From Micromonospora sp. CCTCC AA 2012012 (GTDB lineage Bacteria > Actinomycetota > Actinomycetes > Mycobacteriales > Micromonosporaceae): DNA of 64,000 nucleotides. The position numbers and the translations under genes were made by a program. Below are positions 1 to 64,000 of this stretch, one piece after another; positions within the stretch are counted from its first letter, which is position 1; each line of letters begins with the position of its first letter. The DNA is taken from positions 2,108,001 to 2,172,000 of the forward strand of contig NZ_CP159342.1 in the NCBI RefSeq assembly GCF_040499845.1, in the 5' to 3' direction. The notes under the pieces are model-generated. The model was not told the origin of the DNA, searched no databases, and worked only from the letters and a program-made list of their open reading frames with translations.

Positions 1-126
1 CGGTCGCATGGTGACCGCGACACGCCTGGCCGGCAGCCGTAGGCGGTACAGCTTCCGACACAGGATGCGTGCCGAACCTGAGATGATCCTGAAACTCCGA
101 CTCCCCGGGACGCGATCCGCGCCCTG

Positions 127-375
127 CTACCGGCGAGCGCGGGCTCCGCCGACGAGCGCAGCCAGGGATGACGGATCAGGTGGCCCACCGCTGAGCCGCG
201 CGTAAAGGCCGCGTCGGTCGAGCAGGCGGACGACCTGACCGACGAGGCCGTTGGCGCGGGGTTCGCCGGTGGGCGCGGCACGGCGTTCGAGCACGACCGG
301 GTGTACGCCGGCGAGGGCCAGCTCGCAGGCGAGCATGAGACCGTTGGGGCCGGCTCCGACGACGACGTCGATCAT
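127..375 (-). pseudogene. N-terminal fragment of an FAD-dependent monooxygenase
   Basis: This short frame encodes about 82 residues. It starts with a dinucleotide-binding beta-alpha-beta motif (DVVVGAGPNGLMLACELA), followed by a conserved ERR segment and a GLVGQVVRLLDRRGL stretch, as in aromatic polyketide or rifampicin-type flavin hydroxylases. Those enzymes are about 500 residues long, so only the first sixth is present. The catalytic and substrate regions are missing, and the frame ends in the low-complexity tail ALVGGARARR. The start at 375 is chosen because a GAAGGGATC ribosome-binding site precedes it and the fold begins at once. I read it as a decayed or truncated gene. It could also be a recent deletion remnant, because the N-terminal codons still look intact. 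Confidence 0.6.
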
Positions 376-558
376 GATCGTGATCCCTTCGGGGGCGTGC
401 GGCATCGCCACGGCGGGCGCGGCATACCGCCGGTCGGACGCGATGCGCTCCCCCACCGCGCGCGTCACCGCAGCGCGGCGCGGCGGCGGTCCGGTTGCCG
501 ACCTCGGGTTGGCCGGGTAAGAAGAATGCAGTTATCGGGTTCGATGCGAGGAGACCGC

Positions 559-2361
559 ATGAGACCTCCGGCCATCACTGCTGCGGCGATGGTTCTGGCG
601 ACGGTCGGGGCGGTCGGCGTCACCGCCCCCGTTCAAGCGAAACCGGCCGAACCGGCGAAGACGCCCACCGCCGTCGGGTACGGAGGCGCGATCTCCACCG
701 TGGACGCCACCGCCACCGCCGTCGGACTCGACGTGCTCAAGCGCGGTGGCAACGCGGTCGACGCGGCGGTCGCCGCGGCCGCGACGCTCGGCGTCACCGA
801 ACCCTTCTCGGCCGGCATCGGCGGCGGCGGTTTCCTCGTCTACTACGACGCCCGCACCAGGACGGTGCACACCATCGACGGCCGCGAGACAGCGCCGGCC
901 GCGACGACCGAAACCCTCTTCATCGACCCGGCCACCGGGCAGCCGTACCCCTTCGACGAGGCCCGGATCAGCGGCCTGTCAGTCGGCGTCCCCGGCACCC
1001 TGCTGACGTGGCGGGACGCGCTCGACCGCTGGGGAACCCGCTCGCTGGCGCAGCTGCTGCGACCCGCCGAACGGGTCGCGCGCACCGGCTTCACCGTCGA
1101 CGAGACGTTCGCGGGCCAGGTCGCCGCGAACCAGGCCGCCTTCGCCCAGTTCAGCTCCACCAGCGCGCTGTACCTGCCGGGCGGCCGCCCACCGGCCGTC
1201 GGCTCGACCCTGCGCAACCCCGACCTCGCCGCGACCTACCGCCTCATCGCCCAGCGGGGCACCGACGTGTTCTACCGGGGTCGGATCGGCCGGGACCTGC
1301 TCACCACCGTGCAGAGCCCACCGCTGGCCGCGCAGCCGACCACGTCGTGGCCGTATCCGATCCGTCCGGCCGCCATGACCGCCGCCGACCTCGCCTCCTA
1401 CCGCACCCGCCTGCCGGCACCCACCCACTCGGACTACCGCGGCCTCGAGGTGTTCGGCATGGCGACCCCGTCCAGCGGCGGCACCGCGGTCGGGGAAGCC
1501 CTCGACATCCTCGAGCGTTTCGACCTACGGTCGATGACCGCCACCCAGGCACTGCACCACTACCTGGAGGCCAGCGCGCTGGCGTTCGCCGACCGGAACC
1601 GCTACGTCGGCGACGGCACCCCCCGCCCGACGCTCGACGAGCTGCTCAGCGACGCGTACGCCGCGGAACGGGCGTGCCGGATCGACCCGGCGGCGGCGCT
1701 GCCCAAGCCGGTCGCGCCGGGTGTACCGGACGGCAGCTACGGCGGATGCCCGACGGCAGCGCGCGCCGACACCCGGGACGACCGCACGGGCACCACGAAC
1801 CTGACCGTCGCCGACCGCTGGGGCAACGTCGTGGAGTACACGCTGACCATCGAGGCGACCGGTGGCAGCGGAATGGTCGTGCCCGGGCGGGGCTTCCTCC
1901 TCAACAACGAGCTGACCGACTTCAACTTCAGCCCGACGCAGGGCACCGCACCGGACCCGAACCTGCCCGCGCCGGGCAAACGCCCGCGCAGCTCCATGTC
2001 TCCGACGATCGTGCTGGCCGACGGACGCCCGTTCCTGGCCGTCGGCTCGCCGGGAGGGGCGACGATCATCACCACCGTCCTGCAGACCCTGGTCAACCGC
2101 CTCGATCTCGGCATGACGCTCCCGCAGGCGCTGGCCGCGCCGCGCGCATCCCAACGCAACGGCACCACGACCCAGGCCGAGCCGGCCTTCATCGCCGCGT
2201 ACGCCCAGGGCCTACCGCCGGGTCACGTCCTCGGGTCGACGACGGAGATCGGCGCCGCCACCGGCATCGAGTTTCTGCCGGACGGGAGGATGGTGGCCGC
2301 CGCCGAGCCGGTACGCCGCGGCGGCGGAGCGGCGGCCGTCGTCTCCACGCCACGGCACTGA
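559..2361 (+). CDS. ggt: Secreted gamma-glutamyltransferase
   Basis: This 600-residue protein belongs to the N-terminal nucleophile gamma-glutamyltransferase family, which cleaves glutathione and other gamma-glutamyl compounds outside the cytoplasm. A signal peptide covers about residues 1-29 (MRPPAITAAAMVLATVGAVG, ending at VQA). The large subunit starts with the family pattern GGNAVDAAVAAAATLGVTEP and the GIGGGGF loop. The autoprocessing site is the GTTNLTVADRWGN segment, with the nucleophilic threonine near residue 412, so the small subunit would be about 189 residues. The SPGGATIITTVLQ oxyanion region is present near the C-terminus. Length and motif order are normal, so the enzyme should be active. 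The ATG at 559 has a GAGGAG site just upstream and directly precedes the signal peptide; a longer in-frame extension upstream looks non-coding. Confidence 0.93.
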   Translation: MRPPAITAAAMVLATVGAVGVTAPVQAKPAEPAKTPTAVGYGGAISTVDATATAVGLDVLKRGGNAVDAAVAAAATLGVTEPFSAGIGGGGFLVYYDARTRTVHTIDGRETAPAATTETLFIDPATGQPYPFDEARISGLSVGVPGTLLTWRDALDRWGTRSLAQLLRPAERVARTGFTVDETFAGQVAANQAAFAQFSSTSALYLPGGRPPAVGSTLRNPDLAATYRLIAQRGTDVFYRGRIGRDLLTTVQSPPLAAQPTTSWPYPIRPAAMTAADLASYRTRLPAPTHSDYRGLEVFGMATPSSGGTAVGEALDILERFDLRSMTATQALHHYLEASALAFADRNRYVGDGTPRPTLDELLSDAYAAERACRIDPAAALPKPVAPGVPDGSYGGCPTAARADTRDDRTGTTNLTVADRWGNVVEYTLTIEATGGSGMVVPGRGFLLNNELTDFNFSPTQGTAPDPNLPAPGKRPRSSMSPTIVLADGRPFLAVGSPGGATIITTVLQTLVNRLDLGMTLPQALAAPRASQRNGTTTQAEPAFIAAYAQGLPPGHVLGSTTEIGAATGIEFLPDGRMVAAAEPVRRGGGAAAVVSTPRH

Positions 2362-2458
2362 GCTGACGTACCGCTCCACGCCGACCGTAGATCCGGGAAC
2401 GCGCACGGGTCGCGGCCATGAGGTCAGCCCTGGCGTCGGTGGATCCGTGCGGTCGGGC

Positions 2459-3220
2459 TCAGCCGGAACGGGTCGCCGTGATGCCGCCGTCGACGGCGAT
2501 CTCCGCGCCGTGGAGGTAGCCGGCGCGTTCCGAGAGCACCCAGGCCACCGCGTCGGCGATCTCCTCCGGGGTTCCGGGGCGTCCGGCGGGGGTGCCGGCG
2601 GTCATCCGGGCGATGACGTCGCCGTCGGCGGCGTTGATCGGGGTACGCGTCGCCCCGGGGGAGACGGTGTTGACCCGCACGCCACGGGGACCGAACTCCG
2701 CGGCCCAACTGCGGGCGAGTTGGATCTCCGCGGCCTTGGTCGCGGAGTACAGCCCGACGAAGGGGTGCCCGACGTGGGCCATCCAGGACCCGATGACGAC
2801 GATCGCGCCGTGGCCGCGGGCGGCCATCAGCGCGGCCAGTGCGGCGGTCAGGACGTGGGGGGCGCGGACGTTGACCGCGAGGGTGGCCTCCAGGTCGGTG
2901 TCGGTGAGGCGCACCGTGTCCACGGCGGGGCACAGGGCGGCGTTGTGCACCAGCGCGTCCAGTCGCCCACCGGCGGCCTCGGCGGCAGCGCGGGCGAAGG
3001 CCCGCAGCACCTCGGGTGGGCTGGTCAGGTCGGAGGGGACGAACACGGCGTTTCCGCCGTTCCCCTCGATGTCGGCGACGACGGCGGCGCCGCGGTTCCG
3101 ATCGCGGCCGGTGACGACGACGCGCCAACCCTGCGCGGCCAGGGTCCGGGCGGTGGCGGCACCGATGCCGCTGGTGGAGCCGGTGATCAGGACGGTGCGG
3201 GTCTGCTCAGCAGAGGTCAT
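2459..3220 (-). CDS. SDR-family oxidoreductase
   Basis: This 253-residue classical short-chain dehydrogenase/reductase has the NAD(P)-binding motif TGSTSGIGAATARTL near residue 12, an NAA-type core motif (HNAAL), the catalytic Tyr/Lys pair in YSATKAA, and the DGG segment near the C-terminus. The arginine in TGRDRN after the second beta strand suggests a preference for NADP(H). The serine usually found before the YxxxK motif is in VIGSWMAH. The substrate cannot be read from sequence. The gene diverges from the XRE/MmyB-type regulator at 3322, an arrangement in which the regulator commonly controls the neighbouring SDR. The ATG at 3220 was chosen because the fold starts within 12 residues; the frame continues upstream without looking coding. 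Confidence 0.88.
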   Translation of the reverse strand: MTSAEQTRTVLITGSTSGIGAATARTLAAQGWRVVVTGRDRNRGAAVVADIEGNGGNAVFVPSDLTSPPEVLRAFARAAAEAAGGRLDALVHNAALCPAVDTVRLTDTDLEATLAVNVRAPHVLTAALAALMAARGHGAIVVIGSWMAHVGHPFVGLYSATKAAEIQLARSWAAEFGPRGVRVNTVSPGATRTPINAADGDVIARMTAGTPAGRPGTPEEIADAVAWVLSERAGYLHGAEIAVDGGITATRSG

Positions 3221-3268
3221 GGTCCCCACCTCACCCTGGAGGCGCCGCACGCACCAGGGCGCGTTGTG

Positions 3269-3289
3269 CCTGGTCACGCCATGGCCAGG
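3269..3289. promoter_or_regulatory. Candidate operator between the SDR and XRE genes
   Basis: An imperfect 21-bp dyad with CCTGG and CCAGG ends and inner CA/TG symmetry lies between the divergent SDR (start 3220) and XRE regulator (start 3322). It sits about 20 bp upstream of a TACACT -10-like hexamer at 3310-3315, placed for a leaderless regulator transcript. An XRE autoregulatory role is inferred from position only. Confidence 0.4.
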
Positions 3290-3321
3290 TTCGCGCCGTG
3301 GGGTGCTCCTACACTGGATGG

Positions 3322-4191
3322 ATGCCTGCTGACCGTGCCGCCCTGGGGGCATTCCTGCGGTCCCGGCGGGACCGCCTGACTCCTGCTCAGGCCGGGATCG
3401 AGGCCTTCCCCGGCCCGCGGCGGGTGCCCGGCCTGCGCAAGGAGGAACTCGCCGTGCTCGCCGGGTTGAGCCCGGACCACTACAGCCGGCTGGAACAGGG
3501 ACGCCAGCACACCGTCACCGACGAGGTGGTGCAGGCGCTGTCGCGGGCGCTGCAGCTGGACGAGATCGAACGCGCCCACCTGCGGGACCTGGCCGCCCCC
3601 ACCTCGCGCCGGCGCTGGGCACGGCCGGAGATCGCCCAGCGGCCCGACCCGGGGATGCTGCGCCTGATGGGGGTGCTGGACCACGTCCCGGTGCTGCTGC
3701 TGGGGCGCCGTACCCAGGTGCTGGCGCACAACGGGCTGTTGCGGGCGGTGCTGGGGCCCGCGCTGGAGCCGGGGTCGTCGCTCGCGCGGTGGCTGTTCCT
3801 CGATCCCGACGCGCGGGTGCGGATCGTGAACTGGGCCGACTTCGCCGCCGCCGCGGTCGGGGAGTTGCGCTACGAGGTGGGACGCCACCCCGACGATCGG
3901 CGACTCGTCGACCTGGTGCGGGAGTTGCGCAGCGGCGATCCCGACGTGGCGCAGTGGTGGGACGACCAGCGGGTCACCTTCCGTACCTCGGTGACCAAGC
4001 ACCTGGTCCACCCGACGGCCGGACCGCTCACCTTCGGCATCGAGTCCGTCGTCGGGCCGCACGATCCGGAGCAACGCCTGATCGTCTACACCGTCGAACC
4101 CGACTCCCCCACGGCGCGGGTGCTTCCCGTGCTGGCCAGCTGGGCGACCGATCCGGACGAGTCGCGCGCCGCGAGCGAAACCACCAGCTGA
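3322..4191 (+). CDS. XRE-family regulator with MmyB-like ligand domain
   Basis: This 289-residue cytoplasmic transcription regulator has an N-terminal helix-turn-helix (about residues 10-75, with the family signature RRVPGLRKEELAVLAGLSPD followed by YSRLEQGR). A C-terminal MmyB-like domain (about 100-270) contains the usual GRRTQVLAHN segment and the conserved NWADFAAAAVGELR region, and proteins of this family are thought to bind a small ligand, possibly fatty-acyl, there. Such regulators usually sit next to a divergently transcribed SDR gene and control it, which is exactly the situation here (SDR at 2459-3220). The ATG at 3322 follows a TACACT -10-like element by seven bases, so the mRNA may be leaderless. 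Length and motifs are typical. Confidence 0.9.
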   Translation: MPADRAALGAFLRSRRDRLTPAQAGIEAFPGPRRVPGLRKEELAVLAGLSPDHYSRLEQGRQHTVTDEVVQALSRALQLDEIERAHLRDLAAPTSRRRWARPEIAQRPDPGMLRLMGVLDHVPVLLLGRRTQVLAHNGLLRAVLGPALEPGSSLARWLFLDPDARVRIVNWADFAAAAVGELRYEVGRHPDDRRLVDLVRELRSGDPDVAQWWDDQRVTFRTSVTKHLVHPTAGPLTFGIESVVGPHDPEQRLIVYTVEPDSPTARVLPVLASWATDPDESRAASETTS

Positions 4192-4450
4192 GCGAACGCC
4201 GCAACCCGGACAGCGATGCGATGGCCCGCATGGCGATCCTGCTGCGCGTGTGCGGCCGCACCGACGCGTCCTTCGCGCTGTACGACCGGGCCGAGGCGGT
4301 GCGGCAGCTGCCGTCCACCGAAGTCGTCCGCGCCGGCACCTGGCGCCAGACCGTCAGACGCTCCTCGACCGGGCCCACGGCGTCCAGGTCCGCTCGCGGT
4401 CCCGATCCCCGCCCGTTCGCGAGCCGCCTCGACCGCCGCGCCTGCCGGGG

Positions 4451-5464
4451 TCAGCGACGACGCCAGGCCAGCACGCCGACCGCCGTGCCGGCCAACCCGG
4501 CGGCGGTGGCCAGCCGGTGCCGGGACAGCCACGCCTGCGGGCTTCGGCTGTGCGACCGTCCGGAGAAGTCACCGCGCGCGCCGTAGTCGTGCCCGCCCGG
4601 GCCGTCGAGCGGGTGCCACAGGTTGTTCGGCCGGTCGTGGTCCGCCGGCTGGCCGGTCTGCTGCGACCTGTACCCCGTCCGGGCCAGGTAGCGGTCGAGC
4701 AGACTCGGCGCCACGCGGTTGGCGAGGATGGTCAGCACGGTGGACGCACCGACCCAGTACTCCCGGCGGCCGGGCCGGTCGGCGGCGCCGACGATCGCCC
4801 GGGCGGCCACCTCCGGCTCGTAGATCGGCGGGACCGGCTCGGCGTGGCGTGGCAGTCGGGACAGCAGCCAGTCGAACTGGGGGGTGTTGACGGCCGGCAG
4901 CTGCACCATCGTCACGTGGACCTTGCTGCCGTCGTGCAGCAGCTCGCAGCGCAGCGACTCGGTGAACCCGACGATCGCGTGCTTCGCCCCGCAGTAGGCC
5001 GCCTGCAGGGGGATGCCCCGGTAGGCCAGGGCCGAGCCGACCTGCACGATGGTTCCGCGGTCGCGGGGGGTCATGTGGGACAAGGCCACCCGGGTGCCGT
5101 GCACGTACCCCAGGTAGGTGACCTCCGTGGCGCGGCGGAACTCCTCCGGCCGGGTGTCCTGGAACGGGGCGAAGACGGAGCTGAAGGCGTCGTTGATCCA
5201 CAGGTCGACAGGGCCCAGTTCCGCCTCGACGCGCCGCCCGGCGGCGACCACCTGCTCGTAGTCGGCCATGTCGACCTCGATCGGCAGGGCGCGGCTGCCG
5301 GCGGCCCGTACCTCCTCGGCCACCGCGTCCAGGCCGACCCTTCCCCGCGCGAGCAGCGCGACGGCGATCCCCCGCCGGGCGAGCAGGCGGGCGGTCGCCC
5401 GACCCACGCCCGCGCTCGCCCCGGTCACCACCGCTACCCGGATGTCCTCTTTGCGCCCCGCCAT
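4451..5464 (-). CDS. SDR-family oxidoreductase with C-terminal membrane anchor
   Basis: This 337-residue SDR has the cofactor motif TGASAGVGRATARLL near residue 14, the catalytic YCGAKHA motif near residue 158, and a preceding GSALAY serine. About 60 extra C-terminal residues include a Pro/Gly/His-rich stretch (LWHPLDGPGGHDYGARGDFS) and a final hydrophobic helix, LATAAGLAGTAVGVLAWRRR, that would anchor it in the membrane with an Arg-rich tail. This architecture matches a widespread group of actinobacterial and proteobacterial SDRs whose substrate is unknown. The NDAF sequence replaces the usual NNAG, a variation often seen in this subgroup. It diverges from the GH15 gene at 5708 with 243 bases between them. 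The start has a fair Shine-Dalgarno sequence on the minus strand. Confidence 0.87.
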   Translation of the reverse strand: MAGRKEDIRVAVVTGASAGVGRATARLLARRGIAVALLARGRVGLDAVAEEVRAAGSRALPIEVDMADYEQVVAAGRRVEAELGPVDLWINDAFSSVFAPFQDTRPEEFRRATEVTYLGYVHGTRVALSHMTPRDRGTIVQVGSALAYRGIPLQAAYCGAKHAIVGFTESLRCELLHDGSKVHVTMVQLPAVNTPQFDWLLSRLPRHAEPVPPIYEPEVAARAIVGAADRPGRREYWVGASTVLTILANRVAPSLLDRYLARTGYRSQQTGQPADHDRPNNLWHPLDGPGGHDYGARGDFSGRSHSRSPQAWLSRHRLATAAGLAGTAVGVLAWRRR

Positions 5465-5707
5465 GTCGCCTCCCGTCGTTTCGCTCCTCGTGTGGCACTA
5501 CCCATCCGCGACCGGACCACTCACCGCAGGCCACCGAGCTGCCGGTGCACGGGGCTCAGCTCCCACCACGCGCGGTGTGTCACGGCCCGGCCGTCGGGTA
5601 TGCGGCGGGCCCGACGCCGACGAGCCGAGAGGGGACCTGCATGCTGGGCGAAACCCGACGGCGGTTGGTCACCGCCGACGCCGCGGCAACGCGCTGAGGC
5701 GGCCGGC

Positions 5708-7477
5708 ATGCCAGGTACGGGTGCCGAACCGAACGCCGGTGTCACGCCGGCGGTGCTGCGGGACTACGCGCTGCTCGCCGACGGGCACCGGGGCGCGTTG
5801 ATCGGCCCGGTCGGGGACGTGGCGTGGCTGTGCGCCCCTGGCTGGTCCGACCCGGCGGTGTTCAGCACCCTGCTCGGTGGGGCGGGCCGGTATCTGGTCA
5901 CCCCGGCCGGCGGCCGCTACGTGTGGGGCGGACACTACGAGCCGGGGTCGCTGATCTGGCAGAGCCGGTGGGTCACCGGCGACGGCATCGTCGAGTCCCG
6001 CGAGGCGCTGGTCTTCCCCGGCGAGCCGGACAAGTTGGTGCTGCTGCGCCAGATCCGGGCCGTGGAGGGGCCGGCGCGGGTACGCGTGGTCCTCGATCCG
6101 CGCGCCGACTTCGGTCGGGAGGGGGTCGCCGACGTCACCCGTGACGGCGACCGGTGGCTGGCCCGTACCGGCGGGCTGCACCTGCGTCTGCACGGTGGCG
6201 GCGCACTGCGCCGCGACCGCCACGGTTTCCTCACCGGCGAGCTGACCTTGCCGGCCGGCGGCCGGCACGACCTGGTGCTGGAGGTGGCCACCGGGCCGCT
6301 CGAACAGCCGTGCCAGCAGCCCGGGGAGCTGTGGCGCATCACCGAGCACCACTGGGCCGCCGTGGTGCCGTCGCTGGACGGCCCGGCGCGGCGCGACGCC
6401 GTGCTGGCGTACGCGGTGCTGCGCGGGATGACCCGCCCCGGGGGCGGGATGGTCGCCGCCGCCACCACCGCCCTGCCGGAGCGGGCGATGGCCGGACGCG
6501 ACTACGACTACCGGTACGCGTGGATCCGCGACCAGTCCTTCGCCGGGCAGGCCTCGGCCCTGGTGCGCCGCTACGACCTGCTCGACGACGCGGTCGCGTT
6601 CCTCACCGAACGGGTACTCGCCGACGGCGACCGGCTCGCCCCCGCGTACACCGTCGACGGCGATCCGGTGCCGCGCGAGCGGCGGTTGGCCGAGCTGGCC
6701 GGCTACCCGGGCGCCGACGCGCGCACCGGCAACTGGGTACGCGGGCAGTTCCAGCTCGACTCGTACGGTGAGGTGCTGATGCTGCTGGCCACCGCGCAGC
6801 GCCACGACCGGCTCGACGGCGACGGCCGGCGGGCCCTGGAGGTGGCCGCCGACGCGGTGGGGCGGCGCTGGTCGCAGCCGGACTCCGGCATCTGGGAGCT
6901 ACCGCCGCGGCAGTGGACCCACTCGAAGCTGACCTGCGTGGCGGGGCTGCGGAGGGCGGCCCGGGTCGCCACGCCGGCGCTCGCGGCGCGCTGGACGGCG
7001 CTGGCCGACCGGATTCTCGCCGATGTCGCGGCCCACGGTCTGGCCGTGCAGGGGCACTGGCGACGCTCCTACGACGACGACCGGGTCGACGCGGCGTTGC
7101 TGCTGCCCGGCATCCGGGGCGCGCTGCCCCCACAGGACCCGCGCACCGCGCTGACCCACCGGGCGGTGCTGGCGGAGTTGGCCCAGGACGGCTACCTGTA
7201 CCGGTTCCGTCCCGACCGGCGGCCGCTCGGCGACGCCGAGGGAGCGTTCCTGCTCTGCGGGTTCGCGGCCGCCCTGGCCGCCTGGCAGGCCGGGGACCCG
7301 GTCGGCGCCAACCGGTGGTTCGAACGCAACCGGGCCGCCTGCGGCCCGCCCGGGCTGTACACCGAGGAGTACGACGTGCGGCAGCGGCAGCTGCGCGGCA
7401 ACCTCCCGCAGGGTTTCGTACACGCGTTGATGTTGGAGACGGCGGTGACGCTCGGGCAGGTCGATCCGTGTCACTGA
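5708..7477 (+). CDS. Glycoside hydrolase family 15 protein (trehalase or glucoamylase type)
   Basis: This 589-residue cytoplasmic enzyme has no signal peptide. An N-terminal beta-sandwich (about 1-240) is followed by an (alpha/alpha)6 barrel. Family hallmarks are the DYRYAWIRDQSF segment (W272), the general acid E397 in GIWELPPRQWTHSK, and the catalytic base region GLYTEEYD (E553/E554) followed by GNLPQGFVHALM. Actinobacterial members of this class include trehalases and alpha-glucan hydrolases, so trehalose or maltooligosaccharide hydrolysis is likely; sequence alone does not settle which. The ATG at 5708 was chosen because the first conserved block (LRDYALLADGHRGALIGPVG) begins 18 residues later. 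The frame is open far upstream but antisense to the SDR there. It converges with the PPC protein gene, four bases apart. Confidence 0.9.
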   Translation: MPGTGAEPNAGVTPAVLRDYALLADGHRGALIGPVGDVAWLCAPGWSDPAVFSTLLGGAGRYLVTPAGGRYVWGGHYEPGSLIWQSRWVTGDGIVESREALVFPGEPDKLVLLRQIRAVEGPARVRVVLDPRADFGREGVADVTRDGDRWLARTGGLHLRLHGGGALRRDRHGFLTGELTLPAGGRHDLVLEVATGPLEQPCQQPGELWRITEHHWAAVVPSLDGPARRDAVLAYAVLRGMTRPGGGMVAAATTALPERAMAGRDYDYRYAWIRDQSFAGQASALVRRYDLLDDAVAFLTERVLADGDRLAPAYTVDGDPVPRERRLAELAGYPGADARTGNWVRGQFQLDSYGEVLMLLATAQRHDRLDGDGRRALEVAADAVGRRWSQPDSGIWELPPRQWTHSKLTCVAGLRRAARVATPALAARWTALADRILADVAAHGLAVQGHWRRSYDDDRVDAALLLPGIRGALPPQDPRTALTHRAVLAELAQDGYLYRFRPDRRPLGDAEGAFLLCGFAAALAAWQAGDPVGANRWFERNRAACGPPGLYTEEYDVRQRQLRGNLPQGFVHALMLETAVTLGQVDPCH

Positions 7478-7481
7478 GCGG

Positions 7482-7922
7482 TCAGCGGCCGGGGCCGGCG
7501 ATCAGCGCGAGCCCGGTCTCCGGGTCGACGCGCTTGGACAGCTCGGGTGCCACCTCGGTGACGATCACCTCGAGGGTGGGCCAGACCCGGGCGGAGAGCA
7601 GGTGCCCGCCGACCGTGCTGCCGTCGGCGCGGCCGAGGACCGCGTGCACGTGCAGCACCGGCTGGCCGTCGCGGGCGGCGACGTCTCCGAGCAGGGACAG
7701 CACCTCCACCTGCTCGCGTACCGGGATGCGTCGGTAGTCGCGCCGCTCGCGGTCGAACCAGCCGACGTCGGCCTCCTGGAAGCCGCCCACGGCGGTCACC
7801 CGCCCGGCGCGCAGGTCGTGCCGGTGCAGGGCGTCGCCGATGGCGCTGACCGGGTCCTCGCCCTTGTCGCAGACGACGACGAGCACCCGTCCGGTCGGTT
7901 GGTGCAGCTCCTCGGTCCTCAC
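7482..7922 (-). CDS. PPC/DUF296 domain protein
   Basis: This 146-residue protein is made almost entirely of one PPC (plant and prokaryote conserved, DUF296) domain. The core reads GRVLVVVCDKGEDPVSAIGD, then AVGGFQEADVGWFD, then the histidine-bearing VLHVHAVLGRADGSTVGGHL. The HxH and GGH histidines match residues that bind metal in structurally known bacterial PPC proteins, which form trimers. Plant relatives carry AT-hooks, but none is present here, so DNA binding should not be assumed. Translation starts at a GTG overlapping the stop of the upstream membrane-protein gene (GTGA), with GAGGAG just before it. It is therefore the last member of the five-gene operon running from 14214. Its job in that operon is unknown. 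Confidence 0.82.
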   Translation of the reverse strand: MRTEELHQPTGRVLVVVCDKGEDPVSAIGDALHRHDLRAGRVTAVGGFQEADVGWFDRERRDYRRIPVREQVEVLSLLGDVAARDGQPVLHVHAVLGRADGSTVGGHLLSARVWPTLEVIVTEVAPELSKRVDPETGLALIAGPGR

Positions 7923-8287
7923 TGTTCTCCTCGGTGTCGGGCGGCGGTGGCGCCGAGCAACGCCCAGCCGGTGGCGACGGCCGCGTTGGCCAGGGCGGCG
8001 CGGCGCTGCCGTCGGTCGACGGCGGCCAGCGTGAGTGCGGCGAGTGCGTGGACGGCGTCGACCGTCGCGCCGGCGGCGAACCCGCGCGAGGTGGGCCACG
8101 CACTGGTCAGGGCGGCCTGGGCGAGGTGTCGGGTGCCCAGCACCCGCAGGGTCACGATCGCCTCGCCGCCGACCGGACCGAGCGGGCGCAACAGGCGGCC
8201 GGGGGCGAGCAGCAGCAGCGCACCCCAGCTCAGCCGGCCGACGAGCAGCACGTCCGGCAGGGCCGGGCGGGTGACGCGGCGGGCCAT
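7919..8287 (-). CDS. Small integral membrane protein
   Basis: This 122-residue hydrophobic protein has segments such as DVLLVGRLSWGALLLLAPGR, AIVTLRVLGTRHLAQAAL, TVDAVHALAALTLAAV and AALANAAVATGWALLGATAA, consistent with three or four membrane helices. I cannot name a family. It starts one base after the dehydratase stop (8289) and its own stop overlaps the GTG of the PPC gene, so it is translated from the same operon mRNA. The position between an acid-sugar dehydratase and a PPC protein offers no direct function; a transporter accessory or membrane-anchoring role is possible. ATG 8287 is preferred over an in-frame codon nine residues upstream, which would overlap the upstream gene more. Confidence 0.72.
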   Translation of the reverse strand: MARRVTRPALPDVLLVGRLSWGALLLLAPGRLLRPLGPVGGEAIVTLRVLGTRHLAQAALTSAWPTSRGFAAGATVDAVHALAALTLAAVDRRQRRAALANAAVATGWALLGATAARHRGEQ

Positions 8288-8288
8288 C

Positions 8289-9377
8289 TCAGGCCACCCG
8301 GTACTGCTGCGCACGGTCGGCCCGGAACTCCACTCCGTTGCCGGGGCGGTCCAGCGGCACCGGTGCGTCGCCGCCGGTGGCCGGTGCGACGCCGTCGAAG
8401 AGCATCGACTCGATCCGGACGTGGTCGTGGAACCACTCCAGGTGTCGCAGGTTGGGCGTGGCGGCGGCCACGGCGAGGTGCTGGTGCGGGGCGCAGTGCC
8501 CGGACACCTGCAGGCCGGCGGCGTCGGCCACCGCCGCGGCGCGCAGGAACTCGCTGATCCCGCCGCAGCGGGTGACGTCGATCTGGAGACAGTCGACGTA
8601 CGGGGCCATCCGGTGGAAGTAGACCAGGTCGAAGCCGTACTCCCCCGCGGTCACGTCGGGCGCGACGTGGTCGCGGACCAGGCCGAGGCCGGGCAGGTCG
8701 TCGGAGCTGACCGGCTCCTCGTACCAGCGCACGTCCAGGTCGGCGGCGGCGTGCGCGACCCGGATCGCCTGCTTGCGCTGGTAGCCGCCGTTGGCGTCGA
8801 CGTAGAGCTCGGCGTCGGCGCCGATGGTGCGTCGCGCGGCCGCCATCCGGTCCAGGTCCCGCCGCACCTCGGTGCCGCAGGACTCGCCGATCTTGATCTT
8901 CACGCGGGGAATGCCCTCCTCGTGCACCCAGCGGGCGAGCTGTCGGTGCTGACGGGCGTCGTCGTAGGTGGTGAAGCCGCCGCTGCCGTAGACCGGCACC
9001 TGCCGACGGGCGGTGCCGAGCAGTCGGGCCAGCGGCAGGTCGTGCCGACGGGCCTTGAGGTCCCACAGGGCGCAGTCGGCGGCGGAGAGCGCGAGGCCGG
9101 CGACGCCCGGCCGTCCGGCGTTGCGCAGCCGGCGCTGCATGCTTCTCCAGGCCGCCGGCAGGTCGTCCGGGTCCCGCTCGGCGACCACCGGTGCGAGCAG
9201 GTCCGCCACCACCGCCACCACGGCCGTCGGCCCGTACGTCCAGCCGGTTCCGGTGTGCCCGTCGGCGTGGGCCCGGACCAGCACCAGGGTGGTGCTGGTC
9301 CAGCCCAGGGTGCCGTCCCCCTCCGGGGCGTCGGTGGGCACCTGGTACGCCTCGGCGGTGAGCCGGATGCGGGTCAT
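8289..9377 (-). CDS. Mandelate racemase/enolase-superfamily acid-sugar dehydratase
   Basis: This 362-residue protein has the two-domain layout of the mandelate racemase subgroup. The capping domain covers about residues 1-125. In the barrel I see the KxK acid/base pair (K160 and K162 in VKIKIG), metal ligands D194 (VDANGG), E220/E221 (YEEP) and E246 (TAGEYG), and a histidine base region SGHCAPHQH near 294-300. Enzymes with this set abstract an alpha proton from a sugar acid and usually dehydrate it to a 2-keto-3-deoxy sugar acid; the substrate is not readable here. It is translationally coupled to the FAD/Fe-S gene (ATGA overlap at 9374-9377). The context suggests a pathway that delivers 2-keto acids or lactate-like intermediates to the oxidoreductases upstream. 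Confidence 0.88.
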   Translation of the reverse strand: MTRIRLTAEAYQVPTDAPEGDGTLGWTSTTLVLVRAHADGHTGTGWTYGPTAVVAVVADLLAPVVAERDPDDLPAAWRSMQRRLRNAGRPGVAGLALSAADCALWDLKARRHDLPLARLLGTARRQVPVYGSGGFTTYDDARQHRQLARWVHEEGIPRVKIKIGESCGTEVRRDLDRMAAARRTIGADAELYVDANGGYQRKQAIRVAHAAADLDVRWYEEPVSSDDLPGLGLVRDHVAPDVTAGEYGFDLVYFHRMAPYVDCLQIDVTRCGGISEFLRAAAVADAAGLQVSGHCAPHQHLAVAAATPNLRHLEWFHDHVRIESMLFDGVAPATGGDAPVPLDRPGNGVEFRADRAQQYRVA

Positions 9378-12300
9378 CGCCGCCTCCGGCGGACCAGCGC
9401 GGCCAGCGGGGCGAGCGCGGCCACCCCGACCAGACCGGCCGCCGCCCAGCGTGAGATCACCGAGGGCGGCCGGGGCCGGTCACCCCAGCTCTGCTCCGGC
9501 CGGTGGGGCACGGTGTCGTGGTGCAGGCCGGCGCGCAGCAGTTCGGCCAGGTGGAGCGCGGTGCGCCCACCGACGGCGCTCTGTTCGACCTGGGTACGGC
9601 AGCTGAACCCGTCGGCGAGGAGCACGTCGGTGTCGGCGGCGTCCCGGACGGCGGGCAGCAGCACCCGCTCCGCGCACGCCTCGGAGACCTCGTAGTGGCC
9701 CTGCTCGAAGCCGAAGTTGCCGGCCAGCCCGCAGCAGCCCGAGTCGAGGAACTCCGCGTCGACCCCGGCCGCGGCCAGGACGGCCTGGTCGGCGGCGGTG
9801 CCGAGGATCGCGTGGTGGTGGCAGTGAGTCTGGATCAGCGCGTGCGCCGGGATGCGGGGCGGTCGCCAACCGGGGCTGTGGTCGTGCAACAACTCGGCGA
9901 GGGTGACCGTCTGCTCCCGTAGCCGGGTGACGTCGTCGTCGGCCGGGAACAGCTCGTGCGCATCGCTGCGGAACACCGCCGTACAGCTCGGTTCCAGCCC
10001 CACGATCGGGGTCCCGGCGCGCAGGTACGGACGCAGGGTGTCCACGGTGCGGCGCAGCACCCGCTTGGCGACGTCGAGCTGACCGGTGGAGATCCACGTC
10101 AGTCCACAGCACACCGGACGGTCGGGGACGACCACCCGCCAGCCGGCCGCCTCCAGCACCTCCACCGCCGCTCGGGCCACACCCGGGTGGAAGTGGTTGG
10201 TGAAGGTGTCCGGCCAGAGGACCACCTCACCCCGGGCGCCGTCCCCGGTCGGCGGGCGGCGGGCGAACCAGTGCTGGAACGACTCCGGTGCGAAGACGGG
10301 GACGTCCCGGCGCTGGTCGATCCCACCGATGGTCTTGGCCAGGCGGCCGAGCCCGGGGGCGTGCGCGAGGGCGTTGACCGTGCGGGGCACGCGCGCGGCG
10401 ACGGCGGCCAGCACCGGCAGCCAACCCATCGAGTAGTGCGAGCGGGGCCGCAGCCGGCCGGCGTAGTGGTGGGACAGGAACTCCGCCTTGTACGTGGCCA
10501 TGTCCACGTTGACCGGGCAGTCCGCCTTGCAGCCCTTGCACGCCAGACAGAGGTCCAGCGCGTCGCGTACCGCGTGCGAGCGCCAGCCGTCGCCGATCGT
10601 GCCGCCGCGGGCGGTGCCGTCGAGCATCTCGAACAGCAGCCGCGAGCGGCCCCGGGTGGAGTGCTCCTCCTCCCGGGTGACCATGTACGAGGGGCACATC
10701 ACGCCCCCGGAGTGGCGGCGGCACTTGCCGACCCCCACACAGCGCAGCACCGCCTCCCCGAAGCTTCCCCCGTCGTCCGGGTAGTGGAAGACCGTCGACA
10801 CGTCACCGTGGTCGTAGTCCACGCCCAGGCGCAGCTGGCTGTCCAGGGGGTACGGCGGCGACACCTTGCCGGGGTTCATCCGATCGTCCGGGTCGAAGAT
10901 GGCCTTGAGCTGGCCGAACGCACGTACCAGGCGGGCGCCGTACATCTTGGGCAGCACCTCGCCGCGGGCCTGCCCGTCGCCGTGCTCACCGGAGAACGAC
11001 CCACCGTAGGAGGCGACCAGGTCGGCCGCCCGTTCCAGGAAGGCCCGGAACTGGCGGACCCCGCCGGCGGTACGCAGCCGGAACGGGATGCGGCTGTGCA
11101 CGCAGCCCTGGCCGAAGTGCCCGTAGACCGACGCCTTCTCGAAGTCGAACTCCCGGTAGAGGCGGTCCAGGTCGCGCAGGTAGTCACCGAGCCTGTCCGG
11201 TGCGACGGCGGCGTCCTCCCAGCCCGGCCCGCTGTTCTTGTAGTCCGGCACGTGGGCGGTGGCGCCCAGCGCCGCGTCGCGTACCTCCCACATCCGTCGT
11301 TCGTCGGCCGGGTCGGTGAACCGGTGCACGGTGGGCCCACCGTCGCGGCGTACGTGGGCGACGAACCGGTCGGCGGCCTCCTTCGCCGCCTCGGGGGTGT
11401 CGGCGCCGAGCTGGACCATCAGCCAGGCGCCCCCGTCGGGCAGCTTGTGCAGCGCCGCCGGGTGCAGGTCCTTGCGCCGCTCGAAGTTGATCAGCTTGTC
11501 GTCGATGCCCTCCAGCGCGATCGGGTCGTGGGTGAGCACCCGCGGCACGTCGTCGCCGGCCGAGGCGATGTCGGGATAGCTGAGGAACACCAGGGCGGAC
11601 GCCTTCACCACCGGCACCAGCTTCAACCGGGCGCGCAGGATGGTGACCAGGGTGCCCTCGGAGCCGACCAGGACCTGCGCGACGTGGAAGTTCTTCTCCG
11701 GCAGCAAGCCGTCGAGGTTGTAGCCGGAGACCCGGCGCGGGATGTCCGGGTAGCGGGTGCGGATGTCGGCCAGGTACTCGTCGCGCAGCGCGCGCAGCTG
11801 CCGGTAGAGCCGCGCCTTGCGGCCACCGTCGCGCTGGATGCGGGCGTACTCCTCGTCGGTGGTCTCCCCCACCCACATCCGGGTGCCGTCGTAGAGCAGC
11901 ACCTCCAGCTCGACGATGTTGTCGACCGTCTTGCCGGTGCGCTGGGCGGTGGCCCCGCAGGAGTTGTTGCCCAGCATCCCGCCGAGGGTGCAGTGGTTGT
12001 GGGTGGCCGGCCGGGGTCCGAACTCCAGGCCGGTCGGCTTGAGCTGCGCGTTCAGCTCGTCGAGGACGATGCCCGGTTCGACGAGGCAGGTCCGGTTGTC
12101 GGCGTCGACCTCCAGCAGCCGGTGGCAGTACTTCGACCAGTCCAGGATCACGGCGGTGTTGGTGCACTCGCCGGCGAGGCTGGTGCCACCGCCCCGGGAG
12201 GTCAGCGGCGCGTGGTGCCGGCGGCAGACCGCCACCGCGGCCACCGCCGCGTCCACCGTCCGGGGCACCACCACCCCGAGCGGGATCTGCCGGTAGTTGG

Positions 12301-12451
12301 AGGCGTCGGTGGAGTACGCGGCGCGGGAACCTGCGTCGAAGCGGATCTCACCGTCCACCTCGGCACGCAGGTCGGCGGCGAGCGCCGCGAGGTCGACGTC
12401 GTGCGCGGGTTCCGGTGGGCGCAGGACCGGGTCGGGCAGCAGCTCGGTCAT
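9374..12451 (-). CDS. FAD- and Fe-S-binding oxidoreductase, D-lactate/2-hydroxyacid dehydrogenase type
   Basis: This 1,025-residue fusion protein joins an FAD-linked oxidase half to an iron-sulfur half. About residues 50-530 hold the PCMH FAD domain (SRGGGTSLAGE, GGMLGNNSCG) and an FAD_oxidase_C domain (GHFGQGCVHSRIPF, SGEHGDGQARGE). Next come two Cys clusters for 4Fe-4S centres (CVGVGKCRRHSGGVMC and CLACKGCKADCPV) and two CCG-type cysteine motifs (VCCGLTW, DSGCCGLAGNFG). This is the architecture of GlpC/Dld-like respiratory D-2-hydroxyacid dehydrogenases. Unusually, the C-terminus ends in a hydrophobic helix (AAAGLVGVAALAPLAALVRR) and an arginine tail that would hold it on the membrane. It overlaps both operon neighbours by four bases. 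Electron delivery to quinone is inferred; the substrate could be D-lactate, glycolate or a sugar-acid-derived hydroxyacid. Confidence 0.9.
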   Translation of the reverse strand: MTELLPDPVLRPPEPAHDVDLAALAADLRAEVDGEIRFDAGSRAAYSTDASNYRQIPLGVVVPRTVDAAVAAVAVCRRHHAPLTSRGGGTSLAGECTNTAVILDWSKYCHRLLEVDADNRTCLVEPGIVLDELNAQLKPTGLEFGPRPATHNHCTLGGMLGNNSCGATAQRTGKTVDNIVELEVLLYDGTRMWVGETTDEEYARIQRDGGRKARLYRQLRALRDEYLADIRTRYPDIPRRVSGYNLDGLLPEKNFHVAQVLVGSEGTLVTILRARLKLVPVVKASALVFLSYPDIASAGDDVPRVLTHDPIALEGIDDKLINFERRKDLHPAALHKLPDGGAWLMVQLGADTPEAAKEAADRFVAHVRRDGGPTVHRFTDPADERRMWEVRDAALGATAHVPDYKNSGPGWEDAAVAPDRLGDYLRDLDRLYREFDFEKASVYGHFGQGCVHSRIPFRLRTAGGVRQFRAFLERAADLVASYGGSFSGEHGDGQARGEVLPKMYGARLVRAFGQLKAIFDPDDRMNPGKVSPPYPLDSQLRLGVDYDHGDVSTVFHYPDDGGSFGEAVLRCVGVGKCRRHSGGVMCPSYMVTREEEHSTRGRSRLLFEMLDGTARGGTIGDGWRSHAVRDALDLCLACKGCKADCPVNVDMATYKAEFLSHHYAGRLRPRSHYSMGWLPVLAAVAARVPRTVNALAHAPGLGRLAKTIGGIDQRRDVPVFAPESFQHWFARRPPTGDGARGEVVLWPDTFTNHFHPGVARAAVEVLEAAGWRVVVPDRPVCCGLTWISTGQLDVAKRVLRRTVDTLRPYLRAGTPIVGLEPSCTAVFRSDAHELFPADDDVTRLREQTVTLAELLHDHSPGWRPPRIPAHALIQTHCHHHAILGTAADQAVLAAAGVDAEFLDSGCCGLAGNFGFEQGHYEVSEACAERVLLPAVRDAADTDVLLADGFSCRTQVEQSAVGGRTALHLAELLRAGLHHDTVPHRPEQSWGDRPRPPSVISRWAAAGLVGVAALAPLAALVRRRRR

Positions 12452-14214
12452 GACCGCAGCTCGTTGATCTTGTCGCGGGCGACGGTCGCGAGGGTGGCGA
12501 CCTTGTGCGGCTGCCCACGCAGGAACGCCTCGGTGAAGTGTTTCGCCTGGTCATATTTGACCTTGCCGGGCATCGGCGGTTCGTTCGGGTTGACGTCGCA
12601 GTCCACCAGCGCCGGACCCGGGTGCGCGAGGGCCTCCCGGATCGCCCCCGGCACCGCCTTCGCGTCGGTGACCTTGACCCCGAAGGCGCCGCAGCCGCGC
12701 GCCCAGGTGGAGAAGTCGGCCTCCGGCTGGCGGTGCCGCACCGCGTACTCCGGGTAGCCGAGGACGATCTGTTCCCAGAGGATCTGCCCGTACGAGTTGT
12801 TGTTGTTGACCACCACCTTGATCGGCAACTCGTGTCGTACGGCGGTGAGGAACTCGGCCATCAACATCGCGAAGCCGCCGTCACCGACGTACGCGATCAC
12901 CTGCCGGCCCGGGTGGGCGTGCTGCATGGCGATCGCGTACGGCAGGCCGGGCGCCATGGTGGCCAGGTTGCCGGACAGATAGAACTCGCGGTCGCCGCGG
13001 ATCGTCCAGTGCCGCGCCGACCAGGTGGCGATGGTGCCGGAGTCGCAGGTGAGGATCGCGTCGTCGGCGGCGGCCTCATCGAGGCAGCCCATCAGGTACT
13101 GCGGCGCGATCGGGGACCGCTCCGGGTCCACCAGGCTGCTCATCTCCGACCGCCAGTCGTTCATCCTGCCCTGGTACTTCTCCAGGAACGCCCGGTCCGG
13201 GGTGGGGCCGAGCAGCGGCAGCAGGTCCCGCAGCGCCAGCCGGGCGTCCGCGCAGACCGGCGCCTCGACCGGCAACCGCATGCCGATCAGGCTCGGGTCG
13301 ACGTCGATCTGCACCACCTTCGCCTGCCCCGGCGACGGCAGGTACTTCCCGTACGGGAAGGACGTGCCGACCATCAGCAGCGTGTCGCACTCCTCCATCA
13401 GCTCCTCGCTCGGCGCGGTGCCGAGCAGACCGAGACCGCCGGTGGTGAGCGGGTGGTCGTCGGGCACCACCAGCTTGCCCGGCAGCGTCTTCACGATCGG
13501 ACTGGCGAGGGCGTCGGCCACCGCGAGCACCTCCTCGCGGGCGCCGCGGGCGCCCACCCCCACCAGCATGGCGACCTTGCGGCCGGCCGTGAGCACCTCG
13601 GCGGCCTTCGCCAGCTCCCGTGGGTCCGGCGGCAGCTGCGGGTACGACATCAGCGCTGCGCTCATCGGCGGCTCGCCCGGACTGACGTGCCGGTACGGGT
13701 CCTCGGAGGCGAGCGCGACCTGCAGGTCGTTGGGGAAGCTCAGGTGGGCGACGGTCCGCTTGGACAGGGCGTTGCGGATGGCGATGTCGACCACGCCGGG
13801 CATCTGCTGCGGGTTGGTGACCATGAGGTTGTACGCGGCGACGTCCTGGTAGAGCTGGGTGGTGTGCACCTCCTGCTGGTAGTTCTGGCCGAGCACCGAG
13901 GTCTCCTGCATGCCGGTGATCGCCAGCACCGGCACGTGGTCCAGCTTGGCGTCGTACAGCCCGTTGAGCAGGTGGATCGCACCCGGCCCGGAGGTGGCGA
14001 CGCAGACACCGAGCCGACCGGTGGCCTTGGCGTAGCCGGTGGCCATGAAGGCCGCCGCCTCCTCGTGGTGCACCAGCACGAACCGCAGCTTCTCCCGCTG
14101 CCGCCGGAAGCCCTCCATCAGGCCGTTGATGCCGTCGCCGGGCAGGCCGAACACGGTGTCGACCCCCCACTCCACCAGCCGTCGGGCCAGGGTCTCGCCC
14201 ACGATCTCCTGCAC
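12448..14214 (-). CDS. ThDP-dependent pyruvate oxidase/quinone-dependent pyruvate dehydrogenase-like enzyme
   Basis: This 588-residue enzyme has the three-domain layout of the acetolactate synthase/pyruvate oxidase superfamily. The N-terminal PYR domain contains the cofactor-activating glutamate in VHHEEAAAFMATGYAKATGR and the GPGAIHLLNGLYDAK loop. The central domain is at about 190-330. The C-terminal PP domain has the ThDP/Mg motif GDGGFAML ending in NNNN near residues 445-475. Sequence style and length resemble PoxB, which decarboxylates pyruvate to acetate and CO2 and passes electrons to quinone. The C-terminal 40 residues (VKYDQAKHFTEAFLRGQPHK) resemble the region involved in PoxB membrane activation. 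GTG 14214 is chosen for its GAGGAGG site. It is the first gene of the operon, and its partner is plausibly the downstream lactate-type dehydrogenase. Confidence 0.87.
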   Translation of the reverse strand: MQEIVGETLARRLVEWGVDTVFGLPGDGINGLMEGFRRQREKLRFVLVHHEEAAAFMATGYAKATGRLGVCVATSGPGAIHLLNGLYDAKLDHVPVLAITGMQETSVLGQNYQQEVHTTQLYQDVAAYNLMVTNPQQMPGVVDIAIRNALSKRTVAHLSFPNDLQVALASEDPYRHVSPGEPPMSAALMSYPQLPPDPRELAKAAEVLTAGRKVAMLVGVGARGAREEVLAVADALASPIVKTLPGKLVVPDDHPLTTGGLGLLGTAPSEELMEECDTLLMVGTSFPYGKYLPSPGQAKVVQIDVDPSLIGMRLPVEAPVCADARLALRDLLPLLGPTPDRAFLEKYQGRMNDWRSEMSSLVDPERSPIAPQYLMGCLDEAAADDAILTCDSGTIATWSARHWTIRGDREFYLSGNLATMAPGLPYAIAMQHAHPGRQVIAYVGDGGFAMLMAEFLTAVRHELPIKVVVNNNNSYGQILWEQIVLGYPEYAVRHRQPEADFSTWARGCGAFGVKVTDAKAVPGAIREALAHPGPALVDCDVNPNEPPMPGKVKYDQAKHFTEAFLRGQPHKVATLATVARDKINELRS

Positions 14215-14789
14215 GTCGTCCTCCTCGTTCCGGGGCTCGTCCGCCCTGACCGGGCCACCGGCCGGGCCCGGCACCGCCGCCACCGGATACCGGACACGGC
14301 GGCCGAGGGCGGACGAAGCGGCGCCTACCCGACCCTCGCACGGGCAGACCACACTGGGCGGGCAATCCGCGCAGCTGCGACCGGGGAGTCATCCGCCCTG
14401 CTCACGAGGCAGCACCGACAGCCGCCCCCGGCCCTCCGACCCGGCCGGGTGGACCTGGACGGCGGCCACGAAGTCGTCCGCGGACAACTCGGCCAAGGCA
14501 CGACGGCCACCCTCCGTCCCCGCCGCCGGACCGCTGCGGGGCACCGCGCGGCCACCGGTCCGGCCTCGGGTCGGGGGCGTCCACGCGCGGCGTGGTGGCT
14601 CTCCGTCGCCGGGCTGGCGGTCCTGGTGGCGACGGTGGCCCCGGCCGCCGCGCCCGACTCACCCGACGGGCTGCCGGTGCTGGACCTGGCCGAGCGGACC
14701 AGGCGGCCCGCCGAGGCTGCGCCGGTTACCCGCCGTCGTGCCCGCACGCCCGGCCGCCGCGGAGATCCGCCGGTTGCTGGCTGCTCGGC
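14215..14789. other. Gap between operon and small membrane gene, with coding-like fragments
   Basis: No confident gene is visible here. On the plus strand around 14580-14720 a frame with strong GC3 encodes a hydrophobic segment, WWLSVAGLAVLVATVAPAAA, followed by PDSPDGLPVLDLAERTRRPA. The coding signal then seems to continue in another frame as PAAAEIRRLLAARLRSDAGS. That would fit a small membrane-protein gene broken by a frameshift, or chance. On the minus strand a separate 51-residue frame is listed on its own. The region must also hold the promoter of the operon starting at 14214, but I see no convincing -35/-10 pair. Confidence 0.35.
14389..14544 (-). CDS. Possible small hypothetical protein
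   Basis: A GTG-initiated minus-strand frame of 51 residues ends with GRRALAELSADDFVAAVQVH, then PAGSEGRGRLSVLPREQGG. The C-terminal half has GC-rich third positions and an amphipathic helix-like stretch, which suggests a coding sequence, but there is no good ribosome-binding site and no recognisable family. It overlaps the possible plus-strand fragment in the same gap, so at most one of the two is likely to be real. Confidence 0.25.
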   Translation of the reverse strand: MPRSGPAAGTEGGRRALAELSADDFVAAVQVHPAGSEGRGRLSVLPREQGG

Positions 14790-14972
14790 TCAGGAGTGAC
14801 GCCGGGAGCGGGCCACCAGATAGCCGAGGAGCAGACCGACGGCCAGCGTGACCATCGCGCGGGGAGCGACGGCCGAGCGGAGCTTGCCGAGGCCCGCCTT
14901 CGGGTCGACCACACTTCCGGCAACGTCACCGGCCGCACCGACCGCCACGTCGCCCAGCTCACCGAAGTTCAT
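14790..14972 (-). CDS. Small single-pass membrane protein
   Basis: This 60-residue protein begins MNFGELGDVAVGAAGDVAGS, continues with a short charged region (VVDPKAGLGKLRSAV), and ends with one membrane helix (AMVTLAVGLLLGYLVARSRR). The Arg-rich end after the helix suggests the C-terminus is cytoplasmic. Codon use is normal for the genome and an AAAGGG-type site lies upstream of the ATG. Small proteins of this shape are common in actinomycetes, but I cannot assign a function. It is monocistronic as far as I can see. Confidence 0.65.
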   Translation of the reverse strand: MNFGELGDVAVGAAGDVAGSVVDPKAGLGKLRSAVAPRAMVTLAVGLLLGYLVARSRRHS

Positions 14973-15168
14973 GCCCGTGCCGCCCTTTCGTCCGGTGCCC
15001 GCCGGCGTACCCGGCCGACCGGTGACGAAACGCCTCAGCCGGCGGGGCCGGAGAAGACCCGCTCCGGCACGAGCCGACGTCGCCGGCCTGCGCGGCTGCG
15101 GTGTGCACGCTGCGAGCGCACCGGAGGCTCGGCGATGAGGACCAGATCGGGTACGGCGCAGGCTGCTG

Positions 15169-15837
15169 TCACCGGCCAGTGCCGCGGGGAAGCCGCTCCG
15201 TCAGGGTCTCGCGGAGGTCGTCCGGCAGCCCTTCGATCTCGAGCAGCCCGGGCAGCAGCTCCGGCTCGGTCAGGTACGCCCGGAACGCCTGCGCGATCGT
15301 CACCCCGTGTGCCGGTCGGTCCTCCACGGTCACCGGATCACCGGCCCACACCTCACCCGGCTCCAGCACCCGCAGGTACGCACCGGGCCGATTCGCCCGG
15401 GTGAAGGTCTTCACCCAGCGCGGCTCGCCCATCTTGTGCTGGAACGTGCTGCACGGGATGCGGCCGAACGTCGGCTGGAGCACCAGTCGTGGACCGATGC
15501 GCCACCGCTCGCCGATGACCGCGCCATTGACGTCCACGTCCTCGGTGGTCAGGTTCTCGCCGAAGAGCCCGTTGGCGAGCCGGCGGCTCAGCCGCGCCTG
15601 CCACCAGTCGTAGTCCTCCCGCGCGTACGCGTACACCGCCTGGTCGTCGCCGCCGTGGTTCGCGATGTCGAAGATCCGGTCACCGACCAGGCCGCTGTGC
15701 AGCCCGGTCGTCTTCGGCCCGGGTGCCCGGACGTGGACCAGGTGGTCGACCGGCCGTTTGTTGATGCCGGTGACACCCACGTCCTTGGTGGGGTTGGGCT
15801 CCGGCACCGCCAGGTTGACCGAGACAATCTTGGACAT
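15169..15837 (-). CDS. MOSC domain protein (YiiM-like)
   Basis: This 222-residue protein carries a MOSC (molybdenum cofactor sulfurase C-terminal) domain. Characteristic segments are LHSGLVGDRIFDIANHGGDD, the AYAREDYDWW stretch, FGENLTTEDVDVNGAVIGER, and the cysteine region FGRIPCSTFQHKM. The conserved cysteine in IPCSTF matches the residue thought to act in sulfur transfer or Moco binding in MOSC proteins. The C-terminal 50 residues correspond to the extra region of YiiM-type members, which in E. coli take part in reduction of N-hydroxylated compounds. It lacks a signal peptide, so it is cytosolic. The ATG at 15837 directly precedes the conserved MSKIVSVNLAVPEPNPTKDV start; the open frame upstream is antisense to the cellulase gene. 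Confidence 0.87.
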   Translation of the reverse strand: MSKIVSVNLAVPEPNPTKDVGVTGINKRPVDHLVHVRAPGPKTTGLHSGLVGDRIFDIANHGGDDQAVYAYAREDYDWWQARLSRRLANGLFGENLTTEDVDVNGAVIGERWRIGPRLVLQPTFGRIPCSTFQHKMGEPRWVKTFTRANRPGAYLRVLEPGEVWAGDPVTVEDRPAHGVTIAQAFRAYLTEPELLPGLLEIEGLPDDLRETLTERLPRGTGR

Positions 15838-15968
15838 GGCGGGCACCCTATCCGGTCCCGCCGCCGCACGGCACGCGAATTTCCGCCCTCCGGCAGGGCG
15901 GATCCCGGGAAAGTTCGGCGGCAGATCTTCACGGCCGTGTTTCGCCGTGGTTACATCGACGAACCTCA

Positions 15969-15982
15969 GTGGAGCGCTCCCA
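15969..15982. promoter_or_regulatory. CebR-like operator upstream of the GH12 gene
   Basis: The 14-mer GTGGAGCGCTCCCA matches the streptomycete CebR consensus TGGGAGCGCTCCCA at 12 of 14 positions and contains the AGCGCT core with a perfect CCCA half. It lies 36 bp before the GH12 start codon, directly in front of a cellulase gene, which is where LacI-family CebR represses cellulase and cellobiose-uptake genes in the absence of cello-oligosaccharides. Binding here is inferred. Confidence 0.65.
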
Positions 15983-16018
15983 GCACGGTGGAGCGCCAGG
16001 AACGAGGCGGAGGACCCC

Positions 16019-17209
16019 ATGAATCTCCGACGGGCGTGGGCCGCGGCACTCCTCGTCGCGGCGGCCGCGCTGGTCGCCCCGACGGTCGGCACGGCTCCCG
16101 CACACGCCGACACGCTGATCTGCGACCAGTTCGGCTCGACCACCATCGGCAGCAGGTACATCGTGATGAACAACCGCTGGGGCACCAGCGCCCAGCAGTG
16201 CATCAACGTCACCGCCACCGGCTTCCAGATCACCCGCCAGGACGGCGTCGCACCGACCAACGGCGCGCCCGTGTCGTACCCGGCGATCTACGTGGGCTGC
16301 CACTACACCGCCTGCTCCCCCGGCACGAACCTGCCCCGGCAGGTCAGCCAGATCGGCAGCGCGCCCTCGTCGATCTCCTACACCTACGTCGGCGGCACCT
16401 ACGACGCCGCGTACGACATCTGGCTCGACCCGACCCCGAAGACCAACGGGGTCAACCAGATGGAGATCATGATCTGGTTCAACCGGCAGGGGTCGATCAG
16501 CCCCATCGGCAGCCCGGTCGGCAACGCCACCGTCGGCGGGAGGACCTGGCAGGTCTGGAAGGGCTGGAACGGCGGCAACGACGTCGTCTCGTACGTCGCC
16601 CCGTCACCGGTCGGCAGCTGGTCGTTCGACGTGATGAACTTCGTCAACGACGTCGACGCCCGCACCCAGGTCGACGGCTCCTGGTACCTGACCAGCATCC
16701 AGGCCGGCTTCGAACCGTGGAACGGTGGCGCCGGCCTCGCGGTCAACAGCTTCTCCGCCGGCGTCAACGCCGGCACGAACGGCGGCGGCACCGGCGGGGG
16801 CACCGGCGGCGGCGGGCAGGACATCGTCGGTCAGGGCAGCGGCCGGTGCCTCGACATCGCCGGCAACCCGGGCACCGACGGCACACCGGTGCAGCTGTGG
16901 GACTGCTGGGGCGGCACCAACCAGAAGTGGACCCGCACCGGCAGCACCTTCGTCAACCCCGCCACCGGCAAGTGCCTCGACGTCGCCAGCGGCTCCACCG
17001 CCAACGGCGCCCGCGTGCAGCTGTGGACGTGCAACGGCACCGGCGCCCAGAACTGGCAGGTCAACGCCAACGGCACCATCACCAACCCGCAGTCCGGCAA
17101 GTGCCTGGACGCGGCCGGTCAGGGCACCGCCAACGGCACCGGGATCCAGATCTACGCCTGCTACGGCGGCGGCGGCACCCAGTCCAACCAGGTCTGGTCG
17201 CTGCGCTGA
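16019..17209 (+). CDS. Secreted GH12 endoglucanase with C-terminal ricin-B (CBM13) domain
   Basis: This 396-residue secreted protein has a signal peptide (about residues 1-30, ending PAHA). A glycoside hydrolase family 12 domain (about 31-250) follows, then a Gly/Thr linker (GTNGGGTGGGTGGGG) and a ricin-B type beta-trefoil (about 270-396) with repeated GKCLD and QLW/QIY motifs. The GH12 nucleophile should be the glutamate in NQMEIMIWF and the general acid the glutamate in QAGFEPWNGG. Such enzymes cut internal beta-1,4 bonds of cellulose or xyloglucan. Here the usual CBM2 is replaced by CBM13, which binds xylan or galactosides, so hemicellulose-associated cellulose may be the target. Regulation by a CebR-type repressor is suggested by the site at 15969. 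A strong hairpin follows the stop. Confidence 0.93.
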   Translation: MNLRRAWAAALLVAAAALVAPTVGTAPAHADTLICDQFGSTTIGSRYIVMNNRWGTSAQQCINVTATGFQITRQDGVAPTNGAPVSYPAIYVGCHYTACSPGTNLPRQVSQIGSAPSSISYTYVGGTYDAAYDIWLDPTPKTNGVNQMEIMIWFNRQGSISPIGSPVGNATVGGRTWQVWKGWNGGNDVVSYVAPSPVGSWSFDVMNFVNDVDARTQVDGSWYLTSIQAGFEPWNGGAGLAVNSFSAGVNAGTNGGGTGGGTGGGGQDIVGQGSGRCLDIAGNPGTDGTPVQLWDCWGGTNQKWTRTGSTFVNPATGKCLDVASGSTANGARVQLWTCNGTGAQNWQVNANGTITNPQSGKCLDAAGQGTANGTGIQIYACYGGGGTQSNQVWSLR

Positions 17210-17215
17210 ACACCG

Positions 17216-17243
17216 GGGGCGCCCCGTTCTCGCGGGGCGCCCC
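17216..17243. terminator. Bidirectional terminator hairpin
   Basis: Two perfect 11-bp arms, GGGGCGCCCCG and CGGGGCGCCCC, flank a six-base loop. It sits 7 bp after the GH12 stop and 17 bp beyond the stop of the convergent propeller gene, so it can serve both. Confidence 0.8.
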
Positions 17244-17260
17244 GTCGCCGGCCCGGATCG

Positions 17261-18307
17261 TCACCGCGTCGGATCGAGCGGCGGAACCGTCCACCGGGCG
17301 ACCCCGCCTCCGGCGCCGATCGACAACCACGACCCGTCGCCGAGCAGCGTCGGAGTCTCGGTCGCCGCGATCCGGAGCTGCGTCAGCGGCCGACCGGTGG
17401 CGACATCGACGAGGAAGTGCCGGTACTCCTCCATGTCCCCGGTGTCGTCGATGAGGACCATGGCCCGTGCGTCGTCCACGTAGCCACCGTGGTAACCGAA
17501 GCGCGCCAGCTCCTCGACCTCGGGATCGTCGTCCGTCCGGACCGGGACGACGGGCGGGCCGAACGCGTCCAGGGTGACCGACAACCGACGCTGACCCTCC
17601 GGGAAGGACCAGAAGCTGATCTCGTCCTCCTCGTGGTTCAGCGTCATGAACGACCGACCGTCCGGGGCCAGCGCCGCACAGCCCTGGTCGTGCCACGGAT
17701 ACTCCTCGACCACCAGTCGGTCGCCCTCCACGCCGCCCCGGAACAGGTACAGCCCGTCCTGGCCCTCGCCCAGATCGAGGATCACCTGCCGGCCGTCCGG
17801 GTGCATCGCGTGCGCCGCGCCCTGCCCGACCGTCGGCAGGGTGGTCCCGGCGAGGAGCGAGCCGTCGGCCGGGTCCAGGACCCACCACCGGTCCGCACCC
17901 CGGCCGAGCATCGCATCCGGCAGGTACAGCCACAGCTGACGGCCGTCGAGCGAGAACGCGCAGTCGGCCCGGGCGTAGGACGAGCGGGCGGGCTCGTCGA
18001 GCGCGATCCGCCACCGTACGGTGCCGTCGGCCAGCACACAGGCGACCTCGGTCGGCGTGACGTGGACCGCCGAGTTGCCGTCCGGAGCCACATCGCCGCT
18101 GGACTGCCTGGTCCAGCCGGCGATCGGGAACGTCGCGTACGTTCCGAGTGCGCCACCGTCGGCGAGCGGAGCGCAGTCCAGGACGTGCGCGGTGCCGTCG
18201 CCGATCCACCGGACCCGCCGCGTGGTGTCGGGAGCCGGCGGGACGGTCCCCGGCGCGGAAGCCGACGGCGACGCGACGTCGGCGAGGAGCTGCGGCTGAC
18301 TGATCAT
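17261..18307 (-). CDS. Cytoplasmic beta-propeller-like hypothetical protein
   Basis: This 348-residue protein has no signal peptide or membrane helix. Repeating beta-strand blocks such as GTAHVLDCAPLADGGALGTY, CAFSLDGRQLWLYLP, AHAMHPDGRQVILDLGEGQD and CAALAPDGRSFMTLNHEEDE have the PDG/LDGR turns typical of WD40- or YVTN-like propellers. Acidic loops (NHEEDE, RTDDDPEVEEL) are prominent. No catalytic motif is evident and I cannot name the function. It diverges from the NADAR gene at 18471 with about 160 bp between them. The ATG at 18307 is preceded on the minus strand by TAGGTT, 11 bases away, so translation may be leaderless from this ATG or the GTG at 18310. Confidence 0.7.
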   Translation of the reverse strand: MISQPQLLADVASPSASAPGTVPPAPDTTRRVRWIGDGTAHVLDCAPLADGGALGTYATFPIAGWTRQSSGDVAPDGNSAVHVTPTEVACVLADGTVRWRIALDEPARSSYARADCAFSLDGRQLWLYLPDAMLGRGADRWWVLDPADGSLLAGTTLPTVGQGAAHAMHPDGRQVILDLGEGQDGLYLFRGGVEGDRLVVEEYPWHDQGCAALAPDGRSFMTLNHEEDEISFWSFPEGQRRLSVTLDAFGPPVVPVRTDDDPEVEELARFGYHGGYVDDARAMVLIDDTGDMEEYRHFLVDVATGRPLTQLRIAATETPTLLGDGSWLSIGAGGGVARWTVPPLDPTR

Positions 18308-18470
18308 CACGGGCGCTCAACCTAGTCGCTCGGGGGCCGAGGAGTACGGGGGACTCCCTTCGACGGACGCAGGTCCAGGGGTCGCGCGGGCCTTGCCGGG
18401 CCGGCTGGGGACACGGGCTGCCGGCAAACGCGATGGCGCGCGGTCATGCGGATCTGGCACTCTGCGGAAC

Positions 18471-19040
18471 GTGCCCGACACCGCCGCCCCACCGTCCAGC
18501 CGCTCCGAACTGCAGGCGCTCGCCGCTACGGGCGCACGGATCTCATACCTGTTCTTCTGGGGGCACCAGCCCCAGCCGGACGGCGGCGTCGGGCCGGGTT
18601 GCCTGAGCCAGTGGTGGCCGGCCCCGTTCGTGGTGGACGGGATCCGGTACGCCACCGCCGAGCACTACATGATGATCGGCAAGGCACGCCTGTTCGGGGA
18701 CGAAGCGGTTGCCGAGCAGATGCTCACCGCGCCGGACCCGCGTGCCGTCAAGGCGCTGGGCCGGCAGGTCCGCGACTTCGACCAGGCCACCTGGGAGGCG
18801 CGCTGCTTCGACGTGGTCGTCGCCGGGAACGTCGCGAAGTTCCGCCAGCACCCCGACCTCGGGCAGTACCTGTCCCGCACGCAGGACCGCGTGCTGGTGG
18901 AAGCCAGCCCGCTCGATCGGGTGTGGGGCATCGGCCTGAGCGCCACGGACCCGCGCGCACACGACCCGGCCCACTGGCGCGGCCAGAACCTCCTCGGTTT
19001 CGCGCTGATGCGGGTCCGCGCCCAGCTCGCCACCGGGTGA
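18471..19040 (+). CDS. NADAR-family protein (YbiA-like)
   Basis: This 189-residue protein matches the NADAR (NAD and ADP-ribose) superfamily. Its core contains LFFWGHQP, the signature CLSQWWPAPFVVDGIRYATAEHYMM, AEQMLTAPDPRAVKALGRQV, and the C-terminal WRGQNLLGFALM. Known members include E. coli YbiA and the plant/bacterial COG3236 proteins, which hydrolyse N-glycosidic bonds of early riboflavin intermediates, and NADAR enzymes that remove ADP-ribose from guanine bases. The conserved Glu in TAEHYMM and Trp in SQWW are present, so it should be active. No ADP-ribosyltransferase partner (DarT-like) is visible nearby, so a housekeeping or damage-control role is as plausible as a defence role. The GTG at 18471 was chosen because the frame upstream looks non-coding. 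Confidence 0.85.
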   Translation: MPDTAAPPSSRSELQALAATGARISYLFFWGHQPQPDGGVGPGCLSQWWPAPFVVDGIRYATAEHYMMIGKARLFGDEAVAEQMLTAPDPRAVKALGRQVRDFDQATWEARCFDVVVAGNVAKFRQHPDLGQYLSRTQDRVLVEASPLDRVWGIGLSATDPRAHDPAHWRGQNLLGFALMRVRAQLATG

Positions 19041-19299
19041 ACCGCAAGGTTCGGATCCACCAGGCACGGCTGGGCGCCGAACAGTTGCCACACCCTGTTC
19101 CTGGCCGGCAACGCGGTCGCGTTCCGGCGCAGCGCCCGGTACGTCCTCGACACGGCGCTCCGGCGACCCGCCCTCGGCCACTGTCGGCTCGGATCGACCG
19201 CCGCGTCGGGCACGGATCGGGCACGGCTGGGCTGTCCTCGCGATGCGGCTTCACCGCCGGGGACACCGCCGCAACCCGACCAGTTGTAGATTGACGTTC

Positions 19300-20391
19300 A
19301 TGCCAATTGACGTACCTCGTCGGGTCGCGAAGAGTCGCCTGAATCCACGTCTCCACCGGCAACTGAACATCTCCGCGCTGGTCGGCGTCGTGGCCGCGGT
19401 CGTCATGTCGCAGACGTTCACCGCGAACGCCGCCGCTGCGTCCGGTCGGCCCGCACCGGGTGGCGCCGGTGCCGTCTCCACGACGCCGGTGGACAAGGAC
19501 TTCACCGCGGACGGGATCCCGGACCTGCTGACGGTGGGCGGAACCACCGGTCTCGCCTCCGGTGTCTGGCTGGCGGCCGGCCTACCGGCGAAGAAGCCCT
19601 CTACCGGTAGCGGCCAGGTCGGCCTGCCACCGGTGAACATCGGCGCGCGCGGCAACGTCGTCTCCGGTGACACCTCGCCGTCCGACTTCGACGGCGCCCA
19701 GGTGATCGCCGGACCGTTCGCCGGCCCCACCGACAAAGACGTGCTCGTCTACTACCCCACGGGCTTCAGCGCCGGCATGGGCTTGATCCTCACCGTCGGC
19801 AGCGACGGCATCCTCGGCAACCCCGAGTGGACGATGCCCGCAGGCACCTTCACCGACATCAACGGTGACAACCCGCTGCAGTTGGCCGCCGCGCAGGGCA
19901 CCGCGCGGTACGGATACGGCCTACCGGACCTCATCGGTACCGCCGGAAATCCGTCCACCGGCTACCACCTGAGCTTTTACCAGAACGTGGGCGGTACTGG
20001 CGGCTACCCGATGAGCGACATCCTCTCGAACGCCACCCCGACCGGAGACATGAACTGGGCGCAGTGGACAATTGCCACCACTGAGCTGGCCTCGGGTACC
20101 GCGATGTTCCTGTGGAACTCCTCGACCGGGGCGCTGTATCTGTGGGAGGGCCTCACCTTCACCGACAACGGCGACATGACCGGATCGGTCGGGTACACGC
20201 AATACCTGATCTCCAGGAGCTGGAACGCCGGCGTGGCCCTCTCCACCCTGGAAGCGGCCGATATCAACGGGGATGGCGTACCGGACATCTGGGCGGTCAC
20301 GCCCAGCGGGACCGTCACCGCATATCTGATCGCTCGGCTGTCCTCCACCGGATCCGCCCAGATCCGGGCCGGCTCGCCGCAGACCCTCTGA
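19300..20391 (+). CDS. Secreted FG-GAP/VCBS-repeat protein
   Basis: This 363-residue exported protein starts with a basic region and hydrophobic helix (ISALVGVVAAVVMSQTFTAN), with likely cleavage after the Ala-rich stretch. The mature part contains several beta-propeller repeats of the FG-GAP/VCBS type, with calcium-binding Asp-rich loops such as DFTADGIPDLLTVG, FTDINGDNPLQL and ADINGDGVPDIWAV. No enzymatic motif is visible; such proteins bind surface ligands or act as adhesins. The direct repeat ATTGACGT spans the start codon (copies at about 19290 and 19307). A TAGATT -10-like element lies eight bases before the ATG, so the transcript may be near-leaderless. Expression control is otherwise not evident. 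Confidence 0.75.
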   Translation: MPIDVPRRVAKSRLNPRLHRQLNISALVGVVAAVVMSQTFTANAAAASGRPAPGGAGAVSTTPVDKDFTADGIPDLLTVGGTTGLASGVWLAAGLPAKKPSTGSGQVGLPPVNIGARGNVVSGDTSPSDFDGAQVIAGPFAGPTDKDVLVYYPTGFSAGMGLILTVGSDGILGNPEWTMPAGTFTDINGDNPLQLAAAQGTARYGYGLPDLIGTAGNPSTGYHLSFYQNVGGTGGYPMSDILSNATPTGDMNWAQWTIATTELASGTAMFLWNSSTGALYLWEGLTFTDNGDMTGSVGYTQYLISRSWNAGVALSTLEAADINGDGVPDIWAVTPSGTVTAYLIARLSSTGSAQIRAGSPQTL

Positions 20392-20510
20392 CAGCGAAGC
20401 GCGCGAAGAAGGCGTCCGTCGAGGTGTCGCGCGCCGGGGCTCGGCGAGGACCCGGCAGCGGCGCGGTCGGTCCGGCCGGGCTCGGCGTCGAGGGTGCGGA
20501 CGATCCGCTG

Positions 20511-21440
20511 TCATGACGATGATCGCTGGCCGCGGCGCCACCGTTGCGGAGTGATGCCGTAGCGGCCGCGGAACCGGCGGACGAGGTAGGTGGCGTCGCG
20601 CAGGCCGGTCCGGGCGGCCACCACGTCGAGCGGCAGGTCGGTCTCGCGCAGCATTCGCCGGACCTCGGTCATGCGTCGTTCGGTGATCCATTCGAGCAGG
20701 GGACGGCCGGTGCGCCGACGGAGCACGGTCGTGAGGTGGCCGGGGGTGTAACCGAGCGTACGGGCGACGTCAGCGGCCGACACCGGTTCGCGGAACGTCG
20801 CCTCGATCTCGGCGAAGACCCGCTCGACGAGTGGGTCCGGCGCGACCGGAACGCTGGGTGCCAGTCGCGCGGCCGCGACCAGGAGCCGGGTGAGCAGCGC
20901 GGCGATGGCTTCCCCGGCGCCGAGACGGCCGGGGTCGGCGAGTTCCTCGGCGAGGTCCGTCATCCATGCCGACCAGTTGGCCCGGTCGGCCTCGGGGATC
21001 CGCCCGTGCCCCGCGTGGGAGGCGAACAGGGCGAGGAGGGGATGGTGCGTCCAGGCCAGCGGGGAGACCGCGGTCAGGGCGGGGACGGCGTCGGGTGTGA
21101 ACGCCACCGACCAGGCGCGGCAGCGGGCGAGCGCGGTCGCGACGCCGATGACCTGCCCGGGCGACACGGCGTGCACCTCGCCGGGCCGCAACGGCCGTTC
21201 GGCGCCGTCGACGGTGAACGTACCCGTGCCCTCCTGCACATGGACGAGGACGAGGAAGTCGTGGGCGTGCCGGTGGTCCGGCGGGAGGCTGAGGTGGGCG
21301 GCGTCGGTGTCCAGGCGGGTCACCGAGACCGGCGGCAGGCCGGGGCGCTGCCGGTAGCGGTAGACCGGTGTCCCGTCGGGCCGTACCGCGCGCAGCCCCG
21401 GCGCGGCCGGCAGCGAGTCACTGGCCAAAGGATGTCCCAT
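20511..21440 (-). CDS. AraC-family transcriptional regulator
   Basis: This 309-residue regulator has an N-terminal AraC-type cupin (about 40-130, with HRHAHDFLVLVHVQEGTGTF then PLRPGEVHAVSPGQV, histidines intact) and a C-terminal double helix-turn-helix (about 210-305). The second HTH ends with the classic ATYLVRRFRGRYGITPQRWR. The dual-domain form suggests it senses a small molecule and activates transcription. It is divergent from the SAM methyltransferase at 21555 (114 bp apart) and probably controls it. The ATG at 21440 is preceded by GTGGGAACC; an alternative start lies 13 codons upstream. Confidence 0.9.
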   Translation of the reverse strand: MGHPLASDSLPAAPGLRAVRPDGTPVYRYRQRPGLPPVSVTRLDTDAAHLSLPPDHRHAHDFLVLVHVQEGTGTFTVDGAERPLRPGEVHAVSPGQVIGVATALARCRAWSVAFTPDAVPALTAVSPLAWTHHPLLALFASHAGHGRIPEADRANWSAWMTDLAEELADPGRLGAGEAIAALLTRLLVAAARLAPSVPVAPDPLVERVFAEIEATFREPVSAADVARTLGYTPGHLTTVLRRRTGRPLLEWITERRMTEVRRMLRETDLPLDVVAARTGLRDATYLVRRFRGRYGITPQRWRRGQRSSS

Positions 21441-21554
21441 GGTTCCCACGTTAAATCCTGCTCGGTGACCGCAGAACATCCCAGACTGGAGACGACACCG
21501 GCTCCGTCACGGTTCACCGGGGCAGACCCGCCACCGCCGGCACAGGAGGCATCC

Positions 21555-22295
21555 ATGGCAGCTTCGACCCCCGTACGCATCCTCGACCAGCGATCCGCGC
21601 AGGAGCGGGACCGCCCGTTCCTGCCGGGCGCGGGAAAGACCTGGCTTCTCCCGTTCTACGACGCCTTCAGCCGGGTGGCCGGCGTCCGCGCTCTGCACGA
21701 GCGTGCCGTCGGGCTCGCCGGCATCGCGCCCGACCAGGCGGTGGTCGATGTCGGTTGCGGCACGGGCAACCTGTCGTTCGCCGTGCTCGCGGCCCAGCCG
21801 ACCGCGCGGGTGACCGGCCTCGACCCCGACGGGGACGCGCTGCGCAGGGCAGCGCGCAAGGCGCGTCGCCGCGGTGTCGCTCTCACCCTGGTGCAGGGGT
21901 ACGCCGACCGGCTCCCCGCCGAGGACGCGTCGCTGGACCACGTGGTCTTGTCACTGGCCCTGCACCACGTCGACGACGGGGGCCGGGTCGCGTTCGCGCG
22001 TGACGCGCTGCGCGCCCTGCGGCCGGGCGGGAGGGTCACGGTCGTCGACTTCGGCGGTCCGGCTGCCACGGTCGAGGGCGCCGGGCACGCGACACACCGT
22101 CATGGCCATTCTCTCCGGCGTCTGACCCGCGTGCGCTCGCGGGTGGCGCACAGTCCAGCCGTGGCCCGTGACGACGGCGAGGGCCTCGTCACGCTCCTCG
22201 CTGACGCCGGGTTCGGTGACGCCCGGGAGGTCGCGCACGTCGATCACAGGTTCGGTCGGGTGACGTTCGTGCAGGCGACTCGTCCCTCGAGCTGA
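21555..22295 (+). CDS. Class I SAM-dependent methyltransferase
   Basis: This 246-residue enzyme has the Rossmann-type methyltransferase motifs: motif I VVDVGCGTGNLSFAV, the acidic end of strand 2 in TGLDPDGDAL, motif II around LDHVVLSLALHHV, and motif III LRPGGRVTVVDFGG. This set resembles the UbiE/COQ5-like group acting on small molecules. Between about residues 176 and 215 the sequence is basic and His-rich (HATHRHGHSLRRLTRVRSR), which may be a lid over the active site. The substrate is not known. A strong AGGAGG site precedes the ATG at 21555. Its divergent AraC neighbour is the likely regulator, and a hairpin terminator follows at 22371. Confidence 0.88.
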   Translation: MAASTPVRILDQRSAQERDRPFLPGAGKTWLLPFYDAFSRVAGVRALHERAVGLAGIAPDQAVVDVGCGTGNLSFAVLAAQPTARVTGLDPDGDALRRAARKARRRGVALTLVQGYADRLPAEDASLDHVVLSLALHHVDDGGRVAFARDALRALRPGGRVTVVDFGGPAATVEGAGHATHRHGHSLRRLTRVRSRVAHSPAVARDDGEGLVTLLADAGFGDAREVAHVDHRFGRVTFVQATRPSS

Positions 22296-22370
22296 ACCTG
22301 GTGGGGGTGCCGGCCGGACCGCAGGTTCTCCCGGCCGGACATCTCCTGCCTGAGGTGGTTGGCCCGGCTG

Positions 22371-22402
22371 GGCATGGGCCCCCGGAACCGGGGGCCCATG
22401 CC
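22371..22402. terminator. Strong bidirectional terminator hairpin
   Basis: Perfect arms GGCATGGGCCCCC and GGGGGCCCATGCC are separated by GGAACC, which can extend pairing further. It lies between the convergent methyltransferase (stop 22295) and small secreted protein (stop 22457) and should terminate both. Confidence 0.85.
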
Positions 22403-22456
22403 GCTGGCGAGGCGGTCTCACCGCCGCGGCAGCACGCCTGCGCGCAGCCCGGCAGG

Positions 22457-22915
22457 TCAGCCGCAGTTGCCCCAGCTGTCCCGGCCGGCGCTCTGCCAGT
22501 TGGTGCCGTACAGGACCTCGCCGCTGTACATCACGCACTTGTCGACGGCGGAACGCTGGATCGCCGCGTAGTACTTGTAGCTGCCGGACTGGTAGACCCA
22601 CGATCCGCCGTAGACGCGGATCCCGGCGGAGACGCCGGTCGCCGAGCCGACGGAGACGGTCTTCAGGGTCGCGACGCAGTTGTACCCGGTGGCGCTGTTG
22701 TACATCAGGTAGACGTCGCCCACCTTCGTGCCGCCCGGCGTGGAGATGGTCCGGTGCCCGTCGCTGGCGTAGGCCCACGACCCACCGAAGTCGTTGTTAC
22801 AGGCCTGAGCCGCGGTGAACGGGTTCGTCGCCGCCCTTGCGGGCGAGGCGAACGCCACCGTACCCACCACGACGGCGATGATCGAGACGGCCAGTTGTCG
22901 CGCTGATCCACGCAT
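22457..22915 (-). CDS. Small secreted cysteine-containing protein
   Basis: This 152-residue protein has a signal peptide (about residues 1-28, ending SPARA) and a mature domain of about 120 residues with four cysteines (AACNND-like, YNCVA, DKCVM, GNCG) likely forming two disulfides. Aromatic Gly/Ser/Tyr-rich segments such as SWAYASDGHRTI and YGGSWVYQSGSYKYYAAIQR suggest a compact beta fold. The family is common in actinomycete secretomes, but I cannot assign a function; inhibitor, carbohydrate binding or surface coat are all possible. A very strong GGAGGGAG site precedes the ATG. A perfect 14-bp palindrome lies 20 bp upstream of the start, so its expression is probably repressor controlled. 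Confidence 0.8.
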   Translation of the reverse strand: MRGSARQLAVSIIAVVVGTVAFASPARAATNPFTAAQACNNDFGGSWAYASDGHRTISTPGGTKVGDVYLMYNSATGYNCVATLKTVSVGSATGVSAGIRVYGGSWVYQSGSYKYYAAIQRSAVDKCVMYSGEVLYGTNWQSAGRDSWGNCG

Positions 22916-22934
22916 ACGGTCTCCCTCCACTGAA

Positions 22935-22948
22935 AGGATGATCATCCT
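22935..22948. promoter_or_regulatory. Perfect 14-bp palindrome over the -10 region of the secreted-protein gene
   Basis: AGGATGATCATCCT is a perfect palindrome 20 bp upstream of the gene starting at 22915. On the minus strand it overlaps TAGGAT, a plausible -10 hexamer. This is the usual position of a repressor operator, for example GntR or TetR type. The cognate regulator is unknown. Confidence 0.5.
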
Positions 22949-23010
22949 ATCTGGACGACGTCCGGCGTTCGGAGCCGCGCTGCCGGCCGTGAGCCTTGAG
23001 GTCGAGGCGC

Positions 23011-23049
23011 ACGGCGGGGAGGGACCGGTGCGTGGTCCCTCCCCGCCGT
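23011..23049. terminator. Chitinase transcription terminator
   Basis: A 16-bp perfect inverted repeat (ACGGCGGGGAGGGACC and its complement) has a seven-base loop. It lies 25 bp beyond the chitinase stop codon (gene on the minus strand) and is the strongest hairpin near that gene. Confidence 0.85.
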
Positions 23050-23073
23050 GTGGGTGGTGCGTCGGCGCTCGGC

Positions 23074-24774
<1,701 letters not shown>

Positions 24775-24810
24775 GGGGTTCCTTCCCGTTGTACGTGCCT
24801 AACCGGTGGG

Positions 24811-24939
24811 CGGTACGGGAGCGCGTCGACGTGCATCTGGTCGGAGGCTCGTCCGGTGCGCTCCCGTACCGTCGGTACGAGGGAGGGGTTCTCGTACCGT
24901 CGGTACGAGGGGGGTGCTCGTACCGCCGTGCGTGTCCCC
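24811..24939. repeat. Array of CGTACC/GGTACG palindromes upstream of the chitinase
   Basis: Between the chitinase start (24774) and the LPMO stop (24995) there are two near-identical dyads. One is CGTACC-GTC-GGTACG at 24865-24879 and the other is CTCGTACC-GTC-GGTACGAG at 24891-24909. A degenerate third half (CTCGTACC) follows at about 24917-24924. In addition CGGTACGGGAGCGC (24811-24824) is the exact complement of GCGCTCCCGTACCG (24858-24871), giving a 14-bp inverted repeat that competes with the first dyad. The spacing between copies is about 24-28 bp. This could be a cooperative operator array, or a set of alternative mRNA hairpins in the leader. It could also act as LPMO terminators. The sequence differs from the known streptomycete chitinase repeats and from DasR sites. 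Confidence 0.7.
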
Positions 24940-24994
24940 GGTGGGTGGTCCGGGGTCGGACCGCCGGCGCTGGTAGGGCCGGCGGAGCGTGTTG

Positions 24995-25750
24995 TCAGAG
25001 GCGCTGCCAGAGCGCGGGGGTGCTCGCCGGCTCCCATCCCTCCAGCGCCGTGTGTGCCTGGCGGCATCGGTAGTTGGTGCCGCTGTAGCTGACGACGGCA
25101 CCGACGGCGTACGCGGTGCCGGCCTGCCACCCCGTGGTCCCCGGAGCCGTGGTGGGAGGCGTCGTCGTCGGGGGCGTGGTCGTCGGGGGCGTCGTGGTCG
25201 GAGGCGTGGTCGTCGGGAGCGTGGTCGGAGTCGTGCCGCCGCCGACCTGAAGGTCGACGCAGGCGTAGAAGGCCGCGGCGGTGTCGGCGATGTTCCAGCG
25301 CGCCAGCAGCTTCTGCCGTCCGCTGTAGCCGCTGAGGTCGACGGTGTGGGTCACGATGGCGTTGGGCTGGCGACCGGCGTCGTCGAAGACGGCGATGCGG
25401 CGATCACCGATGAAGTACTCCCAGGTGCTGGTCGAGTGTCGGGCGGTCAGCGCCCAGCTGAATGTGACGTTCCGGCCGACCGGGGTGGCACGCCACGCCT
25501 TGCTGTCGTCGTTCAGCTCCGGGAAGCGGCTGTTGCCGCCGTTGCACAGCATCGAACCCTTTGGGGCCTCGACGCTCTGGGGCTCGAACTTGACGTTGCC
25601 GCAGTCCGGGACGATGCCCTGGGCGCACTGCGCCTGCCGACTCGGCGGGTTGGACACGTATCCGTGCGCCTGCGCGGGGGACGCCACGATGGCCGACGTC
25701 AGGACGGTGCTGCCGACCGCCAGGGGCAACAGGAGTTTCTTACGCTTCAC
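24995..25750 (-). CDS. Secreted AA10 chitin LPMO with C-terminal CBM5/12
   Basis: This 251-residue secreted lytic polysaccharide monooxygenase has a signal peptide (1-28, ending AQA) whose cleavage exposes H29 of HGYVSNPPSR, the N-terminal histidine of the copper brace. H105 in ALTARHS is the second brace ligand, and the conserved NIADTAAAFYACVDL region carries the axial phenylalanine. After the AA10 domain (29-175) comes a linker made of TTTPP repeats, encoded by a short DNA tandem repeat at about 25150-25205. A CBM5/12 module (about 208-251, GWQAGTAYAVGAVVSYSG, ending LWQRL) follows. Substrate is most likely chitin, supported by the adjacent GH18. No motif for cellulose specificity was evident. 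The gene has its own upstream region with a palindrome at 25874. Confidence 0.93.
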   Translation of the reverse strand: MKRKKLLLPLAVGSTVLTSAIVASPAQAHGYVSNPPSRQAQCAQGIVPDCGNVKFEPQSVEAPKGSMLCNGGNSRFPELNDDSKAWRATPVGRNVTFSWALTARHSTSTWEYFIGDRRIAVFDDAGRQPNAIVTHTVDLSGYSGRQKLLARWNIADTAAAFYACVDLQVGGGTTPTTLPTTTPPTTTPPTTTPPTTTPPTTAPGTTGWQAGTAYAVGAVVSYSGTNYRCRQAHTALEGWEPASTPALWQRL

Positions 25751-25865
25751 GGGTTCACCGCTTTCTGGTTGCGCGACCGCTATCCATTCCGTCGAGGAAA
25801 GGGAAGGCGGCGGTGGGGGTGTGCGACTTCGATACCGTAAAACCCGCGACCCGAGTAGGAAGCAA

Positions 25866-25887
25866 TATTTACAGTTCCTTGAGGAAC
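25866..25887 (-). promoter_or_regulatory. Candidate promoter/operator of the LPMO gene
   Basis: An AT-rich patch in an otherwise GC-rich gap contains the dyad GTTCCT-TG-AGGAAC (25874-25887). On the minus strand it is immediately followed by TAAATA (complement of 25866-25871), a good -10 candidate. Transcription would start near 25859, giving a leader of about 110 bases before the LPMO ATG at 25750. Confidence 0.4.
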
Positions 25888-25932
25888 CGATGAGGTGGAT
25901 TCAACAAAGTGTCATCGGGCACCGCTGACAAG

Positions 25933-25980
25933 GCGGCGGCTCGCCCGGGACGCCCGATGGGCTCCCGAGCGGGCCGCCGC
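25933..25980. terminator. Collagenase transcription terminator
   Basis: Two 18-bp arms pair with two mismatches around a 12-base loop: GCGGCGGCTCGCCCGGGA, and its near-complement ending GGGCCGCCGC. It lies 21 bp beyond the collagenase stop on the minus strand. Confidence 0.7.
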
Positions 25981-26000
25981 TCGCGCCGGGTGTGGACGGG

Positions 26001-28667
26001 TCAGCGGGTGACCGACACGGTCACGCCCGCACAACCCGTCCTGCCGGACAGGCTGATGTAGTGGTACCCGGCTCTGGGCGCGGTGACCGTGAACGTCTCC
26101 GCGTTGCCCTTCGCCGTCGAACGTTGCAGATAGGAGTCTCGGGACGCCCATCCGTCGGGGTCGTAGTACAGGTCGCAGTCACCAGTTCCGCCGGCCGACG
26201 AGATGCGCAGCCGGTCGGTGCCGGCGGGTACGAGCATCCACAGGTAGTCGTAGCTGCCGGAGGCTGCGGCACGACCGGTCCGTTGGCAGTCCAGGCCCAG
26301 GCTGTTGCGGTCAGCGCCGGCACACTCCCGTACCACCGAGCCGACGGTGACCGACCGGCCGACCGTCGCCGTCGCACCCTGGTCGTCGGTGACGGTCAGC
26401 CGCACCGCGTAGGTCCCACCGATCCGGTACGTCTTACGTGGGTTACCGGTCCCCGAGGTGCTGCCGTCGCCGAAGTCCCACGTCCTGGCGACGATCCGGC
26501 CGTCGACGTCCGAGGAGGTGTCGGTGAACGAGACGGTTCGCCCGCTGCCACTGTGCGTGAAGCTCGCCGTCGGGGCCCGGTTGCTCCCCGGATCGGGTGA
26601 GAGGGTGGTGTCAGGCGAGGCGGTCGGCGACACGGAGGGCGACCGGTCCGGTGTCGAAGGGCTGGGCGTGGGCGCGGACGGCGATGGTGCGGGAGTTGAC
26701 GCGCTCGGCGTGGGCGAGGCGTCGTCCGACGGCACCGTCATCCGCTGGCATCCTCCGCTCGCGCAGGCCGCCAGCCAGGTGAACCAGGAACTGTCGTAGC
26801 GGGTGCCGATGGCGCTGGTGAGCAGTTGGCGGGCAGCGGCGTAGTCGCCGGCGCGGTAGGACCGGAGCACGGCGTCGACGTCGCTCCGATGGTTTTCGAT
26901 CATGTGCCTGACCGCGAGGTAGCCCCACGAGTAGACGCGGCTGCTGTCCTGCCCGTACACGGTGTTGAAGAGGCTGCTCAACGAATAGGTCCGCCGGCCG
27001 GCCTCGGTCACCGCGCTGCTGTAGACCTGCCCGCGGTAGTGGTACGAGACGTACTCGGCGAATCCCTCGATCCACCACACGGTCGGCGTCTGCGTCGCGG
27101 CGCCGAAGTCGCCCCGCATGTCGAAGCGACCGTCCAGGTAGTGGGTGTACTCGTGGTTGAGGTTCCAGATCTCGAAGCTGGGTCGGGACCACTCCGCCTC
27201 GTACGCGATGAACCTGGCCTGGTTGCCGGCCGCGGCCGGGTTTCCTTCGAGGTACATGCCGCCGTTGTTCGTGTCGATACCGAAGGTCGCTCCGGCGTAG
27301 GCCCGGTAGTCGCTGCTGGAGTTGTACACGACGACTTCCAGCGCGGTGTTGTTGTCCGCGGCCACCGGACCCGGGTCCCGGACCAGCCGGTGGAAGAAGT
27401 CGTCCTGAGCCAGCAGGCTGCGGCAGCTCGCCTCGGCCTCGGCGGTGGTCATCTGCTGGGCGCGGATCCGTAGCGTGGGGCTGCAGGTGTGCTGGAAGAC
27501 GAGCACGTCGTTGAGCTGTCCGGCCAGGCCGCAGGTTCGGTAGGCCGCACAGGACGAGCGGTCGTAGGTGTCCGCCATCTCCGCCGTCCCGACCCACAGC
27601 GCGGCTGTCGGACCGGTGCGTTCGCTGTGGGCGAGCACGTCGCGCACCTGCTTACGGGTGCGGTCGCGCAGGGTGTCGTACTGCAGGAACCGTCCGAGTT
27701 CCCGGCCGGCGTTGACGACCAGGAAGTCCTGCTCGGTGCCGAGCAGTTCCTCGTGCTTCCTGGCGAAGGTGTGCAGGGTGTCCAGCAGGAGCGGGTCGGC
27801 GCGGACCGCTGCGACGAAGTCGGGGTCCCGGTGGCCGTCGAACAGCAGCGTGAACGCCTGGTTCACCGCGTTGACCATCCACCACGAGCGGTTGTAGTTC
27901 GGCCCGTACGACGAGAGGGTGTGGCTCACGACGGGAAGGTAGAAGCGGTTGAGACCGAGTTCGTCGGCGAGGACCAGCGCTTCGGTCAGGATCTCCCCGT
28001 TCGCGTCGGTCACCCCGGCGTTCGCCGGGTTCGCGAAGAGCGTGTCCAGGGCGGGTCGCGCCGCTGCCGCGAGTCGCTGGTCCGGCTGGCCCTTCTCATC
28101 ACCGCGGGAGTGCCGGAACGCGTGCCCGGTACTGAGGTAGAGGGCGAGCTGGGCGGCGCGGGACGGATTCCCGCGGTGACCGGCCTCCTGAGCGAGGGCC
28201 TGGACGATGGTGGTCAGCTTGCCGTCCTCGAAGGCACGATTGCCCTCGGCCCGTCCCAGTCTTGACAACCCGGCGATGCACTCGGTGGTCGACCCCTTCA
28301 CCCGGTCGACCAGGTCGGCACCGCGATGGTCGGTGTAATCGCGGGTGGCGCAGCGTCTGGTGGGTGGGGCCGCACCGACGACCGGCCGGCGCTTCAGGGC
28401 CATTGATGCGTCGTCGTAGCTGCGGTACGCCTGCTCGTGCGACGCCGGGAGCGGAGCCCGCTCGTCCAGCGGTTTGGGGTCGTGGGACACGTGATTGAGC
28501 GTGTCGGTCGACGACAGCGAGACGATCGGTGAGGACGAGGTGGAGCTGGCGACGGGGTGCCGCTGGTGCGTGGTGGTCCAGACCACGGCGCCCGCTGACA
28601 GGAGGACGGTCGTGATGCTGAGCGCCAGCAGCACCCGTGGGCGCTGACGTCGGGGATCTCTTCTCAT
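26001..28667 (-). CDS. Secreted M9-family collagenase with PKD and PPC domains
   Basis: This 888-residue exported metalloprotease has an N-terminal membrane/signal helix (VLLALSITTVLLSAGAVVW). A large activator/peptidase region (about 90-660) follows, then a Pro/Ser/Thr linker, a PKD domain (about 720-795, with GRIVARTWDFGDGSTS) and a C-terminal prepeptidase domain (about 800-888). The zinc motif H505-E-Y-T-H509 lies in NLNHEYTHYLDGRFDM, with the third-ligand region WWIEGFAEYVSY following 25-29 residues later. This order is that of clostridial and actinobacterial collagenases (ColA/ColG type), which digest native collagen using the PKD and PPC domains for substrate binding. It is monocistronic. 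Compared with clostridial enzymes, it has one PKD and one PPC domain, a common form in actinomycetes. Confidence 0.92.
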   Translation of the reverse strand: MRRDPRRQRPRVLLALSITTVLLSAGAVVWTTTHQRHPVASSTSSSPIVSLSSTDTLNHVSHDPKPLDERAPLPASHEQAYRSYDDASMALKRRPVVGAAPPTRRCATRDYTDHRGADLVDRVKGSTTECIAGLSRLGRAEGNRAFEDGKLTTIVQALAQEAGHRGNPSRAAQLALYLSTGHAFRHSRGDEKGQPDQRLAAAARPALDTLFANPANAGVTDANGEILTEALVLADELGLNRFYLPVVSHTLSSYGPNYNRSWWMVNAVNQAFTLLFDGHRDPDFVAAVRADPLLLDTLHTFARKHEELLGTEQDFLVVNAGRELGRFLQYDTLRDRTRKQVRDVLAHSERTGPTAALWVGTAEMADTYDRSSCAAYRTCGLAGQLNDVLVFQHTCSPTLRIRAQQMTTAEAEASCRSLLAQDDFFHRLVRDPGPVAADNNTALEVVVYNSSSDYRAYAGATFGIDTNNGGMYLEGNPAAAGNQARFIAYEAEWSRPSFEIWNLNHEYTHYLDGRFDMRGDFGAATQTPTVWWIEGFAEYVSYHYRGQVYSSAVTEAGRRTYSLSSLFNTVYGQDSSRVYSWGYLAVRHMIENHRSDVDAVLRSYRAGDYAAARQLLTSAIGTRYDSSWFTWLAACASGGCQRMTVPSDDASPTPSASTPAPSPSAPTPSPSTPDRSPSVSPTASPDTTLSPDPGSNRAPTASFTHSGSGRTVSFTDTSSDVDGRIVARTWDFGDGSTSGTGNPRKTYRIGGTYAVRLTVTDDQGATATVGRSVTVGSVVRECAGADRNSLGLDCQRTGRAAASGSYDYLWMLVPAGTDRLRISSAGGTGDCDLYYDPDGWASRDSYLQRSTAKGNAETFTVTAPRAGYHYISLSGRTGCAGVTVSVTR

Positions 28668-29069
28668 GCGGGACCTTCGTGGGAGGGATGGGAACCGCCG
28701 CCTGGTCAGATTCCGGCGCTCGCAGTCCTCGGACGTCGTTCGTCCGGATGCGGAGGACCGGCGGCAGGCTTCAGGCGGCGCAGTCGGTTCAGGATGGAGC
28801 GCACCACCGGCATTCTGACGTGGTGCGACCGCTACCGACGCCGGGACGCTATGGGCGCGAATTGGGGTGGCACAAGCCCACTAAGTCGATCGAAAGGATG
28901 CGCCGGGCCGCGTCTCCGGCTCCTTAAGAACGGGGCAGGCCGCGATCTGACGACCGCCGATATCGCGAGACGACGGGGATCGGCATTGCGTCATGTTATG
29001 GGGCGGTGTCATAGCCGCCGATGCCTGGCCGCCGGACGATGGAGGGCCAAGCGCAGAATCGGAAGAATC
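28668..29069. other. Intergenic region between collagenase and orphan response regulator
   Basis: This 402-bp gap holds the divergent promoters of the collagenase gene (minus strand) and the response regulator at 29070. I see no gene and no strong dyad. Local AT-rich patches (around 28875-28890 and 28925-28930) and the TGTTAT element near 28994 are possible promoter parts, but none forms a convincing pair. Confidence 0.4.
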
Positions 29070-29768
29070 ATGGCGAAGGTCCTTCTCATCGATGACGACG
29101 CCCGGTACCGGGCACGGACGAGTCGCCAGTTGACGCGGCTGGGCCACGCGGTGGCGAGCCTCGACACCGACGCGATCGGGGCTGCGGCATCCGCCCTCCT
29201 GCGCCGCGGCACCCGACGACCCGACGTGGTGGTCATCGACCCCTACGTCAGTGACATGCACGCCCTGCCGATGGTGCAGATGGTGTGCGCCACCGCCCGC
29301 CGGCCAGTTCTGGTCATGACCACCCCTCGCCCGGACGACGAGATCGCCCGTATCCTCGTGGCCGGCGCGGACGACTATGTCGGCAAGCCGGCGTCGCCCC
29401 TCGTCCTGGACGCCCGGATCGGCGCCATTCTGCGTCGCCGCCCGGTCGAGGAGGAAGCGGACCAGCTGGTCGTCGGCGGGCTCCGCCTCAATTCCGGGAC
29501 GCGTGAGGTCAGTGTCTCCGGACGGGCGCTGTTCCTGACCCGAACGGAGTTCGACCTCATCGCCCGGCTGGCGGAAGCACCGGGCCGTTATGTCTCCCGG
29601 GCCCGGCTCGCCGAACTCCTCTCCCCCGAGGGCTCCCTGTCCGTCGGCGCGCTCAACACCTTGCTGTCACGGCTGCGCGTCAAGTTGGGAGAGTCCGCCC
29701 GGCAGCCCCGCTATCTGCACAGCAGCCGCAGCCGGGGCATCGCGCTGATGGATGCGGAGCGGAGTTAG
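29070..29768 (+). CDS. Orphan OmpR/PhoB-family response regulator
   Basis: This 232-residue protein has an N-terminal receiver domain with acidic pocket DDD at 8-10, phosphorylatable D57 in VVVIDPYVSD, and the conserved K in VGKPASP. A C-terminal winged helix (about 135-230; LFLTRTEFDLIARLAEAPGR, then RVKLGESARQPRYLHSSRSR) follows. The lysine-proximal switch (MTTPRPDDE) differs from the usual TAR/TS, so phosphorylation control may be atypical. No histidine kinase gene is adjacent, so it is an orphan. It faces the collagenase promoter region across 402 bp, so regulation of that gene is possible but unproven. The ATG at 29070 immediately precedes the KVLLIDDD strand and has GGAAGAA upstream. 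Confidence 0.88.
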   Translation: MAKVLLIDDDARYRARTSRQLTRLGHAVASLDTDAIGAAASALLRRGTRRPDVVVIDPYVSDMHALPMVQMVCATARRPVLVMTTPRPDDEIARILVAGADDYVGKPASPLVLDARIGAILRRRPVEEEADQLVVGGLRLNSGTREVSVSGRALFLTRTEFDLIARLAEAPGRYVSRARLAELLSPEGSLSVGALNTLLSRLRVKLGESARQPRYLHSSRSRGIALMDAERS

Positions 29769-29782
29769 CTGGTCGCCAGCGG

Positions 29783-30736
29783 TCACCGTGGCCCGGCCCG
29801 CAGAAAGCCCTCCCACCAGCGATGGAAATGGGGATTGTCCTGCGCGTGATCCCTTATCGCCCGGGTCACCGCCTCGACCAGCGAAGTCACCTCCCGGGAG
29901 GAGAAGGTGGTGCGCCGCCAGACGAGGCTCAGCCGGGCCATCTGCGCCTCGTCAGCCAGGGGCAGGGTGACGGTGCCCGGAGCCGCCGGCCAGGACGGAT
30001 CCACCAGGCGTACGCATCTGCCCTCCGCCACGAGAGGCCAGGCAGCACCGCTCGGCGCGTCGTAGCGCAGCAGCGGCTCGAAGCCCTCCTGGCGACAGGC
30101 GTGGCGCAGCGCGGCCAGGGATCCGTCGTCGGCACCGGGCGGTCGTACCCAGAATTCCTGCCGCAGGTCCGCGAGTCGCACGGACTCCCGATCCGCCAGA
30201 CGGTGTCCCGCTGAGATGGCCACGAAGATGGGATACCTGGGCAGGAGGATGCGGTCGACCAGCCTGTGGGGCAGTTGCGGGACGAAGCCTTCGACGAAGC
30301 TGACCAGCCCGACATCGAGCATCCCCCTGGCGGTCAGGTCGAGCAGGACTCGGGACGACGGCTCGATACGCAGCCCTGCCGAGGTGCCGGGCAGGGATTC
30401 CTCGATGTGCCGTACCAGGCTGCTGCTGGCGGCGATGTGCACCGCTCCCAGCCGCAGGAGTTCGCGGGGCGGGGCGGTCACCGGCAGGTTCTCCAGGATC
30501 ACGTCCAGCTCGCCGAGCACGACCCGGGCGCGGCTCAACAGGTGGCGGCCCGCGTCGGTGGGGACCACGCCACTGCGGGTACGGACGAACAGGTGGGTAC
30601 CGAGCGCCTCCTCGATTCGGCGCAACTGGGTGGTCAGCGCCGGCTGGCTGATTCCCAGACGCACCGAGGCACGGCTGATGCTGCCCGCCTCCGCGATGGC
30701 GGAGACGGCTCTCAGGTGGCGCACCTCAACCTGCAT
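29783..30736 (-). CDS. LysR-family transcriptional regulator
   Basis: This 317-residue regulator has the LysR winged helix at residues 1-62 (VRHLRAVSAIAEAGSISRAS, then QPALTTQLRRIEEALG) and a periplasmic-binding-like effector domain (about 88-300) as usual. The target is unknown: its upstream neighbour on the same strand is the frameshifted gene at 30726-31372, which it overlaps by 11 bases, and its downstream neighbour is the convergent response regulator. The ATG at 30736 lies after TATCGT, so it may also be transcribed from its own leaderless-type promoter within the end of the upstream gene. Confidence 0.88.
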   Translation of the reverse strand: MQVEVRHLRAVSAIAEAGSISRASVRLGISQPALTTQLRRIEEALGTHLFVRTRSGVVPTDAGRHLLSRARVVLGELDVILENLPVTAPPRELLRLGAVHIAASSSLVRHIEESLPGTSAGLRIEPSSRVLLDLTARGMLDVGLVSFVEGFVPQLPHRLVDRILLPRYPIFVAISAGHRLADRESVRLADLRQEFWVRPPGADDGSLAALRHACRQEGFEPLLRYDAPSGAAWPLVAEGRCVRLVDPSWPAAPGTVTLPLADEAQMARLSLVWRRTTFSSREVTSLVEAVTRAIRDHAQDNPHFHRWWEGFLRAGPR

Positions 30737-31372
30737 GCGCCCACGATACGGAGGCGTGCGGGGCCGCCCGGCCACTCGGCGCGACCCCGATCACCCTGCT
30801 CAGGAGACTGAGCAGTGCCGTCACCGAAGGCTGCGCGCGCACGGGGCAGGCGGGGACAACCGCTCGCCCGCCCGGCAACCGCACGGTGTAGGTGTAGAAG
30901 TCCGGACAGTTCGCGGTGGGTCCGACGGCTGGGAGGCCAGCGCGCCGGCCAGGTCCGGGCCGGCGACGAGGGCGCGTAACTGCGCCGACTCGACGCGGGA
31001 GAACCTGCCCTGCCTGCGTTCGGCGCCACGGGTGAGCATCCATGTGCCGTCCTGCCGTACCGCGATCGCATCCCACGCGGCGTCGCGACCGCCACTGACG
31101 GACACCGTGATCAACTCGGTGCCGCCCACTGCGGGGGCGCTGGGCGACACCGGCCCCGGCGCGGATGACCCCACGGGACCACCACCGGTCGCGAGCAGCA
31201 GCGCGGCGGAGATCGCCAAGGCCGATCGCCCGCTGCCCGACCGCCGTCGGTGACAGCCGTGGCCAGGGGTCTCCGGTACCGCTGGCGGCTGCCGTGTGGG
31301 CCGTGTCAGCGGGAGGATTCGGCGAGCGAGCACTCCCCCATTGTCGCCTTTCCGTTCTTCCCGGCCGGTCAC
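30726..31372 (-). pseudogene. Frameshifted secreted/membrane-anchored hypothetical protein
   Basis: Two frames are needed to read this gene. The upstream frame has a membrane helix (ALAISAALLLATGGG) and a domain starting GTELITVSVSGGRDAAWDAI, then RQDGTWMLTRGAERRQGRFS, LRALVAGPDLAGALA. Near 30931-30938 the coding signal jumps to another frame: AVGPTANCPDFYTYTVRLPG, then PSVTALLSLLSRV. The two parts together resemble a family of small secreted actinomycete proteins with a CxDxxxYxV segment. A single missing base, or two extra, would explain it, so this is a pseudogene or a sequencing error in a C/G run. Its stop overlaps the LysR start. Start is uncertain (GTG 31372 or GTG 31333). Confidence 0.6.
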
Positions 31373-31559
31373 CTCAGGGGGATCTCAGCTTCCCCCAAGG
31401 TGCTGCCACGGTGGAGCGTGCTGGCCGGCCGGTGCCACCGGCGAAGAGTTAAAACCGCTCAGCGGCACGTTGGATCAATGTTGGGTCGCGGTCAGGTCGG
31501 CGAACGGGCCCCTACAGTCGCCTGGCGCCAACCGGATCCGACATATGGAGGTGTCGTGC

Positions 31560-32346
31560 ATGAGCCTGACAGCCGGCACATCGCCGACGACAACGACCTG
31601 TTCCAGGCCTCAAGAACCGGGAGGCCGTCATCGGGAGGACGGCCGACCGTCTGCCGTGACCACAGTCCTGATCTGTGCCCTCGCTGTGGCGCTGGTGCTG
31701 AGCCTCCTCTGGTGGGCGGCACTGATCCGCCGACCGGAATCGGCGCCGACCCCGTCGGCGCCGCCGCCGGCGAAGACGCTCGGCCCGGAGGCGCCACGCT
31801 GCGCGAATCCGGCGCGAGGGGGGAGCCACGTCGCGCCGATTGCCTGGATCGTGCCGCACGCCGGCCGCCTCGACGGTCCGCCAGACGGATCCGACCGGGT
31901 CCGGGTCGGCGTCGCTCAACGCCGCGCCGTGAGCCACATCAGCCCCGCAGGCCAGCCACACCCGGAAGCGGAACGCCAGGCGCTGGGACTGGTGAACGCG
32001 GAGCGTGACCGCGCAGGCCTGCGCCGGGTGAGACTGAGCCCGGAGCTGACGGCCGTCGCCCGCGCCTGGGCCGACCAGATGAGCCGTAACGGGCCTGCGC
32101 CACTCGGATCTCGGCCTACGCGACGTCGACGGCCGCCCGACCCGTGGCCGAGGTGCCGAGGTCGTCGCCCACTCCGCAGAGGCATCGCTCACCGCGAGCC
32201 AGGCCGTGTGGCGTCACCACCGCATCTGGCAGGACAACCCGTGTACGGTTCCCACCCCGCTCGGCCCGGCATGGACCCGGATGGGGGTGGGTCTCTACCA
32301 CGACGACAGCGGGTGGTGGGGAATGCAGATTTTCATGGGCGAGTGA
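31560..32346 (+). pseudogene. Frameshifted membrane-anchored CAP/SCP-domain protein
   Basis: The first frame encodes an N-terminal membrane helix (VTTVLICALAVALVLSLLWWA), a Pro-rich linker and the start of a CAP domain (LGLVNAERDRAGLRRVRLSP, then VARAWADQMSRNG). At 32091-32095 one extra base (a C in GGGCC) shifts the reading: LRHSDLGLRDVDGRPTRGRG, then AVWRHHRIWQDNP and the CAP-end motif MGVGLYHDDSGWWGMQIFMG continue in the next frame to 32346. Removing a single base restores one continuous protein of about 260 residues. The same end motif occurs in the intact CAP gene at 35749-36735 (VGVGLYHDSSGWWGVHVFSN), so the two are paralogues. It may be a true decay product or a sequencing artefact. 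An AGGAGGTG-like site precedes the ATG. Confidence 0.7.
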
Positions 32347-32361
32347 CGCCCCGGTCCGCCG

Positions 32362-32967
32362 TCAGCCGTTGAGGAGTCGAAGCGCCTCGCGTACCTGGGC
32401 CTGGCGAGACCGGGCCAGTCGTGCGGCCAACTCCCGGACCTGCGGGTCGTCACTGGTCTTCTTCGCCGCAGCGAAGTTCGCCGCGACCAGTTCATGGGAC
32501 ATGAGAAGGTTCAGGAAGAGCTTGTCGTCATCCTTCCCGACGGGGCTGGCCTCGAGTTGGGTCAGGTCATCGGGCTTGACGCTGTCCAACGCGGCGGCGG
32601 CGGTGTGACCGCCGTGGCCGTCCGACGATCCGGTGTGGGTGCCCTCGGGTGTCGCTGACTGGGCTTTCTCCTTCAACAGGCGGTCCATGTCGGCGATCTC
32701 CGCCGCTCGGGTCACGGCGACGGCGGCGGCAAAGGTACGAATGTCCCTGCGGGTGGCCTTCTGCTGACCGAGCTTCGCCAGTTCCAGGCCCCGCCGGTCG
32801 TGCTCGACCATGAGCCGCAGGAAGGCACCGTCGCTCTCGATATCGATGACCGGCGAACTGGTTGAGGCAGGGAAGGCGGAGCCTTGGTCAGCGGACTGCG
32901 GGCCACCGCATGCGGTGAGCGCGAAGGCCGTCAACAGGATAGGCACGACAAGACGCGTACGACGCAC
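32362..32967 (-). CDS. DUF305 lipoprotein
   Basis: This 201-residue protein has a lipoprotein signal peptide with lipobox LTACG (Cys near residue 20). Its mature domain has the DUF305 pattern: DGAFLRLMVEHDRRGLELAK, an internal TRAAEIADMDRLL, and the second half DDDKLFLNLLMSHELVAAN with AREALRLL-like ending. DUF305 proteins are often ferritin-like four-helix bundles linked to copper or metal handling, but the usual MxxHH motif is only partly kept here (MVEHD and MSHEL). A His-rich stretch SDGHGGHTAAA sits between the two halves. It is anchored outside the membrane. The neighbours are the CAP proteins and a two-component system, so envelope stress or metal sensing is a plausible setting. GTG 32967 has GGAG upstream. 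Confidence 0.8.
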   Translation of the reverse strand: MRRTRLVVPILLTAFALTACGGPQSADQGSAFPASTSSPVIDIESDGAFLRLMVEHDRRGLELAKLGQQKATRRDIRTFAAAVAVTRAAEIADMDRLLKEKAQSATPEGTHTGSSDGHGGHTAAAALDSVKPDDLTQLEASPVGKDDDKLFLNLLMSHELVAANFAAAKKTSDDPQVRELAARLARSRQAQVREALRLLNG

Positions 32968-33157
32968 GACCTACTCCGAGGCTTGTTGATGGATGGGAAC
33001 CGTCGACTGAATGAGATCGGGGTTGCAGAAGGGCAACCTCGAGAGGCGGGACTTCCTAGATCAACGGTTGTCGCCAGCGACGCTATCAGCGCCAGCCATT
33101 CGCCTACCTTGGCGAATTGTTGGATGTTCCGGAACAAGACCTCAAGAGCTTGTGACG

Positions 33158-34450
33158 TCAGTCCAGCGACCTCTGACGAGGCGGCAGCGGAAAAGTCAGA
33201 ACAATGCGAGCGCCACCCAACTCCCGGCTTTTCCCGATCTCCAGCCGACCGCCCGCGTGAGTACACATTCGATGCACGATGTCGAGGCCGAGACCGCTCG
33301 ACGCGGCTCCGCTGACGCCACGACGCATCGCTTGGTTCACGTCGGCGATACCGGGTCCGCCGTCCTCGACGACGACAGCGGTCGCCGTGATGGTCACCCT
33401 GAAGGGCGTACCGGGCTGGGTGTGCCGGAAGATGTTGCCGAGCACCGCGTCGACGGCGCTCACCAGGTCGACCCGCGCGACCGGTACCGGCAAGGGAGAC
33501 CTGCCGCCACGCACCTGCCACCGCCGCTGCTGGTGCTCGGCGGGAAGGGCCCAGAATGACAGCCGGTCGATCACCACTTCCGCCAGGTCACAACTGTCGG
33601 AGCTGCTGTGCGTCCTGGGACTTCGCGCCGCCGTGATGATGGCGTCGACCTCGGCCTCGATCGCGTCGATCCCCTCGACCAGTCGCTGCTGAAGGGTGCC
33701 GCTGGCGAGGGATTCCGCGTCCAGGCGCAGCGCCGTCATCGGTGTCCGTAGCCGGTGCGACAGATCCGCGGCACGCTCCCGCTCCGCCATCACGAGGGCG
33801 TGCAGTTGCTCCGCCATGAAATTGAACGTCCGGCCCACCTCGGCCAGCTCGGCAGGTCCGGACGGCTCGACGCGGGCCTGCAGGTCGTGCTGGCCGATCC
33901 GCCGAGCCGCCGCTGCCAGCCTGCGTGCGGCCGTGACCGGGCCTGCGGCGAGCCGATCGGCCAGCACGGTCGAGCTGGCCACCAGCACGGCCGCGAGCAC
34001 CACCATGGACAGCCGCGCCGGCCGCACCCCACGCTGCAACTCGGCCTGCGGCACCCAGACCTCGATGACCGCGGTCCGGCCGGGAGCGAAGGTCGACGGC
34101 TGCAGGAAGACCACACCGTCGCGAACGGCGGCGGTCAGCGGCTGCCCGGAGTCCATGACGAGCCGAAGATCAGCCGACTCGGCGCGGGGCACCCCGATCG
34201 GCTCCTCACCGGGGAGATGCAGCGCGAGCCGGCCCTTGGCGCCCGCGGGAGTGCTCGCCACGACGCGTTCGAGCACCGCCCGGTCCTCGGTGACGGTGAC
34301 CGCGGCGATGACGACCGCCGTCTCACCGCGGGCGTCGGCGATCGCCCTGTCGTGGGCGATCTGCCCGGCCAGGAGCGCCAGCGGCACGAGGAAGGCGATG
34401 GCCACCATGGACGTGACCGCCAAGGCGCCGCGAACCAGCCGGGTCCTCAA
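33158..34450 (-). CDS. Sensor histidine kinase (two transmembrane segments)
   Basis: This 430-residue membrane kinase has a first helix at about 8-30, an extracytoplasmic sensor of about 110 residues, and a second helix at about 147-167. A HAMP domain follows at about 168-222, then a HisKA region with H232 in ADLSHRLRTPMTALRLD. The HATPase is at about 300-425 (VDAVLGNIFRHTQPGTPF, EDGGPGIAD, SGLGLDIVHRM). H-box, N, G1 and G2 boxes are all present. Translation begins at TTG 34450, overlapping the regulator stop by four bases (TTGA), so the pair is translationally coupled; TTG starts are unusual but the overlap supports it. It works with the response regulator upstream. The signal it detects is unknown. 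Confidence 0.88.
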   Translation of the reverse strand: MRTRLVRGALAVTSMVAIAFLVPLALLAGQIAHDRAIADARGETAVVIAAVTVTEDRAVLERVVASTPAGAKGRLALHLPGEEPIGVPRAESADLRLVMDSGQPLTAAVRDGVVFLQPSTFAPGRTAVIEVWVPQAELQRGVRPARLSMVVLAAVLVASSTVLADRLAAGPVTAARRLAAAARRIGQHDLQARVEPSGPAELAEVGRTFNFMAEQLHALVMAERERAADLSHRLRTPMTALRLDAESLASGTLQQRLVEGIDAIEAEVDAIITAARSPRTHSSSDSCDLAEVVIDRLSFWALPAEHQQRRWQVRGGRSPLPVPVARVDLVSAVDAVLGNIFRHTQPGTPFRVTITATAVVVEDGGPGIADVNQAMRRGVSGAASSGLGLDIVHRMCTHAGGRLEIGKSRELGGARIVLTFPLPPRQRSLD

Positions 34451-35151
34451 GGCGAGTCGGTCAGCATCAGCCCGACACCACGGATCGTGCGCAGCATGCC
34501 CGGTCGGGAGGCGGACTCGCCGAGCTTCCGCCGCAGGATGGAGGTGTGGGTGGCCAGCGTCTGGTCGCCCTTCATCAGCGGCTGTTTCCAGATCGACAGG
34601 TACAACTCCTCGCGGGTGATCACCCGATCCGCGCGTTCCGCGAGGTAGCGGAGCAGCTCGAACTCCTTGCGGGTCAGAGTCATCGGACTGCCGTGAAACA
34701 GCACCGCGCGGGTGTTCGGATCGATGCGCAGCGGCCCGACCTCCACGATCTCGGGCAGTGTCGGACCGACGTCCTGGCGGGGGGTGGCGGAGCCGCCTCG
34801 ACGCAGGACCGCCGCGATGCGGGCCTGCAGCTGCGCTGCGGAGAAGGGTTTGGTCACGTAGTCGTCGGCGCCGGCGTTCAGCAGGCGCACCATGTCCTGT
34901 TCGGCACGGCGGGCGGTGGCCACGATCACCGGTACCGAGCTGACGGCTCGGATCATCACCAGCGCGTCGGCCCCGTCCATGTCCGGCAGTCCGAGGTCCA
35001 GCACGATCACCGAAGGATTGATCGACATCGTCAGCTTCAGTGCTTCCAACGCTGTCGTCGCTGGCTGCACCAGATAGCCGGCCTTGGTCAGCGCCAGGGT
35101 GAGAGCCCGTCGTACGGAAGGATCGTCTTCGACGATCAGCACCAGCGGCAT
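34447..35151 (-). CDS. OmpR-family response regulator
   Basis: This 234-residue regulator has a receiver domain (D52 in VIVLDLGLPD, acidic pair EDD at 8-10, K in YVTKPFS) and a winged helix of OmpR type (LTRKEFELLRYLAERADRVI, then HTSILRRKLGESASRPGMLR). It is the first gene of the pair with the kinase at 33158. Start is ATG 35151. Only about 15 bp separate it from the divergent membrane protein at 35167, so both promoters must overlap or lie within the coding regions. The likely targets are envelope genes nearby, such as the CAP proteins and the DUF305 lipoprotein; this is inference from arrangement. Confidence 0.9.
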   Translation of the reverse strand: MPLVLIVEDDPSVRRALTLALTKAGYLVQPATTALEALKLTMSINPSVIVLDLGLPDMDGADALVMIRAVSSVPVIVATARRAEQDMVRLLNAGADDYVTKPFSAAQLQARIAAVLRRGGSATPRQDVGPTLPEIVEVGPLRIDPNTRAVLFHGSPMTLTRKEFELLRYLAERADRVITREELYLSIWKQPLMKGDQTLATHTSILRRKLGESASRPGMLRTIRGVGLMLTDSP

Positions 35152-35166
35152 GACGTGAGCCTCTCG

Positions 35167-35745
35167 ATGTGTCAGGGTGTTCGGGTGCGTTTATGGCGAA
35201 CTGTCGGTGTCATGGCTGCCTGGGCCGTGTTCACCTCGGCCAGCACGGCCGTGGTGTGGTACGGGCTGGGGCCCGTACGAGATGCGGCCGTCCCACACCG
35301 GGTGCAGACGCTGACGCAGGCCGAACTGCGTCAGATGGTCAAAGACGCTCGACCCACCCCGCCGCCGAGCCCTGCGCCGAGTGTGGCGGCGCCGTCGCCG
35401 ACGACCGCGACGCCGTCCCGCCGGAGCCGACCGCCGAGCAGGCCATCCAGCCAGCCCGCCGACCAGCCGGCCCGTGACGGCTGGAGGCAGGTCAGGGAGG
35501 ACGACGGCACATCCTCCTACGTACGCCGATTCGAGGTCGCCGGCGGACAGACGACGATTCGCGCCGTCCCGGGCCAGATGATCCTCGGCTCCGCGACGCC
35601 CAACCCCGGCTATTCGGTGGACGTCGAGCAGAGCAGCCCGGACCGACTGCTCGTGCGTTTCCTCTCCCGCGACCGGGTGATCATGCTCGACGCCATCTGG
35701 TGGGAGGGCCGGCCGTTCGTCACCGTGACACCACTGGGTGGCTGA
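35167..35745 (+). CDS. Membrane-anchored protein with Pro-rich linker and beta domain
   Basis: This 192-residue protein has one N-terminal membrane helix (VGVMAAWAVFTSASTAVVWY) and a Pro/Ser/Thr-rich stretch (about 65-110; TPPPSPAPSVAAPSPTTATP). A C-terminal domain of about 80 residues (GTSSYVRRFEVAGGQTTIRA, then LLVRFLSRDRVIMLDAIWWE) is likely beta-sheet and exposed outside the membrane. Proteins of this form are frequent beside actinomycete two-component systems, but I cannot name a family. It diverges from the response regulator (15 bp) and converges with the CAP gene (3 bp gap). The start may be ATG 35167 or GTG 35185; both lack a clear Shine-Dalgarno, so the boundary is uncertain. Confidence 0.7.
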   Translation: MCQGVRVRLWRTVGVMAAWAVFTSASTAVVWYGLGPVRDAAVPHRVQTLTQAELRQMVKDARPTPPPSPAPSVAAPSPTTATPSRRSRPPSRPSSQPADQPARDGWRQVREDDGTSSYVRRFEVAGGQTTIRAVPGQMILGSATPNPGYSVDVEQSSPDRLLVRFLSRDRVIMLDAIWWEGRPFVTVTPLGG

Positions 35746-35748
35746 CTG

Positions 35749-36735
35749 TCAGCCGTTCGAGAAGACGTGCACACCCCACCACCCGCTGCTGTCGTGGTAG
35801 AGGCCGACGCCGACCTCGGTCCACTCCCGAGTCGTCTGGTTCCGGTAGTGGCCGGGGCTCTTCCGCCACATCTCCTGCAACGTACGCGCTGCCTGCTCGG
35901 CGCTGAGACCGGCGTCGCTCCACCAGACGATGTTCTCGCTGGTGCCGGTCCGCCTGTGGCGCACGAGGTGGTCACGTTCGCTCCCCGAGTGATGGAACGA
36001 CGTCCGACGCATGACTTCGGCCCACCTGCGGGCGAACCGGCTGAGGTCCTCCTTCTGCGCCACAGGTGGCAGGCCGACCTTGGCTCGCTCCTCGTTGAGC
36101 AACTGCAGCGACCAACGTTCGGCCTCGGCATTGACCTGCCCGGAACCCGTCCGGTCGGACGTGCGCGTACCGCTGGTCGTGCGCGGCCCACCGGCTCGAC
36201 CTGGTCCGCCCGACGAGGCGGGAGGAGGGGCCGGCACTGCCCTGCTTGTCGCCCGACTGCTCGCCGACGGCATGGACCGGGCAGTGGTCGACGGAGCCGC
36301 CGCACTCGGGGAGACGTCGGGGAGCACCGGCTCGGTGGCCACCGGCGCAGCTGACCCGGGTGCCGTGGACCAGGCGCTGGCCGTCGGTTCCTGGGGTTCG
36401 GACCCGCTGAGCATCGTCTGAGCGCCGGCCGCCATCGCCACCACGAACGCGGCCACGCCGGCGAGGAACACCGGCCGCCTCCACGAGGCGGTGCCTCTGG
36501 ACCGGGGCACCCACTGATCCACCCGAGGCGGCATCACGTCCAGATCGGCGAAGCGCGGATCCAGCTCCGCCCAGGTCGAGCGCCAGGGCGGCGGAGCACC
36601 CGTGGAGTCGTCTTCGCCGTCGACGTGTTCGCCCCGCCCCGTCACGCCCGTCGCTGCTGCGGCGTGTTCCGTGGACCAGCCCGACGGGTCGCGCTGTCCA
36701 GAATTTCTGCTGTGCATACTGTCGGGTTCCTCCAT
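35749..36735 (-). CDS. Membrane-anchored CAP/SCP-domain protein
   Basis: This 328-residue protein begins with a cytoplasmic N-terminal region (about 1-85, acidic and Pro/Thr-rich), then a single membrane helix (RRPVFLAGVAAFVVAMAAGA) and an extracytoplasmic Ser/Pro/Thr linker. A C-terminal CAP domain (about 205-328) includes QLLNEERAKVGLPPVAQKED, RRWAEVMRRTSFHHSG, WRKSPGHYRNQ and VGVGLYHDSSGWWGVHVFSN. CAP domains appear in envelope or secreted proteins, some acting on peptidoglycan-associated or lipid ligands; the conserved His residues in FHHSG and GHYRN are present. The strong GGAGGT site seven bases before ATG 36735 fixes the start. It is the intact paralogue of the frameshifted gene at 31560. 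Confidence 0.85.
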   Translation of the reverse strand: MEEPDSMHSRNSGQRDPSGWSTEHAAAATGVTGRGEHVDGEDDSTGAPPPWRSTWAELDPRFADLDVMPPRVDQWVPRSRGTASWRRPVFLAGVAAFVVAMAAGAQTMLSGSEPQEPTASAWSTAPGSAAPVATEPVLPDVSPSAAAPSTTARSMPSASSRATSRAVPAPPPASSGGPGRAGGPRTTSGTRTSDRTGSGQVNAEAERWSLQLLNEERAKVGLPPVAQKEDLSRFARRWAEVMRRTSFHHSGSERDHLVRHRRTGTSENIVWWSDAGLSAEQAARTLQEMWRKSPGHYRNQTTREWTEVGVGLYHDSSGWWGVHVFSNG

Positions 36736-37718
36736 CAGTCGTACCTCCGCGCCACGTCCGACTGACCGCCTACTCAGCCGTCGAACAGGCGAGCGGCCCA
36801 GACGGTACCGGCCGGGGCCGCAGAAAGACCGTCGCTTGTTGATTGCCTGACAATCGAGAGCCACTTCGCCCGTCGTGCCCCTTTGTGGGCCACTGAACAT
36901 CACGTTCGTCTTAGGGCTCTCAGCGTTGGCGTCGGCTGTCGTGGACAGATCTGCACGGCGATTGCTGTTGTGGTCGTAGCGTCGAGCGACGTACAGATGA
37001 CCGAGGTGCTGCCCGGGTGCCGGTGTCCCCGATCGGTCGCGCCGATGGGGGCAAGTGAACTGTGTGGAGTCGTCTGAGGCCGGGATGCCGCCCGGCGGCG
37101 GAGTGTGCCCGGCCTGTCGTACCGAACCCCATCCGCTCGACAACTCCGCCCGGGAGCGCACGGAGAGCGAAATCTGAAAACTGCATCCAGCGAGGGTCAG
37201 AAGAACCGAAAGCTGGTCGCCTGCTGCCGTGGACCTCGCGAGACTGGGTCACCCGACGATGAGGAGCGTCGCACCGTGCGAAGCCGGCCCTGGAACTGCA
37301 AGAGGAAGGGAAACCCGCCATCGGCTCCCCTCCCGAGACGGATAGCGAAGAAGCGCTCGGACACTCCGGCTCCGCTGAGGCAGGACGACCCGGACAGGCC
37401 GTCCGCTCCCGGCGATCATCACCGGACGCCGTACTCGCCCGAATGACGACCGTCGCCACAGGGCAGGCGACGCGGTCGTGTCTGCCGCTGCGCGCGGCGT
37501 CACATCGACACACAGCTTCGCCACCGGGACATGGGCCACCTCGTGCGCGTCCCGCATGCCGGCGAAGGAGGAACCGGCGCGGGCGAGGTACGCCTTCGGG
37601 AGCGGCCGGTGGTCGTCACCGACCTCACCGCCGTGGGGGCGACGTCTGCTCCGTGACCTAAGGTGGGTCGGGCGCCGTTCGCGCCGTCGTCACCCCCGTC
37701 TTGTCTAGAGGATGCTCC
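36736..37718. other. Long gap without a recognisable gene
   Basis: In this 983-bp stretch I find no frame with convincing codon bias or homology, although several open frames of up to about 190 codons exist on both strands. GC content drops slightly at about 36830-36910 and 37170-37320. It must contain the promoter of the CAP gene (minus strand) and of the lipoprotein gene starting at 37719, where an AGAGGA site is visible. It could be a decayed gene or a long leader; I saw no tRNA or known riboswitch pattern. Confidence 0.5.
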
Positions 37719-39209
37719 GTGGCTGTGACCGGTCGCCGTAGCGGCATGCTGGGTTTCGCGCTGGTGGGTCTGTTGCTCGGAAGCGGGTGCGCCGCGGACG
37801 CCGAGACCGGACAGAATCACCCCGCCGGGGCGGTGTCCGCGTCGGGATCCACGGCCGGGCGGCTGCCGACTCCCGCGGGTGCGACGCCACGCCCGGGCAG
37901 CAGGGCCGGGTTGGGCGCCGCGCCGCCGGCCGCCGCCGGTTGCTCCGGCGCCGCGCGCCCGGGCACGTCGACGTCGGCGGCTCCGAGCAGCGCCGGGTAT
38001 CTGGGCACCGGCGGCGGGGACGTGGCTGCGAGCGTGGACGTCGGTCCCGATTGCACCGTCGTCGTGGGCGGCCACTTCACCGGCGCGGTCGTCGGGAAGG
38101 CACGTCGGCTGGCCGGCGGGGGCTCCGGAGCGGTGCTGCGGCTGGACGCCACCGGCCGCCGGCTGCTGTCCGCCACCCAGGTCGCCGGCGACGTCACCGA
38201 CCTCGACGTACGTCGCAGCAACGGTGACATCGCGCTGGCCACCGACTCGGGCGTACGGGTGCTCGACCCGACCGCGACGGCGGTGCGCTGGAAGACCTCC
38301 GGCGCGGTCACCCGGGTCGCCATCGACGCCTCCGGCACGGTCGCCGCCCTCGGCGGCACCACCGTGCGGATCTACGACGCGGCCGGACGATCCACCGGGA
38401 CCGTGGCGCTGGGTGGGCGGACCGTCAACGACGTCGCGGTCGACGACCGCAGCGGGCTGGTCTTCGTCGCCGGCTTCACCCAGAGCGGCGGACCCTGCAA
38501 CCAGGTGCAGATCCCCTTCGTACGGGCGTACACGAAGGCCGGCACCCTGCGCTGGACGCGCTACGACTACAGCGCAGGCGCCCTGGCCGGCCTCTGCGCC
38601 GACGCCCGCGCCGACCGGCTGGCGATGGGCCGCGACGGGCGGCTCTACCTCGCCGGTGAGACCGCGGGCGGCAACACGGTCTTCTCGACCGACGGTCGCT
38701 CCGCCGGGTCGAAAGCGCCCAACGTCGGCTACGACAAGTACACCCAGGCGTTCAACACCGGCTCGGCACACCTGACCTACGTCGCCCGCCTCGACCCGGC
38801 CAGCGGCGCTCTCCAGGCCGGTCAGCTGCTCGTCACCCGGTTGACCAGCGGCCGCGGCAACACCATCAAGCCACGGGCGCTCGCCGCCGACGCTCAGGGC
38901 CGCATCTACGTGGGCGGCTCCGCGGCCGCCCAGATCGCCGACCGGGACAACCTGACCATGAACGGCCGCCGGCTCAAGGACTACGCCGGCGGTGACGCCT
39001 GGTTGCTGGTCACCGCCCCGGATCTGCGGCGGCGTCTGCTGTGGACGACGTGGACCGACGGCGGCACCGGCGAGGTGCAGGCCGTCGCGGTCAACGGACC
39101 CGTGGCCGCGGTCGCCGCCCGCGTCGACAGGCCCGCGTTCCACACCACCTCGCCGGTGCAGGCAGCCACCGGCGGCGGCTACCTCGCGGTGCTGCCCGCC
39201 CGGCGCTGA
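37719..39209 (+). CDS. Lipoprotein with beta-propeller domain
   Basis: This 496-residue protein has a lipoprotein signal peptide (MLGFALVGLLLGSGC, Cys near residue 24) and a low-complexity Ala/Gly/Ser/Pro region to about residue 90. A beta-propeller of about 400 residues follows, with repeated strands such as GDVAASVDVGPDCTVVVGGH, GDVTDLDVRRSNGDIALATD, AVDDRSGLVFVAGFTQSGGP and ALAADAQGRIYVGGS. These are PQQ- or YVTN-like blades, and no catalytic motif is clear. It is expected to be anchored on the outer face of the cytoplasmic membrane. The start is GTG 37719 with AGAGGA six bases upstream; an internal ATG nine codons on is an alternative. It is convergent with the glycosyltransferase operon. 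Confidence 0.75.
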   Translation: MAVTGRRSGMLGFALVGLLLGSGCAADAETGQNHPAGAVSASGSTAGRLPTPAGATPRPGSRAGLGAAPPAAAGCSGAARPGTSTSAAPSSAGYLGTGGGDVAASVDVGPDCTVVVGGHFTGAVVGKARRLAGGGSGAVLRLDATGRRLLSATQVAGDVTDLDVRRSNGDIALATDSGVRVLDPTATAVRWKTSGAVTRVAIDASGTVAALGGTTVRIYDAAGRSTGTVALGGRTVNDVAVDDRSGLVFVAGFTQSGGPCNQVQIPFVRAYTKAGTLRWTRYDYSAGALAGLCADARADRLAMGRDGRLYLAGETAGGNTVFSTDGRSAGSKAPNVGYDKYTQAFNTGSAHLTYVARLDPASGALQAGQLLVTRLTSGRGNTIKPRALAADAQGRIYVGGSAAAQIADRDNLTMNGRRLKDYAGGDAWLLVTAPDLRRRLLWTTWTDGGTGEVQAVAVNGPVAAVAARVDRPAFHTTSPVQAATGGGYLAVLPARR

Positions 39210-39294
39210 GCGCTCGTCGCCCGGGTCTTCCGGCGCGGCCGGGCCGGGCCTCCGGCCGGTCGGTGAGCGGCGCGTTCCGGAAGCCGACCGACGT

Positions 39295-39720
39295 TCAGGT
39301 CGGCGGCGCGAGGCTCGGCAACGTCGCGGCGCAGGCGGTCCGGGCCGCCTGCCAGGTCGCCTCGTCGACGCCCTCCGGCTTGGGCAGGCTCCCACCGCCC
39401 GGTCCGCCGGGCACGCCGGACGGCGGGGTACCACCCGGCAGGCCCGACGGTGGCGTCCCACCGGACGGCGCGCCGCCGGGCGGAGCGAGCGTCACCCCGT
39501 TCTGCGCCAGGCAGTCCACGTACCCCTGCATCGCCGACGGGTCGAACGGCGCCGCGCTCGCCGGCGCGCCACCGGACGGGGTGGCTCCCCCGCCGGGGTC
39601 GGCGGCGCCGCCGTCGTCCGACCCGCAGGCGGTGGTCACTGCGACCAGGCCGGCGAGCACGACCGTTGCCGCAGCGGCGCGGATCCGCCGGCCAGAGGCC
39701 GTCCTGGGTACGGTGGCCAT
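39295..39720 (-). CDS. Gly/Pro-rich lipoprotein coupled to the glycosyltransferase gene
   Basis: This 141-residue lipoprotein has a signal peptide ending in lipobox VTTACG, a Gly/Pro/Ala linker, and a short conserved-looking helix (DPSAMQGYVDCLAQNGVTL). A collagen-like PGG/PSG repeat region (GGAPSGGTPPSGLPGGTPPS) and a C-terminal helix (EGVDEATWQAARTACAATLP) follow. Cysteines in YVDCLAQ and RTACAAT are reminiscent of a two-helix, disulfide-linked fold. Its ATG overlaps the stop of the upstream ArnT/YkcB-like gene (TGATG), so the two are translationally coupled and probably work together outside the membrane. The Gly-rich composition echoes the Gly/Met/Pro insert of that partner. Function unknown; the idea that it assists the glycosyltransferase is inference. 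Confidence 0.72.
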   Translation of the reverse strand: MATVPRTASGRRIRAAAATVVLAGLVAVTTACGSDDGGAADPGGGATPSGGAPASAAPFDPSAMQGYVDCLAQNGVTLAPPGGAPSGGTPPSGLPGGTPPSGVPGGPGGGSLPKPEGVDEATWQAARTACAATLPSLAPPT

Positions 39721-41786
39721 CAGTTCTTCTCCTTCGTCAGGTCGTACACGGTCCGGCCGCCGACGGTGCTCGACGGGAAGTGGGTCGACACCCAGGCGGT
39801 GATCTCGGCGACGGGCCCCGAGGCGGCCATCGGGCCACCCACGGACCCACCGCCCGGCATCCCGGACATGGGGCCGCCCATCGCCACGAGGTAGCGCACG
39901 TCCCCGTCGGCGACGCGGCGCTGGAAGGCGGCCAGGGTGGGCACCGGGTCGCTGCCCGTGAAGCCCCCCAGCCCCATCACCGGGCGGCCGCTGGCGAGCT
40001 GCAGCTGCGCGGCCTCGCTGGTGCTGACCACCGCCGCGGCCCAGGTGCTGGTGGTGCCGCGCAGCAGCGACGCCAGCGCGGGGTCGACCCGTCCGCCCGC
40101 GCCCGGCAGGCCACCGGCGCCGCCGGGCGGTTCGGGGAAGCCCGCCGGGAGGCGGCCACCGGGGAACATCTGCTCCAGCCGTTCGGCCAGCGCCGCCTGC
40201 CCGCCGGCGGCGCCTGCCGGGCCACCGCCGGGCCCCGCGGTGGGGATCGGGCCGGTGCGGACCGACGACACGGTCTGCACGGCGTACGCGGCGTTGCCCA
40301 GCAGGCCGGTGAGCAGGGCGGCGACCAGACCGACCACGGAGAGGCGGAGCGCCAGGCGGCGGGGGGTCAGCAGCCCCGCCACCGCGACGACGGTCACGGC
40401 GACCAGCACGACGCGCAGTTCCGGGTGCCAGTCGGGGGTGCGGTCGAGCAGGACGTACCCCCAGGCGCCGGTGGCCGCGGCCGCCGCGGCCAGGCCCACC
40501 CGGGCGACGATGCCCTCGCGGCGGACCCACAGCTCCCGGCCACCGATCCCGACCAGCGCGCCGATCGCGGGAGCCAGCGCCACCGTGTAGTACTCGTGGA
40601 AGATCCCCTCCATCCAGCTGAACACCGTCGCGGTGACCAGCAGCCACCCGCCCCACAACAGCAGGGACGCGCGGAACCGGTCGGTGCGGGGAGCGCGGCC
40701 GGTGAGCCAGGCGCCGACGACCAGCGTGATCAGCGCCGCCGGCAGCAGCCAGGACACCTGCCCGCCGACGGCGTCGCCGAACATCCGGCCGATCCCGGTG
40801 GCGCCGCCGAAACCACCCATGCCGCCGGCCGGCAGGTCCATCCCGGCCGGCAGCTGCATCCCGGCGGGCAGTCCCGTCCCCCCGCCCGGGGTGCCGGCCG
40901 TCGTGTTGCCGTCGCCACCGAAGATCCGGCCGAACCCGTTGTAGCCGAGGGTCAGCCCGAGGACGCTGTTGTCCTCCGAACCGCCGACGTAGGGGCGGTG
41001 GGACGCCGGCCACAGGTCGACGACCGCCACCCACCAGCCCGCGGCCACCAGCATCGCGGCCCCTCCGGCGAGCAGGTGCCCGATCCGGCGCCGCAGCGGC
41101 ACCGGGGCGGCGACCAGGTACGCCACGGCGAGTGCGGGGAGCACCAGGAACGCCTGGAGCATCTTCGTCAGGAATCCCGCGCCGATCGCCGTGCCGGCGA
41201 GCAGCAGCCAGCCGACGTGCCCGCGTTCCACCGCCCGCACGGTGGCGTACGCGGCGAGCACCAGCAGGAGGACGAGGAGGGCGTCCGGGTTGTTGTAGCG
41301 GAACATCAGCACCGCCACCGGGGTGACGGCCAGGACGGCGCCGGCGACGAGTCCGGCGGCCGGGCCGTGCCACCTGCGTACGGCGGCGTGCAGGAGCGCC
41401 ACCGACGCGACACCGGCGAGCGCCTGCGGCAGCAGCATGCTCCAGCTGCTGAAGCCGAAGATCCGGCCGGACAGCGCCATCAGCCACAGCGAGGCGGGCG
41501 GCTTGTCGACGGTGATGAAATTGGCGGCGTCCACCGACCCGAAGAAGAAGGCCGTGCCGTTGCGGGTGGCCGACTGGACCGCGCCGGCGTAGTAGGAGTT
41601 GGCCCAGCCCCGCCCCGCCGGATCCCAGAGGTAGAGGACGGCGGTGGCGGCGAGCAGCACGAGCAGCGCCGGCCGGGCCCAGGCGGGCTCGGCGGGGCGG
41701 CCCCGCAAGAGCCGGCGCAGCCGACCGGGCACGGGCCGGGACGCCGCGGTGGCGTGTTCCGACGAGGTGTGGAGCAGCGAGGACAT
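39720..41786 (-). CDS. YkcB-like membrane glycosyltransferase (ArnT/PMT superfamily)
   Basis: This 688-residue polytopic membrane protein has an N-terminal cytoplasmic tail, about 11-12 predicted helices, and the ArnT/PMT-type acidic loop region (DPAGRGWANSYYAGAVQSAT, FITVDKPPASLW). The Asp before KPP is the position of the family's catalytic/metal aspartate. Two Gly/Pro-rich segments stand out: one of about 50 residues near position 270-320, rich in GGM/PAGM, and one near 510-560. They are probably extracytoplasmic loops. The C-terminal soluble domain has GLGGFTGSDPVPTL and VRYLVAMGG motifs as in the YkcB/YfhO group. It should transfer a sugar from a polyprenyl phosphate made by the neighbouring YkcC-like enzyme. 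The operon (41818-43041, 39720-41786, 39295-39720) is transcribed away from its two-component system. Confidence 0.87.
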   Translation of the reverse strand: MSSLLHTSSEHATAASRPVPGRLRRLLRGRPAEPAWARPALLVLLAATAVLYLWDPAGRGWANSYYAGAVQSATRNGTAFFFGSVDAANFITVDKPPASLWLMALSGRIFGFSSWSMLLPQALAGVASVALLHAAVRRWHGPAAGLVAGAVLAVTPVAVLMFRYNNPDALLVLLLVLAAYATVRAVERGHVGWLLLAGTAIGAGFLTKMLQAFLVLPALAVAYLVAAPVPLRRRIGHLLAGGAAMLVAAGWWVAVVDLWPASHRPYVGGSEDNSVLGLTLGYNGFGRIFGGDGNTTAGTPGGGTGLPAGMQLPAGMDLPAGGMGGFGGATGIGRMFGDAVGGQVSWLLPAALITLVVGAWLTGRAPRTDRFRASLLLWGGWLLVTATVFSWMEGIFHEYYTVALAPAIGALVGIGGRELWVRREGIVARVGLAAAAAATGAWGYVLLDRTPDWHPELRVVLVAVTVVAVAGLLTPRRLALRLSVVGLVAALLTGLLGNAAYAVQTVSSVRTGPIPTAGPGGGPAGAAGGQAALAERLEQMFPGGRLPAGFPEPPGGAGGLPGAGGRVDPALASLLRGTTSTWAAAVVSTSEAAQLQLASGRPVMGLGGFTGSDPVPTLAAFQRRVADGDVRYLVAMGGPMSGMPGGGSVGGPMAASGPVAEITAWVSTHFPSSTVGGRTVYDLTKEKN

Positions 41787-41817
41787 GTGCGGGGAACTCC
41801 TGACGACGATGGCGGGG

Positions 41818-43041
41818 TCAGCGCGCGGAGCGGAACACCCACGAGCGGAACAGCAGGAAGCGCAGCACCGTGGCGGCGAGGTTGGCGCAGACGAGCACGG
41901 TGATCTCCACCAGGTGCGACCCGGTCCCGCCGGCCGCGGCCAGCACGGCCAGGGAGCCGCTGGTCAGGCCGAGCCCCAGGGCGAAGACCAGGAGGCCCTG
42001 CGCCTGGTGGGACACCGCACCGCCGCTGCCGCGGATGCCGAAGGTGACCCGGCGGTTGAGCGCGGTGTTGGCGATGGCGGTCACGAGCAGCGCCACCAGG
42101 TTGGCCGGCTGGGCCGGCACGCCCTGCCGCAGCAGCGCGTAGAGCAGCAGGTAGGCGAGGGTGGAGGCCACGCCCACGGCCGCGAAGCGGACCAGCTGCC
42201 CGCCGAGGCGGGCCGGCACGCCCGGGGTGAGGGGTTCGCGGCCGAGGTCGTGGCGGAGTTCGCCGATGGGCAGCCGTCCCGAGGACAGGGCCCGGCCGAG
42301 GCGCCAGATGCCGCGTACGTCGTCGAGGGCGGTGCGCGCGATGTCGACCCGGCTGTCCGGGTCGTCGACCCAGTCGACCGGCACCTCGTGGATGCGCAGC
42401 CCCGCCTGCTGGGCGAGGACGAGGAGTTCGGTGTCGAAGAACCAGCCGGTGTCCTGCACGAGGGGCAGCAGCCGCTGGGCCACGTCGGCGCGGATCGCCT
42501 TGAAGCCGCACTGGGCGTCACTGAAGCGGACGCCCAACGTGCCGCGCAGGATCAGGTTGTAGCCGCGCGAGATCACCTCGCGTTTCGGGCCGCGAACGAC
42601 CCGCGACCCGCGGGCCAGCCGGCTGCCGATGGCCACGTCCGAGTGGCCGGACACCAGCGGCGCCACCAGCGGCAGCAGGCCCGCCAGGTCGGTGGAGAGG
42701 TCCACGTCCATGTACGCGAGGACGGTGGCCTCGGAGCGCGACCACACCGCGTGCAGGGCCCGGCCCCGGCCCTTCTCCTCCAACCGCACGACCCGGACGG
42801 CCGGGAACTCGGCGGCGAGCCGGGCCGCCACCTGCGGGGTGGCGTCGACGCTGGCGTTGTCGGCAACGGTGATCCGGAACTCGTACGGGAAGGTCTCGGT
42901 GAGGTACCGGTGCAGCCGCCGCACGCACGGGTCGAGGTCGTTCTCCTCGTTGTGGACCGGGATGACGACGTCGAGCACGGTCACCCGCGGCGGGGCGGGC
43001 GGCTGCCGGACGGGCCGGCCGGCCGGGGTCGTGAGTGGCAT
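41818..43041 (-). CDS. GT2 family polyprenyl-phosphate glycosyltransferase with GtrA domain (YkcC-like)
   Basis: This 407-residue protein joins an N-terminal GT2 domain (about 20-260: VIPVHNEENDLDPCVRRLH, then the DxD motif in YMDVDLSTD and the acceptor region DAQCGFKAIRADVAQRLLPL) to a C-terminal GtrA-like membrane domain with four helices. Such fusions make a lipid-linked sugar (dolichyl/undecaprenyl-P-hexose) on the inside face and help to flip it. The partner membrane transferase immediately downstream (gap 31 bp) would use it on the outer face. The gene starts 102 bp from the divergent response regulator, with a tandem repeat element between them. Length and domain order match YkcC. Confidence 0.9.
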   Translation of the reverse strand: MPLTTPAGRPVRQPPAPPRVTVLDVVIPVHNEENDLDPCVRRLHRYLTETFPYEFRITVADNASVDATPQVAARLAAEFPAVRVVRLEEKGRGRALHAVWSRSEATVLAYMDVDLSTDLAGLLPLVAPLVSGHSDVAIGSRLARGSRVVRGPKREVISRGYNLILRGTLGVRFSDAQCGFKAIRADVAQRLLPLVQDTGWFFDTELLVLAQQAGLRIHEVPVDWVDDPDSRVDIARTALDDVRGIWRLGRALSSGRLPIGELRHDLGREPLTPGVPARLGGQLVRFAAVGVASTLAYLLLYALLRQGVPAQPANLVALLVTAIANTALNRRVTFGIRGSGGAVSHQAQGLLVFALGLGLTSGSLAVLAAAGGTGSHLVEITVLVCANLAATVLRFLLFRSWVFRSAR

Positions 43042-43085
43042 GGGATCAGCCTGGGCGGCGGCCGTGAGAGCAGGTCCAGCGCGCG

Positions 43086-43103
43086 CTAAGAACTGCCTAA
43101 GAA
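43086..43103. promoter_or_regulatory. Tandem CTAAGAA repeats in the two-component intergenic region
   Basis: Two direct copies of CTAAGAA are separated by CTGC, giving an 11-bp period, the typical spacing for an OmpR/PhoB-type regulator binding head-to-tail on one DNA face. They lie between the YkcC-like start (43041) and the response regulator start (43143). Read on the other strand it is TTCTTAG-GCAG-TTCTTAG. Regulation of both directions by the adjacent MprA-like regulator is inferred. Confidence 0.6.
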
Positions 43104-43142
43104 AACGGCGCCCCCGGGCCGGGCCGTTCCTATGGTTGCCTC

Positions 43143-43838
43143 GTGAGAAGCCGTTTCCAGGTCCTGTTGGCTGACGACGACCGGGCCGTCCGTGACGCCC
43201 TCGAACGGGCGTTGCGCTTCGAGGGGTACGCGATCGAGGTCGCCGCGGACGGCGAGGACGCCCTGCGGCGGGCCGCCGCGGGCTCCCCGGACCTGATCGT
43301 GCTGGACGTCATGATGCCCCGCCTCGACGGCCTGGAGACGTGCCGGCGCCTGCGCACGATGGGCGACCACACGCCGGTGCTCATGCTGACGGCCCGCGAC
43401 GCGATCGGTGACCGGGTCGCGGGCCTGGACGCCGGCGCCGACGACTACCTGGTCAAACCGTTCGCGTTGCAGGAGCTGCTGGCCCGGGTGCGGGCCCTGC
43501 TGCGCCGCGTGGCCGGTGGCGACGCCGGGCGGTCCGACGCGGCCCGGGTGGGCGACCTGTGGCTGGACCGCCGCTCCCGCCGGGTGCGGTGGCGCGACGT
43601 CCCGGTCGAGCTGACCAGGACGGAGTTCAACCTGCTGCAGACCCTGTTCGACCACGCCGGTCAGGTGCTGAGCCGCCGACAGATCTTCGAGCTCGTGTGG
43701 GGCTACGACCTCGACCGCACCTCCAACAGTCTCGACGTCTACGTCGGGTACCTGCGGCGCAAGCTGGAGGCGGCCGGTGCCCCCCGTCTCGTGCACACCG
43801 TCCGCGGCGTCGGCTTCGTGCTCCGCGAGGACGCGTGA
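43143..43838 (+). CDS. OmpR-family response regulator, MprA-like
   Basis: This 231-residue response regulator has a receiver domain (phospho-acceptor D55 in LIVLDVMMPR, K in YLVKPFA) and an OmpR winged helix (VELTRTEFNLLQTLFDHAGQ, then DVYVGYLRRKLEAAGAPRLV). It resembles mycobacterial MprA-type and other envelope-linked regulators. Start is GTG 43143; its stop overlaps the kinase start (GTGA), so the genes are coupled. Its likely targets are itself and the divergent lipid-linked glycosyltransferase operon, given the tandem repeat in the shared intergenic region. Confidence 0.92.
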   Translation: MRSRFQVLLADDDRAVRDALERALRFEGYAIEVAADGEDALRRAAAGSPDLIVLDVMMPRLDGLETCRRLRTMGDHTPVLMLTARDAIGDRVAGLDAGADDYLVKPFALQELLARVRALLRRVAGGDAGRSDAARVGDLWLDRRSRRVRWRDVPVELTRTEFNLLQTLFDHAGQVLSRRQIFELVWGYDLDRTSNSLDVYVGYLRRKLEAAGAPRLVHTVRGVGFVLREDA

Positions 43839-45229
43839 GACGGCGCCGGCGGTCGATGCAGGCCCGGCTCGCGCTGATCGTCGCGGTCGCGGTCACCGGC
43901 ACGGCCGTGCTGGTCTGCGCCCTGGCCTGGCTCGCGGTGCGCCGTACCCTGATCGACCAGGCCGACCAGGAGCTGCGGACCATCTCCCAGGGACCGGTGG
44001 CACGGATCGACCCGGCGACCATCCCGGACATCCCGGACAGCCCGCTGAACGGGCCCACGGCCGTGCAGATCCGGGCCCGGCTGGCCGACGGGCGCACCGT
44101 GCTGACCAGCCCGCAGATCGCGCCGCTGCCCTTCGGCGCCCGCGAGGAGGCGGTCGCCGCCGGCCGGGTCTCCTCGGCGCGCTACACGACCAGCGTCCCG
44201 GCGGGCCGGTTCCGGGTGCTCGTGGTGCCCGGCGTCAACGGCTCGACGCTGCAGTTCGCCCGGTCGCTGCGGGACGCGGACACCACGCTGCGGCACATCG
44301 GGGTCGTGATGCTCGTCCTGGTCGTGGGGGCCGCGGCATCCGCCGCGCTGGCCGGCCGGGTGATGGGGCGCGCCGGGCTCGCGCCGGTGCACCGGCTGAC
44401 CCGGGCGGCCACCCGGGTCGCGGACACCCAGGATCTCGACCACCCGATCGCGGTGGACGGCGACGACGAGGTGGGGCAGCTCGGGAGGGCGTTCAACCGC
44501 ATGTTGACGGCGCTGGGCCGCGCGCGGAGGGCCCAGCAGGACCTCATCGAGGACGCCGCCCACGAGTTGCGCACCCCGATGGCGAGCATGCGCACCAACG
44601 TCGAGCTGCTGATCCACGCGGGCGACCGGCTCGGCGCGGCCGACCGCGGCGCGCTGCTGCGGGACCTGGACCGGCAGAGCGTCGAGCTGTCCGACCTGGT
44701 GGCCGACCTCGTCGACCTGGCCCGGTCGACCGGTGTCGAGGAGGCGCCGGTACCGCTGGATCTGGCGGAGGTGGCGGCGGGTGCGGTGGACCGGGCGCGG
44801 GCCCGGACGCCGTACGCCGACTACGCGCTCGTCACCCGGCCGGCGGCGGTCGTCGGCCGGCCGGCCGCCCTGGAACGGGCGGTGGTGAACCTGCTGGACA
44901 ATGCGGTCAAGTTCGGCCCGCCCACGCAGACGGTGGAGGTGACCGTGACGGGTCCGCCCGGCGGCCCGGTGGAGCTGACCGTGGCGGACCGGGCGCCCAC
45001 GATCCCGTCCGCCGAGCGGGAACGGATCTTCCACCGGTTCCACCGACTGGACACGTCCCGCGCGGTGCCCGGGTCGGGCCTGGGGCTGGCGATCGTCGCC
45101 CAGACGGTGGCCAGCCACGAGGGCACCGTCGACGTGCTTGCCCGTTCCGGCGGCGGGAACGTCTTCCGGCTGCGCTTCCCGGCCGGGCCGGTGCCGACGG
45201 AACCGGGGCGCGGGCCGGCCGAGGGGTGA
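43835..45229 (+). CDS. Sensor histidine kinase, MprB-like
   Basis: This 464-residue kinase has a first membrane helix at about 15-36, an extracytoplasmic sensor of about 110 residues, and a second helix at about 154-175. HAMP follows at about 176-230, then HisKA with H243 in DAAHELRTPMASMRTN and HATPase at about 340-450 (NLLDNAVKFG, ERIFHRFHRLDTSRAV, GSGLGLAIV). The G1 box is changed: the usual DxGPG is read as DRAPTIPSAE, a degenerate ATP-lid motif often seen in this family. The kinase and regulator overlap by four bases. Start GTG 43835 is supported by that overlap. Membrane topology suggests it senses envelope conditions. Confidence 0.88.
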   Translation: MRRRRRSMQARLALIVAVAVTGTAVLVCALAWLAVRRTLIDQADQELRTISQGPVARIDPATIPDIPDSPLNGPTAVQIRARLADGRTVLTSPQIAPLPFGAREEAVAAGRVSSARYTTSVPAGRFRVLVVPGVNGSTLQFARSLRDADTTLRHIGVVMLVLVVGAAASAALAGRVMGRAGLAPVHRLTRAATRVADTQDLDHPIAVDGDDEVGQLGRAFNRMLTALGRARRAQQDLIEDAAHELRTPMASMRTNVELLIHAGDRLGAADRGALLRDLDRQSVELSDLVADLVDLARSTGVEEAPVPLDLAEVAAGAVDRARARTPYADYALVTRPAAVVGRPAALERAVVNLLDNAVKFGPPTQTVEVTVTGPPGGPVELTVADRAPTIPSAERERIFHRFHRLDTSRAVPGSGLGLAIVAQTVASHEGTVDVLARSGGGNVFRLRFPAGPVPTEPGRGPAEG

Positions 45230-45312
45230 CACGCGCGGCAGCGCGAGGTGCCTGCGCCGCCGTCCGGGTCGCCGGGTGTACGTACGCCCGGCGACCCGGG
45301 GGCGGCAGCCGC

Positions 45313-46224
45313 TCAGCTCTCGGGCCCGGCAGGCCAGGACTGCCGTCCCGCCCAGGCTCGCAGGGTCGTCGGCCCGGTCGTGATCAGGGCCGGGTCCGGG
45401 CCCGGCAGCGCGGGCGCTCCGGGCGGCGGCGGCGCGTAGAAGCCGGCGATGCCCGCGGCCGCCTCCGGGCCGATGTGCGGGGCGAGCATCCGCTCGTACT
45501 CGTCGGTGCCGATGGTGCGCCACCGCACCGGCCGGCCGAGGGCGGCCGACAGCTCGGCCGCCGCCGCGTCGCCGGTGAGGGGCTGGGGCCCGGCGATCAC
45601 CTGCCGCGCCGGCGGCGCCGGAACGGTGAGGCTCGCGGCGATGCCGTCGGCGAGGTCGTCGAGGGCGACCCAGGGCATCGGCACCTCGGCGGGCAGCGGG
45701 TAGGCCAGTTCCCCGGCGGCGACCCGCGGCGCCGACCAGGGCGCCGACAGGTTCTCCAGGTAGCCCCCGGCGGGTCCCACCACGGCGGCGACGGGAACGA
45801 CGTCGGGGAGCCGGGCCGCCAGGACTGCGCGGGCGTCGAGGTAGGGCACGCCGACCGGCGCCGGCACCAGCGGGCCGCCCGTGTTGAACACCGCGCGCGG
45901 GACAGCGGCGTCGCCCAGCGCGGCGAGCACCGCCTCCGCCTGCGGCACCGCCCGCTCCCCGGCGAAGACCAGGGGGAGGTGGACGACGACGGCGTCCGCG
46001 CCGGTGTAGGCCCGTCGGAGCGAGTCCGGGTCGAGCAGGTCGGCCGCCACCGGCTGCACGCCGGTGGGGAAGGTGGCGGCGAGCCGCCGGGGGTCGCGGA
46101 CGGCGGCGCGGACCCGGTGCCCGGCGGCGAGGAGCCGGCGTACGACGGGGGCGCCCTGGGTTCCGGTGGCGCCGTGCACCACCACGGTGAGGGGGCCGGT
46201 GGGCGGGATTTCGGTCGAGGTCAT
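45313..46224 (-). CDS. NmrA-family NAD(P)-binding protein
   Basis: This 303-residue protein has the NmrA/atypical SDR fold. The cofactor motif is near residue 15 (VVHGATGTQGAPVVRRLLAA), and the strand-2 basic residue (RAAVRDPRRL) suggests NADP(H). The core includes LLDPDSLRRAYTGADAVVVH and the GPAGGYLENLSAPW segment. The YxxxK catalytic pair of classical SDRs is absent, as usual for NmrA relatives, which can be quinone oxidoreductases (QorB/YtfG) or redox-sensing regulators. It is divergent from an HxlR regulator (56 bp apart), the same arrangement as E. coli ytfG/ytfH. The ATG at 46224 is followed directly by the fold. Confidence 0.87.
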   Translation of the reverse strand: MTSTEIPPTGPLTVVVHGATGTQGAPVVRRLLAAGHRVRAAVRDPRRLAATFPTGVQPVAADLLDPDSLRRAYTGADAVVVHLPLVFAGERAVPQAEAVLAALGDAAVPRAVFNTGGPLVPAPVGVPYLDARAVLAARLPDVVPVAAVVGPAGGYLENLSAPWSAPRVAAGELAYPLPAEVPMPWVALDDLADGIAASLTVPAPPARQVIAGPQPLTGDAAAAELSAALGRPVRWRTIGTDEYERMLAPHIGPEAAAGIAGFYAPPPPGAPALPGPDPALITTGPTTLRAWAGRQSWPAGPES

Positions 46225-46244
46225 GCCCGGACGTTAGTTCCTCC

Positions 46245-46274
46245 TTGGCACCAGTACCCAGGACCGCGCATAGT
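46245..46274 (+). promoter_or_regulatory. Promoter of the HxlR gene
   Basis: TTGGCA (46245-46250) and CATAGT (46269-46274) are separated by 18 bp and match sigma-70-type -35/-10 elements. The start codon at 46281 is at the expected transcription start, so the mRNA is probably leaderless. Confidence 0.5.
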
Positions 46275-46280
46275 GTGCGT

Positions 46281-46652
46281 ATGGAAACCAAGGCCCGAGC
46301 GGCCGATCCGCGTACCGCGCCCACCGCAGCGGGTGACGACTGGACCGAGGTGCCGGCGAGCGGCTGCGGTGTGGAACGCACCCTGCGCGTCCTCGACGGC
46401 AAGTGGACCACCCTGATCGTGCGCGAGCTGCTCACCGGGCCGAGGCGCTTCGGGGAGCTACGCGCCGCCCTGGGCGAGCCGAGTGCCAAGACCATCACCG
46501 ACCGACTGCGCGCCCTCGAACATCAGGGCATCCTCACCCGCACCGTCCACGCGGAGGTGCCGCCCCGCGTGGTGTACGCCCTGACGGACCGTGGCCGCAG
46601 CCTGCGGAGCGTCCTGGACGCCATGCTGGTGTGGGGCGAGCAGCAGGGTTGA
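46281..46652 (+). CDS. HxlR-family transcriptional regulator
   Basis: This 123-residue regulator is a single winged helix of the HxlR type, with the signature GCGVERTLRVLDGKWTTLIV, ELLTGPRRFGELRAALGEPS and RTVHAEVPPRVVYALTDRGR. The Cys in SGCGVE is at the position of the redox-sensing cysteine in HypR/YodB-type relatives, so it might sense quinones or aldehydes. It faces the NmrA gene across 56 bp and probably controls it; redox or electrophile induction of that gene is a reasonable inference. The start ATG directly follows a CATAGT -10-like element. Confidence 0.92.
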   Translation: METKARAADPRTAPTAAGDDWTEVPASGCGVERTLRVLDGKWTTLIVRELLTGPRRFGELRAALGEPSAKTITDRLRALEHQGILTRTVHAEVPPRVVYALTDRGRSLRSVLDAMLVWGEQQG

Positions 46653-46664
46653 CCACCGGCCCGG

Positions 46665-47666
46665 TTACTCCTCCCGGTGGCCACCCGGGCGCACCCCGAG
46701 CCGCCCCCGGGTGGCCACCGTCACGCCCACCGCGACGACCGCCAACGGGATCAGCAGGTTGACCTCGCTGGTGAGGTAGGCGCCTAGACCGTCACCGAAG
46801 ACGAAGCCGCCGAGCCGCACCGAGTCGTTGGACAGGCCGTGCATGGCGACCGCCAGGATCGTCGCGCCGCCGGCCCGGTTGAAGAAGTACGTCATGACCA
46901 CGGTCAGCGCGACGAACTTGGCGGTGAGGACGGCGACGAGCGGTATCGCACCCCACCCGTAGCCCACGAGGTCGAACTTGACCGGCAGATGCCAGCCCGC
47001 CCACATCAGGCCGAGCAGCACCGAGCCGGCCAGCGGGCCGTGGCGACGCTGGAGCAGGGGCAGGGCGAAACCACGCCAGCCGTTCTCCTCGAAGACCGCC
47101 CCGCCGTCGAGGAACATGGCGACGAGCAAGCCCAGCAGGAACGGCCAGAGCAGCGGGCGGACGTTCCACACGAAGCCGTTGTCGCGGGCGGTCAGGGCGT
47201 TGAGGCCCGCCGTGGCGAGGTTCATGGCGCTGAACACGACGGTGACCTGGAGCCAGATCACCAGACCGCGCCGCCGGCCGACGGCCGGCGCCCAGCACCG
47301 CCAGCGGCGCCCCACCCGGCGCAGGTGGTCACCGCCGGCCAGCAGCCCGACGACCAGGACCGCGAGGTCGGGCGCCGCGACCTGCACGACGGAGAGGCCG
47401 ACCCCGGCCAGCGCCCGCGGGTCGGCCAGCACCAGGCGGACCGCGCCGACCAGGTCGGTGTTGAAGTCGGTCCCCGTCGCGGTGAGGGCCGCGTCGAGGC
47501 CCGCCTGCGCGCCGCTGAACAGGAAGACGGGTATGACCACCAGCTCGATGGCGACCGCGATCACCCAGAACCAGGCCACCGGCCGGCGGGCCACCCCGTC
47601 GCGCCAGCGCCGACCGGCGGCGCGGGCCGGCACGGCGTCATTGCGCACCTCGGCTGTCCGGGACAT
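46665..47666 (-). CDS. CPBP-family intramembrane metalloprotease
   Basis: This 333-residue membrane protein has about eight hydrophobic helices and the CPBP (CAAX protease and bacteriocin-processing) motifs: FEENGWRGFALPLLQRR (motif 1 EExxxR), WAGWHLPV (motif 2), and a conserved histidine in AMHGLSND (motif 3). The glutamates and histidines proposed to act as metal ligands are intact, so proteolysis is likely. Start ATG 47666 lies at good distance from GGAGGAG; ATG 47672 is also possible. It diverges from a two-component system at 47832, which may control it through the inverted repeat at 47747-47786. In bacteria these proteins act in peptide maturation or self-immunity, but the substrate here is unknown. 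Confidence 0.88.
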   Translation of the reverse strand: MSRTAEVRNDAVPARAAGRRWRDGVARRPVAWFWVIAVAIELVVIPVFLFSGAQAGLDAALTATGTDFNTDLVGAVRLVLADPRALAGVGLSVVQVAAPDLAVLVVGLLAGGDHLRRVGRRWRCWAPAVGRRRGLVIWLQVTVVFSAMNLATAGLNALTARDNGFVWNVRPLLWPFLLGLLVAMFLDGGAVFEENGWRGFALPLLQRRHGPLAGSVLLGLMWAGWHLPVKFDLVGYGWGAIPLVAVLTAKFVALTVVMTYFFNRAGGATILAVAMHGLSNDSVRLGGFVFGDGLGAYLTSEVNLLIPLAVVAVGVTVATRGRLGVRPGGHREE

Positions 47667-47746
47667 CGTCATCTCCTCCTCCGCTCCCCGTGGTGGGGAG
47701 CCGCCCGGACGCTAGGCCGCCGGTGCGCAGGGGCTGCCCAGGCCGT

Positions 47747-47786
47747 GTCGAGATCCCGTGCAGATCGGCCTTCACCGGATCTCGAC
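47747..47786. promoter_or_regulatory. Wide inverted repeat upstream of a response regulator
   Basis: GTCGAGATCC (47747-47756) and GGATCTCGAC (47777-47786) are perfect complements separated by 20 bp, centre to centre 30 bp. They lie between the CPBP gene (start 47666) and the response regulator (start 47832), about 46 bp upstream of the latter. It is a candidate site for autoregulation and control of the protease gene. Confidence 0.5.
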
Positions 47787-47831
47787 GGAACGTCACCGTG
47801 GTCTCCGAACGCCCGGCCTACGATCGGGGGC

Positions 47832-48533
47832 GTGCCGGACGTACGCCGACTGCTGGTGGTGGAGGACGAGCCCGACGTGCGCGAGGTACTGGCCTCCTAC
47901 CTACGGCGGGACGGTCACGCGGTGACGGCCACCGGCCACGGCGGCGACGCCTGGCAGCTGTTCCGGCGCGAACGCCCCAACCTCGTGGTCCTCGACGTGC
48001 TGCTGCCGGGCGTGGACGGCTTCGAAGTGCTGCGCCGCATCCGCGCCGACGGTGACGTGCCCGTCATCATGGTGACCGCGCGCGACGAGGACGTGGACAG
48101 GCTCGTCGGCCTGCGGATGGGCGCCGACGACTACGTGGTGAAGCCGTTCAACCCGGCCGAGGTGGCCGCCCGGGTGGCCGCCGTCCTGCGCCGCTGCGGC
48201 GGCGGCCCGGCCGGCGGCGGCGACCTCATCCGTCTCGGCCCGCTCACGCTCGATCCGGACGCCACCGAGGCGGTCGTGGCCGGGACACCGCTGCCGCTGA
48301 CGGCCACCGAGTACCGGCTGCTGCTGCACCTCGCCCGGCATCCGCGCCGCACGCTCAGCCGGGCGCAGCTGCGGGCGGCCGTGCTGCCGGACTCCGCCGC
48401 GCTGGACCGCGTCGTCGACGCCCACCTGACGAACCTGCGGCGCAAGCTCACCGACGCGGGTGTCCCCGGCAGCCTCATCGACACCGTCCGCGGCATCGGC
48501 TACCGCCTCACCCCGCCACCGGAGCAGCGGTGA
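47832..48533 (+). CDS. OmpR-family response regulator, BaeR-like
   Basis: This 233-residue regulator has a receiver domain with D55 (LVVLDVLLPG), EDE acidic pocket and K in YVVKPFNPAE, and a winged helix (LTATEYRLLLHLARHPRRTL, then HLTNLRRKLTDAGVPGSLID). Start is GTG 47832, seven bases after TACGAT, which suggests a leaderless mRNA. Its stop overlaps the downstream kinase start (GTGA), so the pair is translationally coupled. It faces the CPBP protease across about 165 bp containing the inverted repeat, so this protease is a plausible target. Confidence 0.9.
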   Translation: MPDVRRLLVVEDEPDVREVLASYLRRDGHAVTATGHGGDAWQLFRRERPNLVVLDVLLPGVDGFEVLRRIRADGDVPVIMVTARDEDVDRLVGLRMGADDYVVKPFNPAEVAARVAAVLRRCGGGPAGGGDLIRLGPLTLDPDATEAVVAGTPLPLTATEYRLLLHLARHPRRTLSRAQLRAAVLPDSAALDRVVDAHLTNLRRKLTDAGVPGSLIDTVRGIGYRLTPPPEQR

Positions 48534-49612
48534 GGAGCATCCGCGTACGCCTGACCCTGGCCTTCGCCGTCGTCGCCCTGATCACCGCGGCCGCCGCGCT
48601 CAACCTGGCCCTGGTCTACTTCGAGCGCCGTCTCGCCGGGCTGCCGCCGGACGTGGCGTCCCAGGTGGACCGGCGCCTGTCGCTGGCCGGCGGCGACTTC
48701 GACGGCTTCCGGGAGCTCTCCGCCGTGGTCGCCGTCAGCCTCGCCTGCGGGCTGGTGGCGGCGGTGCTGCTGGCCCGGCGGTTGAGCCGGCCGCTGCGCG
48801 CGCTCAGCGGCGCCGCCCGCCGGGTGGCCGGCGGTGACCTGGCCGCCCGCGCCGACGTCCGCAGCGGGCGGGACGAGCTGGGCGCCCTGGTCACCGACTT
48901 CAACGCGATGGCCGCCACCCTGGAGGCGTGGGAGCACGAACGGCGGGTGACCAGCGCGGCCATCGCCCACGAGCTGCGGACGCCGCTGGCCGCGCTCACC
49001 GCCCGCCTCCAGGCGCTGCACGACGGGGTGCTGCGCTGGGACGAGCAGGAGCCGGCCCGGCTGTTGCGGCACACCGACGTGCTCGCCCGGCTGGTGGAGG
49101 ACCTGCGGACGCTGAGCCTCGCCGACGCCGGGCGGCTGCGCCTGCGCCGACGCCGCACCGACCTGCGGGCGACGGTCGCGGAGGCGGTCACCGGGCACGG
49201 GGCGCTCGCGGCGGCCCGCGGCGTCGCGCTGACGCTCACCGGTCTGCCGGACGGGCCGGCGCTGACCGACGTGGACGTCGACCGGATCGGGCAGGTGCTC
49301 GCCAACGTGCTGGCGAACGCGATCCGGCACACGCCACCGGGGGGCGGCGTCACGGTCGCCGTCGGTGCCGGTCCCGGGCGGGTGGCGGTGACGGTCGACG
49401 ACTCCGGCCCGGGCGTCCCCGCCGACCAGCGGGAACGCGTCTTCGACCGGTTCGCGCGGCTCGGCTCCCCCGAGCCCGGTGACGGCGGCAGCGGCCTCGG
49501 GCTGGCCGTCGCGCAGGCACTGGTGCGCGGACATGGCGGGTCGATCACGATGGACGCGGCACCGGCGGGGGGCGCCCGGGTGGAGATCCTGCTGCCGACC
49601 GCCCCCGCCTGA
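48530..49612 (+). CDS. Sensor histidine kinase, BaeS-like
   Basis: This 360-residue kinase has membrane helices at about 6-30 and 62-84 with only about 32 residues between them, so the extracytoplasmic loop is short and sensing may occur in the membrane (as in LiaS/BceS-type kinases). HAMP follows at about 86-135, HisKA with H147 in SAAIAHELRTPLAALTA, and HATPase at about 240-358 (NVLANAIRHTPPGG, DDSGPGVPADQRERVFDRF, GGSGLGLAV). All catalytic boxes are intact. It overlaps the regulator by four bases. The short loop and the CPBP neighbour hint at a response to membrane-active compounds; that is inference. Confidence 0.9.
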   Translation: MRSIRVRLTLAFAVVALITAAAALNLALVYFERRLAGLPPDVASQVDRRLSLAGGDFDGFRELSAVVAVSLACGLVAAVLLARRLSRPLRALSGAARRVAGGDLAARADVRSGRDELGALVTDFNAMAATLEAWEHERRVTSAAIAHELRTPLAALTARLQALHDGVLRWDEQEPARLLRHTDVLARLVEDLRTLSLADAGRLRLRRRRTDLRATVAEAVTGHGALAAARGVALTLTGLPDGPALTDVDVDRIGQVLANVLANAIRHTPPGGGVTVAVGAGPGRVAVTVDDSGPGVPADQRERVFDRFARLGSPEPGDGGSGLGLAVAQALVRGHGGSITMDAAPAGGARVEILLPTAPA

Positions 49613-49621
49613 CCCCGTCCC

Positions 49622-49882
49622 CGGCGCGGCGACGAGACGTTCCGGTTCACGGCGGGCACCGTCTTCGCGCCGTACTACCCCTCCAGTCCCGAGGACGTGG
49701 TGGGGGTCGCGGGCACGATGACGTGGGTCGTCGGCGGGAGGACGCACTACCTCGGTCCCGGCGACTTCCGCTACCACCCGGCTCGGGCCGTGCACCACGG
49801 CCAGTGCCTGCCCGGCGCCGAGTGCGTCTTCCACGTCCGCGACGACAAGGCCTACGACATCCATCCGGCGGACGGCTCCTGA
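49622..49882 (+). pseudogene. C-terminal cupin fragment
   Basis: The frame RRGDETFRFTAGTVFAPYYP, then MTWVVGGRTHYLGPGDFRYH, with PARAVHHGQCLPGAECVFHV and a final DIHPADGS, forms a cupin-like beta strand series with histidines suitable for metal binding. It begins nine bases after the upstream kinase stop and lacks any N-terminal part or ribosome-binding site. Only one possible internal ATG at 49718 is present, too late for a full domain. I read it as the remnant of a longer cupin gene. Confidence 0.5.
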
Positions 49883-50142
49883 CCCCGACGGCCGGCCGCT
49901 GACGTACCCGCCGGTGGCCGGCTCAGCCGTCGGCGGCCCGGCGCCCGGTGGCGGGCACCGGTCGGCCCCGTGCCGGTGGCGCACCTGCCACCACGAGAGA
50001 GGTCACCGATCGGGGACTGACAGGCGATGACGTGATCGATAGCTTCTGGGCGAAAGGTGAGGCTGTGGCCTTTTCCGCCGACCGACGGCACGAGTGCGCG
50101 CCGCCGCCGGCCGCAGTCACCGACCCCGACAGGAGGACCTTC

Positions 50143-50466
50143 ATGACCAGGACCCGCAGGACGATGACCGCCCTCGCCGCCGCGGCGTTGGCCGTCACGG
50201 CGGCGACGGCTGCCGCCTCCCCGGCACAGGCCGCCAACATCCAGTACTTCTCGGGCTACTCGACAGCGGTGATCGGTGGCGGACCCGGCAACACCATCGA
50301 GGACGCGCTCCTCCGCGCCCAGGCCAACGCCGAGGCGAGCATGCACGCCTACGAGCAGCAGTTCGGCAAGACCTGCCTGGTGACCTACCGCGACGGCAAC
50401 TGGCAGAGTGGCGGCGGCTACGGCGTCATCCTCGCCGACTACCAGATCACCGCCAACTGCGTCTGA
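50143..50466 (+). CDS. Small secreted protein
   Basis: This 107-residue protein has a signal peptide (about 1-29, ending SPAQA) and a mature part of about 78 residues: ANIQYFSGYSTAVIGGGPGN, EDALLRAQANAEASMHAYEQ, then CLVTYRDGNWQSGGGYGVIL ending in YQITANCV with two cysteines that may form one disulfide. I see no enzymatic motif. A near-ideal AGGAGG site lies seven bases before ATG 50143 and a strong hairpin follows the stop, so it is a well-formed monocistronic gene. Homologues occur in actinomycetes as hypothetical secreted proteins. Confidence 0.75.
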   Translation: MTRTRRTMTALAAAALAVTAATAAASPAQAANIQYFSGYSTAVIGGGPGNTIEDALLRAQANAEASMHAYEQQFGKTCLVTYRDGNWQSGGGYGVILADYQITANCV

Positions 50467-50471
50467 TCACC

Positions 50472-50516
50472 GCCGCCCCGGCAGCGCGCCGCCGCTGCGC
50501 GCGCTCCCGGGGCGGC
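50472..50516. terminator. Terminator after the small secreted protein gene
   Basis: Long GC arms GCCGCCCCGG and CCGGGGCGGC, extended inward by AGCGCGC/GCGCGCT, form a stem of about 17 pairs with a 7-8 base loop right after the stop at 50466. Confidence 0.8.
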
Positions 50517-50533
50517 CACGGACGTCCCACCGC

Positions 50534-50621
50534 CGTCACGGCGCGACGCGCACCGGGGTGAGGCTCGCGGCGTCCCGCGTCACGGCGCGACGCGCACCGG
50601 GGTGAGGCTCGCGGCGTCCCG
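50534..50621. repeat. Tandem duplication of a 44-bp unit
   Basis: Two exact 44-bp copies (50534-50577 and 50578-50621) begin CGTCACGGCGCGACGCGCAC and lie in the gap between the secreted protein gene and the lipoprotein gene. Each unit contains short CG-rich palindromic pieces. It looks like a recent slippage or unequal-crossover duplication, or a simple repeat locus; there is no sign of a mobile element. Confidence 0.85.
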
Positions 50622-50648
50622 CCGACCGGGGCGCGCCCGGCTCGCCGG

Positions 50649-51908
50649 TCAGTCGCGGATCGGGGGCGCGGCCGGGGCACGGCGGGTGCCGCCCCCGCCG
50701 ATCGTGCCGGGCGAGTTGTTGTCGACCACCTGGATGACGCCGAGCATCCGGTTGACGGCGTCCTGGAGGGGCCGGTACCGGGAGATGTCCGTGCCGTGGC
50801 GACGCTGGAACTCCGTCTTGGCCGACATCTCCACGCAGAGCGTGTTGTAGTCCCAGCCGGTGGTGTCGACAACGTACGCGCCGAAGTCCTGAAGGGCGTG
50901 GAAGATCTTCAGCGCCACCGGATCGGTGATCTTCAACTGCTCGGGTGTGACATCCGGCCGGATCGCCAGCAGGGAGCCCATCCGCAGGGCCTTGCTGCGA
51001 CCCTTGTAGTCGGTGGGTGCCACGGAGTCGGCCAGGCTGGCCGGCCAGCGGAAGCCACCGGTCGCCCTGTCGTGGTAGAGCCAGTTGCCCCACAGGTCGA
51101 CCTTCAGCGCGTGCCGGATCGGGCCGTCGCCGGTCAGCTCACCCTCGCGGATGCTGCCGCCGATGCTGGACAGCCCCGAGCCGAGGTGGCCGCCGTTGAT
51201 GCCGTCGCCGTAGATGTCCTGCTTCGCCACCCGGTAGCCGTAGAGAGGGGCGCCGGGGCGGCAGCGGGCGGTGACGTTGAACTGGTGCAGGGTGCGCCCG
51301 TCGGGGTCGAGGAACGCCGAGGAGTTGTTCGGGGTGGCGTACGGGGTGGTCGTCGCGTCCGGGATGACCAGGTCCTTCGGTACGCGCACGGGGCGGCCCA
51401 GCTCCGGATGCCACTGCGCCTGCGGCTGCGGGATGCTCCCGGTGCAGCGGCCCTTCGTGAACGAGGCGTACCGGTAGGTGGGCACCTGGGGGTCCCGGGC
51501 GGAGGTGACCACGAACCAGTCCTCGTCGGTGCCGAGCCCCTTCGAGCCGATCCGCACCGGCACGTACCGGGCGCCGGAGCCGATGGGGGTGTTCCAGATG
51601 CTGCCGGCGGCGAAGGGCCAGGTCAGCTTGGACCGGCTGGCCGGGACGGGCAGGTAGCGCGAGCCGGCGGTGGCGCCCGCGCGGGTGGGGCTCGTGCTCG
51701 TGACGGGGGCCCGGCCCAGGCCGCTGGTGCCCTCGCCGGCGGCGGGCGGTGAGGCGGTCCCGGCCCGTGGCCCGGCGGCAGCCGGCTGCGAGCCGGCCGC
51801 GCCGGCCGGCGCGGCGACGGACGTCCCGCCCCGGTCACCGCAGGCGGTGACGGCCAGCAGGACCATGGCGGTGACCAGGGCGGCGTACGGGCGTGCGGCG
51901 TTCGGCAT
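50649..51908 (-). CDS. Lipoprotein of unknown function
   Basis: This 419-residue protein has a lipoprotein signal peptide (MVLLAVTACGD, Cys near residue 24), an Ala/Gly/Pro-rich stretch to about residue 80, and a large domain with LTWPFAAGSIWNTPIGSGAR, SFTKGRCTGSIPQP, SSAFLDPDGRTLHQFNVTAR, INGGHLGSGLSSIGGSIREG and SARYRPLQDAVNRM-like regions. The conserved WNTPIG motif is seen in secreted actinomycete proteins of unknown activity. The GHLGSGLSSIGGSIR segment with Gly- and Ser-rich turns suggests a beta-helix or jelly-roll carbohydrate-active or binding fold. I cannot assign a function. A strong GGAGGGAAG site supports ATG 51908. It is monocistronic. Confidence 0.75.
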   Translation of the reverse strand: MPNAARPYAALVTAMVLLAVTACGDRGGTSVAAPAGAAGSQPAAAGPRAGTASPPAAGEGTSGLGRAPVTSTSPTRAGATAGSRYLPVPASRSKLTWPFAAGSIWNTPIGSGARYVPVRIGSKGLGTDEDWFVVTSARDPQVPTYRYASFTKGRCTGSIPQPQAQWHPELGRPVRVPKDLVIPDATTTPYATPNNSSAFLDPDGRTLHQFNVTARCRPGAPLYGYRVAKQDIYGDGINGGHLGSGLSSIGGSIREGELTGDGPIRHALKVDLWGNWLYHDRATGGFRWPASLADSVAPTDYKGRSKALRMGSLLAIRPDVTPEQLKITDPVALKIFHALQDFGAYVVDTTGWDYNTLCVEMSAKTEFQRRHGTDISRYRPLQDAVNRMLGVIQVVDNNSPGTIGGGGTRRAPAAPPIRD

Positions 51909-52446
51909 CGTCTTCCCTCCTGAAGCGACGCAGATGCTACGGACGGCACCGGCCGTCCGCCCCGGACCGACGGAATGCTCACATCGGGCCGGGAATCGGT
52001 GACGCAACGGGCGTCCGCGCGTCAGGAGGTGGTCAGGACAGCGGTGGCCGGGACGCGCGCAGCGCGGCGGGTCGCAGGGTCGACATGCTGAATGCGGGCT
52101 GGTCAGCAGCCTGGGCGGCCTCACCAAGGCCTGCCGGCTGCTGCTCACCACCCCGTTCGAAACCTGGCACGGGCTACTCACGACGCCGACGTTCCACGTC
52201 CCGATCACCACCGGCGTGCTGGTCGGCGCTGGTCTGCGCGACGCGGAGCAGAGTCCTCCGCAGTAGCCCGGCACTCCACGCTCGCATCGTCCGCCCGGCG
52301 CGGACAGCCGATGCAAGGCCAACTGGCGACGACCTGACCGTTCGCCCAGGCCGGTGAGGTGCTGGCCCGGCGCTGGCGGGTCGCGGTCGGCCCGTACCGG
52401 CGGTTCATGCTGGCCTTGGACCGCGTCGCCGAGGCCGACAAGCCGA
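51909..52446. other. Gap with degenerate coding-like fragments
   Basis: No intact gene is visible. Around 52095-52266 the plus-strand frame SSLGGLTKACRLLLTTPFET, then PITTGVLVGAGLRDAEQSPPQ, has strong GC3 and ends at a stop but has no proper beginning. Around 52343-52445 another frame (QAGEVLARRWRVAVGPYRRF, then ALDRVAEADKPSG) also looks coding. They look like pieces of a decayed gene. No family was recognised. Confidence 0.4.
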
Positions 52447-52478
52447 GTGGGGCCGGCACTGTGCGGTGCCGGCCCCAC
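52447..52478. terminator. Terminator of the lectin-like gene
   Basis: Perfect 13-bp arms (GTGGGGCCGGCAC and its complement) with a six-base loop lie 34 bp beyond the stop of the minus-strand gene at 52512. Confidence 0.85.
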
Positions 52479-52511
52479 CCGCTGCGCCAGCCCGTCACCG
52501 GGCGGGCCAGC

Positions 52512-53093
52512 CTACTGCCAGTAGTCCCGCCAGCAGCAGTTCGGCTTGTCCTGCCACTTGTAGTGCAGGGCGTTGTCGACGCCGGTCACCTTCACGCGGA
52601 TGGTGCCGCCGTTGTTGGAGAAGTAGTCCGCGTACACCCCCGTGTACGCCTTCAGCGCGCCGCCCAGCGATGCCCAACCACTCCAGTCGCCACCCGGCGT
52701 GAGCTGCCATTTGTGGTTCAGGTCGCCACCGGCCGCCCGGCCGAAGATCTCCAGGCGACCGTCCTGGTTGTGGCTGACCCCGACACCACTGGAGACCCTC
52801 CCGCCGAGGCTCCAGTCCCCACTGGTGTACCCCGAGCCGGGGCTCGACTCCCAACGGTGCCAGACCGCCCCGTCACCGCCGACCCAGAACTGCTCCTTCC
52901 GCCCGTCCTTGTTGGTCTCCGTCACCGGCGCTCCTCCCCAGTCACCCGCGTAGGCGGGTTGCGGCACCACGATCAGCCCCGCCACCAGCACCGCGGCCGC
53001 CATCAGAGCCGCCCGCACCACATTCCGCCAGTTGGCGACCCTCCCCCGCCGTCCCAGGCCGGACCCGGCCCGGTCCGCTCGCATCATCTGCAT
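52512..53093 (-). CDS. Secreted PLL-type lectin-like protein
   Basis: This 193-residue protein has a signal peptide (about 24-51, with AALMAAAVLVAGLIVVPQP, ending AYA) and a mature domain built from repeated short strands: ETNKDGRKEQFWVGGDGAVWHRWESS, GVSHNQDGRLEIFGRAAGGD, LNHKWQLTPGGDWSGWASLG. This pattern (NxDGRLExF, W and H/K repeats, aromatic WSGW) is that of PLL-like or fucose-binding beta-propeller lectins and of actinomycete LGFP/PLL sensor domains. The C-terminus (DKPNCCWRDYWQ) has an adjacent Cys pair. A sugar-binding or surface-recognition role is likely. The start at 53093 follows a GGGGAC site; two more ATGs lie within 10 bases. Confidence 0.75.
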   Translation of the reverse strand: MQMMRADRAGSGLGRRGRVANWRNVVRAALMAAAVLVAGLIVVPQPAYAGDWGGAPVTETNKDGRKEQFWVGGDGAVWHRWESSPGSGYTSGDWSLGGRVSSGVGVSHNQDGRLEIFGRAAGGDLNHKWQLTPGGDWSGWASLGGALKAYTGVYADYFSNNGGTIRVKVTGVDNALHYKWQDKPNCCWRDYWQ

Positions 53094-53257
53094 CTGTCCC
53101 CGTCCCCTCGATCGACTCACGCCACGACCTCCGCGGCCCTGGGATCGATCCTGGACGGGACCGGCTGTCGAATTGCTGCCGAAACCTTGCCGTGCCGGGG
53201 CCTACCCCGTATCCCTGAAAATATCGAAGAAAAGCCATGCGATACGTCGGAGCGGAT

Positions 53258-56095
53258 ATGGTCAGCTTTCGCCTGCTGGGGCCGGTGACGGCCTGGGACC
53301 AGGACCAACAGATCGATCTTGGTCGGCCGAAACAGCGGAAGGTGCTCGCCGCCCTGCTCGTCAGCGCCGGCGTCGCCGTCAGCACCGACACCCTGGTGGA
53401 CCGGGTCTGGGACGACCGCCCACCGGCACAGCCCCGAAAGGCGCTCCACGCTCACGTCTCCCGCCTGCGCGGCCTGCTCGGCAGGACCGGCGGCCCGGAC
53501 GGGAGCCGGCCCCGGCTGGTCCGGCAGTCCGGCGGCTACGCCATCGACGTGGACCCGGCCAGCGTCGATCTGCATCACGCCAGGCGGCTGGTCGAACAGG
53601 CCCGTGCCCCCCGCACCGACGACCGAGACCGGGTGTCGTTGCTGCGGGCGGCGGTCGACCTGTGGCGGGAGGAGCCACTGGCCGGCATCTCCGGCCGGTG
53701 GGTCGAGCAGACCCGGCACGTCCTACGCCAGCAGCACCTCGACGCGGTCGTGGCGTGGGCGCGGACCGAGCTGCGGCTCGGTAACGGTACGGACCTCGTC
53801 ACCCCGCTCACCCACCTCACCGGGGAGTATCCGCTGACCGAACCGCTCGTCGCGGCCCTGATGCGGGCACTGCACGCGGCGGGCCGGAGCGCCCAGGCCA
53901 TCGACGTCTACACCACGGCCCGGCTCCGGCTCGCCGAGGAGTTGGGCACCGACCCAGGACGGGAACTCCAGGACCTGCACACCACGATCCTTCGCGGCGA
54001 CCCGGTGACGGCTGTTGCCCGGCCAGCGACCGTACCGGTCGGCCCGCGCCCGGTCGCCCCGGCGCAACTGCCCGCCGCCGTGCTGGGCTTCACCGGCAGA
54101 GACAGCGCACAAGCGGCGCTGGACGGCACCGACGCCCGGGTCGTCGCCATCACCGGAGCACCGGGGATCGGCAAGACAGCACTCGCTGTCCACTGGGCAC
54201 ACCGGACGGCTGGCCGGTTCCCCGACGGCGTCCTCTTCCTGGACCTGCGCGGCTTCGACCCGACAGGCAACGCCGTCGATCCGGTCGAGGCACTCGGCAC
54301 CCTGCTGGCGGGACTCGGGGTACCGGCCACCCGGTTGCCCGACGAGCTCGCCGCCCGTTCGGCGCTGTACCGCACCACGATCAGCGACAGACGCCTGCTC
54401 GTCGTGCTGGACAACGCGCGCCACGCCGAGCAGGTCCGCCCGCTGCTGCCGGCCGCGCCGGGCTGCCGCACGGTGGTGACCAGCCGCGACGATCTCACCG
54501 GCCTGGTCGCGGCGGACGGCGCCCACCCGGTCACGCTGGCGCCACTCGACCCGACCGCCGCCGAGAGCCTGCTGGCCGGCAAGATCGGCCGGGACCGGAT
54601 CGACCGCGAACGCGACGCGGCCAGCGGCATTCTCGATCACTGCGCCGGCCTGCCGCTGGCGCTGGCCATCGCCGCCGCGCGGGCCGCCATTACGCCGACC
54701 TGGAGCCTCACCGAGCTGGCGGGCCAGTTGTTCACCAGGGACGCCGGTCTCGACGGGTTCGCCGGCCGCGACCCCCGCACCGACCTGCGCTCCGTGTTCT
54801 CCTGGTCCTACCTGGCCCTGGAAACCCTCACCAAAAGGATGTTCCGGCTGTCCGCCCTGCACCACGGCCCAGACCTCACCGTGCCAGTCGCGGCCAGTCT
54901 CACCGGAGCCACACCCGACGCGGCCCGCCGGGCCCTCGGCGAGCTGTGCGCGGCCCGGCTCGCGGACGAACACCGACCCGGCCGGTACCACACCCACGAC
55001 CTGCTCCGCGCCTACGCCGCCGAACTGCTCCGCGTCCACGACCCGGTCGAGGAGCGTAGCGCGGCGGTCGGCCGATTACTCGCCCACTACCTCAGCACCG
55101 CGCACACCGCCACGGCCATCCTCGACCCACTCCGCGACCTGCCGTCGATGCCGCCCCCAGCGCCAGACGTGACGCGGGTCGCCATCGGCGACCGGAAACA
55201 GGCCCTGTCCTGGTTCCGTACCGAACACGCCGCCCTGGCGGCCACCGCCCGACAAGCCGCCATACTCGACCTGCCCGTCCAGGCATGGCAGCTCAGCTGG
55301 CATCTCGCCGGCTACTACGAAGCCCAGGGGTGGCGGAGCCAGTGGCGCGACCTGCAGCGTCACGCGCTGCGGCTCACCGAACGCATCGGCGATCCGGCGG
55401 TCACCGCACACACCCACCAGAACCTCGCCGCCGCCTGTGCGGCCCAACGCCGGCACACCGAAGCCGACCGGCACTTCGCCCGCGCCCTCGACCTGTTCAT
55501 CGAAACCGGCGATCGGCCCGGACAGGCCCGCGTACACAGCGGCCTGGGGGTGATGGCCAGCCACCGCGGCCAACTCCAACGAGCCGTCGAACACACCGAA
55601 CGGGCCCACCGGCTCTACACCGACGTCGGCGACCGGGTCGGCCTCGCCCGCACCCACAACAACCTCGCCGCCCTGCACACCGAGCTGGGGCAGTACCACG
55701 ACGCGCTGCGGCACTGCCGCCTCGCGCTCCGACTGCATCAGGGACTGGACGACCGCGCCGGCAAGGCGTACCTGCTCGACAGCCTCGGCACCCTGCTCCA
55801 CCGGCTCGGCCGATACCGCGCCGCCGTCACCTACCTCGAGGCCGCTGTCCAGGCCAGCGAGGAGAACGGCGTCATGCTGCCGCTGGCGTACGCCCTCGAC
55901 CACCTCGGGGACGCGCACCTGGCCCTCGCCGACCCCGCTCGAGCCCGGCTGCACTGGCAGCGAGCCCGCGACCTCTTCGAGACGTTCGCCGGGCAGGACA
56001 CCGGTGTCATCACCACCAAACTCGACGGGCTGGACGGTCGGCCGGGCGAGCCGGGCGGCGTTCGAGGATCCGTCCCGAGTACCGGCGCGACATGA
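53258..56095 (+). CDS. SARP-type regulator with NB-ARC and TPR domains (AfsR-like)
   Basis: This 945-residue AfsR/SARP-family regulator has an N-terminal OmpR-like winged helix (about 1-90, ending in LVRQSGGYAIDVDP) and a BTAD helical domain (about 95-240, with FDRDRVSLLRAA-like helix and LTGEYPLTEPLVAALMRALH). An NB-ARC ATPase follows (about 275-560: Walker A GAPGIGKTAL, GLPLALAIA, DLRSVFSWSY), then at least six TPR repeats (about 640-930, such as AHTHQNLAAACAAQRRHTEA). Such proteins activate secondary metabolism or developmental genes after ATP-dependent oligomerisation. No biosynthetic cluster is visible beside it. ATG 53258 is chosen because it gives the family start MVSFRLLGPV and has GGAG upstream; ATG 53237 is possible. 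Confidence 0.92.
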   Translation: MVSFRLLGPVTAWDQDQQIDLGRPKQRKVLAALLVSAGVAVSTDTLVDRVWDDRPPAQPRKALHAHVSRLRGLLGRTGGPDGSRPRLVRQSGGYAIDVDPASVDLHHARRLVEQARAPRTDDRDRVSLLRAAVDLWREEPLAGISGRWVEQTRHVLRQQHLDAVVAWARTELRLGNGTDLVTPLTHLTGEYPLTEPLVAALMRALHAAGRSAQAIDVYTTARLRLAEELGTDPGRELQDLHTTILRGDPVTAVARPATVPVGPRPVAPAQLPAAVLGFTGRDSAQAALDGTDARVVAITGAPGIGKTALAVHWAHRTAGRFPDGVLFLDLRGFDPTGNAVDPVEALGTLLAGLGVPATRLPDELAARSALYRTTISDRRLLVVLDNARHAEQVRPLLPAAPGCRTVVTSRDDLTGLVAADGAHPVTLAPLDPTAAESLLAGKIGRDRIDRERDAASGILDHCAGLPLALAIAAARAAITPTWSLTELAGQLFTRDAGLDGFAGRDPRTDLRSVFSWSYLALETLTKRMFRLSALHHGPDLTVPVAASLTGATPDAARRALGELCAARLADEHRPGRYHTHDLLRAYAAELLRVHDPVEERSAAVGRLLAHYLSTAHTATAILDPLRDLPSMPPPAPDVTRVAIGDRKQALSWFRTEHAALAATARQAAILDLPVQAWQLSWHLAGYYEAQGWRSQWRDLQRHALRLTERIGDPAVTAHTHQNLAAACAAQRRHTEADRHFARALDLFIETGDRPGQARVHSGLGVMASHRGQLQRAVEHTERAHRLYTDVGDRVGLARTHNNLAALHTELGQYHDALRHCRLALRLHQGLDDRAGKAYLLDSLGTLLHRLGRYRAAVTYLEAAVQASEENGVMLPLAYALDHLGDAHLALADPARARLHWQRARDLFETFAGQDTGVITTKLDGLDGRPGEPGGVRGSVPSTGAT

Positions 56096-56684
56096 GAGGC
56101 TGTAGATCTCGATCGAACCTTCGCGGTCGCGGTCTCCGGCTGCGGCACGTCCTCCTCGCAGGCGCGGGCAAGCCATCGCCGGCACACCATCGCGACGCTC
56201 CTCGACCAGGCCCACACCGGCATGCCAACCGTTGCCCCGATCACGCCGACAGGACCCGCGTGCGCCGAGTGCGACGCGAAAATGGTCACTGTCGGGCGGC
56301 ACTCGAAGCTGGCGCCCACCGCGCCGTCGTCGCCGGCTGGACCGCCAAAAACCCAGGCCGGCCGCCGACGCGCCGAGCAACACCAGCACACGTCAGTCGA
56401 AGAGACCACCGACAGCCCCGCCCACTTCAGGGAGGAACAGACATCGCCGTCTGAGGGTGGCCCCTTGCGGACCGGCCGGAGGGCACGGGATGCACTCCCC
56501 CAGCGACCATCCCTCCGGCCTTGGCTGCCCCACCGGTCAGTCAGGCAGCACATCTGGGACCGCCCCACGACGCAACGGACAACGCCGAGTACGGGCTGCT
56601 GAGAGACACCCGGACCACAGTGAGAAGCACCGTTCAACAGCCGTCGTCAGGGAGTGGGGCAGGGCGTGCTGCCGGCCGACGCGC
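56096..56684. other. Gap between SARP-NB-ARC-TPR gene and flavin monooxygenase gene
   Basis: No supported gene is seen in this 589-bp stretch, where two genes converge. Several overlapping frames without codon bias are present. No strong hairpin was found after the SARP stop at 56095, so termination may be Rho dependent. Confidence 0.5.
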
Positions 56685-58049
56685 TCAGGGCCGCGCCGCC
56701 AGAGACGTGTCAGCGACCGGCGTGGCGGATGCGGGACGGCCGGTCCGCAGGACTCGCGCCAGGATGCCGAGGGAGAAGAGCTTCTGCGGTGGAGCGGTCA
56801 GGTTGGCGACGCTGAGGAATGCGTTGCCGACGACCGGGTCGACCGCGGCAGCCGCCTGCACCCGGGCCGCGTACGCGTTGACAAATCGCACCCGCGGGGG
56901 GCGATGTCCTCGTACCGACGGGAAGCGCAGGTCGGCACCGGTCGACATGTTCCACGCGACGTCCACCACTCGGGCGGTTCGGCGGAAGAACCGATTCGCC
57001 AGGTCACGGTCTCCGTCCCGCAGCGACTCCCGCAGCTCGACGGCCTCGCTCGCCGCCACCGTCATGCCCTGCGCGTACGTCGGATTGAACTGGCACAGGG
57101 CGTCCCCGAAGACGATGAGCCCGTCCGGGAACCGGTCCAGCCGCTCGTACCGGCGCCGGATGCTCGTCGGGATCCGCATCCGGCGTATCGCACTGACGGG
57201 CTCGACCTTTTGGAGCAGCTGGTGGAGCTCCGGTACCGGCAGTCGCGCGGCGAAGTCGGTGAAGCCCTCGTGATCGGCCGGAGGCAAGTCCTCGCCCATG
57301 CCGTAAAGGGTCACCATCCACCGGTCGCCTTCGGCAGCCAGGGCAACGCCGCCGCGAGGCACAGCGATCGTCGGGCCGACCACGATGCCGGCGACGTCGC
57401 TGTCGGACGGACCTCGACGGTAGTCCCGCGAGGCGTACACCACGTTCGTCTCGACCTCGTCCTGCGGCGCCGGTTCGTACCCGAGCTCGGTCAGCCAGGT
57501 CGCGCCGCGGTTGCCGCGCCCGGTCGCGTCCACCACCAGGTCGGCGGGCAACTCCACCGCGCCGGATGCGGAACCCCGCACGCGTACCCCGGTGACGCGG
57601 GACCGGGTGTCGTCGGCCAGCAGGCCCGTCACCTCAGACTCGGCTCTGAGCACCACGCCCGGCAGCGCGGCGACCCGGGAACGCAGGTACTCCTCCAGGG
57701 CTGGCCGGCTCACCGACACCCCGTGCAGGTCAGAGGGCGCCTGCCGCAGCCGCCACCCGTCGTGGTACGATCGGACGTCGTTCTGCACGTCGACCGGTAC
57801 GGCGCCACGCGCGACCAGGTCCGCAGTCAACCCGGGGAAGAGTTCGTCGAGGATCTCGCGGCCTCTGGCGAGCAGGGCGTGTGGGTGGTGACCCTGGGGT
57901 ACCCCACGACGCCCGATCTCGAGGCCGGGCAGCCTGTCCCGGTCGACGACGGTGACCGAGGCGAAGCCCTCGCTCAGGACGCGGGCTGCGAGCAGCCCGC
58001 CGATGCTCGCGCCGACGACGACGGCGCGGTGGTGCGTGTGGTCAGTCAT
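56685..58049 (-). CDS. FAD-dependent monooxygenase
   Basis: This 454-residue flavoprotein has the N-terminal FAD motif VVVGASIGGLLAARVLSEGF (about residue 10), the ATG-type NAD(P)/FAD segment VVDATGRGNR near residue 160, and the GD motif FPDGLIVFGDALCQFNPTYA (about 305) that closes the flavin-binding site. This is the UbiH/PHBH group of class A monooxygenases, whose C-terminal domain (about 330-454) sets substrate specificity. The substrate is unknown. It lies 100 bp downstream of the SARP-LuxR regulator on the same strand, so they may share a transcript. The truncated monooxygenase at 127-375 has the same N-terminal motif class but belongs to a different subgroup (VVVGAGPNG). ATG 58049 has a weak site. 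Confidence 0.87.
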   Translation of the reverse strand: MTDHTHHRAVVVGASIGGLLAARVLSEGFASVTVVDRDRLPGLEIGRRGVPQGHHPHALLARGREILDELFPGLTADLVARGAVPVDVQNDVRSYHDGWRLRQAPSDLHGVSVSRPALEEYLRSRVAALPGVVLRAESEVTGLLADDTRSRVTGVRVRGSASGAVELPADLVVDATGRGNRGATWLTELGYEPAPQDEVETNVVYASRDYRRGPSDSDVAGIVVGPTIAVPRGGVALAAEGDRWMVTLYGMGEDLPPADHEGFTDFAARLPVPELHQLLQKVEPVSAIRRMRIPTSIRRRYERLDRFPDGLIVFGDALCQFNPTYAQGMTVAASEAVELRESLRDGDRDLANRFFRRTARVVDVAWNMSTGADLRFPSVRGHRPPRVRFVNAYAARVQAAAAVDPVVGNAFLSVANLTAPPQKLFSLGILARVLRTGRPASATPVADTSLAARP

Positions 58050-58149
58050 GTGGTGAGAGTGGGCGCACCCGCTTGCAGCTGACTTGCCGTACACCACGGG
58101 TCAGCGGCCGGTGCGACCCGCGCATCTCACGCCACCGGGCGGGCCGCGT

Positions 58150-61100
58150 TCAGCGGACGCCCAGCCGGTCCCTGACCGTGCGCAGCGCCTGCTGGACCGC
58201 GCCTGGCGTGACGAACAGCGCTTGGGCGATCTGCCGTTCGTCGGCCCCGTCGGTCGCCATCGCGGCGATGCGTCGCTCCACGCTGGTCAGCGTGATCCCG
58301 GCGGGTGGGGCCGGAGGCTCGATCCCGGCACGCGCGAGGCTCTCGCCGACCTCGCGGATCAGACCGTGGGCGCCGCAGCGCTGGGCCAGCTCGTACGCCC
58401 GGGTCATCAAGGCGGTGGCCTCGGGCTCGGGTACCAATCGGGCGAGTGCGGCGAGTGTCCGGGCCCGTTCGAGCCCGTCGCGGGTGAGCAGAGGTACCGC
58501 CTCCCGCAGCTCTGCCGCGCCGCCACGCAGTTCTCCGAGGATACGCAAGGTACGGCCGAGCACGCTCGGCGCTCCCCACGCCCGCGCCAGCCGCAGTTCC
58601 TGTTCGACCAGTGTCACCGCCTCGTCCCGTCGTCCCAGCGCGGCCAGCACCTGCGCCCGGTTCGAGCGCCAGGGCCGCCAGACCGGGTTGAGAACGTCCT
58701 CGTGCACGTGCTGTACCGACTCCAGGGCGGCCAGTGCCTGCGCCGGGCGCCCCTCCGCCAGGAGCACCCGGGCATGCGCCTCCGCGAACAAGCGCGCGCC
58801 GTCGCCGAACCGCGGCCGGTCGCGGAGCCCTTCGACCAGCGCCCGCGCCTGCGCGAGGTCGCCTGTGTCGAGCAGGATCCCGATCGCGAAGGCATCCGCG
58901 TACGGGGACGCGACCATGGAGCCCCACACCGCCGACTGCTCGCCGGACAGCGTCACCGAGTGGTACGCGGCGCGCAGGTCGCCCCGGCGCCACTCGGTGT
59001 AGCCACGCCAGAGGTGGGCGGCGAGCGCCGCGAAGAGCGAGCCACCCCGGTACGCGTGGGCCAGTGCCTCGTCCCAGAAGGGGAACGTGTCCTCGTCGGC
59101 CATCTCCAGCACCATCCCGGCCACCACCCACAGCAGGCCGTTGTCGTGGTCCAGGAGCACACCGTCAGCGAGGGCGAATCGGGCCAGGTCGACCGCTCGC
59201 GCCCGGTCCTCGCCGTCGATGACCGCCTCCCACGCGAGGCTGGCGGCGAGCATCCGCGCGCCCGGCCCGTCTCCGGAGACCACCGGCTCGGGCCCGCACC
59301 GCCACAGCGCGGGGTCGAGGCCGTGGATGTACCCGCCGATCCGGTGCACGCCGAGCAGGACCTGGCGCTCGTCGTGCAGGTCGGCCGGCAGCGTCGAAGC
59401 GGCCGACCGGGCGAACGCGCTGGCTTCGCCGACCTCGCCGGCGAAGACGAGGGTACGGGCGAGCAGCTGTGCCGCGGCGGCGCGCGACTCGGCGTCGGTC
59501 AGCGTCTCGTAGGCCTGCCGCAGGTGCTCCTTTGCGGCCGGGCCGTCGCCCAGCGTTTCGACCCGACCCAACTCCAGCAGCACTGCCGGCTTGTCGGTGG
59601 AGTGCGGTGGCTCCTGCAGCGCCCGGGCGAGGTACGTGGCTGCCGCGTCGGCCGCTCCTCGGGCCGCCGCCGTGGCCGCCGATCGGCGTAGGACCTCGAC
59701 GACCCAGGGCGCGCCCCGGCACGGTACCTGGAGCAGGTGCGCGGCGATCTGTTCGGCGCTCGCGCCGGCCGCGTCCAGGACCCGGGCCGCCCGTTCGTGC
59801 CGGACCTGGCGGTCACCGGGCGGAAGGTCACGGTAGATGGCGTCGCCGACGAGGGGGTGGACGAAACCGAGCGGATACTCGTCGCGCAGCACCTCGGCCC
59901 GCACGAGCGCGGCGATCGCGTCGAGCACTTCGGCCTCGGGCAGCCCGGCCAACGCTGCCACGGCCGGCAGCGCGGCGGCCGCCCCGAGGACCGCCACGGC
60001 CTGTGCGGTCGCGGTGGCCGCTTCGGGTAGCCGGGCCAGGCGCATGAGGACGTTGCTCGACACCGCACGGGAGCCGATCTCGGCGACGGTGTCGGCGTGC
60101 GTGTCGTCCGGGCGTACCCCCTCGGTCTGCAGGGCGTGCAGGAGCTGGCGCAGGAGCAGCGGGTTGCCGGAGGTGGTCCGGTGGCAGGCGGCGACGAAGC
60201 GGGCGTCGGCGGACTCGCCGAGCAGGCGGCGTACCAGGTCGGCCGAGCCGGCTGCGGTCAGTGGGGCGGGGCGGACCCGCACCGTCGCCTCGTCGTGGGC
60301 GAGTTCGGTGAGCAGCGCGTCGTCGGTGTGGGGCTCCCCGGTACGCAGCGCGGCCACCATCAGCACGGGCAGTGCCTCCAGCCGGCGCACCAGGTAGGCC
60401 AGGAAGCGCAGCGAGCCGGTGTCGCACCACTGCAGGTCGTCGACGGTCAGCACGAGCGGCCGTTCGGCGCACAGGTTGACGGTCAGCCAGTACAGCCCGT
60501 GCAGCACCGCGAAGGCGTCCTCGGCCCGCTGCTGCGGTTCGTGCGCGGCGAGGTCGAACACGATCCGCGCCGGGACGGCCGCACCGGACAGGGCTGCGGT
60601 ACTGGCCACCACGGGCTCGAAGAGCTGGCGTACGACACCGAAGGCGTACTCCTTCTCCATCCGGCTGCCCCGGGCTGACAGGACACGGAAGCCAGCCCTA
60701 CCCGTGTGGCGGGCTTCGGCCAGCAGCCGGCTCTTGCCGATGCCGGCCGGTCCCTCGATCAGCACCAACCGCCCGTGCCCGGCCAGGGCGTCGGCCAGGC
60801 CACCGGTGAGTACTCTCAGCTCCCGCTCGCGGTCGACCAGCCCGTTGTCGGCATGAACGGGTGGGACCGACGGGTCCGGCGCGGAGCCGGACCGTGGTAC
60901 GGACGGCGGCGCGGGCGCGTCCAGGTCGGGAGACTGTGCCAGCACGTCCGCCTCCAACCTGCGTAGTGCCGGACCGGGGTCCACACCGAGTTCCTCGGCC
61001 AGCACCTGCCTGGCTCGTCGCAGTGCGCCGAGCGCATCGCCCTGCCGATGTGCGCGGTACAGCGCGAGAACCAGCAGCCGCCACCGCTCCTCGCGCAGCG

Positions 61101-61689
61101 GATCCTCCGCGACCAGCGTCTCGATCTCCGGCACCAGGACGCCACTCTCACCGAGTGCCAGCCGGACCGCCACCACCTGCTCGCGGGCCACCTCGCGCAG
61201 CTCGGTCAGGCGGGCCGCCTCGGCCTCGATCCAGGGCTGGCCGGCATAGTCGGCGAACGCGGGCCCGTGCCACAGCCCGAGCGCCTGGTCCAGCACCCTG
61301 GCAGCCTCGTTCGGGTCGGTGAGCGCACCGGCCTCACGGATCAGCCGCTCGAACTGCCAGGCGTCGACGGCGTCGTCGCCGAGGCGCACCGCGTAGCCGG
61401 CTCCTGCGCTGACGATCACCGCTTGGCGGGACCGGGCGGACCGGCCAGGCTCCAGCCGTCGTCGCAGGCGTGAGACGTAGGCCTGCAACGCGCCCTGCGG
61501 GCTCGACGGCGCCTGCTCCCCCCACAGCGCGTGCACCAGCCGGCCGACCGGGACCACCTCGCCGCGCGCGACGAGCAGGAGGGCGAGAACCGCCCGTTGC
61601 CGCGGCCCACCGAGATCCAGCGCCTGCTCACCGAGGCGCGCGCGAAACTCGCCCAGTACCGAGACCGAGAGCCCGTTGTCCGCCTGCAC
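58150..61689 (-). CDS. SARP-AAA-LuxR fusion regulator (LAL type)
   Basis: This 1,179-residue regulator has an N-terminal winged helix (about 1-90: SVSVLGEFRARLGEQALDLG) and a BTAD domain (about 95-245, VDAWQFERLIREAGALTDPN, LALYRAHRQGDALGALRRAR). A STAND-type ATPase (about 285-600: LIEGPAGIGKSRLLAEARHT, LTVDDLQWCDTGSLRFLAYL) follows, then a helical repeat region (about 600-1100) and a C-terminal LuxR helix-turn-helix (about 1115-1179; TSVERRIAAMATDGADERQI, VQQALRTVRDRLGV). The LuxR end lacks the usual first residues, but the HTH core is intact. Such SARP-LAL proteins are pathway-specific activators in actinomycetes. GTG 61689 has GGAGGG upstream. It precedes a flavin monooxygenase and faces an RCC1-repeat gene. 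Confidence 0.92.
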   Translation of the reverse strand: MQADNGLSVSVLGEFRARLGEQALDLGGPRQRAVLALLLVARGEVVPVGRLVHALWGEQAPSSPQGALQAYVSRLRRRLEPGRSARSRQAVIVSAGAGYAVRLGDDAVDAWQFERLIREAGALTDPNEAARVLDQALGLWHGPAFADYAGQPWIEAEAARLTELREVAREQVVAVRLALGESGVLVPEIETLVAEDPLREERWRLLVLALYRAHRQGDALGALRRARQVLAEELGVDPGPALRRLEADVLAQSPDLDAPAPPSVPRSGSAPDPSVPPVHADNGLVDRERELRVLTGGLADALAGHGRLVLIEGPAGIGKSRLLAEARHTGRAGFRVLSARGSRMEKEYAFGVVRQLFEPVVASTAALSGAAVPARIVFDLAAHEPQQRAEDAFAVLHGLYWLTVNLCAERPLVLTVDDLQWCDTGSLRFLAYLVRRLEALPVLMVAALRTGEPHTDDALLTELAHDEATVRVRPAPLTAAGSADLVRRLLGESADARFVAACHRTTSGNPLLLRQLLHALQTEGVRPDDTHADTVAEIGSRAVSSNVLMRLARLPEAATATAQAVAVLGAAAALPAVAALAGLPEAEVLDAIAALVRAEVLRDEYPLGFVHPLVGDAIYRDLPPGDRQVRHERAARVLDAAGASAEQIAAHLLQVPCRGAPWVVEVLRRSAATAAARGAADAAATYLARALQEPPHSTDKPAVLLELGRVETLGDGPAAKEHLRQAYETLTDAESRAAAAQLLARTLVFAGEVGEASAFARSAASTLPADLHDERQVLLGVHRIGGYIHGLDPALWRCGPEPVVSGDGPGARMLAASLAWEAVIDGEDRARAVDLARFALADGVLLDHDNGLLWVVAGMVLEMADEDTFPFWDEALAHAYRGGSLFAALAAHLWRGYTEWRRGDLRAAYHSVTLSGEQSAVWGSMVASPYADAFAIGILLDTGDLAQARALVEGLRDRPRFGDGARLFAEAHARVLLAEGRPAQALAALESVQHVHEDVLNPVWRPWRSNRAQVLAALGRRDEAVTLVEQELRLARAWGAPSVLGRTLRILGELRGGAAELREAVPLLTRDGLERARTLAALARLVPEPEATALMTRAYELAQRCGAHGLIREVGESLARAGIEPPAPPAGITLTSVERRIAAMATDGADERQIAQALFVTPGAVQQALRTVRDRLGVR

Positions 61690-62140
61690 CCGCCCTCCGC
61701 CGTGAAGATGACCGTCCCCGCGCGACACTGCTGGCGGCGCTCATCGGCAACGTACCGCACGCAGCCGGGCCTGGTCTGCACCGTCGCATTCCGGACAGTG
61801 GCCGGTCGGGGTGGCCGTCCCGAGAGGTCGGCCGAGCAGGGCCGACCGGATGGCGGGACCTCCCGGCGCCGCCAGGGGAAGAACGTTCGCCTTCGACGCC
61901 GCGGCGGTAGGCGACCGCCGCACGGTGCACCAACCACCCCACCCGCTCATCCGAGACGACTGTGGCGGGAGGACCGCGTGCGATCGCGGTGAGGCGCGAC
62001 TTGCACCGATGTGTCGCGCCAGCGACACGTCGACGCAAGTCGCGCGTCAGGTCGGCGGCAAGTCCGGACCCGCACGCTTCGAGCTGTCCGGCGCGGCGCG
62101 GTTGTCGAGCGGACGAGGCTTCCAGACAAGGAGTAGGGAT
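61690..62140. other. Divergent intergenic region with compound dyad
   Basis: This 451-bp gap separates the SARP-LuxR start (61689) from the RCC1 protein start (62141). It contains no gene I can support. Its main feature is the 52-bp dyad at 61994-62045, listed separately, about 95 bp upstream of the RCC1 start. The segment next to the SARP start (61690-61900) has open frames but no coding bias I trust. Confidence 0.5.
61994..62045. promoter_or_regulatory. 52-bp compound dyad (nested inverted repeats)
   Basis: Perfect 11-bp outer arms GCGCGACTTGC (61994-62004) and GCAAGTCGCGC (62035-62045) enclose an inner dyad GTGTCGC (62011-62017) and GCGACAC (62022-62028) around GCCA. With the flanking bases CGAT and GTCG partly pairing, the whole 52 bp is close to symmetric about 62019.5. 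It lies about 95 bp ahead of the RCC1 protein gene and 305 bp from the SARP-LuxR start. It may be a double operator or a stem-loop in a long leader; both are inference. Confidence 0.6.
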
Positions 62141-63382
62141 ATGACCAGGTCCAGGGCACTGCTCGGCATCGCCGGCACCGTCGTCGCGGTCGGTGCGGCG
62201 CTGGCGCTGCACCCGGTAGCGAGCGCGGCCGGCGGCCTCCAGCCGGGTGCCGCGTACGGCTGGGGCGGCAACATGTTCGGCCAGGCCGGTTCCGGTGCGC
62301 CGACGAACCAGTACAACACTCCGCGGCAGACGGTCCTTCCGGACGGCGTCGTGCAGGTGCAGAGCGGCGGGCGGGCCAGTTACGCCCGGTTCACCGACGG
62401 GAGGCTGTTGTCCTGGGGATACAACATGAACGCCGCCCTCGGCAGCGGCTCGACGACGGTGATCACGCGGTACGCCCCGGCACCGGTCGTGGGCATCGGC
62501 GGCACGGGCACGCTCACCGATGTCGTCGACGTCTCGGTGCACATGGAGAGCGCGATCGCCGCGGTGCTGGCCGACGGGACGGTGGTCGCCTGGGGTTCGA
62601 ACGTGAACCGGCAGCTCGGCGACGGGTCGACAGCCAACGTCCGGGCCTACCCGGAGCGGGTGCTGACCGCGCCGGAGACCCCGCTGACCGGGGTGGTGGA
62701 CGTCGAGTCCGGGTGGGAGGTGACGTACGCGTTGATGGCCGACGGCACTGTCACCGCCTGGGGTTCGGTGAAGTGTGACGGCACGCTGTCAGGCGTGACG
62801 CAGTACGCGACCCCCGTGGCCGGGCTCACCGACATCCGGCAGATCGCGGTCGCCGGCGGGGTGGCCCTGTTCCGGCGGGGCGACGGCGCGGTGCTCTCCT
62901 GCGGCGGCACCGGGCGTGCGCTCGGCCGGCCGTACGGCCCGGAGAACACGCCGACCTCCCCCTACACGCCAGCCCTGGTCACCAACCTCGGCCCGGGCAG
63001 CGACGTGGCAGACATCTCGATCAGTTCGGCGGTGACTGCCCTGACCGGGGACGGCCGGGTGTACCTGTGGGGCGAGAACACGCAGAACCAGCTCACCCCA
63101 CTGGGCGTGTCGGGCGGCCTGACGGTGCCGACCGAGCTGGCCCAGCCGGCCGGAGAGCCGAAGATCATCGATGTCGACAACGACAACTCGCCGATGACGT
63201 ACGCGGTGCGAGCCGACGGCTCGGTCCTGGTCTGGGGGTACAACCAGTACGGCATGGCCGGGATCGGGACGACCGCAGCCCTGGTGAACACCCCGACCGT
63301 GGTCACCCTGCCGGGTCGCACCTTCGCCAGCATCGCCGCCTCGAACTGGACGGTCCTGGCGGTCACCGTACCGGCGGCGTGA
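62141..63382 (+). CDS. Secreted RCC1-repeat protein
   Basis: This 413-residue secreted protein has a signal peptide (about 1-29, ending ASA) and a mature part composed of seven-bladed RCC1-type repeats with the classic AYGWGGNMFGQAG, LLSWGYNMNAALGSGS, VVAWGSNVNRQLGDGS, VTAWGS, VYLWGENTQNQLTP and VLVWGYNQYGMAGIGT motifs. RCC1 propellers in actinomycetes are secreted or surface-bound, and their function is poorly understood; none of the nuclear Ran-linked roles applies here. ATG 62141 has AAGGAG upstream. It is separate from the gene at 63566 by about 180 bp. A compound dyad sits upstream. Confidence 0.88.
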   Translation: MTRSRALLGIAGTVVAVGAALALHPVASAAGGLQPGAAYGWGGNMFGQAGSGAPTNQYNTPRQTVLPDGVVQVQSGGRASYARFTDGRLLSWGYNMNAALGSGSTTVITRYAPAPVVGIGGTGTLTDVVDVSVHMESAIAAVLADGTVVAWGSNVNRQLGDGSTANVRAYPERVLTAPETPLTGVVDVESGWEVTYALMADGTVTAWGSVKCDGTLSGVTQYATPVAGLTDIRQIAVAGGVALFRRGDGAVLSCGGTGRALGRPYGPENTPTSPYTPALVTNLGPGSDVADISISSAVTALTGDGRVYLWGENTQNQLTPLGVSGGLTVPTELAQPAGEPKIIDVDNDNSPMTYAVRADGSVLVWGYNQYGMAGIGTTAALVNTPTVVTLPGRTFASIAASNWTVLAVTVPAA

Positions 63383-63565
63383 CCGTCGCCTGCCAGCGCG
63401 AAGCGCGTGAGACGCAGGGACCACAGCCGACCCTCCCGCCGCGCGGGCGACGTCGGTGCCGCAGCCGCACTCGCAGGGGGTACGCGAGGGCGCTGCGGCC
63501 CCGGCGGCACCCACCGTCCCAACGAGGAACCACCCAGGTGCACCGTCACACGAGGAGGACTGATC

Positions 63566-64000
63566 ATGCGTAGTTCCGTGCGCCGAGCCCTGGCGCCCGC
63601 CCTGGCGGCGCTGACCGGCGTGAGCGTGCTCGCGCCGCCGACGCCGGGATCCGCGGATCCCGGCGACCCGGACCCGTACGGCACCTTCGACAGCGCTTCC
63701 CGCATCGGTCACTCGGTCCGGGTGCGGGGCGTCGTTCACGACCCGGACGCCTCCGCCGCGATCACGGTGGCGATCACCGTGGATGGTCGGCTCGCCACCT
63801 ACGCGAGTACCGACAGCACCGGCGCGTTCGACACGACGACGGCCTCGTCGACCGTGCCGGGCGAGCACAATGTCTGCGCCGAGGCGTACAACCAGGGCGC
63901 CGGGGCGAACACGCGGCTCGGCTGCCTGGTCTACAGCGTGCCCGCGGCGGTCGGTACCCCGCAGGTGAGCCTTCGCGCCGTCAGCGCCACCGAGGTCGTC
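63566..64000 (+). CDS. Secreted protein, start only (runs off the window)
   Basis: The first 145 codons of a secreted protein lie here, with no stop before the window end. The signal peptide is RRALAPALAALTGVSVLAPP, with a likely cleavage near GSA or PGSAD. The mature start resembles an Ig-like or carbohydrate-binding segment, GTFDSASRIGHSVRVRGVVH, ITVAITVDGRLATYASTDST, GAFDTTTASSTVPGEHNVCA, as in the N-terminal domains of actinomycete cell-surface or glycan-binding proteins. Two cysteines are present, in HNVCAEA and LGCLVY. A strong GAGGAGG site precedes the ATG at 63566. The remainder and its function cannot be judged. Confidence 0.7.
   Translation, partial: MRSSVRRALAPALAALTGVSVLAPPTPGSADPGDPDPYGTFDSASRIGHSVRVRGVVHDPDASAAITVAITVDGRLATYASTDSTGAFDTTTASSTVPGEHNVCAEAYNQGAGANTRLGCLVYSVPAAVGTPQVSLRAVSATEVV

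Follow-up and report, generated by a model that had tools for sequence, protein, structure and literature searches.

In a Micromonospora genome, the 220-bp gap between the gene for a lytic polysaccharide monooxygenase (LPMO) and the chitinase gene that follows it on the same strand is predicted to carry, in its RNA, a tandem array of three hairpins, designated P1, P2 and P3. The interpretation that we favor, at about even confidence, is that this intercistronic array would act as an mRNA-decay barrier, and perhaps as a partial terminator, on an LPMO-chitinase transcript, and in this model the element probably sets the amount of chitinase that is made. The stretch had been described, from its letters, as mutually exclusive hairpins or a cooperative operator array ahead of the chitinase and perhaps a new control element for chitin use. 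Instead, it appears to be an RNA feature of local scope and not a new DNA-level switch for the use of chitin.

Results

Genomic Setting and Repeats

The window is the whole 64,000-nt stretch that was analyzed (G000:C1:2108001-2172000) of the source genome, G000, which is a single contig of 6.73 Mb. The element (24811-24939) lies within the LPMO-chitinase gap, where both genes are on the minus strand with the LPMO upstream (Table 1), and a collagenase gene is found farther upstream on the same strand. Pfam recognizes the domains LPMO_10 (1.8e-22) and CBM_5_12 (5.7e-18) in the LPMO. Since the co-directional LPMO gene ends at 24995, just upstream, the element lies in an intergenic gap and is not a free-standing leader.

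A repeat search of the sequence recovered all of the repeats listed in the preliminary description, each in its place. On the coding strand the arms follow one another in the order CGGUACGAG, CUCGUACCG, CGGUACGAG, CUCGUACCG, CGGUACGGGAGCGC and GCGCUCCCGUACCG, and when neighboring arms are paired in that order, the minus-strand RNA is predicted to form the three tandem hairpins, with a single A between each. The two 28-bp units of G000 (24862-24917), each of which corresponds to one hairpin junction, are 86% identical.

Table 1. Coordinates in the window of the genes, repeats, predicted hairpins and candidate expression signals.
Feature	Position	Strand	Basis
Candidate -10 of a shared promoter, TACGGT, kept in G123	25834..25839	-	inference
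AA10 LPMO gene, with CBM5/12, 251 aa	24995..25750	-	ORF, Pfam
Predicted hairpin T1, GC-rich, 8 bp, just past the LPMO stop codon, no U-tract	24961..24985	-	fold; kept in G123
Third half-site CTCGTACCG	24917-24925		sequence
Predicted hairpin P1, CGGUACGAG - 7-nt C-rich loop - CUCGUACCG, 9 bp	24901..24925	-	fold
Dyad CTCGTACC-GTC-GGTACGAG of the preliminary description, the P1/P2 junction	24891..24909	.	repeats and fold
Predicted hairpin P2, CGGUACGAG - 9-nt C-rich loop - CUCGUACCG, 9 bp	24873..24899	-	repeat family, fold, G123 alignments
Dyad CCCGTACC-GTC-GGTACGAG of the preliminary description, the P2/P3 junction	24863..24881	.	repeats and fold
Dyad CGTACC-GTC-GGTACG	24865-24879		sequence
Predicted hairpin P3, 14-bp perfect stem CGGUACGGGAGCGC/GCGCUCCCGUACCG with apical stem-loop	24811..24871	-	repeats, fold; 15-bp stem in G123
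Perfect 14-bp inverted repeat	24811-24824 / 24858-24871		sequence
Likely chitinase Shine-Dalgarno sequence, GGAAGGA, outside P1-P3	24780..24786	-	sequence (inference)
CBM2 and GH18 chitinase gene, 566 aa	23074..24774	-	ORF, Pfam

Stability of the Predicted Fold

For the minus-strand RNA of 24811-24925, the predicted folding energy is -67.8 kcal/mol, compared with -36.6 ± 3.2 kcal/mol for 200 dinucleotide shuffles (z = -9.6), none of which was as stable. The gap taken as a whole is likewise exceptional (z = -5.9), as are the similar stretch of G123, the one further genome in which the full gap was found (z = -4.4), and the element of G123, which consists of a short hairpin and P3 (z = -8.5). 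Against a background of 464 kb, or about 7% of the genome (the window and 20 stretches of 20 kb, both strands, in overlapping 115-nt windows), an equal or better fold is seen in 62 of the 16,095 GC-matched windows, three of the 62 being the element's own. Without GC matching, 1,494 of 36,952 windows have such a fold, and hence stability alone is unusual and not unique. The same background contains five tandem pairs of perfect hairpins (stem of at least 9 bp, loop of at most 35, gap of at most 5 nt); each of the other four overlaps an ORF that passed the coding filter, and only that of P1-P3 does not. Inverted repeats would fold on either strand, and the plus strand of G123 also matches the covariance model of the element (E 5.5e-4). 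The strongest fold in the window at the 115-nt length is elsewhere, at 52436-52550 on the minus strand (-87.4 kcal/mol, 74% GC).

Alternative Pairing

The earlier claim of mutually exclusive hairpins was evaluated over 130 nt, where the P1+P2+P3 register alone yields -57.1 kcal/mol versus -23.1 for the two dyads alone, and the minimum free energy (MFE) is -68.6 kcal/mol versus -49.8 for a fold constrained to form the dyads but otherwise free. When MFE folds of a growing RNA were calculated at every 6 nt of length, P1 or P1+P2 came out best at 44 and at 56-68 nt, with dyad A preferred at 50 nt. Between 74 and 128 nt the best fold is an isomer that encloses P2 by pairing the 5′ arm of dyad A to the 3′ arm of dyad B, and it gives way to P1-P3 once the last arm is complete. 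A pairing switch in passing, while the RNA grows, is possible in this model. The second isomer cannot form in G123, however, because it requires two short hairpin units and G123 has one. What stood of the claim is that hairpins are predicted and that an alternative pairing exists on paper, but the alternative is much weaker and is not conserved in G123, and conserved mutually exclusive structures were not found in the two genomes compared, G000 and G123.

A search of Rfam with 24600-25300 gave no family at the gathering score, and the four matches at E ≤5 were all to microRNA models below that score, on which a known RNA family or riboswitch was rejected. One of the models weakly matched, mir-126, covers 24853-24919, with E 0.007 on one strand and 0.045 on the other (below the gathering score), and most probably resembles the hairpin arms by chance.

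Expression Signals

No U-tract follows the hairpins, and no terminator-like site was found in 24600-26100. Thus, of the features of a canonical rho-independent terminator, GC-rich hairpins are present and the U-tract is absent. P3 ends 36 nt before the chitinase ATG and, since those 36 nt show no promoter-like sequence, the chitinase would be silent if termination were complete. As the likely Shine-Dalgarno sequence is outside P1-P3, the hairpins need not mask translation of the chitinase. The coding strand of the gap has neither TTGAC nor TANNNT in G000 or G123, although for TANNNT this is not significant as about 0.7 would be expected (estimate) in a 220-bp GC-rich gap. A promoter scan found none in the gap and none ahead of the LPMO either; the scan has little power here. 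The TACGGT listed in Table 1 is the only coding-strand TANNNT within 250 bp upstream of the LPMO.

Conservation of the Gap

Among 160 Micromonospora genomes (G000 included) and 354 genomes of the family, the full gap was found in a single further genome, G123, with 79% identity over the BLAST alignment. Matches at E ≤1e-3 occur in 20 of the 160 genus genomes and 35 of the 354 family genomes, with G000 counted in both, where the best five (genus) and best two (family) candidates per genome were taken and weak relatives may be missed. Those other than in G000 and G123 are partial, about 22-75 nt in length, and were judged to be compositional. In a search of the genus with a covariance model of the element, whose stricter filters may miss weak relatives, G000 and G123 were the only genomes with a match. 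Likewise, the search of Micromonospora gave an LPMO of more than 66% identity only in G123 (92%, at the same place). In both genomes the LPMO and chitinase genes are co-directional and beside the collagenase, the pieces of which in G123 are 84-85% identical, and such an adjacent co-directional pair was present only in these two among the loci fetched. At locus L039, a sequence on the opposite strand matches the CBM of the LPMO over 41 residues.

G123 retains P3 and one short hairpin, one short-hairpin unit fewer than G000, and both kinds of hairpin reappear in the predicted fold of its RNA. The two genomes differ in the gap mainly by an indel of 29 nt, roughly the length of a hairpin unit and one further base, which does not disrupt the remaining hairpins. 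Which unit is regarded as extra is arbitrary since alignments match the short hairpin of G123 to either P1 or P2. The only dyad of G123 has a 2-nt spacer compared with 3 nt in G000. The copy number of the 28-bp unit itself (24862-24917) is two in G000 and one in G123.

Identity in the gap is 172/191 aligned columns (90%), compared with 321/417 (77%) at fourfold sites (Fisher p = 9e-5), which comprise 110/145 in the LPMO gene and 211/272 in the first 500 codons of the chitinase gene, and compared with 195/245 (80%) in the region upstream of the LPMO (p = 0.003). Because the gap exceeds both, it seems from this two-genome comparison to be under constraint. All 22 of the core stem pairs (short hairpin and P3) with letters in both genomes stay paired, one A-U having become G-U, and the apical part of P3, GGACGAGC..C.GACCAG.UGCACGU, is kept. 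The earlier proposal to look for compensatory changes by alignment produced one two-sided change, U-A to C-G in the apical stem, but this is not significant for two sequences, being equaled by 265 of 500 shuffles. All six of the changed pairs can form in G123 and two of them in G000, where four pairs in the apical or extended stem of G123 do not form, and the extended and apical pairs of P3 had been picked with G123 in view. Substitutions are not clearly rarer in paired columns (7/67) than in unpaired ones (3/20). Covariation has no power because only two genomes carry the element.

Operator Motifs

CTCGTACCGNCGGTACGAG occurs at 0-1 mismatch only at this site in the genome, and at up to three mismatches in 15 places versus 14 for the control. 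The looser CGTACC-N0-6-GGTACG is found in five places in its own genome versus two for the control, and two of the five are the dyads described here. In the 160 genomes, CGTACCGNCGGTACG has 19 occurrences, in 16 genomes, versus 35 for the reversed control; G000 has three versus none, and the single match in G123 is outside the gap. The dyad is absent from the 400 nt upstream in all 23 chitinase orthologue loci of the Micromonosporaceae that were checked, out of 80 retained. The search of this genome and of relatives in the Micromonosporaceae that had been suggested earlier therefore showed neither recurrence ahead of the chitinases checked nor enrichment in the genus, and since the dyad is not enriched, a regulon-wide operator is unsupported. 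With these results and the different spacing in G123, a DNA operator array was rejected as the main reading, the cooperative array is not supported, and the notion of a new chitin operator does not stand as it was put.

The statement that the element resembles neither the DasR nor the streptomycete chitinase repeats was borne out, as the best matches to the 12-mer cores have 5-6 mismatches. For the DasR element dre, A(G/C)TGGTCTAGACCA(G/C)T, the gap matches the core TGGTCTAGACCA with 6/12 mismatches at best. A CebR-like box was also rejected, with at best 4/14 mismatches to its pattern, as was a terminator common to LPMOs, the element being absent at 28 other LPMO loci (L110-L137, the best 28 of many). 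The LPMOs of these best 28 are about 56-66% identical to that of the window; one of the two heptamers lies within 230 nt of the stop in four of the 28 loci, and both together in none. Near the LPMO start, TTTACTGTTAA is present in 28 of these 28 other Micromonospora loci (the best of many) and its longer form, TTTACTGTTAACAAGGTTTAATTTA, in 13 of them, while the window LPMO has no TTTACTGTTAA. TTTACTGTTAACAA was not found in the literature searched, which took in part of the matching papers.

Chitinase Copies and Their Upstream Regions

G000 has a second chitinase copy (G000:426655-428307), as does G123, and the second copies are 83% identical to the window copy. The orthologues and the second copy of G000 have a different 5′ region, with a TTGAC-type -35 and a TAGCGT-like -10, a pattern present in 22 of 23 loci. 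Comparison of 5′ regions showed neither this promoter nor the palindrome described below at the window copy, which suggests, as judged from sequence, that the window chitinase is a duplicate under new control.

The palindrome, GGAAA(G/C)TTTCC, is located upstream of the CBM2-GH18 chitinase start in 22 of 23 Micromonosporaceae loci (L028-L049, L077; L148 is the chitinase locus of G000 itself in this comparison), and matches the CsnR-bound operator printed in PMC3048496. A search for TTAGGAAASTTTCCTAA, at up to two mismatches, finds one site each in G000 and G123, at the second chitinase copy and with two mismatches, where the reversed control has none in G000 and one in G123. PMC6097792 reports that, Streptosporangium roseum excepted, chitin genes showed no CsnR boxes; the Micromonosporaceae chitinase palindrome may, on its sequence, be a second exception.

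Discussion

The proposed role of the array can be outlined as follows. The LPMO and chitinase genes would probably be read as one transcript from a promoter ahead of the LPMO, the gap of which is predicted to contain the GC-rich hairpin at the LPMO stop and then P1, P2 and P3 in tandem. These would most likely block 3′-to-5′ exonucleases, and perhaps also stall or partly terminate RNA polymerase, giving an LPMO message that would exceed that of the chitinase in abundance or lifetime. The chitinase, which by comparison is a diverged extra copy without the orthologue promoter and operator, seems now to be under LPMO control. Stable predicted hairpins between co-directional genes with no U-tract after them are what a decay barrier calls for. 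This reading is preferred because of that missing U-tract and because the next gene, with its own likely Shine-Dalgarno sequence, starts 36 nt on, with no promoter seen in between, although the lack of -10-like hexamers in so short a GC-rich gap is weak evidence. In extracts from a survey of E. coli (PMC5927463), the 3′ end of a stabilized upstream gene was just downstream of a stable hairpin lacking a U-tract in 26 of 34 gene pairs, and consecutive protective hairpins were found in one operon.

P1-P3 could also simply end the LPMO message, as a U-less, V-shaped cluster terminator, in which case the chitinase would be expressed from an unrecognized promoter in the gap or by rare read-through. 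Clusters of hairpins without U-tracts have been argued to terminate transcription (PMC8355165, in extracts), and several close GC-rich hairpins past a stop codon is the arrangement proposed there; P1-P3, one A apart, have the spacing of such clusters (at least two hairpins less than 15 nt apart). Moreover, one U-less hairpin performed in vivo in mycobacteria about as well as two controls with U-tracts (PMC5335608, in extracts). On the other hand, work cited in the same extracts reports no in vitro termination by M. bovis RNA polymerase without a U-tract, which is missing here, and full termination 36 nt ahead of an ATG with no promoter-like sequence between would leave the chitinase silent. 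The terminator is a less likely reading, if one to be taken seriously. Distinctly less probable still is that chitinase expression is decided by an attenuator or riboregulator, with a ligand or a protein steering the alternative pairing of CGGUACG and CGUACCG. The arms are interchangeable, the growing RNA passes through dyad A and the other isomer, and the apical sequence of P3 is kept in both genomes, but the final fold is strongly one-sided, the isomer at 74-128 nt is impossible with the single unit of G123, no Rfam family reaches the gathering score and the likely Shine-Dalgarno sequence is in no arm. Nor is there a separate leader peptide ahead of the gap, because the gap follows a full gene.

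Control of the chitinase by a cooperative repressor or activator array on the DNA would make sense of the perfect palindromic half-sites, with dyad centers 28 bp apart, of the conservation of the whole gap and of the excess of the loose motif over its control in the source genome. It is nonetheless quite improbable given a near-exact motif confined in the genome to this site, a genus count below that of the control and absence from every orthologue locus checked. G123 has one dyad with a 2-nt spacer, a spacing of 28 bp does not amount to an integral number of helical turns and, although this is a weak test, no promoter was recognized nearby. A more elaborate scheme has the chitinase, after duplication, leaving a CsnR-box-type promoter for P1-P3 as a riboregulator that senses chitin status through a protein or metabolite at the conserved apical loop of P3, with hairpin copy number as a tuning knob; this is a speculation with very little probability. 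Finally, neutral replication slippage might have duplicated a hairpin-forming stretch that has no function, as the likeness of the 28-bp units and their different number in G000 and G123 would allow, but the gap is better conserved than fourfold sites and the core pairs are kept, making this highly improbable.

If the decay-barrier reading is right, an extra chitinase copy without the orthologue promoter and operator is read together with an LPMO, and an intercistronic hairpin array sets the ratio of two enzymes that work jointly on chitin. Such a dosage effect of the array is directly testable because the number of units differs between the two relatives. The element was not described in the literature searched (Micromonospora chitinase, operator, LPMO and operon, judged by title), and CGTACCGTCGGTACG was not found in that searched, covering part of the matching papers.

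REP or BIME elements are tandem palindromes between genes that can act on mRNA stability. The element resembles these in its intergenic tandem palindromes and differs in that no dispersed family was found in the genome; a REP-like family was rejected since motif searches of the genome and the covariance-model search of the genus gave no dispersed copies. Extracts on DasR elements and streptomycete chitinase direct repeats (PMC6097792) describe repeats that likewise lie upstream of chitinases, although the gap has no sequence match to them. The CsnR-box, the operator of a ROK repressor (PMC3048496 and PMC6097792, in extracts), is similarly a palindrome ahead of a chitin or chitosan enzyme gene, but it differs from the element in sequence, is a DNA operator over the transcription start and is absent from the window chitinase copy. 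The V-shaped or cluster terminators, as extracted from PMC8355165, share with P1-P3 adjacent hairpins past a stop codon and no U-tract, whereas here a second gene with a likely Shine-Dalgarno sequence follows at once, and P1-P3 are 70-184 nt past the stop with only T1 inside the 80 nt that hold nearly all of the sites in that study. The intercistronic decay barriers, such as malE-malF and those in the extracted survey (PMC5927463), have in common with the element stable hairpins lacking U-tracts between co-directional genes of one pathway. Compared with barriers of the malE-malF type, the hairpins here are in tandem with shared arm sequence, are actinobacterial and are known from predicted folds. 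The element is an RNA feature of a common kind, although its location is less common.
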